NCBI RefSeq assembly: GCF_021917145.1
Contig: NC_061073.1
Coordinates: 1,204,075-1,268,074, forward strand
Direction: 5' to 3'
Origin: Hypomesus transpacificus
Taxonomy: Eukaryota; Chordata; Actinopteri; Osmeriformes; Osmeridae
DNA: 64,000 nt
The notes beneath the pieces are model-generated. The model was given only the letters and a program-made list of their open reading frames with translations, made no database searches and was not told the DNA's origin. Positions 1-64,000 of this stretch are shown in pieces (position 1 is the stretch's first letter; each line of letters opens with the position of its first letter). The position numbers and the translations under genes are program-made.

Positions 1-149
1 CGCTGTGAGGAATATGGGGCAGTAGAGCCTAGTTTGAGACTGAGCCACAGTAAACAGTTAATCCCAGAGATTACCCTGCCTAGTTTGCCTCCTCTCCCGC
101 ACACTCAGCAAGCAAGGAGCTAACCACTAAGCCTGTCAGATTGTCTTTG

Positions 150-180
<31 letters not shown>

Positions 181-1483
181 AACTCTGCCAGCTGGACCCA
201 TGGACAGGAAACGTCTTCTTTCCTCCCAGAATGCCGAGCAGGAAAGAGCACCATGGGCACTGCAGTGTACATCTCTTGGAGTGACAGCAGAATAGAATGG
301 ACAATTCGCCGTAACCCGGCTACAACCAGACGTCTGATTGGCTGTCCTTTTAAACAGGAACACCGAAACCCTCTAAACACACACACACACACACACGACT
401 GCCTATGGTGACACGCTACAACCTCAGCACGCACGCATACACTGTACAGTGCACACAAACACACCCCCACACAAACCACTGTTCACACATGCACACTCAC
501 AGAGACACTGTTTCCATAAACACACAGAGATACAGAGAAACCTTCCTAGAATCCTCTATAAACGTAGCAGCATAATGAAAAGACTTAGAAAGAGGCAGGC
601 CAGGCTTAGAAACACACTCCCGTATTGTCAGTGAGCATCAGACTGTTGGAAGGGTGTTTGGATGTGGGAAGTTTGGCTCTGCTAAGGAGTACAAGTTTGA
701 GCCAAGAAACAAGAAAGAAATAAGAATGAGCAAAAGAAATGGAGAGGGAGAGAACGAGGGAGAGAAAGAGAGAACGAGGGAGAGAACGAGGGAGAGAGAG
801 AGAACGAGGGAAAGAACGAGGGAGAGAGAGAACGAGGGAGAGAGAGAGAGAACGAGGGAGAGAGTGACCAAGAGTGACGGAGAGTGAGAAAGAGCGTTCT
901 TAGAAGTTAGAGGGCTGAAACAGATTCCAGTTGAGTGTGAATCCTGCTCGCTCGCTCTCCCCTTCTATCGCTCTTCCCTGCTCCCACTCCCACACGCCCA
1001 CATCTCTTTCTCTTCCTGCCCTCTCTCTCTCTCTCTCTTTGGCACAGAGAGTCTTTCACAGTATCAAGTTTACCAAACAGGAAATTCAAAACCACTGACA
1101 GGGTATATGTGGATACAAGCTGGTCGGAGTCTTTTGTGTGCTCTTGTGTGTGCATGTGTGTGTGCGCGCGCTTTGCTGGCAGCAACACAAACAAACAAAC
1201 ACACTGTCATGGAAAGCTTGGCAGCCCTGCTAGAAAGAAATCCATAGTATCTACGCATCCATCCACCTCATCGAGAGATCATGGCTCAATACGTCAATAC
1301 CGTGGGAGCAGTGAGAGATGACGAGAGAATGAGATTCATCGTTCATTCAGACAGCATTCAGGCAGACAGTTTTTAAGTCCATGTTTTACTTCCACCAATT
1401 AAAAAAATCCCAGAAAAAAAGGTAATATTTCAAACAATCTGTAATCAGCAAAATTCCAGACTGTGAGACTGAGAGTGACTTAC
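1..1483. other. Septin-7 intron sequence, no exon seen
   Basis: This stretch lies downstream, in the minus-strand sense, of the septin exon at 1484-1583 and should be intron. It holds CA repeats (150-176 and 380-397), a GA-rich block (741-872) and a short CT block near 1021-1038. I looked on the minus strand for the expected next septin exon, which should carry the P-loop Gly-Glu-Ser-Gly-Leu-Gly-Lys-Ser, and did not find it. It must lie beyond the left edge. Confidence 0.5.
741..872. repeat. GA-rich minisatellite (GAGAACGAGG type)
   Basis: Imperfect tandem units of GAGA and GAACGAGGGA fill this stretch. The low-complexity ORFs read from it on both strands are products of the repeat. It lies in the septin-7 intron. 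Confidence 0.8.
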
Positions 1484-4318
1484 CAACGACCATGAGAGTG
1501 AACTCAAAGCCCCTCTTGACAGACTTCCGGTAAACCTGATTGGGGAGGTTGGCGAAGCCGACATAACCCTCCAGATTCCTCTGCTGAAAGAAAACACACA
1601 CACACACACATACAAGCACACACACACACAAGCACACACACACACAAGCACACACACACACAAAGTTACTCTGAAATCTTGGCAACACACCACAAATAGA
1701 CAACACACGTATCGGCTACACATGCCCATCCACGTCCACGCACAAGCCCACACAGTGCCAAAGAGGATGTTTTCAACGCTGCTATGACCAGCAGCAGTAC
1801 AGAGAGAGAAGACGGAAACTAGCAGGGGAACTAGGGTGAGAGAGGGAGAGGGTGGACTAGCGGGGGAACTAGGGTGAGAGAGGGAGAAGGTGGAGTAGCA
1901 GGGGAACTAGGGTGAGAGAGGGAGAAGGTGGACTAGCAGGGGAACTAGGGTGAGAGAGGGAGAAGGTGGACTAGCAGGGTCTGGGAGAAAGATGAGGGAC
2001 ATATCAACAGGATGGTTTCGAAAGAGAGGAAGGATCAACAGGCTACTCTGTAACATGTCAATATATTTACATGTTGGATCATGTCCATCATATCCATCAT
2101 CTGAGAAACGTCGTCATGGAGACAGTGTAGCTCACACCAGATGACGGCTAGAGCGTTGCCAAGCTGGCCATTCTCCTTCCTCGGGTCGTACTTCTCCATC
2201 TCCCTCTTTCTCTCTGTTTCCTCTCATCTCATCCCCCTCTCCCTGCACTGGCGTGGACAGACGCTGTCATGCACGCTACGCAGAGCAAACACAATTGATT
2301 GTTCTCCTGGCTCTAGCGCTGCTGCACTCCACTGGGTGGTTCTCTCATGCGTGTCTCCATGGAAAGGTCAGAACTAGAGCTGAGAGGAGAGGAGGAGGGG
2401 AGGATGGATAGAGGAAGAGAGGAGGGGAGGATGGATAGGGGAAGAGAGGAGAGGAGGGAAGGATGGATAGGGGAAGAGAGGAGAGGAGGGATGGATGGAT
2501 GCAAAGGGGAAGAGGGGGGGAGAATGCATAAGGGAAGAGAGGAGAGGAGGGGAGGATGGATAGGGGAAGAGAGGAGAGGAGGGGAGGATGGACAGGGGAA
2601 GAGAGGAGAGGAGGGGAGGGGAGAAGGATAGGGGAGGGCAGCTCTCAACTCACCCTAACCCTGGAGAGACAGGAGGACACCTTTCAACCCTTGGCAGCTC
2701 TACAGACTTGAATAGGGATGTCGGCTACACCATCTTATCACATAAGATCCTGTCTTATCTCATAGCTTTTGTCATAAATCTTATCTCTTGTTCATAGACC
2801 AGTCAGGAGCTTGGCCTCGAATCTCTTTGTCCAATCATCATCCACATTGCTCAATATGAAACCAGTGTGGCTTGACCTGTGTCTGGGGCAAGACATCACA
2901 GATGTCATAGAACTGGTGTGTGTCCACATGTAACGATGACATCATCCCACCAATCCAGCTGAATGGGGCCCTTAGCGATTTGCTACAGCCCCAAACTTGC
3001 ATCGTTGATGGAACCAACTGGAACACATGAATCGATCCAATATCGATATCTCGCTGTTTACGTAGTTCATTCTGTGAGCAGGTGGAGCTACTCTAGTTGA
3101 GCCTACAGTAACGTACCATCCTCCGTGTCCCTGCTTGGTTGATGTACTGTCGGTCTTGTCCGTGTCAACTAGTCAGGAAGTCTGTCTGTTGTCCTATCCA
3201 TCTGTCTGTCTGCTAACTAGCCTAGCCTGTCTGTCTGACTGTCTGTGTTATGTCTGTAGCAAGAGAGACAGTGATAGAGAGGGAGCAGCTGAAGTCCATG
3301 CATGGCTTTTTAACCCCTCCCCCCGTCACAGGCCCCTCCCCCGTCACAGGGTTAGTGGAGGGGAAGAAGGCCTGGTGGTGACATCATCTGCATTCCAATG
3401 AAGGAAGGTTTCTTCTCTGCAGCAGAAACACTATTCTCCTCCACCACTCATTCAATGACTTATTTGGGTCATTTGCATATAGTACTGTACCTTACACCAC
3501 ATCAAACACGGATTCCTTAAGCCTTGATTTTTTTTAAAGGAGCCTAGATATAGGATGATATTTAAATATTAGAAAAGACAAAACACGCAAAAAGTTGCGT
3601 AAAATTGGGATGAGTATTGACTGTGTCATAGAGAACTGGATAATGTACACACCCTAATTCCCTTGAGTAGGCCAAGTTACGCTGTCGGGTGAGTCTCTCC
3701 GGCAGGCGCATTACTATGCTTCTCCATCCAAACCCACGGCCTGTTGGGGGGTCATGCCAGGCCGACTCAGTTTGGTCGGTCAGAGTGATAACGAATTTGG
3801 GTTATTTAAGTGTACTGGGGTGTCATAAGGTTGTAATTACAGATGTGTCCCCTGTGGCAGGTTTAATAGAACCTCATCGATCGCTATAATAATGTACCGC
3901 GCACCGCACAAACTATTATAACGTCAAAATGATGTATTATTATAACACTGTTGATTCACCACACAAATGAGATTTGGGACTGTCAACAAGAACCCAGGAG
4001 ACAGAGCACGTTGTAAGATAATCTACGTGCTGGTCTAGGCTACACACTGTCCCTGCACAGTCATGAGCGAGGAGGGATATCAATAAATATTGTAATGCCG
4101 CGATCCAAGGCAATTCATTTGCGGTTCCTTTCGAGTTAAAAACGCCAGCGACGTCAACATTGATAATGTCGCATGAGTAATGAGTAATAAACAGGCAACA
4201 TAGACGGAGTGAATTACGTACTGCATCAGTAATAACAAGTGATGCTACGTTCATGTGACATAAAGAGAACACTACTTACTGCAATGCTGGAAACAGCAGA
4301 TTCTGGTCGCTCGATCAT
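1484..4318 (-). CDS. septin7: Septin-7, N-terminal part (5' end of gene)
   Basis: Septins are filament-forming GTPases that build heteromeric rings and filaments at the cell cortex, cleavage furrow and cilium base. The supported coding exon is 1583..1484 (minus). It opens after a CAG acceptor and reads [20 protein letters not shown], then [12 protein letters not shown], ending in a GTAAGT donor. That text matches septin-7 rather than the septin-2/4/5 group, which have His for Tyr in PNQVYRK. The exon stops just before the GTP-binding P-loop, as in known septin genes. I propose the first coding exon at 4318..4280 (minus), reading [13 protein letters not shown] followed by GTAAGT. Its phase fits (39 bp, phase 0) and the surrounding DNA has scattered CpGs. 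That exon is an inference because the septin N-terminus is poorly conserved. The intron (1584-4279) contains CA and GA repeats. The remaining exons lie left of the window, so this is a 5' fragment. Confidence 0.72.
1584..4279. other. Septin-7 intron 1 with simple repeats
   Basis: It contains a CA-rich block (1595-1662), four imperfect copies of a roughly 41-bp AGGTGGACTAGCAGGGGAAC-type unit (about 1817-1980), and a purine-rich GGAGGATGGATAGGGGAAG minisatellite (about 2378-2635). Nothing else is recognisable, and no coding signal is convincing between 2700 and 4280. Confidence 0.5.
2378..2635. repeat. Purine-rich minisatellite
   Basis: Imperfect units of GGAGGATGGATAGGGGAAGA repeat in tandem. 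The 94-codon plus ORF and the 111-codon minus ORF here are repeat artefacts. Confidence 0.8.
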
Positions 4319-5310
4319 TGTACCGTCACACCACCCACCTAGGCGCCGAGAGATCAGGCATAAAAAGATGTCCAAACGCGGCGGAACTGAACACGCTGCC
4401 TCTAAAACACGTCTCTCTTCAACAGATGTAAGAGCGGGTCAAGCTCTATTTACCGATACAGAACCGCCGTTCCTTTTTCGTGGGCCCAAATAAATTAATT
4501 TGGGTAGTTGGTAATAACATTGACCTTAGAACGGAATTACGCTTACAAGAGCGGAGAAAAATGCTACAGCGCAGGCTAGCAGTCTCGAAAGGCAAAGGTT
4601 TCGTCCGGTGGAACTGCGCTCCCATTGGCCCAGGGAATGAAAAGAATCTGCCTCTAATAGTGATGTCATACACCATTCGACGGCGATGCTTTGTGATTCA
4701 ACCTCAATCTTGTCGTCTAAAACCCATACCGTGCTGTTTTGAACCTCACGCGTTATGCGAAGATTCATCATGGTCAAAGCAAAAATGTTTCAGAAGACAT
4801 TGATCACTCGGACAGAGTTGTATTCTACTAATGTTTTACGAAATGGTAGATTATGTGGATCGTTTTCCTAATAGCTGTCTGTAAGTGGTGTTTCTGCGTT
4901 CTCTAGTGGCGGTGACTCCTTACTACACGTGTAGACCAATATTGCAACATAAAGTTGACATGAACAGTTATGTACTCTTTTATTGTATTTGAACACACAT
5001 CTTTGATTCGATCAATTACGAGCCAGTGAAACAATAAGTATATCATTAATTCAGAAGAATCTAGTAAGATCATTAAAGTCATTTGTAAAGTATGTTTCAT
5101 GTTAACAGTCACAAGGTTAGGGTTCTGCAAAATTATTAAAGAAAACAACAACAAATGAATACCAAAATTCAAATTACAATCTGCTGTTCAGCGGTAAATA
5201 CATGAATATTTTTTAGCATTATATAGTCACACAATCCTTTTAGTCATTTAGCTTTTTCAGTTTATCCTCAGTTTAAATATGTTTTTAAATATAGTCTAAC
5301 TTTGTTTGTA
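4319..5310. promoter_or_regulatory. Probable 5' flank of septin-7
   Basis: This is the flank upstream of the proposed septin-7 first exon in the minus-strand sense. It has scattered CpGs around 4335-4400 and 4530-4760 and an inverted CCAAT core at 4624-4628. No TATA box is placed. The region from 4800 to 5300 is AT-rich and looks like plain intergenic DNA and the 3' flank of the chemokine. The promoter assignment follows only from its position. Confidence 0.3.
4979..4984 (-). terminator. Possible polyadenylation signal of the chemokine gene
   Basis: AATAAA is read on the minus strand, about 640 bases after the chemokine stop codon. A nearer variant signal could be the one used. Confidence 0.35.
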
Positions 5311-5503
5311 CCAGGAGCGTAGCCAGAACATTTGGGGTAGGCCTAGACAAATATGGATAGGCATCTTTTCTTTTTTTTTTTACTTATTTACTTTGCGATG
5401 TGCACCCTTGCATAATTTTTCGAAGATATTTTCGTTTTTGGGTAGGCCTTAGAACAAATTGGGTTGGCCTTTGTCTACCCAGGCCTACCCGTGGCTACCC
5501 TTG
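5311..5503. mobile_element. hAT-like MITE (short inverted-repeat element)
   Basis: The block starts CCAGGAGCGTAGCCA and ends with the near complement GTGGCTACCCTTG, so the two ends form an imperfect terminal inverted repeat. The same seven bases, GTTTGTA, flank it at 5304-5310 and 5504-5510, which looks like a target-site duplication. There is no transposase ORF, so it is non-autonomous. The hAT-like assignment rests on the duplication length and the CA(A)GG-type ends and is tentative. Confidence 0.5.
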
Positions 5504-5626
5504 GTTTGTACTGATGTACTTTTTTCCTACAGAATTCCAAAGGGAAAACATTAGGTTTAGATGTCGAGTAGCTTATCAGTCCCACGGTGACACAGGGTGT
5601 CAGTACCCTCCAATTGTGTTGCCAGG

Positions 5627-5897
5627 TTACTGGAGGGGTGTCTTGTTCCCAGTGTTCTTGTTGTCCAGGAAGTTGATGGTCTTCACCACCCAACTGTCAG
5701 ATGGGCGGGCACACAGCTGGCGACCAGTATTTGTCTTCAGCCTGACAAAAGGGGAGGGATCCAATCAGAATACACTTAGAATTGGAGGAATCCAATCAGA
5801 ACATTGTATATTTACACGCAAACATGAACTTGAGACAGGACTGCCTTTCACAGGAACAGACTATGTACAGAGGGTCACACACACACACACAAACACA

Positions 5898-5946
<49 letters not shown>

Positions 5947-6626
5947 ACACACACACACAGACACACACACACACACACACACACATCCTTACAGCACGGC
6001 AGGGGTGGAGCAGTGCTGGCTGGTCCTGGTGAAGCTGACCACTGGATGTTTGGGCTGACTGGTGATGAAACTGAAGCAGCACTTCTTAGGTGCAGTCACA
6101 CGGAACCCTACAAACACACACAAAGAGGCACTCGTTATGACAAGCAGGTGGATTCATTCACACGTTTACACACATCCAAACAAGAAACAGGCCTGCACAA
6201 TAGGATTATAATGTCTCGCTGAGTCTCTTTTGTGTTTCTTCTCTGTAGGCCTTACCACTCTCTCTCTCTTTTTGTCTTCCTCCTCCTCTCACTTTTTCTG
6301 TCTCTATCTTCCACTTTCGCTCTCTCTCCCCCCTCTTTGATTTCCCTCTCTCAGGATCTCTTTTTAAGTTTCTTCTCTTAAATATATACCCCGCTCTCTC
6401 CCTCTTCTCTTGCTCCCTCGTTCTCTGTCTCCCCCCCCTCTGACTCCCTCCTTTTCTCTCAATCTCTCTCTGTTTCTTTCTCCTCCTTTCTTCTTCCCTC
6501 CTTCCCTCCCTCCCTCCATCCCTCCCTCCCTCCTTCCCTCCCTCCCTGGTTCCTACCTTGGCTCAGTGTGATGGCCCCCATCAGCAGGAAGACCACAGGC
6601 AGCAGAGAGAGGCGAGAAGCAGACAT
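5627..6626 (-). CDS. CC chemokine (complete, three exons)
   Basis: This is a small secreted cytokine that attracts leukocytes through G-protein-coupled CC receptors. Coding exons on the minus strand are 6626..6557, 6107..5993 and 5741..5627, giving 99 residues with matching phases (1 and 0+2). Residues 1-23 (MSASRLSLLPVVFLLMGAIT then LSQ) are a signal peptide. The adjacent pair Cys33-Cys34 defines the CC class, and Cys56 and Cys72 complete the two standard disulfides. PAV before the third strand and a Trp (W79) in the C-terminal helix are typical of the family. There is an Asn-Lys-Thr sequon at residues 94-96. Three exons with splits after the signal peptide and before the third strand is the usual CC chemokine plan. 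Teleost CC chemokines have expanded by lineage, so I give no orthologue symbol. Intron 2 (5742-5992) contains a CA microsatellite. A TATA box and an NF-kB-like site lie just upstream. Confidence 0.93.
5875..5985. repeat. CA microsatellite in chemokine intron 2
   Basis: This is a nearly pure CA run interrupted by a few CAGA units. It ends a few bases before the exon 2 donor (minus strand). The long Val-Cys and His-Thr ORFs here are artefacts. Confidence 0.9.
6242..6547. repeat. Pyrimidine-rich CT/CCT tract in chemokine intron 1
   Basis: CT and CCTTCCCTC-type units fill most of chemokine intron 1 on the plus strand and end right beside the exon 1 donor at 6557. Confidence 0.8.
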
Positions 6627-6717
6627 GCTGGAGTTTAAGGTGTGGCTGGAGACCGGTTGGTAGTCTGTCTGTCTGTCGGGTTCCCTGCTGTGTGTGAATG
6701 CCCTGGCACTGTGGCTG

Positions 6718-6725
6718 CATATATA
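6718..6725 (-). promoter_or_regulatory. TATA box of the chemokine gene
   Basis: TATATATG is read on the minus strand about 92-99 bases upstream of the chemokine ATG. With the usual 25-30 base spacing this predicts a start near 6690 and a short 5' leader. Inducible chemokine genes commonly have a TATA box. Confidence 0.6.
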
Positions 6726-6742
6726 CCAGAGAGAAAGAGAAG

Positions 6743-6752
6743 GGGGCTCCCC
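6743..6752. promoter_or_regulatory. NF-kB-like site in the chemokine promoter
   Basis: GGGGCTCCCC fits the NF-kB consensus GGGRNYYYCC and is its own near-palindrome. It lies about 20 bases upstream of the TATA box. This placement is typical of inflammatory chemokine promoters, but binding is not shown. Confidence 0.5.
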
Positions 6753-8260
6753 AGCCAAAGGGGGCCTGGAAATTCATCATCTTCACGATTCTGACAATCG
6801 CGGGGGCTTACCAGTGGGCGAGTCTCGTTCATGTGTTCATGTGTTTCTCCCAGTATGATGAGGTGATTTTTCACTTCCCCTTTTCACAGTTGTGCAGATC
6901 AATTATATGCAGCAAACACCTTCCACAGAATCCAGTTTAGAACTGCAGAATGAGGAAGTCTGGCTTGGGGCTTTTTTTGACAGCCTAGAGGACAAAGTTA
7001 CATTCAGTGATTGAAAGTGTTAGCTTTGTAGTCCGAATATCCTTTCATAGTTCCTTACTGACCACATGTTTTCTTTGATCACACCACATCAACAACCAAA
7101 CACACATTCAGTTTAGGAATGTGTGTTATGCACAGTACAGGCGGATATCAAATTAAAGGAAAGATCAATGTGAAGTGTCTTAGTAAGGGGTTGAACCAAC
7201 TCAACAGTTTAATTGTGCCTTGACAGATTCTACGAGTCTCCCTCGTTTGGCGTTTTGATGAAGATGAACGGGGGAAGCAGTGTCGGGCCGACCACATCCA
7301 GAAGTGATCTGTCTCTCTCGAGGGCTGAGCTGTTGAAGTGTGACTTTGTGTATTCTCTTTGCTTTGCATCTTAAGATACAATTTATCCTGTCTATGTGTT
7401 GTGGTCAACAAGAGGTTCTGATTGAAAGGTTCTTTGAACCCAAACTCTTTCAGCAGAAAAAATATTTGAGTCAACTGACACTTGTGTACGTTAAAACAGA
7501 CATCCTATCACACGTTTGTCATTGGTAGGAATGTCGGTTTGATCATGTTTTCTTTATTTCTGTCTTTTTAAAATACAAGATGAAGGTTCAGCGTGTTATT
7601 GTTTGTTGTTCGTATGTTAATAACAGTGCATTTGACCTTCATAAAGGGACTGTCCGGTGTTTTACTAAATGTATTTCTACCCCCCTTCCCCATTAGGCTA
7701 TTAGGTCATCTCTGAAAAGGAAACCACCCAAAGGTTTCACTTCTGTTTGAGTTTTTGACGGATTCAACAGAACATTTTCTGTGTGGCTCAGTGTACACTC
7801 TGATCTGCCAATACTGTAGGTTTTATTTCTGCCTAACAATATTGAAAATAACCACACACCCCTCTGTGCTCCAGTCTGTTCAGTCTTGGCAGTGTGAGAA
7901 GTGATTCTGACTCGATACTCAAACACAAAAACGTCAAACACAAATAACAACACAAACGCCCAGTAATTCAAAGAGGGAAATTATTTTTAAAAAGCAGAAA
8001 ATAAGCAATTGAAAGAAGCTTCAAAAGAGAAAGACACTTACCCTCTCACATTACTCAGTAATCTAAGCTACCCCAAAGCAGCATTCCCCATGCCCAAATC
8101 AAATAAGAAAATAGTAAACTAAGAAGATGACATTTTTTTAAACAAAATTGTTAGAAAAAATTAAGAAATAAAAAGAGAAATATGACGAGGTGGTGCCGGT
8201 GAGGAAACCAGAAGCCATGAAGCAGATTCATTACAAACCACATGCAGCTACTGCACTTCG

Positions 8261-8418
8261 CCCTCCCCTGACCCCTGACCCCTGACCCCCTCCTGACCCC
8301 TGACCCCCTCCCCTGACCCCTGACCCCCTCCTGACCCCTGACCCCCTCCTGACCCCTGACCCCCTCCTGACCCCTGACCCCCTCCTGACCCCTGACCCCC
8401 TCCCCTGACCCCTGACCC
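8261..8418. repeat. CCTGACCCCTGACCCCCT minisatellite
   Basis: Tandem units of 10 and 18 bases built from TGACCCC. The minus-strand Gly-Gln-Gly-Ser ORFs are made by this repeat. Confidence 0.9.
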
Positions 8419-9327
8419 ACACCAGATCATGACTCCCAGGCTCAGTGTTCAGGGCAGGCAGAGAAACGGGCTCAGACCACAACAAAGGGTCCGTGTTTGA
8501 GGTTCTGTGCTTCCTAAAAACTAAAATCAGATTGATGAGTTATGGGCGCTAATATCAACCTTACCAATAACATCAATACTCCTACTGCTACTTATAGTAA
8601 TAATAATAATAATAATAATAATAGTGATAATAATAATAATTGGATTCACAGAGTGAGTATAAAAGTCAGCCGTTGTCAGATGTATGAGCTGAAACACCAG
8701 CAGTGAGGGCATACAAACATACAAAGTAAAGAAGATATATTCTGACCAGACCGTTTCGCACCCCTTTTCCCACCCCCTCCCCACCCCCCACCCCCTCCCC
8801 ATCCCCCACCCCGTCCCCTCCCCACCCCCCACCCCCCCAGACCTGAAACCAATGTCATGTAAACATGCGCCTTTGGAATGGACGCGATTAGAGGGGGGAG
8901 GGGGTTTACTGCAAATACGGCCCCATGCTAAACTGGAGTGAATGGATCTCAAAGCTGGTCTCACTTGTTAACGTGCCACATACGCGTGCTTATACACGCA
9001 AACACACGCACATGCGTATTTAACCTACACTCCTGGAGACGACCAGCAACTGGGTCAATATTATATTGTTAGAACAGGTGAGTAAGGAGGAGTTCACAGT
9101 TACCAGGCAACCAACTGTGTGTGTGAGTGTGTAAGCTTGTTAGTGTGTGTGTGTGACGTGTGTGCTGTTAACACACTGAGTGTGTTTTTGTGTTCTTGGC
9201 AGGGTGGTAGTACACATGCAGAGACCTTGCATTGGCAGCATAAAAATGTGTATCAGGGGGACATGCTTCTTGAACCAAAGACAGGGCTTTCTTGGTCAGA
9301 CAAGGACTCCTTCCCTCCTCTAGGGAT

Positions 9328-9333
9328 TTTATT
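9328..9333 (-). terminator. Candidate SMPD3 polyadenylation signal
   Basis: AATAAA is read on the minus strand about 1.3 kb beyond the SMPD3 stop codon. I saw no closer canonical signal, but variants could be used. Confidence 0.25.
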
Positions 9334-9768
9334 CTGACGCCCCCATGCAGAACCCCTCCCACTCCCCTTCCCCCCAATCCAATCCATTCTAACATATTTT
9401 TCTCCATTCATATCAAGAGTTCCTCACTGTTCTGCTTTACCGACCAACCAGAGAGCGGCGTGCACCTGAAAGAAAATCTCCCTCTGAACACGATACCATA
9501 CTTTTAAACAATAACCTCCATTTACAAATGTATTAAACACAGGGGCTTGAAACTCCCCACAAAGATGGCACAGTCGCCATAGAAAGCTGTTAGAAAGACT
9601 AGAAAAAAGACACTTTAGCTGAGGTTCCTGGGATTGAGCAGGGAAGATGTGACGTAAAGAGAGTGGTTGGACGGGGCTCACAGCTGGAATGTAGGACGTC
9701 TCCAACGCTCCCCTGTTCTGCTCCTTAGCTTTGAGGGTTGGTTTGGGTGAGGGAACGTTACGTACAGA

Positions 9769-10185
9769 GATGGACAGACAGATGGATAGACAGATGGATA
9801 GACAGACCGACAGAAACACACACAGACAAGCGGGTTCAGCAAACTCATACAGACAGACAGACAGACACGTACAGACAGACAGACACAGACATACAGACAG
9901 ACAGACAGACACATACAGACAGACATACAGACAGACACATACAGACAGACATACATACAGACAGACACGTACAAACAGACAGACAAATACAGACAGACAT
10001 ACAGACAGACAGACAGACACGTACAAACAGACAGACACAGACAGACAGACAGACAGACATACATACATACAGAGAGACACAGACAGCTACGCAGACAGAT
10101 AGACAGACAGACATACAGACAGACACATAAGCAGACAGACAGACAGACAGACAGACACAGACAGACAGATACAGAGACAGACAAA
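9769..10185. repeat. CAGA tetranucleotide microsatellite array
   Basis: Over 400 bases of CAGA with CATA and CACA variants. Long Cys-Leu-Ser-Val ORFs on the minus strand and Thr-Asp-Arg-Gln ORFs on the plus strand come from the repeat. Confidence 0.95.
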
Positions 10186-10619
10186 AAGGCTTAGCAGACT
10201 CAAACAAAGGGCCAGAGATCCGTGAATAGATAGTTTGCTAGTCATAGCACACTACAATCCTCAAAGGAAACCTCTCCAGCCGTAGTTATGAACGTGGATA
10301 ACAGTCCTTGACAGGCAGAAACATCTAAATATCATCAACTAAGGCTTACAAACGAGAAGTAATAATTCTGGTGGACAGACAGTAGGGCTGAATCATCTGG
10401 GAACATCCAGTCCAGCAGGAAATAAAGGGATGGACAGTGGCCTGGCGGTGTGTGTCCAGCTAGGACTATGGGTGTGTGTATGTGTCCATCCATCCATCTA
10501 TGAATCCATCCATGCTTTCTTTCCTTTGAGTAATTCAGGGCTCAGTCCTTATGAAAGTCTTGTTTTATCTTCCTCTCTTTTTCCCCTCTTGTTGCTGTTC
10601 CCTGGCTCTGTGGGGGTCC

Positions 10620-11050
10620 CTACGGCTCCTCCTCCCCTGTAGAGACTGCGAGGCGCATGGCCACAGACAAGTGGTCCGTGAGACCGGCCAGCTGCGAGAT
10701 GAAGCTGAACTCCTCTATGTCCTGCAGGGGGCGACAGAAAGCTACATCAGAGTCACATCCACACACATCAACCACAGAGCATTCATTAAGCCCATCGGAA
10801 TAGATACATAGCACAGATGATTTGCATGTGACTCAACGAATGTGACTCAGTAGAGCTGTCCTGCTAACGACATCTATGATCTTCCCCTGAGAACGTGTGG
10901 CATTGTTACGTTTCACCACAGGGGGGCAGCCCGGCCCCATTCTTTGAGAGTGGGACAACAGGTGAAACAGAAAGAGTGAAAGAAAACCAGAGAAGTAGAG
11001 GAGATAAGGAGGAGAGTCAAACTAAGAGAGAGAGAGAGCGAATGAGAGAG

Positions 11051-11085
<35 letters not shown>

Positions 11086-11698
11086 AGAGAGAGGGAGAAA
11101 GAGAGAGAGAGAGAGAGAGAGAGAAGGGGGAGGGATGAAAGGAGGGAAGGACAAAGAAACATTCTGTCCCTCTTCATTCACTCTCTTACAGAAGCTATGC
11201 AAATCGCATCATTTGGTTTTCCTCCTATGAGACACAAATCGGAATCTCCCCTCAGATGGAACAACAACAACAAGAGCGTCATACCACTTTCCAGTCCTGC
11301 TGCGGGCTGTCCTCCTTGTACAGGATGTAATCGATCCTGCGACCGTTGCCCTTCAGAGGGATCTTCCTGCCCTTCTGGCTGGGGCACTGGTTCTTACTGG
11401 GGGGGAACACCAGGTATTCCTTTCTGCCCTCCTCATTCTCCATCACCCTACACACACACAAATACATGAACAAAGTGCACACAGAGACACACACACAGGG
11501 TTTGCGTAGATCCTGTGGGGTTAGGATTAGCGTGTGTAAGAGTAAATAAGGGAAGTGTATATTCATTAATAGGATGTACAGTATGTAATGCTTTGGGGGG
11601 GAAGCGTGTTGAACGAGAGTTGCCTTACTTCTGTAAACTCTCTGGTGAGCTGACCTCCTCATCATAAAGTCCACTGGGGTCCAGTAGGGTACCTGTTG

Positions 11699-11731
<33 letters not shown>

Positions 11732-12971
11732 AATCAAACAGCATAACACAGAGTTGCAGGTCCCTTTTCAGTACCCCATAATGTTGTGGCATTTAATGGA
11801 TCATAACACCACAACATCAAAATATCATATTATCACAATATCAAAATAACATACAGCATGTATTTATATATGTAAGATGGTAAGACGGAACTCTATAATT
11901 TCACACAATATACTGTAATCCTATATAATAATAATGGATGTACTGTAAGCACCCTCCCTGTGTGTCCCTGTCCTGTTTTGACCCTCAATTTGGAGTCTCC
12001 ATGCACCAGTGTACTAAATAACTAGCGGAGCAAGTCTTCAGAACCCCGTCCAGACCCAAACTAAACACCTCCCCAGTGAATGGTCAGCAAGCCTGGAGCT
12101 GTGTCTCTATCTTTGAAGGATATTTAGGTCTACACATCACAGTGTGGAGCCAGACTTTGCAACTTTCTCATTTAGCATCTTAGAAGCCCATGATAGCTCC
12201 TTTGCCACCCCCCCAGTCTCCAAAACTGCCCCAAACCTGTAAGTGTCATCACCACAATGTCACAGCATATATGTGTGTGTGTGTGTTAGTGTGTGTGTAT
12301 GCATGTGTGTGTGTGTACACTCACCCAGGGCCCATGGCTTGTCCTCCCCTGGCCCCTGGCGACAGGGGTCCTTGTACTGGGTGAAGAGCGCATGCTGCTG
12401 CTCCAGCTTGTCCTCTGCAACACAACAACACAACCCAGATACACAGACCGCACCGCTACGCGAACGCGCGCAAAGACGCACATGCAAACACACAAATAAA
12501 GGCATGTGTACAATCAGGAACACGCATGCACTCCTCAACAAGACATGACACGGCCATCACATACAAACACGGCACACATGTGCACACCACACACGGCACA
12601 CACCAACGGAGCGTGTTACCTGAGGAGCAGTTGTCGAAGTTGAGGTCACCCAGAACAACATCAAAGGCCACCTGGTCTTCCTTCTCGTCCGAGGGTCGGG
12701 ACGTTGCCTTGCGAAACTCCTCCCCCCACTCCAGGAGCAGGTCCAACTGCTCACAGCGCACAGCTGCATCTCCTGGGGGCGGGGGAGGGGGTGCAAAGGA
12801 GGGGGGAGGGGAGAAGGGGGAGGGGTGGAAGGAAACAGAACAGCTTCAGTGTTTGCAGCCATGAGAGGACCGGAGACAGGCTCCCCAGTCAAACTCAGGT
12901 TCAACTGCATGCTCTCTGGGGGTCAGTAGACACACACACACACCCATAGGCCCCCCCATCCCCCCCCCCCC

Positions 12972-13005
<34 letters not shown>

Positions 13006-16000
13006 AATATATAAAAGCTTCCACTACGAAGGATGAGATAATCCTTCAATTAAAATCTTCCAACAAAGAATTGTCCTTCATTATCCCTAGCATTATAAGG
13101 TCTATCCCCCGGTTTCAACTCCATCCCCCTTCCTCTCTCTCTCTCTCCTTTCCACCCCATATTTGATGTGTGTTTAGAAATAGCTTCTGGTCTATAATTA
13201 GCTATGCTAGCAGACTGTGGGGTGTGGGAGGAGCCAGTAATAGCAGAGAAATCAGTCTTGGTGAAGAATGAGACACAGCGACCAGCAGCTTTAAATAGGA
13301 CTCTCTGACGCCAGACACAGTGGGAGCGGGTCGCCATGGGAACCGGGGATGTGCGGGGGGGGGGGGGGGGGGGGGGTGCATGCGTCGTTTCTTCTTCTGC
13401 TTCTTTCAGGCAGAGAAGGCTGGTTGGGGTGTTCGGCTACAGTCACACACACCCACCCCCCCAAAAAACATGCACTCACAGCAGCATTCACAAAACACAC
13501 ACACACACACACATGAACACGCTGCCCCAACACACTGTGGAGTGGCTCTTACAGCCCTATGTACCTTCGATGGCATGGAGGTGGGTACAGGTGAGATATC
13601 CCACAACCCTCTGCTCCTGGTGTGAGGTGCCCACCTGTACCTGCAGAGACCAGGGAGGAAGCAGACACATCTGGTAACCACATCCCACAGTCAAAATCAA
13701 TATTGTCCTGTCTTGCACCACGTTGTGGATAATTCGTTTACGTAAACAGATTCTAATGGAACAGTAAGGGTAATGGAAGCCGAACAATATAACAAAGCAA
13801 CAGGAGACCTGTGTGTGGTGACAGAGCACTTTGCTGCTATCGGATCCATTTATCTCCACCAGGGGATCAAGGCTGTGCTTGTTGAACAGAGGAGAGAAGG
13901 AGTAATGTAATGATTCTGATTCTGATGTGGGAGAAGACTAGAGTAGTCTGGAGAGGCTCAAGCCAAGAGACTGGACCAATCACAGTGCTGCTCTCATGGC
14001 AAGAGAATCTGCACCCAATGGAAAAACCACAATCCAGCCCTGGTTCAGGTAACTAGACATTAACATTTTGGATTCCCTTCTCAAAACATACGTTCAGTGA
14101 CTTTCTTTCATCTGAGATTAGCAGCATTCGTTTAATGAGGCCGTAATAAAGCCCATGGATCAGACGTCATCCAACCACTCCCATATCAACACCGCAGGCA
14201 TGAAGGCTGTACTGGAGCCCCCGTCAGCCATTAACTGCTTTCTTTCTTTCCTCTGATAATCCCCCCCTTTCTCCTGTCAGTTTTCGTTATCCCCTTCTCC
14301 AGCTAGAATCAACTCACTTCCCTCTCCACTTTCCCTCTCTCGCTCTCTCCTTTCAACTCGCTCTCCCTGCCCTTGTTTCCTCCTCTCTCCCCTGCTCTCC
14401 ATCTTGTCCTGGGTCGTGGTGTATGAATATTTTAGGGGCTTAGCCATGCATGGGTTGGTGTGGGGGCTCAGCAACAAGCCATAAGGGATTTGGCAGGCTC
14501 TGAACTGGTTATTGTTGTTGTGTGTGTGGGTCTAGTGTGTGTGGGTCTAGTGTGTGTGGGTCTAGTGTGTGTGGGTCTAGTGTGTGTGGGTCTAGTGTGT
14601 GTGGGTCTAGTGTGTGTGGGTCTAGTGTGTGTGGGTCTAGTGTGTGTGGGTCTAGTGTGTGTGGGTCTAGTGTGTGTATTCCAGTGCGTGTTCTCATTAA
14701 AAAACAACAATGAATTGAAGGTTATGAAAATGGCTCTATGGATGTTGTGGTATAGAGTAATGTTACGTTAGAAACAGTATAAAGACAGCATAACATGAAT
14801 ATGCTGCCCTGACTCTCTTCCCTGTAACATAGCCCAAACACACTACCCTACCCTGTAACATAGCCCTAACACACTACCCTACCCTGTAACCTATTCCCTA
14901 ACATGCGGCCATAGCCTAACATGCTGCTCTGACCCTAACGTTCAGCTCTAACCAAACACACTGCCCAGTAAACTATACCTGCCATGGTACCCTAACCTTA
15001 ATAGATGTAAGCCTCTATCATGCTCAGGGTTCATTTAGAGTTGAGTAGAGGAATGACCAGGGTCCCACTGCATAGAGCAGGAAGCCATATGAATGGCAGT
15101 GGCAATGGTTGGCCCCTTCTAAAAGGGGGCATGAGGCCCCTTCTGTCTATGTCCTCAGGGTTTAACTCACACCCTGTGCGCATGTGTACACACACAGACA
15201 CACACACACACACCGTATACACCACAGTCCTCTTTCACCCATGCCCTCAATGGTTAAATTATAATACACTAGATAAATATTGAGACTGAACAGCTTTAAT
15301 TACGGCCTTTCTCATTCTTCAGAGGAACATTTTTAATTAATACTCACACTCAAATTTCCCTCTCCACATCCTCCCCTCTCTTGCTCTTTCCCTCGCGTTG
15401 TCTCTCCTATCTGTCTCTCTTCTTCCTCTTTTGCCTCCCCCCTCCGTCTCTCCCCAGTGACTCAGCCCGACAACAGGGTGTTGATCTCTAATGGCTGTGA
15501 GACACTGACCCCCCCCCCCCCCAGCAGCAGCACTGTGATGAGAGCCCCACAGTGAGAGCTCCGAGGTACAAGAGCACGTCGCTGGGGTTCACAGACCTGC
15601 CGGCATCCCTACAGCTCCTCTCATCAATGTTTTTCTTCCAGACACACACGCACCACACGCATACAGCACGCGCGCACACACACACACGCGTGCGCTGATC
15701 TGACATCGGCATCATGTTGCCGGGAGGTGCTGAGTTGACCCAGCAGGTCTTGGCTCTCTGCCAGCCTCTGAACACAGTGGTGAGAGGGGGGGGATTAATG
15801 GACGCTAACCCTGACAACGCTCTGCCCTCACGCGTCACACACTCTCACAGACACACGGCTGTGGAGGTTGTTGCTTTTACCCTGCAGAAGTGTAGCATTT
15901 CATCTGAGACGGAATCGGCCGAAGGAAAAGGAAGCCTTTGTTTGCCATTTTCATATCCTCAACTTAAATTGCAAAAAGAGAGAGATGAAGACAGACAGAG

Positions 16001-17840
16001 AGAGAGTGAAAGAGAGAGAGAGAGAGCACTGGAAGTGGGATCAACTTAAAGTCCTGAGCAAAGCAGGTGTCTGCTAGCAGGTTCTGTATGACAGAGATAA
16101 TGAGGAGCTGACCTTGGCAAAGAGCACTCCCTTGGCAGCCAGGGAATCCTCTCCACGCCCGTTGGGATAGCACTCATAATGGGCATCCAGGATTGGGTAG
16201 CGACTGGCCAACATTAGGCCGCTGTTCAGGAACTTGAAGTGTGAGCAGCAGTGCCTCCAGCCGTAGCTGCCCACGTCACTCAGCACGAAGGGGAAATAGC
16301 GGTGAAGCTGGCTCCGCAGCCTGGACGTGGAAGTGTGGTCAAAGACTTCCTGCAAGCACAGGAAATCCAGGTTGGCGGGGAAAAAGGCCGAGATCTCGTG
16401 ATCGAATCCGTCCTCGCCGTGGCGACGCTTGCGTCCCGTCGGTCGCTTGAAGACGGAGGTGCGGTGGGAGAGGGTGTTGTTGGACGACACGGCCCCCGTG
16501 CCGCCTCCGTCGCCGTGGAAACGGGTCAGGGACTCCCGGGAGGCGGTGCGGCTGTTGATGCTGCTGGAGTCCCCGCCCCCTTCGACGCCCCCGGGGTGTT
16601 TCCCCGCCTCCTCCTCCTCGTCCAGGGGGGGGTCAGGCTCAGGGGCACTGATGCTGATCTGCACCCCGCTGCTGGGGATGGGATGCAGGGGGCAGTCCGA
16701 GCTGTTCTGACCCCCGGCCGAGTGGAGGGGGCAGTCTGCCGAGTCGTCCCCGGCGCCACCAGAGTGCAGAGGGCACTCGGGGGAAGGAGCACCCCCCGGC
16801 GGATGGACGGGGCAGTCTGCGGAGCCCTGCTCTCCGTTGGGGTGGAGAGGGCAGTCGGGCTGGGGCTCGGCCTCGGCGGTGGAGGGCGTGTTCTCGGGGC
16901 GCTGGTCGAGGGACGAGGTGCGTCTGAAGCCCGTGGCCAGGCTGGAGAAGGAGGCGGCGCTGATGGACGTGTTGGTTGGGGAATCGATGTAGATCTTGAT
17001 CTGCGGTCGGCTGGCGCCGCTGCGGATGCGGCGGCCCACCTCGCGGGCTCGTCGCTGGGTGTCGGACAGGTTGTTGAAGCGAGCCAGCGAGTCCGGCAGC
17101 AGGCACACGTTGGCGCTGCCGAAGCAGAAACTCCGTCCCTGAGGTCTCCATTCGCTGAGCCCGGCTCCGGCTCCGCCCTGTCCACAGTACAACACAACGC
17201 TTTAGTTACTGCTAGCTTGGAGAGAACACACACCGACAAACAGACACTCTACTACCCGACACAGTCAAGTGAATATGGCGTGCATGCAGCGGAATTAGTA
17301 ACAATTTACAGTCTGTGCATATATGGTGAGGTTGTGGACGTGCATATTCATCAATTAACACCAGGTCTGTCACTGAAACGAGCACCTTTTTTTTTACCAC
17401 CATGTCACATTTAATGTCACACTCATAAAAAAGAAAAATAATGGTGTTTTGGTGGAAATTTGACCCACAAATCTAAAGCTCCAAAGAGGCTGGCATGGCC
17501 TGCAGCTGCTCACCTGCTCGGCCTGGTGCTTGTCTGGGCGGCAGTGCGTGTAGAGGTAGGGCGTCCTGACCGCCTGCAGCGGCGCCCACAACAGGAAGCC
17601 CAGGAGGGCGAGGGGCAGCGAGGCCAGGAACAGGAGCAGGTAGAGAGGCGCCGACACCAGGAGGCACAGCGTCAGGAACGAGCAGGGGTCCTGGGAGCGC
17701 CGATGCTTCTCCAGAGAGGTGGCCACACACGACGCCAGCAGGCGGTCCAGCAGCCAGTAGGAGGGGAACACCATGGCCCAAGAGAGGCCGTCCAGGAAGG
17801 ACAGGAAGCCGCTGGCGTAGGGGGAGACGTGGAGGACCAT
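10620..17840 (-). CDS. smpd3: Sphingomyelin phosphodiesterase 3 (neutral sphingomyelinase 2)
   Basis: nSMase2 hydrolyses sphingomyelin to ceramide and phosphocholine at the inner plasma membrane and Golgi, and drives exosome release and skeletal growth. Coding exons (minus): 17840..17514, 17177..16113, 13640..13565, 12772..12620, 12414..12325, 11692..11629, 11447..11285, 10721..10620. Together they are 2040 bp, 679 residues, all phases consistent; human is 655. The start has a good context (GTCACCATGG) and matches the human MVL start. Residues 10-35 and 60-90 are the two membrane-inserted hydrophobic segments. Residues 110 on carry SFCFGSANVCLLPDSLARFN and the IKIYIDSPTNTSIS motif. The Mg-binding Glu386 lies in LQEVFD. 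The DNase-I-fold catalytic residues Asp532/Asn534 lie in GDLNFDN, and His663 in LTDHLSVAMRL. The region 214-350, a linker in mammals, holds five CPLH-type repeats. Upstream non-coding exons were not located. Confidence 0.96.
10998..11133. repeat. GA microsatellite in the last SMPD3 intron
   Basis: A nearly pure run of GAGA with some AAA and GGG interruptions, between SMPD3 exons 7 and 8. Confidence 0.85.
13356..13376. repeat. Poly-G run in SMPD3 intron 3
   Basis: An uninterrupted run of about 21 G on the plus strand. It is C-rich in the transcribed SMPD3 RNA. Confidence 0.85.
14519..14677. repeat. 15-bp minisatellite (TGTGTGTGGGTCTAG), about ten copies
   Basis: About ten near-perfect copies in SMPD3 intron 2. 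Because 15 is a multiple of three, ORFs appear in several frames (Cys-Gly-Ser-Ser-Val, Val-Gly-Leu-Val-Cys, Thr-Arg-Pro-Thr-His). None has a gene context. Confidence 0.95.
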
Positions 17841-18902
17841 GGTGACCCTCACGCGCAAACCACGCCGATCACACGATCCACAGTTCTGTTCTGACGGCTA
17901 AACAGGAGGCCAACGTGAAAATGTCAAAAAGAAAAGAAAAACAAAAAATGATGATGTCGTCACCCTCCCCCATGAATGGAGAAACACTACATGACACTAC
18001 ATGATGTGCTCTCTGTCTTCACTTTCGCCCAGAGGCTATTTCCTCCTCTGTGTGTGAGAGGTTCACCCCCACCCACCCCCCTCCCCTCAGCAGTGCTGCC
18101 CCCCACAGGACCACGGAGGTACTACAGTCTCTGGATGGGGGTCGTCATTGTGTGGTGGGCCGTCAAGAGCCAGTGGGAGCCTCCATCTCTGCCTCAGAAT
18201 CTGCCGAGAACAAAGAGAGATGGGCGTGAACAACAGCAAGACTTCCTGTCTCTATGTCGAGAAACAGTAAGTCAGAGCAACAGAAAGACATCGTGAGGGA
18301 GTAACATGTTGTCTGCCAGCAAGACAGTTTCATGTGTTAACATAGCATATACTAGATGGGTGGGATCGTGTGACTGCTACTTGACTGTTTAATGTTAGTC
18401 AATATTCACTCTGCATTGTCATCTTTAAAGTTAAGGTCATGTCAAAGGCATCAATGTCACGTGAACTGATATTGCGCTGTCATTGGCTCTTGTGCTCACT
18501 GGCTCCTCCCCTGCCTCCTCCCAGAGTAACCTCCCGTCAGATATTTCCAGTAGTATCTGATGATCAGATGTAATATGCTTAATGCATTTCACTAAATGAC
18601 GATTGGCCAAACCATGTGATATGACATAGAGCGAGCAGAAAGAGATAGACAGAAAGAAAGAGAGCAGAGAAGTAGTGACTACTTCTCTACTTCTTCGTCC
18701 GACCTGTCCAAATCACCTCCCCCACCTCATCTCTCCATCTTTCCATCATCCCCCCCCCCCACCCTGACAGACTGACTCCTGACCCTGCAGAAGGACAGAT
18801 GGGGGCGGGGGGGGGGGTGGATTGAGAGCTTCTCCAGCCTGTACTAATCCGGCACGCTGAACAGACAGAGAGAGGACCATTGTGTTTTCCTTCGGGGTGA
18901 TG

Positions 18903-19096
18903 ACATTTACATTTAGTCAGTTAGCAGACGCTATTATCCAGAGCGACTTACAGTAAGTACAGGGACATACCCCCCGAGGCAAGTAGGGTCAAATGCCTTG
19001 CCCAAGGACACAACGTCATTTGTCATGGATGGGAATCGAATTGGCAACCTTCAGATTACTAGCCCGATTCCCTAACCGCTCAGCCACCTGACTCCC
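18903..19096 (-). mobile_element. tRNA-derived SINE copy (reverse orientation)
   Basis: Read on the minus strand, it begins with a tRNA-like head with an A-box (GGCTGAGCGGT) and a diverged B-box, then CTTGGGCAAGGCA. It ends in the tail TTTAGTCA...AAATGTAAATGTCA. A related, better preserved copy lies at 42600-42777 in the other orientation. The ends match between copies, so the element borders are real. It is likely transcribed by RNA polymerase III and moved by a partner LINE, as for other tRNA SINEs. Confidence 0.75.
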
Positions 19097-20963
19097 CAGT
19101 ATGTGATGACACATATTGTCTCTGTGACCTCCTTTGCCACTCTCTTTCACTTTCATTCACTTTGAGTCTCTCTTTCTATTGGTTGTTTTCTATATCTTTA
19201 ATCCGGAATGTGTTCTATAACTGCGACTTTCTTTCTCTCAATAATCCTGACAGTGTGTGTCTGCGTATTTGGTTCAGCTTCTAACAGACATTCAAACACC
19301 ATACATACAAGCTTACAGTACTTTTTCCTGACTTGTAGAGCTCCCGTCTAGACGAGACCTATCTCTACAAATAATTTATAGACCAACACTCCAGCGTACT
19401 AAGAGACGCAAATTCACTGTGACAAACCAAGAGTGCAACCACACACACATAAACGCACGCAAACATTCACTCAGTGCATTTCGAGAGTGGTGTCAGTAAG
19501 AATCTTGTCTATGGCCCTGTGGTGGGTTGCCGTGTCCAGGGCTGAGGAGGCCAGGCCCATAACGTTGGGCCTGTCTCACTGACGAGGCCTGAGTTAGGGT
19601 TAGTGAACAGACAGGCAGGCAGACAGAGAGACATACAGGCTTGCAGACCAACAGACAGGTTTGTAGGAAATGTCTAGTCAGACTGGATGCTCTTCTGTCA
19701 CATTCTCCCCAGATCTGTTTCGACCACATCCTCTGCCACAGAATCAATACTGTCTAACAATGGTCAATGTGTATGTGTGTGCATGCTTGTGTGCCATAGT
19801 GCATGCATGCATGCATGTATGAAAATGAATGTGTTCAAAACCTCAGTTGTACGTGTGCAACCATGTGTGTGTGTCCGCATGAGAGAGAAAGAGTGTGTGT
19901 GTATGCTGAAGAGGTTAAGGAGTTGCCTTAGTGAGTGATCCAGTCTGTGTGAGTATCTGGTTAAGCAGAAGGTCAATTGAGCTCCATCCTTTGGTTATAG
20001 GGCTTTTCTTTTCCTTCATTATTAATGAAGAACAATAGATGGGAGAGTAAACCGCTGCATTGAGAGTAATGACTAACAGGCAATGCACACACACACAGAC
20101 ACATTCAGGACACGTGCACCCTCTTTGTTGTTCACACCCAAACACAGCACTGAGCAGATGTTGTCTAGGCCTACAGAACAGCGGTATGGCTAAAAGTGAA
20201 ATAGTGAGTTTTCCATATCCCTACTCTCCCTCTCTACATCCCTCTCTCTCTCTTTCTACTGCATCTTTGTAGTTCATCTTCCTGATTTGAAATCTCTCTT
20301 GTGCATAACGTCCTTATTAGTGATGATCTCTTTCTAACTTTGTATGAATTCCCCCTTTCTATCTGTCCTTTCTTTCTTCCTTGTATTCCACAACCATCCA
20401 TCCAGCCAGTAAGCTACTCAGCCAGCCAGCCAGCCAGCCTGCCAGCCAGCCAGTCAGCCAGAGAGCGGGCGCAAGGAATTTCAGTTGTCATGGTGACCCA
20501 GTCACATTGACTTAGGAGCTGTGCTAGTGTGGCCTGTCAGAGTCTGGCTCTGGCTCTGGCTCTGGCCACCTAACACACTCAAGTGGAGGCTGACATACAG
20601 TAGGTGTATCTGAGCCTGCAACAGCAGCAGGTTTTAGTACTGCTCCGTAGCCCTATGGCCAACCAGGATGTCGGCTCCAGCACGAGCCCTAAGCTGTTTT
20701 CAGTCATGACAGCTATCTCTCAATATTCCGCACTCATGTCAAGATCAATCTATTTGTGTCTTGTTGCTTTTGACCTCCAAGTAAATGGCTGTGTGTCCCA
20801 GGGTTGTTTCGGTTGGTTCAGGAATGTTCTCATCCTGATGGGACACTGGGTCAGAATAGGTCATCCTTTCTTTTCTTTTTCACACTGTCCGTCTCTCTCG
20901 GTTTCTTCCAAGTGTGCTTCCTCTTTCCTCTCTTTCTTTGCCTTCCTCTTTCGCTGTCAATTA

Positions 20964-20965
<2 letters not shown>

Positions 20966-21051
<86 letters not shown>
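20966..21051. repeat. CT microsatellite
   Basis: A nearly pure run of about 43 CT units. The Ser-Leu and Arg-Glu ORFs are artefacts. Confidence 0.97.
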
Positions 21052-21055
<4 letters not shown>

Positions 21056-21999
21056 TCTCTCGCTCTCGTTATAGATCTGTTTTTGGCGTAATTTAGTTCT
21101 AATGCTGTCAGAGGAAACGGATAATGCCATCACCATTACCCACAATGCAATCAGCCTCGTAACCCAATCCGCTTCTCCTGTCACCTGCTCTCCGTGCAGC
21201 ATCCCTCCCCAACATGGTGAGAGGGGACGGAGCGAATGAGAGACAGAGAGAAGCAGAGAGATAGACATACAGAGGCGTGCATAGTAGAAGTACAGCTGTG
21301 CAAGTCCTGCCTGGCATGTCATCGGGGGGATTATGATGATGACTCAGTTTTAGTCAGCATGTTGGTGGCGAGCCGCCCAAATGGACACACACATCCCCCT
21401 TGCACTAAATATACCTCCGTTTAGATCACACTGAATCCATACCGGTGTGTTACACGTGCAGCCTTCCCTTACCCTTTCACAGACGTGCGCACAAACACAC
21501 ACACGTGCACACACACGCACATCAACGCACACACACACGCAACGCACATATCCAGAGAAGCACATGGACAAACATGAACCCTCACACTTACACACATGCA
21601 TTTGCATACTGTGTATACAAACACACACACACACACACAGAACACCTGACCTTTCTGCCTGTCCTCCCCCTCTCCCACAGTGCTGAACTTTGACCCCAGC
21701 CTCCCAGCCCAGCCTCTGGTTGTGTTCTCTTCAGCCTCCAGCCTGACATCATTCCCCCTCCCGTGTTTAGTCGCTCACTGTGCATTAACATGTCAATATA
21801 AGCACACACACAGTGCAAACAAATACATGAACACACACACACACAACTCTAAAACAAACATGTTTTGCGAGGCTGACTGATTCTTAACCCAGTATGCTCT
21901 AGAGACACATATAGATCGCTCCAGTCATTGATTTGTTCTACATCTGTCGTGTTAACAGCTCCTGCTGATCACACCATGTCCAAACAGTCTCACTGCCAC

Positions 22000-22065
22000 A
22001 ACAACACAACAACACAACAACACAACAACACAACAACACAACAACACAACAACACAACAACACAA
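22000..22065. repeat. CAACA pentanucleotide-type microsatellite
   Basis: Repeated ACAACACAAC units, about eight copies of an 8-bp CAACAACA-type period. Confidence 0.9.
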
Positions 22066-22499
22066 CCTCCAGTTGACATCACAGTGCCAGGAACAACCTC
22101 TTTACGTGCAGTACGGAAGGACAGTGCGACAATGACTCGAGTGAAATGTAAAGTGTTCCTGAAAGACCAAAGGTACAGTAGAACGTAGCTCAATGCACTT
22201 TGCTTGAATGCCACGTCACTGTGGAAGAGGGAGAAACAGAACAGAATAGCCGATAGTGCTTATGTAAAAGATGAAGGCTTGATGGAGGCAGCTTTACAGA
22301 AGCCATGGTATAATGTACATGCACTCGTGTATGACAGACCTAAACCAAGACTGCAAAGACAACCAAGCTAAGTACCACAGATAAATCACTAGAGACTATA
22401 TGGTTGATATACAAGTATATACCAGGAAAAATAGATCTTCTGGAACAGAGAGAGGGGTGTTAAGCAGAGATTCTGGAACAGAGAGAGGGGTGTTAAGCA

Positions 22500-22925
22500 G
22501 AGAAGAGATGAAGAGAAGCGGGGGGGGGGGAGATAGAGAGGAGGAGAGATAGAGCGGATGAGAGATAGAGAGGAGGAGAGATAGAGAGGAGGAGAGATAG
22601 AGAGGAAGAGAGATAGAGAGGAGAGATAAAGAGAAAGAGAGATAGAGAGGAGGAGAGATAGAGAGGAGGAGAGATATAGAGGAGGAGAGATAAAGAGAAA
22701 GAGAGATAGAGAGGAGGAGAGATAGAGAGGATGAGAGATAGAGAGGAGGAGAGATAAAGAGAAAGAGAGATAGAGAGGAAGAGAGAGAAAGAGAAAGAGA
22801 GATAGAGAGGAGGAGAGATAGGGAGGAGGAGAGATAGAGAGGAGGACAGACGGAGAGAAAGAGAGATCGAGAGGAGGAAAGATAGAGAGGACAGACGGAG
22901 AGAAAGAGAGATAGAGAGGAGGGCA
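22500..22925. repeat. GA-rich minisatellite (GAGATAGAGAGGAGGA)
   Basis: Imperfect units of GAGATAGAGAGGAGGA and GATAAAGAGAAAGAGA run for over 400 bases. The 239-codon minus ORF (Ser-Leu-rich) is read from this repeat and is not a gene. Confidence 0.95.
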
Positions 22926-25900
22926 GAACACAGTGTGTCTGGAGAGTGATGTAGGGGTTGTCAAGGAAACGGCCAAAAGTTCAGGCGACAGCAAACACAG
23001 GTAAGTGGTTGGGATGTGACAAACCTGACTGAGAGAGAGAATGAAATAGAGAGAAATGGGGGAAAAGAAAGCATTGAAGGTACAAAAAAAGAAAAAGAGT
23101 ACTTTCATTAGTTCAAGAGGGGGGAAGAAAACCGTCCACTAGTACAAACACAGTCAGTAAAACGTCATATCTGGCCCAAACCTGGATTTGACCAGATATG
23201 ACCTCAATGTGCGGAGGAATAAAGCAGGAAGCCAGCAAGACAGCAGCGGTCGCCATGGTCCCATGGCAGGATGGAGGACAGACGGACAGCAGGGTCAGTT
23301 ACGACCTCATGCAGCCTTTAGTCTGTCTGAGTGCTAATGGGACAACACTGCCTGCCACGTGAGTTCAGCCTTGTTTAGCCTGTAACGAGCTACTGGTCAG
23401 AGCAAAATGAAACACACACACACATACATCACAAACAGACACCAAAACAAACACGTTCTCAAATGTACACACATCCTTACATACACACGACAGGTTATTG
23501 AGGTCACCTCATGGCTAGGGTAATGAGAGAGCTTGCGAGTGTTTCCAGAGGGATGAAGCCACACCCTAGCGCACACCCACACACACACACACACACACAC
23601 AACCATGTACATACATTTACACATCAATACTTAGACTGTACATGTACACACATGCATAACCTCAAACCACACAACCTCACCCAACTCACCCACCCATGCG
23701 GCACTGTAATTACACATACAATCATACACATATGTCTAATGACATAGCAAAGCTGTGGTTGGGTCAAACCTGCCAGTGTGTGTGGGTGGTTGAGTGAATG
23801 AATGGGTGAACACAGGGCATGGAGGAGCCAAGGATGGGATCCCTTGATCAAGGCTGCCTGTGAGACACACAAACACACACACATGGAAGCACACACACAC
23901 ACAGACATGCATGGAGGCCCACACATGCACAAACCTGCAAAAAACACACGTGTGCGCAAACGAACATGCAAACACACACATGAATGTGGCCATGACGCAC
24001 ACACTCTCACAGACATGTACCACACACATACGTGTAGACTGGCTCTAAGATGAATTTAACGAAACCTCCAATCCTCCCCCATCACAGGGTCATGTTTGGC
24101 TCCTGTACCAGTGGAGGACACATAATCTCTCTGTGTTCACACCGCCTGTTCACACAACCCTGCCAACAACAGCCAGGACCCTTGCTGCCTCCGTATGTCT
24201 GCCTATCTCTCTGACCCTCACTCACTCACACACACACACACACACACCTCGCTGAATCTTTCCTGTACCTTGTCTTTTTCCCTCTTTTAAAATCGTCACT
24301 ACGTCTCTCTCTTCCCTCTGTCTCCTAGACACACGTGCAAACCATCACGCACGCAAAGGTCACACACTGAACACACACGGTCATCCATGCCCAAGACACA
24401 CCGAACAGACTGACGCTGAACAATGTTGGTTTCATCTATAGAAATCTAGTCTGAGATTTGCGGGCAACAGAGGGACAGTAATCAGTCTGCTGGTGTTCTT
24501 GACGGAGAGCTTAAAGCGACAGAACTCATTTGACACGTGTTCTTTTTCCCTACATTTTCTATCATTTATGGCTTGAAACTTGCATGTGTTCCAATGCTAT
24601 TAAAGTACTATACTGTGGATTATATTTGGCGAGCTCCAGATCCGGAGAAAGCGCAAGAAATCAAAACAGTACATGTTTTCTTACAAATACCTGAGGTGCA
24701 CTTCGCAAGTCTGGCTCACTGGGTCACCACCCTCTGACTGTGTTCCAGTCGTTTCAATGACTAAATGAAACATATTACATTTCTAAGAGAACAGAAAAAG
24801 AGATTGTTTCAGGCACACTAGTCCACACTGTGAACCAGTCTGGCTAGCCTCACGCTCCACCCTGGTAACACTGACAGAGGGAGCGGAGAAACACAGGAAG
24901 GGAAGCAGATGGGGAAATGGCACAGAGAAAGAGAGAGAAGGAAGAGGATGGGTGAGAGACTGGAAAGATGGAGACTGAGGGACAAAGACATGGACAGAAA
25001 TATATTGTATAAGACAAAAAGTCGAGACAAATGGTTAGAATGGACGAAAAAATCGAAAGAAAGGGTAAGAGGAAGAGGAGTAAAGAATAGCCTCGCCATT
25101 TACAGCATCCTCAAGTCATCAATGCCAAACATTGTGTTGGCATAAACACAGAAAAGCCAGTTGGCCAGTTAGGTTTTAATTTATTATTTTTTATTTTTTT
25201 ACAAACAATAATAAGACTCAATGAGTAAAAACAGTGTGACTAGAAGAAACAATGAAATATCACAGGGATATTACAAGGAGTAGAATATTACAATTTAACT
25301 AGACCATCATCCAGCTAACATGGCTGACTGACTTTCTGAAGATACAGCTATCTGTGTTTGTACGCACTTCTGTTGTATTGCTGCTCTTTAGCTTAAAGGC
25401 CTTTGTTAGACATTGGCCTTAATTACAGTGAGCAGGCTCTGGCTAAAGGAACATAATTTCTGTCAGTCAGGTAGTAATAATGCCACACCAGGTGTCATCT
25501 CTCACTCTCAGAGGGACAGAGCATTGCTGTGTCTTCATCTATGAGTTCCATAGCAGTTAGGAGACAGGATGATGCCAGCTTGGGCTGTAAGCAGTGAAAC
25601 AAACCTACAGCTGGATGTTTTGAGGCTGGTTTTTAATCATCACAGTAACTGGGGTCTTACTTACACCAGGACATGCGCCACAGAAACAGTTAAGAACACA
25701 CAGAGCACTACAGGTTAAGAAACGGAATCCTTGTCAGCTATCAGGTGTCATGTCGGAACTGGACCCCCCTGAGCCGCACCAACCCACTTGATTCTTTTTC
25801 TAAGTAAGAGAGAGGAAGGGGGCAGAAGAGAAAGAGAGATAGATAGATAGTTTTATGGCCATGACTCCTTTTCACCACGTCAGCTAAAGAGGCGATCAGA

Positions 25901-27149
25901 GACTAACGCAGAGAGCAGCTTATTCATAGCCAAGGAGCCACACCTACAGTACAGCACCAGAGCAGATCCTCTGATGGACGATTCTCTGTCCATAGCATTC
26001 TGTTGGGTGGCACACAATGTCAGTCTTTCACATTCGCATAGATACGTTTCTATTTCCGTGTGTAGGCTATAGTTGAATCCTATAAGGAGAACGAAATGTG
26101 ATTATCTGAAGGCTTTCTTCCGGAAATAATTATTGTATCACACAATGTGCCCCTGTTTGTTTTCATTTCAAATTGGTAGAGTTAAGGAAGATACTTGTAT
26201 AGATCTAAACCACTTCTATCCACCCACCCAAGTGAGTTTCGCCCGCCGAATTTCCAAAGAAGCCATCCTACCTCGGTCAACGACTGTGCCACATCAAGGC
26301 TGCAAGCAGAGTTGATCTCATCACAATAATACTGGGAACCCAAACATCTGGAGCTGCAACAACGTATTCCTCAAATGAGTATATATAGCTGTTTCGTTTA
26401 TGGTAAATTGGCAGCTTTTTTATGCTACACAGTGCGCGCAGTCTACATTAGTGTCTTTACTGTCTCTGATCATTCGATCCCTAGAGTCTCATGCAAATGG
26501 CAGTCAAATAATAGCCTTTCTAGCAGGCATAGTAGCTTACATAGATGCGAGGCACTATAAGCTTATAGGCATGGGATAGACATTTGTAATGCTTGACGCA
26601 ATCTGCTACTGTATTTCCAATGAATGTGCATAACCTTGTAAATAATTTTCTGGTGCTCCTAATGCAATTCATCAATCCATATTTGCATCTCTATTTGCTT
26701 CTCTTTGACTAACCCAACCCAGTTTCTTCGCGCGCAAATGGATAAGAGAGGCTATTCAATACAACAACAAAAAACACTTACTTCATGGAAATCGTGATTA
26801 GGAATTCAAACAGGTGGAGCACGGTACACTTTAAATTGTCTTCAGTATTCTACTCCTCCGAAGTGATAATAGCCTTTGATCCCTTCAAATCCACGCGACA
26901 GACCACTTCATGGCCGCTTACTGACTGCAAGCGAACGAGTTGCCTTCCAGCACCACTACACTTTGAACAGCTCCCATTGACGTCACAGCTCGCAGGCTAC
27001 GATGCCACTCCCTTTTCATAACGACCACCGCCAATCGAATGGAAGAAAGTGATGAACCATTACAACTGAACTGAACCTGCAAGCGGTAGTAACTAGAGGT
27101 AGCTTAGCAAGTGCTTGTATTTTGACTAGCTTTCTAGGTTGTGTATATG

Positions 27150-27781
27150 TAAAAAAAAAAAAAAAAAATCTCACTCTAACCTCAAGACAGCTAACTTACT
27201 CTGCCAAACAAAATGTGTTCTTCACTATGACCATTATAGGACTTCATTTCCCATAAGGCGAGTGGGATAATACTGTTACCATAGTTACTAAATACCGTGC
27301 ATAAAAGTGCAGAAAGTGAACCGTTTTAAAGCTAGCTGGGGAAAACCAATATTGTGACCGGCACGTAAGACAGACCCACAAAATATTTACTTGGAACAGC
27401 TATTGTTTCTTTGTGCATTGTACTGTAGCTTGAGAATGCAACTTTGCTACTGTATTAACATATCAGTTAGTAGCTATCCTACAAGCTGCGTGTCAACCAG
27501 CAAGACACCGTACTATACTGTATTATACAGGAGATAGCTAGCTAGCTCTAACTTTTTCTACAGTGGCTAGCCTAGGTGACTCATTTAGAATTGGGGCGTA
27601 CATTTGGGCATGAATTCTGTCTACAGAATACGTATTACAGCTTGATGTGATGGAAGGAGTTCAACTTTTGACATTCCAAAACTAGATCAACTAGAAACTA
27701 GACGGTAGTTAACTAGCCTCTAGTGTAACGAGTGTTGTTTTGTGTAAACGTGTCTAGCTAACTTTGATGTGACTGTTTTTC
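27150..27781 (+). promoter_or_regulatory. 5' region of the GNAT/coiled-coil gene
   Basis: The AG at 27782-27783, preceded by TGACTGTTTTT, looks like a splice acceptor 24 bases before the ATG. An upstream non-coding exon probably lies within this stretch, but I cannot place its borders. No clear TATA box was found. Confidence 0.3.
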
Positions 27782-27806
27782 AGGACTTAATGACCAGTCT
27801 GCTAAC

Positions 27807-27965
27807 ATGGATGGTTGTGTCGTCCGTCTACACACAGTACATTTTAAGCCCAAAGTTGATGGGAGCCGGACGGACTTTACTGCCCAGCCCCTCCGAGTTA
27901 ACTTCCACGAGCTTCTGGGAAGCATAGACGCACCAGAACTGGTCACTCAGGTACCACCCCCCCCC

Positions 27966-27996
<31 letters not shown>

Positions 27997-30900
27997 ACAC
28001 ACACATACCAAAAATACATTCAAATATAACCCAAATGAGCTCAGGCATCATGCTTGTAAACCTATTATCCTACTTGGGAATTAGATTAATTATAAAATGC
28101 TTCAGTCAGTCCAAAGGTACACTCCTCTGCTCTGTGCCCAGTGCAGATGGCACGAATGGGGGTGTTGGTCTCTTGTCCATATACTGTACCAAAGTGGGAG
28201 GGTGAGTGTGCATGGATGGCACACTGTGAACTGCTGTATTTTCTTAGTCCATGTCTGCGCTTGTGAGAGTGGTCGTTGTGTTTATGTGTGTGTGGGCAGG
28301 ACTGCTGGCGCTGAGCTCTCGTCCTATAAATAAATACAGCGAATCCTGTAGACATTCACTGTAAAAGCGCCACTGTAAGAAACCGTGTATATGCAGTATG
28401 GTTATCTGGAAGTGTACTGTTGCCAGTATAGCTGTGCACACCTAACACTGACACACGAGCATGTGGCTGCATCCTGGTATGATAACACGTCACTTTTTAT
28501 TTTCCAGGAACAGCTAAGTAGGCTTTTACAAAGGCATAATATCTTTTTCCTCATGCTCTCAGGATGTGACTGGCCTGGACGGCACTCTCATTGTATATCA
28601 CCCAATGATAATGCATGCTCACTTTCACACACAAAACCACACATCCGCTAACACACATCGATCCTCACTCTGTCACACACACATACATTCAAATAAACAC
28701 ACCATACACATTCTTTTAAGCTCCCCCTTTTTAAGTCCTCATTAACGTCTCATTTCCTTTTCGTAACTCAGCCTTGCCCCATCTCATCTGGCATACTTAT
28801 TGTTGGTACATCTAATCTAGTTGTGTACGTGTGCATGGGTGTGTGTTGGGTGGGCCGGGTGCGTGTGTGTGTCCGGGTGTGTGGATGTGTGTCCGGGTGT
28901 GTGGATGTGTGTCCGGGTGTGTGGATGTGTGTCCGGGTGTGTGGATGTGTGTCCGGGTGTGTGGATGTGTGTCCGGGTGTGTGGATGTGTGTCGGGTGTG
29001 TGGATGTGTGTCCGGGTGTGTGGATGTGTGTCCGGGTGTGTGGATGTGTGTCCGGGTGTGTGGATGTGTGTCCGGGTGTGTGGATGTGTGTCCGGGTGTG
29101 TGCCTCCCAGGTAAATAACCTAGACGTCCTGCGCGCTGTGGTGGCCCTGTTTGATGTGTCTCTTCCTGACGTTGGGCCCCAGGACGTCCATGACACTGTG
29201 AACAGCCTCGGGGCCCACACCATCATCCTGCTGAGGCAGCCAGCAGGTACGGAGGAACACTAGCCAGCCATAACCCTAACCAGCCCTAACCCTAACCAAC
29301 CCTAACCAGCCCTAACCCTAACCAGCCCTAACCCTAACCAGCCTTAACCCTAACCAACCATAACCAGCCATAACCAACCCTAACCAACCCTAACCAGCCA
29401 TAACCCTAACCAACCCTAACCAGCCCTAACCCTAACCAACCCATAGCTCTAACCAGCCCTAACCCTAACCAACCCTAACCAGCCCTAACCCTAACCAGCC
29501 ATAACCAGCCCTAACCCTAACCAGCCCTAACCAGCCCTAACCCTAACCCTAACCAGCCCTAACCCTAACCAGCCCTAACCTTGACCCACCCTACCCAACC
29601 CTAGACAGTACACAGTTTGCACGCTGCATGGATATTAGTAGGAAAACAGTCTATCCAATTAGATGGCTCTAATAGTTTCTGTATTGCGTTTTATTCTGAG
29701 ATAACTCTATCTTAGTTTGGATTCAGCCAATTGATTTCTCCATTCCCCTTATTTCTTGACTCTGTCTCTGCCCCACCCCCACTAAAGAGTATAGAATCAT
29801 AACTGTCTCTGTCCCCTCAGATGTTCTAGAAGAGTATAGAATCATAACTGTCTCTGTCCCCTCAGATGTTCTAGAAGAGTATAGAATCAAAACAGTCTCT
29901 GTCCCCTCAGATGTTCTAGAAGAGTATAGAATCATAACTGTCTCTGTCCCCTCAGATGTTCTAGAAGAGTATAGAATCATAACTGTCTCTGTCCCCTCAG
30001 ATGTTCTAGAAGAGTATAGAATCATAACTGTCTCTGTCCCCTCAGATGTTCTAGAAGAGTATAGAATCATAACTGTCTCTGTCCCCTCAGATGTTCTAGA
30101 AGAGTATAGAATCATAACTGTCTCTGTCCCCTCAGATGTTCTAGAAGAGTATAGAATCATAACTGTCTCTGTCCCCTCAGATGTTCTAGAAGAGTATAGA
30201 AGAAGGACTCCCCCCAGCCCTCGACGGGAGACGGGGATCCCCCTCCTCCTCTCATTGGTCAAACGCAACAGAGAGGGCAGTTTCTCCCAGGTCTTCAGCG
30301 AATCAGAAGACAGTTCTGAGGAGAGCTCTGAGGAGCGAGAGGAAGGGGAGGCAACCACCCCACCCAGGTATAGAAGACAAATTTAGAACTCTACTCAGCC
30401 CACACTCCTATAACCTGCTGTGCCTACAATACTTCAGCCTCCTCAAACACGCCTGACGGAGCATGACATTTGTAAAATGCCAGGTGTGTTTCTTTTTTAC
30501 ATGCTGTACATTTAGCAGACGCTTTTAATCCAAAGCGACTTCCAAGAGAGAGCTTTACAAAAGTGCATAGGTCACTGATCATAACAACGAGGTAGTCCCA
30601 AACATTGTGGGTAGCCAAAACATGAAGCACACATTGTGATAAACCAAATAAGTGCCAAAGGGAAGAACCATAAGAGCATGTAGTTAAGCAAGTTACAATT
30701 AAACAACATGAACCTCCAAAGTTCAAGAGTGTACCTGTAGAAAAGCAAGCAACAATAATATATTTCATTTAAACAGCCAAACTTGTCATCAAGATAGAGC
30801 TTCCTCTATCTTACTCTGGGGCCTCAGTACATTAGTATTAGTCATTACTATTTTTGCTCATGTTGTCACACATTTTTATTGGTGCAAATACTGTGTGATC

Positions 30901-32668
30901 CATCTGCCTTCTTTTGAATGTATCACAATGGCTTTACTGGAATCGTCCTAATTATCAACCACTTTTTAATCATTTATGATAAATTTGAGTCATTTCAAAA
31001 TAGATTGCCTCAGAGACAACTGCTGTGAAAAGTCATTGATTTCTCTGAGTGATTGACCATCAAGTCCATGAATTAATAATGCAGTGTGGGGCAATCCATT
31101 TAGAAGGCTAGGGTTAGGGCTCTCACTGGTAGGCCATCAGTCTCCCAGCCAACTGGACTCTCTGAAGGGAAGCCCCAATGGGCTCGTTGAAACGGAGGGG
31201 ATTGGATTGTGGAGTTTATTGGCAGTGTAACATTACAGAGGGGTTACCAGAGAGAAGCCCTTCTCTCAAGCTCCAAGCTGCGTGTGTTTGTGTGTGTTTG
31301 GACCTGGAAGGTTGTGCCACTGCATGTTAATGTGACAGTCTTAGACAAGACAGAGTGAACCGCAGGCCAGACCAGGGCTAACACCAGCTATTCTGTTAGA
31401 GGTAATGAGATTAATGGGGCTTTGAGGAAATCCACTTCCAAGTACCTCCACCACTGCTAGCCAAGTGCTTTCAGAACTGTCAGCCAAATGCCTTTACTCT
31501 GGAAACCCAATACATTCTCAGTACTCATAACTTCTGTGGAAACTGATTACATGAAACTATTTAAGTAATCCAAGCAATTTCTTAAAGTAAATAATAATTT
31601 ATACAATCTAGTCATTGATTCAATGAATATATTTGTAATATTAGTTACTTAAGAGGATTAGATCATTACTGAAATTGTATGATGTCTTCAGTTTTCACAA
31701 AAGTTTGAAGTTAAACCCTTTATCAGGGTTTTCAGTGTATGCTACAGATTCCCTCTGTCTGTGTTTACACACACTTTCTCCTTCTTCCATCTCCCCCACC
31801 CACTTTTAGGGGCGCTTAGAAAACTTGATTTCCTGGAAAGGAGAAAGGCCCAGTCCTGCTCCCTAGCCTGTCTGCAGGGTAGCTTATATCATCATCATGT
31901 AGTCATGGAGTTATGGAGCAGAACATACCACAGGAAACCGGTGCAAACAATCCGTTTAAGAGGACAAAGGTCAAATATGCAGACAGGATACACAGTACCA
32001 GTCAAAAGTTTGGACAAACTTTTGACTGGTACTGTACACACACACACACATACACACACACACACACACACACTCACAGATACACATCCAGATACACACA
32101 CAGATACACGTACAGATACACAAATACACACATATACACACACACATACACACACACACAGATACACATACAGATACACACACGCAAAACACAGGTTGGC
32201 AAAGTATCACGTTGTTCACATCACATACAGTACCAGTCAAATGTTTGGACACATTTTCCCATTCAATGTGTCCAAACTTTTGACTGGTACTGTATATGAT
32301 AAATATCTCACCAGCTTGCCTCTGTACACCTCAGTTGTTCCATCTGGTGCTTGCTGTTCTCACAGTGGGGCAGCTCTCTCCCTGTCCCAGCTCAGGACGT
32401 CTTCTGGTGTGCTCTGTCCTGTAAACCGTTGTCGTATCTCTCTCGAGGCTCTCACTTCCTGTTGCTCCTGTCACTTCCTGTTGGGAGCCTAGGTCTTCAT
32501 GGGAGGTCTTCTGCCTGGGCCTGGAGGACTTCCTGTCCGAGACGCTGCAACGCCGGGCTCTCCGCGACGACCCCGAGGATAACCGGCAGATACCGCCCGC
32601 CGCTGTGGGGGTGGAGTCGCTCATTGTAGCAGCTGCAACGTTCGAACTGAAGACCCTGTGAGTGACAG

Positions 32669-32704
<36 letters not shown>

Positions 32705-35700
32705 CTTAGCTTAGGTGGAATATATCAAGGTGTGAGCAGAACTACGATATTGTTTTGTATATTACCCGTTTATTACCTAGGCTCATGTACAATGTTGCTC
32801 AGAACCAAGTCGTTTAGCCTCCCATATATCAGTTCAGCAGCTGTCCTCCAGACCTTAAGGAGAGATGACCTTCTAGAACGGGCCTCTTTGTAGCACTTTG
32901 TACTATTTGTTCATTGCTTTGGATGTCTGCTAAGTGCATGAATGCTAATAAGTTTAGTCTAGGTAGGCCCACCTTATCTTTCGACAGGTCTTTCATACCA
33001 GACCATTGCTCTTTGGGTGGGCTGTCCCTGCACTGAACCGATTGGAAATCTCCAGGGAAACTCAGGAACAGAGGTCAGGGATCATGGGGGTGTCATGGTG
33101 ACATTGTGTCATGGAGACATTGTGTCATGGTGACATTGTGTCATAGTGACATTGTGTCATGGTGACATTGTGTCATGGTGACATTGTGTCACGGTGACCT
33201 GGGTGGCACATCTGGAGCAGCAGGTTTAGCCTTGAAGGTCACTCCAGGTCAAGCAGATCTAAAGTGACCCCCCCCACCCCCATTTTCTGTTAGTAAATAT
33301 TTGCACTCCTGTGTCAACAGTGGTGTTGGAAACACCTGGAAGTTTGTTTCCCCAGAAAAAGGCACGTGTTTACTTTACACGAGCACCATAGCAAGCTGCC
33401 ATGTTTTCTACATGCCACATCTTTGCCTCTCTGGACTGGCACAACTGCGCTACCCAGTTTAAATTCTTGGCCATGGGGGACAAACAGAAGCACAGTGAGT
33501 CTTTTAGCTCAGTGAACTGCCTTCGCAGTGTGTCCAACACTAATACCAACTCTCTCTTTCCGTCGTCAAACCTCTCTCTCAGCACATAGACCTTATTTAT
33601 ATCTTCAAACTGAGAGCAGCCTTGTCATTAAGAGTCTCTGTGCGGGGTGCGGCTCCGCCCTTGGTGGCCCGTGTCCCACACCCTTTATCCTGTCTGACGT
33701 TGTGGGAAGGTTATTCCTAGAACAGGGCTGGACTCCCAGAACTTGGGCTGCACTGGGCTGTGTGTGTGTGTGTGTGTGCGCTCTGGATTGAACTGCTCTA
33801 GGGTGGATGTTGAGGGAGAAATGTAATGAGAGCTTCCTAATGAGAGAGCAGGAGTACCCCTTCCCTCACCCCTGCCCCGCCCACCTCTCCCCCACCTCTC
33901 CCTCTTGTCTCCCTCTTCCCTCCCTCTTGTCTCCCTTTTCTCTCTCTCTTCTCTTCCTCTTCTCTCCCTCCTCTCTCCCTCTTCTCTTCCTCTTCTCTCC
34001 CCCACCTCTCCCTCTTCTCTCCCTCCTCTCTCCCTCTTCTCTTCCTCTTCTCTCCCTCCTCTCTCCCTCTTCTCTCCCCCACCTCTCCCCCACCTCTTCC
34101 TCTTCTCTCCCTCTTCCCTCCCTCTTCTCTCCCTCTTCCCTCCTTCTTGTCTCCCTCTTCTCTCCCTTTTCTCTCCCTATTCTCTCCCCCACCACTCCCC
34201 CACCTCTCCCTCTTCCCTCCTTCTTGTCTCCCTCTTCTCTCCCTTTTCTCTCCCTATTCTCTCCCCCACCACTCCCCCACCTCTCCCTCTTCTCTCCTTC
34301 TTCCCTCCCTCTTCTCTCCCCCACCTCTCCTCCAGCTCAGCTCCAGCTGACATGGGGAGCCTCCTGACCAGCTCCAGCTGACTAGAGGAGCCTCCTGACC
34401 AGCTTCAGCTGACTAGGGGGGCCTCCTGACCAGCTTCAGCTGACTAGGGGGGCCTCCTGACCAGCTCTAGCTGACTAGAGGAGCCTCCTGACCAGCTCTA
34501 GCTGACTAGGGGAGCCTCCTGACCAGCTTCAGCTGACTAGGGGGGCCTCCTGACCAGCTCTAGCTGACTAGGGGGGCCTCCTGACCAGCTCTAGCTGACT
34601 AGGGGGGCCTCCTGACCAGCTCTAGCTGACTAGGGGGGCCTCCTGACCAGCTCTAGCTGACTAGGGGGGCCTCCTGACCAGCTCTAGCTGACTAGGGGGG
34701 CCTCCTGACCAGCTCCAGCTGACTAGGGGAGCCTCCTGAGCAGCTCCATGGCTGTTGGTTCTCTGTTTGTGTATTCTGGTTCCACGGCCCACTGGGGAAA
34801 CACAGGGGAACACAGTCCGCTTAGTTTAGACATCCAGAAAGGTACAGTGTTATGCCTCCTTCCGCCTCGCTCCAACCACCCCTTTGCCAACAGCTGAAGT
34901 TGATCTACAGCCTTACAGTAGAACGTACTGCATTACTGGCAGTGATCATGGGTGACTCAGCTACATTCGCAGTCAGCAGATCCCAAAGGCTTAGTCACAG
35001 GGTATGGCATTCAGTGATTGAAATACACGATTAATAGCCATATCCGTGGATTCCAAATACAGTGTTGGATGTGTGTGACCACAGATAAGGTGGACGGCTG
35101 TGCTGACGCAAGGTTGTGAGGTGATGATGATGAAGTCGATGATGTTGAAGGCGATAAAGGTGGTGATGATGATGATGATGATGATGAAGAGATGCTGCCG
35201 TGTCTTCCAGGGCTTCAGGAGACAAGGTGCTGCAGCTGTCCCTAATGGCCACCAGGAAACGCTACAGGAACTGCGGAGTGGGACGTTACATCATCGAGGT
35301 GACCTTTCAGCTCACCCGCACACATGCGAACACGCGCGCACACGCACAAGCCTGAGGTACCTCCGAGACGGCTCCTATCTGTGTCCTCCCATCCTTTGCT
35401 CAGAGTAAAGCATCTTTACTGGTCGAAAATAACTGAGATGAAAAAGAAAATAGCTGAGCGCTCCACTAGTTAGAGGACCTTTCAGAAGGACGGCATATTA
35501 GAGGTTAGGCCTGCCTGATGGAAACGAGCATGTGACCACGGGCCTGGTTTCTGTGCTGCCCGGCGCCTGTGATTAGCGGCTAGGGTGTGTCTCTGACTGG
35601 AGGCTGAGCCACGGGCCTGGATGCTGTCGTCCTGGCGCCCCCTGCTGGTCAGACCAAACGCTGCCAGAGCCGACGATCCCCAGAGCTGGGTGTGAGGGGT

Positions 35701-36660
35701 GTCCTCCTCCCACCACCAGCCCCCCTCCTCCTCCTATCACCTGTGTTGGGAGGGGACGGGTTGACATGCCCCCCCCCCCCCCCCGTGGTCTCCTCCCTTT
35801 GCCTTTCCTCAGCTGCTGAAGACCCAGATGGTGTGCCCTCCCCACAACGCTTTCCTGGCGCACGCCGACTCGGACGCCGTCGAATTTTTTGCCAGCTGTG
35901 GCCTCTCCGACGACGCCCTTCTTAACGACAAGTTCAGGTAACGCACACACACACGCACGCGCGCCGCCCTAGCCCTGCGCATACACCACGGTACGTACCC
36001 GCGCACCGACCTCATCGCGTGTGTGATGGGAGCACGACGGAGCGGAGGCCCATGTTTCAAGTCTGTCAAACGTTGCCGTTCTTCAGGGAGGTGAGGGATG
36101 AATGGACCAACACCACTCTGATGAGCTACCTGCCTCCGTACTATACAGGTGGTCTACATGCTCACACACACACACACACACACACTCCTCAGTTCCAGCT
36201 ACACCGCTCATTTGGACACAGCACATTTCAGTTAAAATTAGGGTGTTTAAGGTTATCATTCCGGGTCCTTTTGCCTTAGAAGCCAGTTTTATTGTGTTAA
36301 CAATTTGGGGAAATCGTCCCCCCCTGCCCCCAACCCCCCTTCCCCCTGCCCCCAACCCCCCTTCCCCCTGCCCCCAACCCCCCTTCCCCCTGCCCCCAAC
36401 CCCCCTTCTCCCAACCTCCCTTCTCCCCCCCCATGCAGAGTCTGAGAGTCGTAGCCCAGGGTTCTCCCTGGTCCTGCCAGAGCTGGAGAGAGAGGTGGAG
36501 CAGGCGTGAGTGTGAACCAGTACAACACTCCCCCCAACAACACCAGAATACCACACATTCATGTCCGCACGCTGCCAGGCTTAGTTCCTCCACTGTCTCC
36601 GCCAGTGACTACCCGTTCACCTACTGTTCACAGAGACTCATGTTAGCCCTGTGGTGTGTG

Positions 36661-36743
<83 letters not shown>

Positions 36744-38228
36744 AGGAAGAACACAGCTCTAGAAGCCTACCAGCAGCAGGCTGTGTGTGTTGCCAGGCTG
36801 GTCAGGGAGGTCAAGACCCTCAGGGAGCAGGTCAGACACAACATACAACTATCACCCCTGGACTAACTCTAAGCAACTCTAATCTAATCAAGACTAACCG
36901 GCCCACTAATTGCCTCAGTGGTATCATCTGTTGACTGTGTCCTGTGTGTGTGTGTTTGTGTGTGTGTGAACCAGTTGAAACTGCAGAGAAGGGAGGTGGA
37001 CAACCTTAATGATGAGCTGGGCAAGGAGAGAGAGAGACGCCACAGAGTGGGTCTGTTTCATTTGTGTCTTTCCATCTGTGTGTGTGTGTTTGTGTGTTTT
37101 GGTTTGTGTGTGTGCGTGCGTGCTAAATGTGTACATGTGTGTGTGTTTACAGAGCAGCAGTTCTTGGAGTATAAACTGAGAAAGACCAGACAGCTTATGG
37201 AAAGACAGGTGATAGACTCGGGTGAGCGCGGCTGCATTAACTCTACATATCCACCACAGTCCTGTCATTTCCAAATCCCCTGCTGGACATACTAGGTTCT
37301 CCTGCCAGGTTACTACCACTGCACTTTCTCTTCTGTTCTACTGCTGCTACTGCTGGATAGAATCAGAAAGGGATTTATTCGCCATGATAGTTTGCACAGA
37401 CAAGGAATTTGCTTTGGCAGGAAGGTGCATACAATAAACATATAGGAATCTTACATTTAGATATATGGTCTAACTATACTAAGGATACATAAACTAGCAA
37501 TACTAAGTGGAATACAAATAAAATAAAATATACAATAAAATAAAATATAGGTTGCCATAAAATAAAAAAATATATAAGTTGCAAATTTACAGTATAAAAT
37601 ACAATATAAAATACTAATATTACACGAATAGTGTAGGTAGCCCTGAGAAAAACAAACACGGTTTTATCAATACACTCTTAATTGATACTCTCATTGGAAA
37701 TGAGAAAGATAGGCAAGTTGATCGTGAACAGGCTGTCACATGTACTCGCTGCTATGGACTTTTAACTATGAGGAGCTTTACTGAAATACCGACTGGCTGT
37801 TTATCTCCAAACCTGCATCGACTACAAATGTGCTGTGTTGGTGTTGACATTACTAGCAATCCAAATCATAAAGCATTATTTAACGATACCAATATAAGCA
37901 CAAATCCAGCAGGGATCGTCATGTCTTTAATGCTAAAGAAAGCCCGGTCTTGTCTCCTTAGCTACGTCCCAGGGTGGAGATGACACATTCTAAATGGTCC
38001 CTAACTGCTCTCCTCTCTACTGAGGAGTTGAGAGCTCTATCGCTAACTCTGTTGTTAGAGCCATCTTATCCTGCCCTGGTGTTTGTGTCTTCAGACGATG
38101 CGGTGGATCCCCAAGTAGGGTGCCCCGGCCCCCCTTCCAGTCCCCCAGGCCCCCCTTCCAGTCCCCCAGGCCTGGGGCAGCCCTCCATGGGGACTGAGGT
38201 GTTGCAGACTGGGGCTGGACGTGGATAA
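27807..38228 (+). CDS. Unnamed protein: GNAT-like acetyltransferase motif plus coiled coil (12 exons)
   Basis: I do not recognise the protein. Exons: 27807-27950, 29111-29246, 30181-30367, 32493-32657, 35211-35298, 35813-35937, 36087-36148, 36439-36505, 36746-36830, 36975-37046, 37155-37221, 38095-38228. They give about 443 residues with all phases consistent. Exon 10/11 could instead end at 37050 and start at 37153, adding two residues. Residues 1-93 (MDGCVVRLHTVHFKPK...) are a compact domain of unknown type. Residues 138-150 form a Ser/Glu patch. Residues 200-282 look like a GNAT fold: a VAAATFE strand, an acetyl-CoA loop NCGVGR at 231-236 followed by YIIE, then AHADSDAVEFFASCG. The loop has Asn where many GNATs have Gln. 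Residues 318-400 are a charged coiled coil (LEREVEQ, LVREVKTLREQ, RREVDNLNDELGKERERR). A Pro/Ser tail ends the protein. Acetyltransferase activity is an inference. Large introns hold minisatellites, and exon 3 may begin at any of nine repeated acceptors. Confidence 0.75.
27958..28006. repeat. Poly-C followed by CA run next to the exon 1 donor
   Basis: About 25 C then about 11 CA units begin six bases after the GT donor of exon 1 of the GNAT gene. Confidence 0.95.
28871..29100. repeat. 20-bp minisatellite (GTCCGGGTGTGTGGATGTGT), about 11 copies
   Basis: Near-perfect 20-bp units (one copy lacks a C) end about 10 bases before exon 2 of the GNAT gene. The Cys-Val-Asp ORFs in all frames are artefacts. 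Exon 2 itself begins only at 29111. Confidence 0.95.
29263..29604. repeat. Interstitial telomere-like CCCTAA array
   Basis: About 340 bases built from CCCTAACC with CAGC and CAAC interruptions, in intron 2 of the GNAT gene. It contains short exact TAACCC pairs but is not a pure telomeric tract. Confidence 0.85.
29784..30202 (+). repeat. 45-bp minisatellite carrying the exon 3 splice acceptor
   Basis: Eight complete 45-bp units start at 29821, 29866, 29911, 29956, 30001, 30046, 30091 and 30136. A partial unit precedes them and exon 3 proper starts at 30181 with the same first 20-odd bases. Each unit carries a branch-point-like TCATAAC, a pyrimidine tract (TGTCTCTGTCCCCTC), AG, and the exon start ATGTTCTAGAAGAGTATAGA. 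The second unit has AAAACAG in place of ATAACTG. The minus-strand 211-codon ORF across the array is a shadow. Confidence 0.97.
30512..30770. mobile_element. Dispersed repeat with TTTAGCAGACGC end
   Basis: It opens with TACATTTAGCAGACGCTTTTA, a segment like the tail of the two SINE copies. It then continues into a different AC-rich body (CCAAGAGAGAGCTTTACAAAA onward). It is probably a member of another dispersed fish family sharing that tail. The right border is a guess. Confidence 0.4.
31993..32034. mobile_element. Palindromic Tc1/mariner-type end pair
   Basis: CAGTACCAGTCAAAAGTTTG and its complement lie almost back to back, forming a 42-base palindrome. The same end sequence bounds the element at 32228-32292. 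It is probably a collapsed inverted-repeat element. A CA microsatellite follows directly. Confidence 0.6.
32035..32190. repeat. CA/GATACA microsatellite
   Basis: A CA run with frequent CAGATACA interruptions, lying between the two Tc1-like palindromes in intron 3 of the GNAT gene. Confidence 0.9.
32228..32292. mobile_element. Minimal Tc1/mariner-type MITE with TA target duplication
   Basis: CAGTACCAGTCAAATGTTTG at the left and its complement at the right enclose only about 20 bases. TA flanks both ends (32226-32227 and 32293-32294), as expected for a Tc1/mariner insertion. It has no coding capacity. Confidence 0.7.
32668..32704. repeat. Poly-G run after the exon 4 donor
   Basis: About 36 consecutive G on the coding strand, starting ten bases after the GT donor of exon 4 in the GNAT gene. 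The exact length may be an assembly estimate. Confidence 0.9.
33093..33202. repeat. GTCATGGTGACATTGT minisatellite
   Basis: About seven imperfect 16-bp copies in intron 4 of the GNAT gene. Confidence 0.85.
33880..34335. repeat. Pyrimidine-rich CTCTCCCTCTT minisatellite
   Basis: Tandem CTCTCCCTCTTC units with CCCCCACCTCTC variants. Long Ser-Pro-Leu (plus) and Arg-Glu-Gly (minus) ORFs are artefacts. Confidence 0.95.
34336..34745. repeat. 31-bp minisatellite, about 13 copies
   Basis: The unit is GACCAGCTCTAGCTGACTAG plus GGGGGCCTCCT, with small substitutions between copies. It lies in intron 4 of the GNAT gene. Nearly every unit contains an in-frame stop, so it is not coding. Confidence 0.95.
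36318..36430. repeat. CCCCTGCCCCCAACCCCCCTT minisatellite before exon 8
   Basis: Five to six C-rich units of about 21 bases lie immediately upstream of exon 8 of the GNAT gene and supply its pyrimidine tract. Confidence 0.9.
36655..36742. repeat. GT microsatellite abutting exon 9
   Basis: About 40 GT units end directly at the CAG acceptor of exon 9, so the microsatellite takes the place of the pyrimidine tract. Confidence 0.97.
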
Positions 38229-38440
38229 TGGGCCAGCTTGTAGGTAAAACTAACTGTAACCTTACAGTTTTGAATATACCGGACATTTAACTTGAATTGT
38301 TTTATTTCACAGGGAGAAAAGAGACTTCTCCAAGACCGTTATCTTCAGTTAGATTTGTGCATTTTTATTGGATTGTTTGTGTGTGTTTATTTGGGATGCT
38401 GCATTAAGTTTAGCTTCCGACATCTACCTCAGAAGAACAT

Positions 38441-38446
38441 AATAAA
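38441..38446 (+). terminator. Polyadenylation signal of the GNAT/coiled-coil gene
   Basis: AATAAA lies 213 bases after the stop codon, in AT-rich DNA. It is the first canonical signal downstream. Confidence 0.6.
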
Positions 38447-40268
38447 GTGAATTACAATAATACCAGCTTGATTTGTTGATGGTGCACAGTGTATTATCTA
38501 TAGAGAAAGTGTGGGCAGTAGGGTGGTAGGGCTGGAGGTCACATGCCCCAACGGCTGTTTCATCAGCCATAAATCTATTTTAGCTTATCATAGATGTAAT
38601 CTATGTTCTTAGTACTGATATGTTATGTTATGCCAGATTGCTTGCGTTGTCTTGTCCCAAGAATTTCAGTGCCCAGTCTGACCTTGTGTTGAAATGTGCA
38701 CCTGACAAGAAAAAAAACTTGAAACTTGAAATCCAAACCGGCCGTTTGGAAATATGGCTGATGGCAAGCAGGAAGGTGAATAGGGGGTAAAGCGAAGGGT
38801 GGAGGAGTATCTGGAGAGGAGGATTTACTCATATGTGCAGGTGTATGTGTGTATGTTGGTGGAAGGGTGGGTGCAAGGGTGTGGATACTGGAACTTTGGA
38901 TGTGCATTCCAGTGAGGCTGAGTAAAGACATGGCACTTTACACTGCAGGGATGGCGGCCTTAATTGTGGGGTGGATATGGATGGAGGAGGTGCAGGGTTT
39001 TGTTGGTATAGAAGTTGTATGACTTAAACTGGGAGAGGTTTGTTGAGAAGATCACAGGCATCCCAAGTCTCCCAGAAGGTCTGGGAGTCTCCCGCAATTC
39101 AACAGTGGCTCCCTGACGACCGCAAATGCTATACAATCTCCCGGAAATTGGGGATTTTGTATTTCGAGCGAGCGAGAGACTGTCAAATGGGCGTTTCTGG
39201 TAGAGATAGGTGCATATCGCGTGTACGTGCTGGTTGAGGGGGGGGGGGGAGCCACCTCCCGGAAATGAGTCTGCAGGTTGGGATGTCTGAGATCAGGGAG
39301 GCGGGATGGGGTGCGATACAGGTTGTTGTGGAGTAGGGCATAATGTAGGTAGGCAGTGAAGCCCATACACTCCTGCACAATAGGTGGCGGTGTATGCTTC
39401 GGCTATTTCAAAGAAGAAGAAGAAACCCCTTATTGCCTCTTGCTTCATGGTAGTAGTTTTACGTATTTTTCTAAGTATTTACAAATATAAAAATGTTCTG
39501 TATTCAGCATTAGGTACGTTCGAGTTCATTTAGCACTATACTCTTTCTGATGCTTGTGGGCCTGTCCCAACTTGTTTAGCACATATGGTATTTTAGCTGG
39601 CTACTATAGTTAAATAGCTAGTGATTCAGTACTGCAGCTAGTTGATTATTGTTAGCTCTTAGCAAGTGAACTAGCTGTTTGTGGGGATAAACTGATAGCT
39701 AAGACACTAGCTAGTAGCCTACATCTGATGAGTGGTTTATTGCATAACCCAATTTGTTTTATCTTGTGTGGAAAGCCGTATTAGCAATATAAGCTAATAT
39801 ACTATATAAACAATGCTTCGCATGCCATATAAACAACCAGTTTTCATTTATATATTGGTTTATTTAAAGCTAACAGGGACAGTGCCCATTAAAAGCTATT
39901 GCTGTAAATGCCAAGAGGTAAACTGTCTTAGCCAAATGGCAATTTTCATCTGTAGTCTGTCAGGGAAAGATGTTCGAAGTCAAGGCTCGAAGTACACCAT
40001 GAATCGTGAAATTCTACTGCTGTTTTTGCTTTCTTGGGAGACCCCTTGCGTATTTGTTGTTGTCATAGTGCTTTCAGACAAAAATGCAAAACATTGTAAC
40101 AAATCGATTAAAAAAATACATATATTGTCTTGTAGATTGTTGTTGTTTTTTTGGAACAAATTGTTTTTGATGGGGTTTGGAAATCGCACATTTATTTTTG
40201 AATCGCGATTTTCTTATGAATGCGATCGTTTTTATTGCCATACAGGTGTTGTACAGGTGTTGGTGGCA
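38447..40268. other. Intergenic region and RING gene 5' region
   Basis: It contains an inverted-repeat element (39055-39289) and the promoter and leader of the RING gene. The AGs at 40244-40245 and 40254-40255, in the repeated text TACAGGTGT, are two candidate acceptors for the exon holding the start codon. An upstream non-coding exon is expected between 39400 and 39900 but has no clear border. Confidence 0.4.
39055..39289. mobile_element. Inverted-repeat DNA transposon relic (MITE)
   Basis: The left end CAGGCATCCCAA and the right end TTGGGATGTCTG are near-perfect complements. AGATCA lies at both flanks (39049-39054 and 39290-39295), which looks like a target duplication. Inner sequences TCTCCCGG and CCACCTCCCGGAAATG are also partly inverted. 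No transposase is encoded. The family is uncertain. Confidence 0.6.
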
Positions 40269-43200
40269 ATGGATCGTAAACTGGAGAACTCAGAGCCCAG
40301 CAGCCCACCCTGGGACATGGCGGAACCAGACACCCCTGGACCCCTCAACACAGCTGTTGTACTGGGAGAAAACGAGGCGCTTTATGGCGACATGGTCAGT
40401 CCTGGTCGCAACCCCAACAACTCCTCTTTCATAATCTATGAGACACCGAGGTACAGTATAGCCATGTTAACTCTTTTGTTGTTGTGTACTGTAGATGTCA
40501 GTAGTCTGCTTAATGTTCTGTCATAGATTCCTAATTATTTTCTGCTTTCTCTTGCAGCCCTCAGTGCTATCGAAGGAGACACCTTTACAACGGAGCTGAA
40601 AACACTGCCACTGTAAAGTCCTTACATTGTGTAAATCACTTTAGGGATACCCGCACATCTAATCATAACTATGTTAAAGCATAGCGTGACCGTTGGTTTT
40701 CTCTCTGCTCGCCAGGTTTCTCTCCTGAGCCCTCCGTCTGTTGGGAACACGCATCTTACCCCTAGCACTCAATTTTCCAAACGCAGGAAACTTTCACTAC
40801 CAGCCACTAGCATGAGAGGTGAAACCAATCCTACTTCTTGGAGAACCAATGGATTTATACCTGCGTCATCTCTACTTGCAACTTGGCTGGAGCCCCCTCG
40901 TCCACCACCCTCCTCATTAATGTCGTCCCCGTCCTCTCTTGGCTTGGACGCAGCCTCGGAGAGGGTGATGGCAGGGGAAGGGTTTTACTGTAACACTCAG
41001 GAGGCCGTGGTGGGTCCTACAGTGGAACCAAGGCACTGTCGAGGGAGGAAACGGACCTCGAAGCAAGCTAACTCCAGCTCTGCTAACGTGACTGAATCCA
41101 GCTCCCAGGCACGTTCGTCCACTGAAGACAACACTCACTCCACATCAGCCCAATCCACAGGGAAGAACAGACTCAGGAAGCCCAAGAAACTTGCGTTTCC
41201 CACAAGTAAGTGGCTGTTAGGACAATAACCTGGTGATAGCATTGATTCCTGGTCTTGGTTAATGTTGAGTTTTATTTGAAGCTGTTTTTAGTTAACTGCA
41301 GGCCATGTGAAGAGTTACATTTTAGGAGGATGGTTCAAATCCAGGGTAACCTAACATATGCCACCATCAGAAATCTTTATTTCATGATGTACACATCAAA
41401 AAACACACACTTATATATAGTATAAAGCAGATTATATATGACATTTATATTTATGAAATACTCAGTGATTGAATTGAAACTATACCTAGTGGAGGCAAAG
41501 AGTGAACCAGACCCTGTAGAAGCAGCTTGCAAGTGAACCTTTGTGGGTGTGATTGTTGAACTGCATAATTCATCATGAATTAGCAAGCTAGAGCAAGAGT
41601 GACATCCCTTCACCATCACTTTATATCGCCCCACCAGCTCAGGAGCAGCTGGCCAAGCATGAGGAGATAGTCATCAGCGATGATGACAACAATGATGTCA
41701 TCATCCAGGCTATGGTGCAGTCTGTGCAGCTGAAGGAAGATGAGGCCTTTGCCCGAAGTCTCCAGGTAGGGAAACGCCTTATTGTTAGTAGGTGCCATCA
41801 CTTAACTCTCACTCATCACTTAACCAATCATTCGTCACAAAGCATATCCAAGCAAATGTCATTACCTCTAGAAGTTTTTTTTCTTCACTTTCCAAAGGAG
41901 CAGTTTGACCGAGAGGAGCAGCAACAGCAAAGTAGACAGGAGGCTGTCAACTCCCTAAGACCCCAACTTCACCATCACAACTACTCGGTAGGTCTAATAA
42001 GAGTTCAGCAGTGTACCGTCGCTTGACAATCGAGGCCCTGCTCGCCGAAACATTTCTGGTCAGAACTCTACTGTTTCATGTTTCCTGTTACTCAGTCCTG
42101 ATTGTCCTCTTTGGGAATAGAGTTTTAGAGTATGCTAGTGTAGCTGGTGTAGATCGGTTAAACTCACTCCTCAGATATGTATACAGGCCACCCGCACCAG
42201 TAAAACGCTAGCTTTTCGTTGGCGTAGCTGGTAGTGGTCGCGCTTGAGATGTCAGAGGTGGCGGGGTTCGATCCCGAGTGCAGGCAGACGTTGGCCGAGT
42301 GTACCTCCTACAGGGGCGCGGCCATGTCTGTGAGCCAATGTCTTGGCTTATTGCAAGCATCTATGAACTGATTCTCAGTTCATAGTTCAAGCACACTCCC
42401 AATCCCAAGCACTACTTAACCATAGTGTGAGATTTCTGACTGGTCTCCAAACCTGCTGGTGAGCAAAAGGCTCTCACTCTTAATAGGATACAACTGTCCT
42501 TCACCATTTTCACTATTGCAGCCGTAGTGCCATAATTGGGCCACATCTGAGTTTCCCCACAAGAGTAGTAGTAGTAGTAGTCCTTTATTGTTACAGTCAG
42601 ATGGCTGAGCGGTGAGGGAGTCGGGCTAGTAATCAGAAGGTTGCCGGATCGATTCCCCGCGGTGCCAAATGACGTTGTGTCCTTGGGCGAGGCACTTCAC
42701 CCTACTTGCCTCGGGGGGAATGTCCCTGTACTTACAGTAAGTCCAGAGCGTCTGCTAAATGACTAAATGTAAATGTACAGCACAAGTACACAAGTACCAG
42801 CAACATAGCCTGTCGCATTAAAAAACTAGCGAAAGTGGCAGTCCACCTTTCCATCCATATACACAAACATACACCTGACAAGAGGGTAGACAGGACAGGA
42901 AGATAAGGTTGAAGGATACATTTCAGCATAACATGAGGAGAGGGGAGGATAGAAACAAAGGCAGTCCCTAGACTATTCTCCTAGAGGAGTACAGTGTGGG
43001 AACAGGAAGGAAAACACCTCAGCAGGTAAGCACATACATTTGACAACATTACAGAAACTCCTGAATTGCAACGAGGAGGGGGGTGGCAGGGGATGGAGGT
43101 AAGCCAACCCCCCCCTGTCACACTGGGGGGACAAAGCAGGCCAAGGCGTGGGATGGGGGAGAAGGCCTGGGTTGTCGCCCTCGCCTAGGCCACAATCAGT

Positions 43201-45991
43201 CAGATTCTCTGTTCGCAGGATTGTATTGCCATGGAGACAGCCTTGATCATGTCCCAGACAGAGACAACAATACACAGGTGGAAAGGGGGAGGGAATGCAA
43301 GAGAGTCTCTCTGCAGCGATCTTCAGCGGAGTTGTTGTTCCATCAACGGCCTTTGGCTAAGGCCCGTGCTGGTTGAGGGGGCCGAAAGCAGATCAAATTG
43401 GGATTTTTGGTCGAGTAGCCGGATTCCAATTTCCATGTCTACTCATTTCCCTTTTCCGACAGGTCTCCAAGTCGGTCCAATTTCCTTTGCAGAGCCATGA
43501 GCTTCTCCATGGTGTTATCCATATTGCGTTGTATAGCCACAATCTGAGTGCCACCAGCTCTGCCCAGCGCATCAATCATGTCGGCCAGCCTTAGGAGGCT
43601 TTTGACAGCTGTTAGCATTTCATTCATCTTCCGATAAACCAGGGCAGCGCCCAATCCAATCAGCAAAAAGCCTGTAATCATGGTTCCAAATAGGTAGATG
43701 TCTTCAATGTCCTCCACGGTAAGGACCGCTAGGCACACGACTCGCCACTTCTCCCACGCGTCCATCGAGTAGCCAGCTGCAAACGTCCCGGAAGGACCGG
43801 AAGGTTCCCCCGAACCCAAGCTTCTCGTCGAGAAGATGCTGTCAATTGCGTTGAACGACCAGCTGATCGAATCCATGATTTTAGTTCGGAGAGCAGTGCG
43901 GAGAGAGTCTCTCAAGTATAGGACACAAGACTAGACTATACGGTAGGAGCCAAGCAGGGAAGGTCAGGGGGAGGAGAGGGAGAGAAAATGTGACCGCAAT
44001 CGTCGAGAGCCAAAAGAATTTGCTAACAACCAATCAGGTATCCCTTATACATCCCCAAAGTCAACTCTTGACCTAGGATGTACTCAAAATATACTCACAA
44101 TCAGATTATACTGACGTCACAGCAATAATTCCCCAAGTAACAATAATCCATATAATTCATATACGCCTGTCTCCTACCTTCATAAAACACTACATTGTGC
44201 ATAAACAACACAAGGCTACTATTGTATTTGTAAGCATTCAAGACAATACATTAAGATGGTCATAGCTCAAGGGTTGAGCAGGTCCCAGGTTTAATTAGAC
44301 AAACTGAATTAGATTCCAGAACTGAATTAGATTCAGAGTTCATAGGATTCTCATTAAAGGGTAGAGTGGAGAATGCTGCCAATGCTTGGTCTACTCGTGA
44401 CAGGTTGGACCCTTCACAACGCACTCCATGTCAGCTAGTAAAGTCACAATCAAGCCATATGCATTCAGAAATATCAAAGGGAATGTAAAATGCCAGTAAC
44501 CATGATGTGCCTGCTGTCAATTTGGGAGCCCAATGTTTACTTTGTATGTAGAGCTTCGGTATGTGATCCATCTGGTTCTCAAGCTTTTCTGCCTTTCCCT
44601 TAGTATGATCCTCACTTTGCATTGGGCTGGATGTCTCCGTGGGCCATCGCAGCGAACCAGGCTACTTTTTCTCCCCTAGTAGCCGGATTCGGTGGGTGAA
44701 CAGTAACAGCACAAAACACACATGTTAGCACAATACGTATGTACTGTTTAGCACAATGTTTAGGAATGAGTCGTGCGGGTGTCTGTCTAGTTCTCGTCGT
44801 CTCTGAAAGAGACTGTGTCTCTAATGATGTGTCTGGTTCTCGTCGTCTCTGAAGGAGACTGTGTCTCTAATGATGTGTTTGGTTCTAAGAGGGCGTGGGT
44901 CGCCGCACAGGAAGAGGTCGCTCCCGTGGTCGTTCGCGTCCCAGACATGAACGTCCTCATCTCGCCTGGTTTGACCCCATGAATCCTATCGGAGACAACT
45001 ATGAGGTATTAATGAGGTTTCGTGTCAGCCTATTTGTGAGTTACGAGAAGTTGAATGGTGTTTTGGATGTGTTAATAAGGGTGTGTTCATCTTACTCTTC
45101 AGGCTCTGCTGGCCTTTGAGGAACATCAGGGGGCAGTGGTGGCCAAGAGCTCCCTGAGTAAGAGGGAACTGGAGAGTCTGCCAACCAAGACCTACAACCC
45201 AGCACACAGTGCTGGAAAGACCCAGTGAGTCGCAGAGCAGCAGTCACATGTAGACGTGTTCAGCGCACTGCATTTTATCTAGCTTCCTCCTCCTTTGTCT
45301 CTGCAGTATTCCCCCCAAACAGGGTGTATTTCCCTTAGCATGTTACAGTTGAGCAAAACTGTGTCATGCTCCATTTCAGGGCCTGGTTGTATACTGACAG
45401 GCATTCCATTGCATAGAACTAGAGGCGTTTACAGGCCTGCTTCTACAGGCCATTACCCAGCAGTCAGTGAAGTTCCTCTTTTGTTGCAGGTGTCAAATCT
45501 GTTTCTCAGACTACACAGAAGGGGAGGAGCTAAGGATGCTGCCCTGCCTCCATGACTACCATGTGCAGTGCATAGACCGCTGGTTAAAGGTAGTAGTTCT
45601 GAACAGTTCTTTGAACGGATGACGGATGATGGTACAAGAATTATTGTGATTTGATATACTGTATCTTGTTTGAAACTCTCCAATATATCAGCAGGCATGA
45701 TTTCTGAAGTATAAACATAGTTGATCGAGCTATTACAAAAAGCTTCCATAGATGCCGTGTTTTAATGCAGTTCTATCAAGTGGTTTTGAAAAAGTTGAAA
45801 TTATTTTTAGATCGTTTACGTGGGACAAACGTTATATTTAATAATATTTACTGGTAATAGTGATTTAAAGTGTCAAAGAAAATAATTATCAAAATAATAT
45901 TTTCTATGTTTGTTTCTTTTATTTTCAGGAAAGCGCCACCTGTCCGATATGCCGAGCTGATGTATCAGAGATGAGAGCAAATATGTTTTGA
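40269..45991 (+). CDS. RING-H2 E3 ubiquitin ligase with a SUMO-interaction-like motif
   Basis: A probable ubiquitin ligase; I do not recognise the orthologue. Exons: 40269-40450, 40558-40612, 40716-41205, 41638-41765, 41898-41987, 44892-45005, 45103-45224, 45490-45589, 45929-45991. They total 1344 bp, 447 residues, all phases consistent. Residues 1-240 are Ser/Pro-rich and look disordered, with a basic patch SKRRKLS and KNRLRKPKK that could act as nuclear signals. Residues 253-259 (IVISDDD) fit a SUMO-interaction motif followed by acidic residues. Residues 262-300 are acidic then Gln-rich (REEQQQQ). Residues 316-338 are Gly/Arg repeats (RGRSRGRSR). The RING at 395-435 has ligands [14 protein letters not shown] and CPIC (C3H2C3). 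Trp after IDR is the E2-contact residue. The RING resembles that of RLIM/RNF6, but the N-terminal half does not. The exon 6 acceptor (TCTAAGAG) is weak. Confidence 0.85.
42215..42540 (+). mobile_element. Second tRNA-like SINE family
   Basis: The head GGCGTAGCTGGTAGTGGTC is A-box-like and GGTTCGATCCC-type text (GGGGTTCGATCCCGAG) is a B-box, with spacing like a tRNA. The body continues to about 42540 and contains CTTCACCATTTTCAC. Only one copy is in the window, so the borders are approximate. Confidence 0.5.
42584..42589 (-). terminator. AATAAA beside an ACT repeat, minus strand
   Basis: The minus strand reads CAATAAAGGA then (CTA)n (42565-42582). It lies downstream of the minus-strand ORF at 43439-43915 and could be the 3' end of an element carrying that ORF. 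The link is an inference. Confidence 0.3.
42600..42777 (+). mobile_element. tRNA-derived SINE copy (forward)
   Basis: It opens GATGGCTGAGCGGTGAGGGA (A-box) and carries GCCGGATCGATTCCCCG (B-box), resembling a Leu/Ser-type tRNA head. Then follow CCTTGGGCGAGGCACTTCA and the tail CTGCTAAATGACTAAATG. It is the same family as 18903-19096 and sits in intron 5 of the RING gene. Confidence 0.8.
43439..43915 (-). CDS. Intact ORF for a small membrane/coiled-coil protein inside a RING gene intron
   Basis: 158 codons without introns, antisense within intron 5 of the RING ligase gene. I do not recognise it. The ORF opens at 43915, but the second Met (residue 14, reading MDSISWSF) has the better start context, TCATGG. 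Residues about 78-99 ([20 protein letters not shown]) form one hydrophobic membrane-span-like segment, followed by Arg-Lys. The tail of about 58 residues has regular Leu/Met/Ile spacing ([37 protein letters not shown]) and should form amphipathic helices. There is no signal peptide and no cysteine cluster. Its single exon, repeat-rich setting and a downstream AATAAA suggest it came with a mobile element or retrocopy, but this is not shown. It is either a real protein or a recently intact element ORF. Confidence 0.45.
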   Translation of the reverse strand: MRDSLRTALRTKIMDSISWSFNAIDSIFSTRSLGSGEPSGPSGTFAAGYSMDAWEKWRVVCLAVLTVEDIEDIYLFGTMITGFLLIGLGAALVYRKMNEMLTAVKSLLRLADMIDALGRAGGTQIVAIQRNMDNTMEKLMALQRKLDRLGDLSEKGNE

Positions 45992-46229
45992 TTACCCCCT
46001 TGAGACCTTGGAACATGACCTCTACCTCAGTAGAATGGAACCTCTTAATTTACACAAACATAATCCATGATATACACTTGGGGTTGGTGAATCCATTCAT
46101 GTGTTTTCAAGCTGGACCCTAGATCAAATCTATTCTTTTTTATTCGAACTGCATTGTAGTTCCTCCTGATGTTAACTCTACTTGAATGAAACTCAGGTTT
46201 TGTTTTGTCTGGCTCATGTGAACATTTTT

Positions 46230-46235
46230 ATTAAA
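46230..46235 (+). terminator. Variant polyadenylation signal of the RING gene
   Basis: ATTAAA lies 239 bases after the stop codon, in a T-rich setting. Confidence 0.45.
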
Positions 46236-46239
46236 GGAA

Positions 46240-47827
46240 CTATTTTTCTGTCAAAATGTTGTTCAACTTTATTATAAAAATGTCCAATTCCTCTCTTGTA
46301 GTAGTGCTTTTTAATGGGCCTGTGTTTCCTGAGACTTCTCACTGTCAGCTGGGATCCTTCCATCAGTCAGACCCAGAAGTTAGTTCTGCACCCCTAAAGT
46401 AGAGATGTTACCTAATAGCAGAATAGTAACCATAAACAAATGGGTTCATACTTATGCTCATCCTCTCACAATAGTCAACTCATAATTTAAACTGATGCTA
46501 ACTTGAAACCCATTAGAAACATGTAACAGTATACAGTATTGTGTTCATTATATTTTTATTATTGCATACCAAGACAAAGGACCTTTGATATTTTGGATAT
46601 ATAGGCTATTGTTCAAGGTAACATGTTTTAGCCCTCCAGTACAAAAAATGATTTCACCCCATATCTTATTGAGAAGATTGTGCAGTGTAGGCCATTTCAC
46701 ATATATTTTTGTTATATTCACCATTAAGATGATTACAACCCTATCAATGTCGACATTAAATAATCGATCAAACAACCTGGAGCCAATTTATCGAGAAGAA
46801 TATGGCCTAAAATCAATCAAACTGATAAAAATTAAATTGTAACTGTTAGTGGTTATATCTTTTTCTTTATAATGTCTCAGCATTAACCACCTCGTCAGCT
46901 CAATAATTTATTTTCAGTTTTAGTGTTTTAAACAAAATATCAGAACAGATTTCAATGTACCGTATTCAATTGAGAATATTTATTGTTGACAACTGTTGCA
47001 TGAAAGTGGATATACATATTTCCATTATAGACAAAAATGTTCCCACAACTAGCCTTAATTTTCTGCATAAAATCGTGTCGCGAACAAGTGTTTCATGAGT
47101 AAACAAAAACGTTTTAGTTTCCAAAATTAGAATGTCCGTTTTTTCAATCTGTCCCATTGTGATGTGACGTTGTGAACTGACTTGTGTCTCTGATTTGTTA
47201 GTTTTTTACTAGTGTATAACCGCTATCCTACCCCTAAAAAAAACAGTACTTGTCTGCTTAATTGTCTGCATATATTTTCCCTTAACAAGCCGTTCTAGAA
47301 ATGTTGTCAGCCCTCTATGTAGCCTACTTCCTCTGTGCCAAAATTGTGTGCAACTGTTCTCTTCACACAGCGTTGCTAAGCTAGCTAACAAGCTACAGTG
47401 TAGCCGGCAGTGGACCGCTTTTTGCGATACCACTGAGCTGATACATTGGATTTGTCTTCGATTGACCTCTTGCATGGCTTATAGTTAGCAGCGAAAGTGG
47501 TGAGTAGTAATATGTAGTTAGCTAACAAATGTGTATGTTATTCGTGCAGAGATAAAGCACACCATATTTGCTAACGCGCTATACCTAGCTACTACAGTGC
47601 GTTTCAAAGCGTGAGTTTACCAAGCTTGATGATGAAGCCCCGTAACTATTCTGATACTAGCTACAGTATCTAACTTGATCACATTTTGTTTCAGATCGAG
47701 AATCATTGCAACACATCTCTTTGTCTTCCGCTTATAGCCCTTGAATTTAATCAGCCTTTCACTGTACGTTGTAGTAGCGTAGCTCGGTAAAATAGCTAAT
47801 CCAACGCTTGTACAGTTAACGAGCAAC
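46240..47827. other. Intergenic region and STRAP promoter
   Basis: AT-rich unique DNA without recognisable exons or repeats. The last few hundred bases must hold the STRAP promoter and leader. No TATA box is evident next to the start. Confidence 0.5.
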
Positions 47828-50806
47828 ATGGCAATGAGACAGACACCCCTTACCTGTTCTGGACACACGAGACCAGTTGTGGATTTGGCATTTAGTGGAA
47901 TAACACCTTATGGATACTTTCTCATAAGTGCTTGTAAAGGTACGTTTTCCCCTCAACAACCCTCACGCAACACAATGGACATAAAATGCACATGCACGTT
48001 GTTGATATACTTCTATTCATATTTTGTCCATATAGATGGCAAACCTATGTTGCGTCAAGGGGATACAGGGGACTGGATTGGAACATTCCTTGGCCATAAG
48101 GGAGCAGTGTGGGGGGCCACTCTGAACAAGGATGCCACCAAGGCAGCAACGGCTGCAGCAGACTTTACTGCGTAAGCATATCTGGCTTGTGGATGACTAC
48201 TGAACTCAGAGTTAGATATTTGATGTAATCAAACTGATCCTACACACAGACAAAAACACTAATTGGAGTGGTTCACAATGGTAATTTTTGTTGTTGAAGT
48301 GCTGCTATTTCCACATGAACAGACAACAACAAAAACTATTAGTAGTACATAAAGTAACAACAAAAACTAATAATAGTACATAAAGTATGACTGAACACAG
48401 GGCTGTGACTATCCTCACAGTATTGCTCTCTGAACTCATGACAATACTGCCCGGCTTAAATACATTTCACTTGCAGCTACAATGCTAATTCTAGATAACC
48501 CAAAGAGACTCTATATACATTTATTAACTATTTTCAAATTGCTGTCAAATGTAAATCATAGACATATTGGTCACTGATGAGCACAGTACAGTGTTGATTA
48601 ATAATGTTTATGGTTAATATGTCTGCTCTTAATTGTTTTAATCTTCCTCAATGAGTCATCACATGTAGAAGTGTCAAGTCAGACAATGACCCCTCTCCCT
48701 TTTTCCTCTGTAGGAAAGTATGGGATGCAGTGTCAGGTGATGAAGTCTTGACCCTGGCCCACAAACACATTGTCAAATCTGTAAACTTCACACAGGTAAG
48801 AAGTGTGGCTGGGTACTACATTCATTGCATCTTGATTTAGATCTCACAGGATTCAGGCTACTGATCCCAGAGATTATAGGCACGGTAGTTCTAGACTACT
48901 ATTGCTTTTAATACTGTATTTTCCTGCTGCCTAGTTATTAAATCAACTACAGGGAAAACAGTAGAGCCAAGGGATTGAGTGATTTTAAGGGCTTTTATGT
49001 GCTACATGGAAAATGATTGTTGGTCCAATATTTGGTTAGAAAGTCCTAGTCTTTTATAAAGAAAATCTATACAAATCTATTGTGAACTCCAGGAGGCAGA
49101 ATTTGCGACTGGATGTCGAATTGTGGTCAATGGGAAGCCATTGTGTTGACTTTTCTAGGACAGTAACCACCTGCTGACAGGGGGAAACGACAAGGTGTTG
49201 CGCATTTATGACCTGAGCAAACCAGACGCGGGTAAGCTAGGCAGTCAATGTTTTTTTTTAAAACATTTGAATGTTAAATGTTTGAATTCCTGTATATTTG
49301 TGACTGTGCACACATTACGTGTGTGTGTTGGGGGTGTATATTGTAGAGCCTCAGGAGATTGCGGGTCACAACGGCGCCATCAAGAAAGCTTTGTGGTGCA
49401 ATGAAGACAAACAGATTTTATCAGCTGCCGACGACAAAACAGTCAGGTAAGACAATTACTTTGCACTTGGCACTGGCTAACCCTGCGGAAACCCATTGAA
49501 TTAATATTTAAAAACACAACACATCAGTCATTCTGAGATGAAGAGTCGCAGTGACGTGACGGCAATGTTGTTTTTCAGACTGTGGGACAGGAGCAGTGCA
49601 GAGGTGCTGAAGAGTCTGTCCTTCGATGCATCTGTGAGCAGTATGGAGTACATACCCGATGGACAGATTGTTGTCATTACCTACGGCAAGACCATTGCTT
49701 TTTACAATGCCCTCAGGTATGTTGGCATATGAAACTGCTCAATGTAGTTCATATTGTGACATGATGTGGGAAAGACTGAACCGGAGTAACAGGAGATAAA
49801 CCAAAAAGTCCACAAAGCCAAATTAAAGGTTGATATGGGAATCTCACCATCTGGACACTAGAGGGAGACATGCACATGTGTATAAGCATGAGCTGCAAAA
49901 AGAAGCAACAGAGGAAGTATAGAGGCACTGCTTGGTAGATAATGCCTCGTAGGATAGACAGTAGTGTTAGAAATAGTATCATAAGCCGATAAAAGTAGGA
50001 AGAAGTTCTGCTTATACAGTGCATTCTTCTTCAGACCTTTAGCATTAACATGTACTCAACTATTTAGACTTATAATTTGCAGAAGTTAATTTGAGGACAT
50101 CAGCCTTGTAATGGTTTGGCTCAAATCGATAAAGGCATTCTTCCGTTCCTTCTCAGCCTAGAGCTCATCAAGACAGTGGACGCTCCAGCCTCCATCCACT
50201 CTGCCTCGCTTCATCCAGAGAAGGACTACTTTGTTGCAGGAGGAGATGACTTTAAGCTCTACAAATACGACTACAGCACTAAGGAGGAACTAGGTAAATC
50301 CCCCCCCCCCTCCATGTCTCTGTATTTATCTAAACATCATTAGAGTTTGTATTCTAAGTCTGTTTGGACTTTGACATGTCTTGCTGGTCTTGTTGGGAAA
50401 GAAAAAAAACCCTGAATGATGTGTCCATGTAGAATCATACAAGGGACACTTTGGGCCAGTCCACTGTGTACGCTTCAGCCCAGACGGAGAGCTGTACGCC
50501 AGCGGCTCAGAGGACGGGACGCTGCGACTGTGGCAGACAGCTGTGGGGAAGACTTACGGCTTGTGGAAATGTTTACTGCCAGGTGAGGGGACTAATACCT
50601 GCCCCTATGCAAGTGCTCTTAAGTCACTGCCATTTATCTTCATCAGACCACTTCACTTTCAGTGAACAAGTACTTCATTTTATACTGAACGACAGCGAGG
50701 ATAATCACTCATTGTCCTCTTAACTTTGCATTGTTTTACAGAGGAGTTGATTTCAGAAAGTTCTGAGACGACCTACCCTGCACCTGCTCCTGAAATCAAG
50801 GCCTGA
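47828..50806 (+). CDS. strap: STRAP, serine-threonine kinase receptor-associated protein
   Basis: A WD40 scaffold that damps TGF-beta signalling with SMAD7 and joins the SMN/Unrip complex in snRNP assembly, mainly cytoplasmic. Exons: 47828-47939, 48036-48171, 48714-48795, 49159-49231, 49347-49446, 49579-49716, 50157-50293, 50433-50582, 50742-50806. They total 993 bp, 330 residues, all phases consistent. The first residues, [20 protein letters not shown], agree with the human protein as I remember it. Seven WD repeats are visible, for example [20 protein letters not shown] and [13 protein letters not shown], ending with [10 protein letters not shown]. Human STRAP is 350 residues, and the acidic C-terminal tail here is shorter ([20 protein letters not shown] then A). 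The Met-Ala-Met start has ACATGG context. The gene is convergent with NEDD1. Confidence 0.97.
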
Positions 50807-51115
50807 GATGCAAAATAGCATCCAACACCCCCACCATCAACTGGTCATGCTAGGAAGTGAGTAGAAGAGATGTCAGTCTTCTGAGCTGGGACCAGCAATT
50901 CAGGGGGCAAGACAAGTCTGTGAGCTTTTGTCTTAACAGCTGCTTTCGTCCATGATGTCATTTGAGTAATTTCCCATTGCAAACCACATTTGTGGCTTTC
51001 TTGCTAAGCAACAGATTAGTTTTGTGGATTAACATGACAAGAGAGAATTGTTTACATTTGCAAAATCTGAGTTCTATTTTACACTTGGAGTGTTGATCCT
51101 GGATTTCTTTGTTAA

Positions 51116-51121
51116 ATTAAA
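51116..51121 (+). terminator. Candidate STRAP polyadenylation signal
   Basis: ATTAAA lies 310 bases after the STRAP stop codon. Confidence 0.4.
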
Positions 51122-51222
51122 CTGTTTGTCATCTCTAAATATGGACTTGATTCTTACACTTTGTGGTTGCATCTTGATGGGGTTTAGCAAAGAAAAACGT
51201 TATATGAAGTGCATAACTAATG

Positions 51223-51228
51223 TTTATT
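51223..51228 (-). terminator. Candidate NEDD1 polyadenylation signal
   Basis: AATAAA is read on the minus strand 850 bases after the NEDD1 stop codon. If used, the 3' ends of NEDD1 and STRAP lie within about 100 bases of each other. Confidence 0.4.
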
Positions 51229-52077
51229 TTAACAATACATCACTGCAAAGAAATGCAAGAAATTGAGAAACTGAGGCAAGCGCACTTCATAGAGGCACTT
51301 TTGTCTTTTTCTTGGCATCTCTGTGATCAGTAAAAAAGAATGACCCACATGGCATGATTGTCTTCCTCCACAAGCACAACGTTTTCACTTCGGTTCTGTA
51401 ATGTTCCTTAAACTCAACCAACGTTTAGGCATTTGCTGCCGTTCAGCTTAACTAATAAGAACTAGATCTCTACGAGGTCATTTCTCCGATCTCAAGTCTC
51501 ACTTAAAGATGTACATTTAGAATCACTACGGTGGACTGTATGCCATATACTTCACGGGATTCAGAACAGCTTGCTATTGTTGGATGTAAAAGTATGCATA
51601 ACTTGGGTAAAAAAATAGACCAAAGCATTACCTGCCATATTCTATTCACTCTTGGTCTCCGGATTGTTAGCGGCCCTGTACGAATGCCACTGAAACATTT
51701 GTCAATGCTGGGACCAAAGGGGAAACCAAGTCTGTCGTTTACTGCTTTGGTAAAATAGGCAATGCAGTCCAACTACATGGAGCACATGTCTTAGCCCTTG
51801 TTTCACAAGTGAAGGCACTTCCAAATCAATGGACTCTAAAACCCCTTTGTAAGTATGCAACATCCAAAAGGAGGCTGGTGAGAGATACAAAGAGCCGATT
51901 CCATTTGCCTGCTTATGGAGGTGAAGTTCTGGTGTTACACACCAGTGGCCGGAGTACAGACTGGGGCATGTATCTACTTTACACAGACCTGGAGCTCTTA
52001 GGAAGACTTGATGAGACTTTCATGAATGACAGTCATAGTTTACATACAAACAATGTTAGTGTGTAAAGGCCTGTATG

Positions 52078-55000
52078 TCAGTAGTTTGCCCTGAGTCGCT
52101 TGTTCTCCTCCTTCAGCTTCTCAATCTCCTCCACCAACGAGTCGTTGACAGAGTACTTCTCTATTAGGCCATGGATCTCATTCTGAAAGACACAGAATGA
52201 GGTTTCACTTTAGCCTTTTTGTTATTTTGTGGGGGACAAAAGTAGTTAGTGGAGTGGATCTGACTTGATAGATGAACAAGGTAAGAACATTAAGGATGTC
52301 TACAATGCTTTACTTGAGTCTCCTCAATTCAGTTTAGGGAATGTGGAGACCATGCAACACAACATACCAGCTGGATGTAGAACTGTCTGACCATTTCCAC
52401 CTGGAGGTTAACAATGTCTCTGTGGCACGTGTCCCTGAGGAGGAAAAGGATGGAAAAACACGTTCAGCAGAACAGTAAATATTTTTTATCTACATTGATT
52501 GGTAGATTGTGGAGTTGCTGCATTAATGACAAAACGAATCTTGCTGTAGATCAAAAACGTGAATCACGAAGATGTAATTTAAAGTCCACTTATCAGCAGA
52601 GGCTACACTGTCAATACAAGTATATCTGTGCCCAGCTTGTCCTAAATATTTGTAATATTCATAATGGCCTTCAGAAGAATGAACAGATCAAAGCTATTGT
52701 ACGTCTGATAGGTGTGGGATGAAATGGTTCACTGACCTGAAGTCCTCCAAGGTTTCGTGGATCATGTTGCGTATGAAGTTGATCTGCAGGGAGGTGAGTG
52801 GGGCTCCGCCCCCCTCGGCAGCGATGGTGTCCGTGATGCGCGTGGACAGACTGGACGCCACCGCTGCAGAGTCTGATCACAAAGCAGAAGGCTTGAATTC
52901 AGTGTTGACGATGACACTTGTTTGGTTTAACCCTGGCATTAGATGCTAATTAAATCTCTGTTAACCATATGTTATGCTCCAACTTAATCCTATATGTATA
53001 TATTAAATACATATTCACAAATCATTTGTTTTACACCACTTCCAATGCCCCAATTTAATCGCAATGACTGTAACCCCTACAAGAATCACCTTTCGAATGG
53101 TACCAAATACTAATTTCTCCTCAAAATATGTTTTAATTACTAAACCATACTACCAACTTTTTCCTATTTTTGATCATGCACATTTAAACAACAAACTGAT
53201 TTTGTTCTGATAACACCATGTAGATACATTTTGGTTTCATGTGAAGCTAAATACCTGTCCAAAGACCCTGAGCATAACTGTGCAACCTTTTATAGAAACA
53301 AAAGTTTCTCCCTGGCAGAATATATTTGTATTGACATGTTTGGAGCCTTGGTTGAATAAGAATTGGTGAGACACTTATATTTGACCCTGATGAGAAATAA
53401 CATCACCTGGTGCTTTAGTGGTCGAGGTTCCATTGACAGGCGTGTCATATCTCAGCTGGGCCTGCAGATCGCTGCCTCGCATTAGGCTGGGCTCTGGGGT
53501 GAAACAGGGGGGCAATTTTTGGCTATAGGAGGTTTGTGCTGCTGCTGATGTAGGTGGGGCCACACATTCCCCCTCCAGACTGGAACCACTGTTCTTGTCA
53601 CACTGTGGAAAAGAGGCAATGAGAAGCTTCAGGCAGAGGAATGAATGGAGTGATTAAAGTGCCTACTGAGGATGGGGACGACTGGTCAATTATGCAGAAG
53701 CTAGCGAGTTGTGATTTTCCCCCAATTCTGGGAAGCTTCTTTCATTGACGTCCCCTTTCATCAAAGCACCATCATAGTGAAGAAGAGAACAATGGATGTT
53801 AATATGCTTTACTATATTGAATTGATCGTTTTACAGTTACATTCCAGTGGTCATGCATCCTTTTCTAACTAAAGGGTGCAGACCCATTATTGGGTGCATA
53901 TGTGCGATCGAAGCAGAGAACAGACACGGTAAGTAGTTGCGCACTGTTACATACAAATTGGCCTTGAGCCACAAGAGGAAACAAAGGGGGGAGGCAGACC
54001 CTAACATCAGAGGGGAACCAAGGTCAGGGATAATGGGGGGGGAAAGCCAAGAGATAATTGGGGGTTGCGACAGGTGCATATGACAGAGGGGTTCCGAACA
54101 CCCTGTTGTTTGTTCGGGATTATAAAAAAATTGACTGAAGCAATTGATTTTTTTTTCGAAGCAGCTGGCTGCAAGTGCTTGTATTAACATGCATCAAGAC
54201 ACCTTGGTCTGTTTCAAGTTGTAGCCATTTTGACTCAAGCCCAAACCTGGAGGACCATTGTTCCAGAAATGGATCAACTTCAAATCGGATTAGGGAAGGC
54301 GTACGACCCAGACTGGAAGCTCCTTCAACAACACAGGCAGAACTCACCCTTTGCGTCAATGCCTGGGGAGGGGCCTCCTCCTCCTTGATTGGTGGAGGGG
54401 TTTGGAAGACGGTCAGGGGGCTGTAGCAGCGACTGCCCGTGGTGCCCAGAGGGGTCTTGCGAAGGGGAGGACCTCCGGAATAGGAGGATTGGGAATCCAG
54501 TTCTAAACACAAAGCCCATCGGCTCAGAATGGACACAGGCTTAAATCAGTGTATCAATTCTTTCTTTCAACCCTTGTTCATTGGTGGTAATGTGAAGTAG
54601 TCGGGGGGGGGTGGGGGGTTGAGGACATCATTTCGTATACAGAAATGAAACCAAGGACAAGATTTAAAGAGCACCTTCCTTGAAATGTCAACATCTATCA
54701 ACATGTTTTTACCAAAGTCTTTCTTTGCACTCAGTGAATCAGTCCTCATGCCTTGAGTTTTGTAATCTGGAGACAGACACAGACAGATGGACAGGAAGAG
54801 AGAAAGACAGAGATAAACCAAAAGGACTTAGGTAGAACAGGTGAATTGCAGAAGCCTCTGAGCATCTCACCATCCCTGACGGGGGAGAAGATGTCCATGC
54901 TGTTTCTTCCCGTTTTCTGGTAGGTATCGGTGCTGTGCTGCCCCTCTCCTGCTCGCAGGAACACATCCACACTGGTTCCTTCATCGCGTCCAAGGAAAAG

Positions 55001-57988
55001 CAGGGAGGAAATCAAATGTAAACTAATTCCACGTTGCCCGACTTTAAAACTTTGAATACAACCCGGAAACTGCTCTGATGCAAATCTCGACATACCGTTG
55101 CCTTTGATTCCTCCGGGAGCATCTCCTCTCCCTAGAGCTTTGTAGTCTAGAAGAATTGGGGGGGGGGGGGGAGGTTTAGACAGAAGGACGGTTGAGGGAG
55201 ATACACAGACTCAAAGGTTGGGCGAGCTCACCATCTCGAACGGGTGAGAAGATGTCCAGGCTGTTGCGGCCCACGGAGCTAAACTTGTCCATGCTGGGCA
55301 GGCGGTCACCACTTTGGTGACCTTCGGCCTCCCTACTCAACACCTCCACACTGGAACCTGTCAACGGAACAGGACGTGAGCTCCCAAACCAGACTGACAG
55401 GGCTCGGCAAGTGAAGAGTAGCAAAGGGCGAAAGGTTCAGGTTCAAAAAGGTGGAAATGCCACCGTATGTTGATTCCACCCGTGCACTTCGCTGACTGAA
55501 TCCAATCATCTAGATTAGCTAATCAACACATCTTATAGAGCAGAAACGGGACATCTGCTTGACTGATTGAAGGAAAGGATGGAAGGACACCACTTGACGG
55601 AAATCAGATCCAATTACAGTCTAACCTGTGCCTTGCACCTGGCCCTCCCCCCTGTCTCCATTGTTGGGGGGAAATCCAGACAAGGCGGCTGCAGATGTGG
55701 GAGTGGTCACACCGGTGGTGGTCGGAGGGGCGGAGCCATGGAGACTGCCCAACTTGGCAGAAATCCTCTTGCTGCTGGATGTCTTGCTGGAAACTACTTT
55801 GCTTGACTTGAACAAAATAATAAGAATAGGGAAACATTATGGCAGAATGAAGCCATTGTGCCATTGGAAACTTACGTTACAGCCTCCCTCCAAACTGGAC
55901 TTTTCTTTTTTTCATCCAAACGCAATACCTCATAATGACATCGCAGTTTTTAGAAAAAATACTTGGGCTGTTCGTCCGTAGTGTAAAGATCTAAGAATTA
56001 TTATTATTATTTTATTTTTTTACCAAAGCCCCCTGTTTGTCTCAGTTGACAGGCATCCCAGTGTGTGTCTGACCTTGAGATGCCTGCTGTAAGAGCTCTG
56101 GAAGCGCAGGCAGGTGACAGATGTCTTGTGGGCGGCGGCTGTTTTGGTGGGGGCACTGAGGTTGCGCAGGTCATACTGGTAGATACGGCCCTGCGTGGAG
56201 CCCACCACTAGACCCGTTCCATCTGGCGTGAAGTCAATCGCCGTCAGTGGAGACTCTATCCGTATGCTGCTCAGAACGCTGGTGGAGGGAAGGAGATGCA
56301 TAGAAAATGAGACACACTCAAAACTATTAATCGCGCAATCGTTTCCATGAAACGTTCACACATTTGGCGCCATGATATGGGTTCTTACATCTTACTGGAG
56401 GTGTCATAGCAGATGATCTTTTTGTCCAGGCCTACAGTGACAAACAGCAGGTCGTTGGTGGGGGAGAAAGCCAGGCCAGAGGCTGGGGCCTTGTGGGCTC
56501 CGTCGAAAACATGCAACTCCTTCTGAGTGTTGGAGTCCCACAGCACTACTGTGCCACTGTCCGACACACTTCCCAACAAGGAGCGCTTCACAACAGAGTA
56601 TTTCAGATCGTGGATGGGCTAAGAAAAGAGTGAAAGGAGGTCAGAGTGATAGAGAAGAAAAGTACAACTTCTTACTTTATGCTTATCATTTAAGTGCACT
56701 AGTTCACTTGCTAAAAAAAATAAAGATGTGGATACAGGTGTGATATATAATGATTTAGATCTTTTTCACTCCCTCATGACATTTGATATGTCATGTATGT
56801 ACATACTATACAGTTCATGTGGTTTTAGCCTGGGGAAGAGGCAATTTTTCAATAAGTGATGTCAAACAAGTGACACAAATATGCTATTGTGGAACACCGC
56901 TCCAGAAGAAATATCCACAGGTTACAGTTCCATGAGTGAAGGAAATCGTGTTGGCACTTACTTGGTTGGTGCCATGGCCAAAAGGCTTACTGGACAGGTT
57001 GGTGGTGACACTGTGCAGAATGATGTCACCACTAGTGGAGCCAGAAGCTACGTAACTGTCGCTGCCGTTGAAAGTGACAGATGTCACTTCCTCCTTATGA
57101 TCCTGAAGAAAGAAAAAAAACGAGGGATTACATAAACTTTACCCCATTATAAGCACAATAGGACGAACATAACGGATAACATATTAGCTTGGCACACAGA
57201 ACAGTGACGGATGAAATGTCGAGAAAGTGGAGACCCTACAGCAGACTGATATTAGTAAACTGCATGTGTACACATGTAGAGGACAAACAGCACCTTTCAA
57301 ACACTTTAAACATAGTTATGTCGAAAGTGGTATAAGAGCAAGGTACCATGAGGTTACGATGGAGCCTCTTGGACTTCAGATCCCAGATGTTGACCGAGTT
57401 ATCCAGGCCTCCACTGACCAGGTACAGAGAGGAGGAGTTCAGGCTCACACGAGTCTGCTTTTTCTAGAGTGGAGATCGAAACGGTTCGTATACGATACAT
57501 TCATTCACTGATCACATTAGTTAGATGGATGGCCGGTTCACAAGTGAACGAGCTAAGAGCGCGTTCCATCTTAGAACCTTTATCTGAACACTACTCACCC
57601 CTTCTCCCAGTTCTAAGACTGGGACAGCTGAGCTCTTGAGGCTTGATACCACCAGTTTATCTCCCAGGCTGCTGGCACTGACAAGGTATTGATCTGAGGG
57701 GACTCTCATTAAAGACAAAAGCCTGCATATTCAAAGGTTTTTGCATGCAACACCAAACCAAACAGCATCCATCATTGCTGTTATGAGGGGAACAATAAGT
57801 GATTTTTGTGGAAGATTTCATCAATCATAAAATCTACTTCTTTCAAGGATACTATTGCTACTCCAGCACACCTGGGCAACAGGGTGTGTGGCGCTATGTG
57901 GGTTGAACTGTTCCAACACAGTCATAGAGGCGGAATCCCATATCTTCACACAGTCCCCTGATGATACCAGCCGTGTCACCTCCTCCAT
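52078..57988 (-). CDS. nedd1: NEDD1, gamma-tubulin ring complex targeting factor
   Basis: NEDD1 anchors the gamma-tubulin ring complex at centrosomes and spindles and so starts microtubule growth. Exons (minus): 57988..57853, 57693..57599, 57463..57347, 57102..56962, 56618..56389, 56278..56074, 55806..55626, 55357..55232, 55146..55096, 54978..54871, 54766..54713, 54502..54348, 53602..53407, 52872..52737, 52434..52368, 52182..52078. They total 2103 bp, 700 residues, phases consistent. Human is about 660. Residues 1-308 are the WD40 propeller (SSGDCVKIWD, LVSGGLDNSVNIWDLKSKR, FGHGTNQ, ICYDTSSK). The disordered middle contains two copies of GRNS(L/M)DIFSPVRD from a duplicated exon pair. Residues 600-700 form the conserved helical gamma-tubulin-binding end (LTSLQINFIRNMIHETLEDF, then KLKEENKRLRANY). 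The start is chosen from the human MQENLRFASSGD, here MEEVTRLVSSGD. Upstream non-coding exons were not placed. Confidence 0.95.
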
Positions 57989-60171
57989 AGCAACAGCTAG
58001 AAACACAGGAGCAGCTGTCAGCTGGTGGGCTAGCATCCATGTGGTCTGAAAGAGCCAAATCAGTTGGACTACGGACTGTTGAGGGAGATGCTTTCACTGC
58101 AAACTCAGCTGCCAAAGGAAAACTTAGAGCTCATAAATCGTTTTAAAAAGAGTATATCCATGTAATAATTTCCAAACCTTTTGGACACGAAGTAATCTCC
58201 ACACTTTCTCAGTTCCTCATTTGCTAATAAATTGAAAATATGCAGGTTGATGTCCATTACTGCCTGCTGCGAATTTAACAGAACGTGTTTCAGAGTAATA
58301 AACGTTCTACAGAAGTGACACTGGATCTATACAAGATTGGTTAGTATTTGCAAATCTAGGCACCGAAAAACTGACTTCTTTAAGTGGGTGTTTTCCTCAG
58401 CTTGGCTGCTAGTTTGAAATGTCAATTGTCAATGCTAGGCTATAGTAGTTGTATCCAGCCAATCTGCTAGTTAGCTAGCTATACTGAGAAAAAAAAGGTT
58501 CCAGTGCCTACCTAAATAATGCTACAGTGTAAATACATGTTTTGAGTTTTATAGCATGTACCAAATTGTATGTCAGTTTAAATAAATGTATTACTGTAGG
58601 CCCTATGTTGCATGGATTATTTAGACTTGGCCATGGGAAAAAGCTTTTATGGTAAGTATTGGATAAATAGCATTTACATTGACTACTAGCCTACATTCAT
58701 AGTATGGTTCCATGTAACCATACTGGGCATCCTAACTTTGCAGCCTATTGTCTAGACTAGCTTTGTTTGTTTTCAAGATAGCCTAACTAGCTAGTTAGCA
58801 ATTTGCTAACAAACAGTAGGTGCACATCGACTAGTGACAAGCATAACTAGATAGTGCTAGGTAAAAAGTTTTCATTACTCATTATAATCCAATCATAACA
58901 CAGTATTTTAACAAGCTAGGTAACCCCATATTACTTGGAACATACCAACCGGTTTATGAGTTCACTTCAAAACTTCAGAGATTATTGTCCAACGAGGAGC
59001 TCAAACGTTGGCTTTGCCAAGTATTTGAGGCTGCTTTGAGTAACAGGCAGTTCGCAAAATGATTCGCTCCAATTGAATGACTCTTTGATGGAATCATGTC
59101 TGAATCATGTCTGAATCACGCGCTCATTGACAGGTAAGGGTAAGTAAAAAATATGCATACCTTTTATTTTTCCTTTTTTCAGCATAACACCTCATAATAT
59201 CCTCAATATTGGGTAAAGGCTACGGTCACAGATGATGAATTCGAAATAAACCTGGTAGGCTTACATTTGTTTCAGTAACAACGTTTTGTCTTTACTGTGT
59301 TACCAGCTTTAATGATTTAAGTAGCTTACTTAAATTGTTCATATTAAATGTGACTATATGTGACTGTTTTGGAGACCGACGACCTAATGATTATCAAAGA
59401 ACAATTTTCCGCCAAGAACAGATCACAAATAGACCGTGATATTAGAAGAATAGCCATTTACACAGAAATACACATTCACAGTGAGTGACCGAGTTTAGAA
59501 ATTCAATTCCTGTTAGTTTCTGTTCGCCGACTCTGAGTTCTGTGCATATTGAGTCTAACTAAAGAGATGAGTCAAAAGAGTCATTCTTTTCGGTCAAATT
59601 GAAAAAGCTTGTTCAACCACAATCGCAGCTAGCTTCGGCTTCAACAACCGCCACTACGGTAAGCCAAAAAGTCCAAAAGGCTAGAGAACGCTGTTGATAG
59701 GCTACCGCTACATCAAAACTCAAATGGATGTTTTTCAATAATTTGAGATTTTTTTTTTATTAACATTGTCAGAAGACATATACATCTTTACAATGAGAGC
59801 AAATTTGTTTCATATACAGAGTTCTATAAAAAAAAATCAAAGTAGGCCTACAAACAAAAGATTCACTGTTTAAACAGAGAGGTAAATGATAGGTGTCAAT
59901 ATAAAGAGTAGTTCTGTAATTTATACATGCCCATAGTTCTCACAGCTTTCCGGCTTGAAAGTCTTTTTAAATTATATCTTTCAAAATGTATTTTTTTATA
60001 TCTTACAGCTAAAGATTGTGCATAGACTGCGCAGACTTGACACGCGCAGTAACACGTATACACGCGCAGAAGCAGTGTCGTATCAACACCGGTGTTTCCC
60101 GGGTCGTAGTCATTCACTTTTACAAAAGTAAACATCTCTACACATTGGACACCTAGAACACTAATTTCTCA
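57989..60171. promoter_or_regulatory. Divergent intergenic region of NEDD1 and C15orf40
   Basis: About 2.2 kb separates the two start codons. The DNA is AT-rich with few simple repeats. It should hold both promoters and the NEDD1 leader exon. There are many CTAGCTAG-type words near 58470-58800. No TATA box or CpG-dense block is convincing, and no coding exon was found. Confidence 0.4.
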
Positions 60172-61395
60172 ATGTCCAAAGCAACCATTTCACTCATTTT
60201 AAAGAGAGATTTGCATATATACAGTAACATTCAGTTTCACTTCCGCCGAAATTATCTACCTACCATCTTCCGAGAATTCACCCTAACACGAAATTTATCT
60301 GAGAAGCACCAAATGCCAAAGAAAGACAAAACGGTAGGATCAAGGCGTATGCAGTTATGTCATTTGATTTAGCAAGTTGTGCTAACGATCAAATAATTTG
60401 CATTTTCCAGTGTAAAGGTTCACAGAATAAGAAGTCGGAAACATGCGTGTCCCCATCAGGTCCTGTGGCTTGTAACAAGAGTGGAGATGTTACAATTTCA
60501 GTGCACGCAAAGCCTGGCTCTAAACAGAACGCGATAACAGGTGTGTAATATGCTGTGTTTACTTCGCTAAAATTAGTAGGCTTTTGACACGCCCGATATT
60601 CTTAAGAGTTTCTTTCAAATCGGAGTTAGGAGATACTTTTAGCCTTAAAATGTTTTGTGAGTAAGGTTGTGTTGTAGAAATATATGGGTCTAAGACCTAA
60701 CAGGTTGAGTTAGCTGCCCTCTCTCACTTAACTTTCTTTACCTCCACATTAGTCTGTAGACCTGCCTCACTGACAAGGGCTGAAAAACTAGCCTTCCTGT
60801 CACAGACGTTTAACTGACTGATCAATCAGTTTTCCAAATATTCACACAATTTATTTAGCACTCAAATTGTAATGCTCTCTTTGTCTTTTCTATTAAGAGT
60901 TGCTTTATTGTTTGTCTGCTTTTTACCAACATTGCCGTTTGCCAAGCAAGGAGGCTTGAAATTCAACTTCATAATAAAGTCATTTATGCTACTCTGTAGT
61001 AATCTAATGAGATACATATCTACTACATCAGTAAACAGTCTTCTCTACTCCAGATGTGACAGCTGAAGCTATAGGTGTTGCCATTGCTGCTCCACCAACA
61101 GATGGGGAAGCCAATTCTGAACTGGTCCGGTACCTCTCTAAGGTTCTGGACCTGAAGAAAAGTGAAGTAACTTTGGATAAGGTGTGTGCTTAACTATTCA
61201 ATTTCAGTCTTATGCCCATCACATAAATATTGAGGTTTTCTACTTTCATTATAAATGTATAAATGAGTGTGCTCAAAACATTATTTGACTTAATCTTACC
61301 AGGGCTGTAGATCCAGAGAGAAGGTGATCAAGCTGTCAGGATCCCTAACCCCAGAAGAAGTGCTGGAAAGGTTAAAGAAGGAGGCCACTGGATAA
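60172..61395 (+). CDS. C15orf40 homologue, UPF0235/DUF167 family
   Basis: A small conserved protein of unknown function. Exons: 60172-60333, 60411-60540, 61054-61181, 61303-61395. They total 513 bp, 170 residues, phases consistent. The DUF167 fold is clear: [17 protein letters not shown], then [50 protein letters not shown] and [13 protein letters not shown]. The human protein has a short form beginning MPKK and a longer form with an N-terminal extension. Here MPKK is residues 48-51, and the 47 residues before it ([20 protein letters not shown] onward) are basic, hydroxylated and nearly without acidic residues, like a mitochondrial targeting sequence. Both start codons could be used. Confidence 0.95.
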
Positions 61396-64000
61396 CTAAA
61401 ACCTTATGATCTCTAAAGGGTGAAGTGTCCTACCTAGATTATAATGGTACTGTATTTGCATTCATGTTACACAGGCTCTGCAGCCCCCACCCCCATCACC
61501 ACCACCACAATATAATAAGTACAACATACAACATTTTGGTTTTATCACTGTCTCAAATATTTGGTTACACACAAATCAAAAGTCTGTAAAACCTTTGAGA
61601 GAAAAGTCATTATCGTTTTGTGTCATTTGTAGAAGTTATTACTGAACATGCAGCAACTACCACTAATGCAATGGTTCTAAGGATATATTTAGGTCTACCT
61701 TTTTTATGATATGTGTAAATGTGCAGACTGCACCTTTAAATGGCCTTAAACAACCTGTCAGTGGTGTTCTTAATAAAGATAACAACTTTAAAAAGCAGTC
61801 CAAAACTTTGCCAATTGACTTAAATGACCTGCCAGACTACTTCAAAGGATTCATATTAATGCCCTGATACCAAGACCCCTGGCTGTGAAAAGTGATTATA
61901 CTTTTTTTTTTATTCCCTGTGCTGTCATCTGTTGTGGTTAAATGAGAGCCTGATGGGGTGTTCACTCAACTAATGCAGCCAGTGAAAAGGAAAATGCGTC
62001 AGCAGTAAGCCAAGGCATAGCATGCTTTACCCTGGCTGAAGGAAAAATCAAATGAAGGGTGACTCATGCTTGTTGGGGGAAAGGAGAGCTCAGTGAGAGG
62101 CAGAAAGATGGACTAAGGCTCTGGGACGAATTCTCAGATCTCGCTAGGCGTGAGAGCTTTCAACATTTGCTGAAACTAATGTGAAGCTCTGCCAGGGTAC
62201 AATAATACATATTTGAAGACTAAAGGATTTGATTGGTTATCAGAAAACAAGGAAATCCAAGGCACTTCACATTGTTTTTATGCATTTATTGTTATGGCAT
62301 GTTTATTATAACAGTTGCTTAAAATATCTGTGACACACAATTAATAAAAATGCTCCCCAAAAAGGCTTTTTCTTTCAAACTATACGTCCAACCAATATAT
62401 CCCTTTGTAACATAATGATACGGACATTAATGATATGGGAATAAATGCAGTACTTACTGGTGGTGTAGTCTAGTATGAAGTTGCTTTCAATTTACCAAGC
62501 CCTTTCCTCCTCGTGTCATCGCCACAACCCATATATCACTCCTCATTTTATAGTGCATATCACATAGACTACACTGCTGTGGTCTAATTCACGAGAGCAT
62601 AACTGTCTTTCAGGTTATATGGGTAACTGTTCTCTCTGGTTTCTGTAAGGGCAAACGGAGTGTTTCCCTTCTGCGTTAGGATTTAAATCTATAAACAAAA
62701 AGCAGTAACCACAAGCACAACTGACAGTGCTTGTAACAATAGCAATTGTTTTAATTAATGGTAAAGGATTTTAAATGACAAGGTTTTACATTTTAATAAT
62801 CAGATGACCTTTTTTCTACTGGTATTTTTCATACATTCAAGTATTATGAACATGATTGTTTGTTTTGTCGTATCACAATGTTGGTTTGTTTTTTTAACAA
62901 ATAAAAATTAATGCGTAGTATTCACTTCCCTTGCTTTGAATCTGTACCACACATGAAGAAAGCTTTTCCAAGGGGGATACATGTACATGGACTAATAATT
63001 ACATTTTAAAACATTTTTATATAATAGAGCTCCTTCTTCCACATGTACCTCTGGCAATGAGCTTCAGAGAGTTCAGCACACGCTAATATGTTGAGAGGAG
63101 TGGCCTGTACAAACTCTAAATGTGATACACTCATGTAGACTGATTAGCAGTTCTACAGCAGAAAGCTCAAACATCACCGTTTCTGTATCCAACTAAGCAA
63201 CCCATGATTTTTGGGGGCAGAATAATTTATGTTCAGATCACAAGTAGAAAACACTTCTATGTGCGTGTAAGGGGAAACTCATTTTCTTTCAGTGAACTTT
63301 CTTTGCTAACAGCATCTGAACATACTTAGCACAGTGTGCTGCCAAAGTCAATACAGTGACATCTTAAATGGATGGGTCTTTCTCTGTGGTGGCTGTTCCT
63401 GTTTTCAGACGGCCTTGGCCTCCTGCGCTTAGCTTCCTGTCAGAATGAGGGATTGTGTAGGTGCTACGAAGAGCCTGCAAGTGACATGGCATTTAAATTT
63501 CAGTGCTGGAGAACACTAAAGGGCTGTTCTGTGTTCGCTCCTGCCTCACAACGCTGTAGGAAAGATTTCTGACATGCATTGGTCTATCTCTCTTGTGTCC
63601 AATAAACAGAATGACAAATCCGGCAACTATGGCAGGGTGTCTGGGAAAGTGAATCCTCCTTCTCAGAGTCTTCAGAGGATTGTGTGACCTTTGATCCAAA
63701 CAAGTGTCACGTATCTGACACTACAGATAATTTGACAATTTAATGGGACCTGACAGTCTAATTACCATTGTAACAGTTATGGCTGAGCAACAGTTTAATA
63801 ATTGCATACCATATTTCATATATACAGTGTATGGGAATAAAAAACACCCGCCAATGGTTATCCTATAAATGTTGTCTAGAAAAAACATATTCAACACTGT
63901 AAAACAATGAAATCACACAAATCAGTGTTACAGTAGTAATCAACTGCACCAATTTTCCATCTTAACAATAAATTATTTCTGACCACATAAATGAAAGGAC
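61396..64000. other. 3' flank of C15orf40, no gene seen
   Basis: AT-rich unique sequence. Neither strand shows an exon with good splice signals or a recognisable protein. Only the C15orf40 3' untranslated region (to about 61800) is assigned. Simple repeats are almost absent, in contrast with the left half of the window. Confidence 0.5.
61772..61777 (+). terminator. Polyadenylation signal of C15orf40
   Basis: AATAAA lies 377 bases after the stop codon and is the first canonical signal. Confidence 0.55.

Follow-up and report, generated by a model that had tools for sequence, protein, structure and literature searches.

A 45-bp minisatellite across a modelled intron-exon boundary carries nine copies of a 3' splice site

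The window analysed here, i.e. the whole stretch of 64,000 nucleotides, contains a putative gene for which we built a model of 12 exons (27807-38228, + strand) separated by GT-AG introns, with the boundaries picked by eye, without RNA, so as to hold the reading frame (table 1). The modelled frame is unbroken up to a TAA stop codon and encodes 445 amino acids in its short form. A few of the modelled boundaries are weak according to our approximate scoring matrices, namely the acceptors at 36975 (0.6) and 32493 (2.3) and the donor at 37050 (1.9). The acceptors of exons 9, 10 and 11 (36746, 36975 and 37153, with approximate scores of 3.8, 0.6 and 4.9) have GT-rich repeats in place of the usual pyrimidine tract. 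Searching Pfam with the corrected protein of 445 amino acids yielded only matches below the curated cut-offs (Acetyltransf_10 with E = 0.0058, and weaker ones), as did a search with an earlier 377-aa draft that did not include the last exons (UPF0561, E = 0.003; Acetyltransf_10, E = 0.0046; and weaker ones). Among these sub-cut-off matches are models of GNAT acetyltransferases that fall on the middle part of the protein; a search of solved structures returned nothing convincing, the best hits having E-values of 0.08 and 0.57 (the latter obtained with the 377-aa draft). Neither Rfam families at the gathering score nor tRNAs were found in the window.

Table 1. Features of the modelled gene and of the repeats at its intron 2/exon 3 boundary.
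Feature	Coordinates	Strand	Source	Remarks
Exon 1	27807..27950	+	gene model	from ATG
GT-rich array	28855..29102	+	TRF	20-bp unit; ends 8 bp before exon 2
Exon 2	29111..29246	+	gene model	ends in phase 1 with G
CCCTAACC-type array	29256..29603	+	TRF	starts 10 bp after exon 2
45-bp minisatellite	29785..30201	+	TRF, self-match	nine full periods + 12 bp, across the intron 2/exon 3 boundary
Intronic copy of AAGAGTATAGAA	29785..29796	+		left bound of the array
Candidate tenth acceptor	29786..29788	+		AG 29786-29787, exon start 29788 (exon 3 of 580 nt); in frame, open through exon 3
First repeat acceptor	29819..29821	+		AG 29819-29820, exon start 29821 (exon 3 of 547 nt)
Variant unit 2	29865..29909	+		TCATAACTG changed to TCAAAACAG; branch-like motif gone, AG gained
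Last, exon-most acceptor	30179..30181	+		AG 30179-30180; exon 3 starts here by default
Exon 3, short form	30181..30367	+	gene model	187 nt
Exonic copy of AAGAGTATAGAA	30190..30201	+		right bound of the array; within E-E-Y-R-R of the protein
Exon 4	32493..32657	+	gene model	
Exon 5	35211..35298	+	gene model	
Exon 6	35813..35937	+	gene model	
Exon 7	36087..36148	+	gene model	
Exon 8	36439..36505	+	gene model	
Exon 9	36746..36830	+	gene model	
Exon 10	36975..37050	+	gene model	
Exon 11	37153..37221	+	gene model	
Exon 12	38095..38228	+	gene model	ends in TAA

Tandem repeats occur in several other parts of the gene. Exon 2 is squeezed between the GT-rich and the CCCTAACC-type arrays, intron 4 harbours two arrays (34338-34748: 31 bp, 13.3 copies, 95%; 33885-34320: 11 bp, 39.6 copies, 81%), and a 21-bp repeat of 2.4 copies (38123-38172) lies inside the coding part of exon 12, where it reads as a proline/serine-rich segment. 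Neighbouring coding pieces on the + strand (45398-45619, 47783-48172, 50420-50662 and 61035-61190) comprise a RING finger, WD40 repeats and a DUF167/YggU-family piece; the WD40-repeat coding sequence belongs to a gene that we take to be STRAP.

TRF gave 86 rows for the window, the one with the highest score (820) being a tandem array with a 45-bp unit, 9.3 copies, 98% matches and 0% indels. Its self-match at a period of 45 has a length of exactly 417 bp, i.e. 9 x 45 + 12. The minisatellite of this period reported in the first-pass annotation at 29784..30202 is thus real, TRF placing its bounds at 29785-30201. Of its length, 396 bp belong to the end of intron 2 and 21 bp to the beginning of short-form exon 3, and both its edges are formed by the same 12-nt sequence, AAGAGTATAGAA. 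There are eight full units (29820-30179), of which seven are identical and one, unit 2, differs from the others at two bases. Chance cannot produce such an array. Outside it, neither strand of the window contains a further copy of the unit at up to five mismatches to a 23-nt core. A candidate for a decayed older unit in the upstream flank (29604-29784) was rejected as weak: the best local match there is a 13-nt pyrimidine stretch, which was equalled in 33 of 1000 dinucleotide shuffles.

The identity of seven of the units could also be taken to mean that the array is an assembly artefact, with fewer units, or none, in the genome itself. We consider this very improbable, because one unit carries two private substitutions, an array of 417 bp is short for present long reads, and the window as a whole is repeat-dense, with 39 arrays of a period of at least 10 (after merging) that make up 7.9% of its length.

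Nine acceptors, with exon starts at 29821, 29866, 29911, 29956, 30001, 30046, 30091, 30136 and 30181, follow one another through the array in 45-bp steps. All nine are in frame, and splicing to an upstream one would lengthen the protein by n x 15 residues, from 15 up to 120, with no stop codon introduced. The last 15 intron bases, i.e. a pyrimidine tract and CAG, are identical before all nine exon starts, and eight of the nine copies have a 24-nt AG-free stretch with a single TCATAAC, whose A is followed by 18 intron bases. The exception is the acceptor at 29911, which is preceded by TCAAAACAG instead of TCATAAC, has gained a decoy AG and has an AG-free stretch of 13 rather than 24 nt; it is predicted to be weak. 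With our acceptor matrix, which is approximate, eight copies score 9.5 and the one at 29911 scores 8.8; the gene's remaining 10 acceptors range from 0.6 to 11.3 (eight of them below 9.5). On the similarly approximate branch matrix TCATAAC reaches only 3.7, whereas candidates of up to 5.5 exist in some of the gene's other introns; a CCCTCAG scoring 3.6 lies 46 bases before most copies, behind other AGs. RNA structure as a means of hiding or exposing the acceptors is ruled out, as the array folds no better than its shuffles do (z = 0.83; an equally good or better fold in 79 of 100 shuffles).

These results support the central claim of the first-pass annotation, according to which open, in-frame units have multiplied the splice site itself, and bear out its nine exon starts and the n x 15 additional residues that each upstream one would give. 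Some of its details call for amendment. TCATAAC was said to be part of every unit, which holds for eight of the nine acceptors and fails in unit 2, and the unit, which does include the start of exon 3 as claimed, matches 21 rather than 20 exon bases. The description of the acceptors as working-looking can be retained, as far as the sequence goes, for the eight copies whose score exceeds that of eight of the 10 other acceptors, with 29911 set apart by the loss of TCATAAC. Finally, the nine acceptors listed are all present, but the list left out a further in-frame, stop-free AG at 29786-29787.

This candidate tenth acceptor, situated at the 5' edge of the array, is preceded by a branch-like TCTTGAC (branch A at 29759) and a C/T-rich tract. 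At 5.6 bits on the approximate matrix, TCTTGAC is the best branch-like motif listed for any acceptor of the array, and the AG-free stretch measures 59 nt. Were this acceptor used, the whole array would be a plain coding minisatellite: exon 3 would start at 29788 and encode eight to nine copies of DVLEEYRIITVSVPS, adding 131 residues to the protein. The open frame through exon 3, the branch-like motif and the long AG-free stretch all speak for such an arrangement, and the low approximate score of the acceptor (3.8) is no bar to it, given that the modelled acceptors at 36746 (3.8), 32493 (2.3) and 36975 (0.6) score no higher. We nevertheless find it quite unlikely, as the intact repeat copies score 9.5, and a pyrimidine tract and CAG, which would be superfluous in a coding repeat, are kept in every unit.

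How surprising is an open frame in an array of this kind? When a 45-bp duplication (-25/+20) was simulated at the acceptors of the gene, that of the array included, the frame remained open at 11 of 11, and four other splits of the 45 bp left it open at 10 or 11 of 11. Stop codons are rare in pyrimidine-rich intron ends. The open frame as a mark of selection is ruled out by these simulations: a stop-free frame is cheap, and the coincidence that is left is a period divisible by three, with odds of about one in three. Nor is it surprising that a splice site was captured. With arrays covering 7.9% of the window and one of the gene's 22 splice sites located inside an array (approximately 1.7 would be expected at random; seven of 22 lie within 30 bp of one), this is to be expected in such a stretch. 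The special properties of the array as regards the frame are thus mostly such as chance easily gives.

The structure is not a new kind of element. Minisatellite duplications of an intron-exon boundary, called 'mirages', are described in a study on amphioxus (PMC3087553), for example in Adh3 and in the globin genes BflGb6 and BflGb9; according to the same study, splice signals are found in many but not all repeats, and RT-PCR data from Adh3 and the globins suggested that regular splicing was undisturbed. Another paper (PMC3902484) mentions imperfect repeats in amphioxus PGBD5 and cites a case from troponin C. What the present array has in common with the amphioxus mirages is the minisatellite-like tandem duplication across an intron-exon boundary: its 9.3 copies of 45 bp span the modelled acceptor at 30181, and the splice signal is copied with them (pyrimidine tract and CAG in nine of nine, TCATAAC in eight of nine). 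The mirage units measure 10-72 bp in Adh3 or 150-160 bp in the globins, compared with 45 bp in the single allele at hand, which is probably from a vertebrate and differs from the amphioxus cases in having nine acceptors, eight of them intact and all in frame and open.

Analogues exist in humans: in segmental duplications, internal tandem repeats located at exon-intron boundaries can alter splicing or exon length, and the variable ones have units with a mean of 30 bp repeated four times (De Grassi and Ciccarelli 2009, PMC2812944). They resemble our case as minisatellites at exon-intron boundaries; they were detected as differences between paralogues, with RNA support, whereas the present array is known from the sequence of one allele. 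In IFI6 (G1P3, 6-16), a minisatellite reportedly contains multiple splice donors, some of which are used (PMC4526556, citing Turri 1995). It is donors that are repeated in IFI6 and acceptors that are repeated here. Human introns reportedly arise from tandem arrays, judging by the title of a 2007 article by Zhuo; tandem repeats would supply splice sites there as they do here, although by that title it is introns that arise, unlike in the present array. Because amphioxus genes carry the same structure, and there are human analogues of it, our array belongs to a known kind, and what distinguishes it is the number and near-identity of its putatively intact in-frame acceptors. No title describing an array of acceptors in a fish was seen among the matches listed from the open-licence PMC literature, which is not proof of absence, and PMC3087553 was the only match there for boundary duplications combined with minisatellite and fish.

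Our preferred interpretation, to which we assign a probability of roughly 80%, is that the array is a recently expanded minisatellite of the mirage type that grew across the intron-exon boundary by happenstance and so came to contain nine copies of a 3' splice site. The 3' splice site of intron 2, together with its branch-like sequence, pyrimidine tract, AG and 21 exon bases, would have been multiplied to nine. With AAGAGTATAGAA standing at both edges of the array, we infer an ancestral boundary present in a single copy, whose acceptor was flanked by a 12-nt direct repeat that would have provided a natural seed for expansion, presumably through slippage or unequal exchange between its intronic and exonic copies. 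That a 12-nt repeat should have flanked the boundary before the expansion is unlikely by chance, and this counts against our interpretation.

As for splicing, the rule on AG exclusion zones (PMC1431707) holds that a branch point is paired with the nearest AG downstream of it, except where that AG lies within approximately 12-15 nt. Each branch point of the array could then serve the next AG alone, every unit forming a closed module, so that the choice of acceptor would amount to a choice of branch point among eight near-equal modules. The exon-most acceptor at 30181 probably carries most of the splicing, as it gives an exon of 187 nt and regular splicing is reportedly left undisturbed by the mirages of amphioxus. 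Any upstream copy, if used, would add 15 residues per unit and leave the frame intact.

It is conceivable, at somewhat less than even odds, that several of the nine acceptors are used, which would be compatible with our preferred interpretation and would result in a ladder of protein isoforms differing in 15-residue steps, in a mix depending on how many repeats the allele has. The sharing of the last 15 intron bases by all nine acceptors, the intactness of eight copies and the open frame of all nine are consistent with this possibility. So are two human precedents, namely IFI6, in which two minisatellite units are reported to act as splice donors, with three mRNAs resulting (PMC4526556), and the finding that, where internal tandem repeats have modified human introns, a transcript retaining the repeat in the exon is also supported in 66% of cases (PMC2812944). 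On the other hand, splicing at the upstream sites would enlarge the exon to as much as 547 nt, an open frame does not point to selection, as 11 of 11 acceptors of the gene would give one, and regular splicing is reported to be unaffected by the amphioxus mirages (PMC3087553 and PMC3902484). The stronger proposal of a natural vertebrate splicing ladder, formed by eight working and near-identical in-frame acceptors in an array of variable length, in which the length of the allele would set both the choice of acceptor and the size of the insert, seems unlikely to us.

If such a ladder did exist, up to 120 (or 131) extra residues would be inserted between the N-terminal part and the remainder of the protein. 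Near-identical acceptors placed at 45-nt steps within one native intron would also constitute a natural test of spliceosome preference, be it for the first acceptor, for the last or for any of them, when local signals are equal, with the acceptor at 29911 serving as a built-in mutant control for acceptor choice. More generally, the array illustrates how a minisatellite could lengthen a protein stepwise without breaking its frame.

The units offer acceptors rather than donors. Four GTs examined in the unit have donor scores from -0.7 to -6.9, whereas the gene's 11 donors score 1.9 to 9.2; with a top score of only -0.7 in the unit, no new intron is expected to arise within the array. The highest-scoring of these GTs, AGAGTATAG, has GTATAG in common with the modelled donor of exon 3, which scores 5.0. 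This modelled donor begins with GTATAGAAGA (30368-30377), and the identical ten bases recur, perhaps by chance, close to the 5' end of exon 3 at the right edge of the array (30194-30203).
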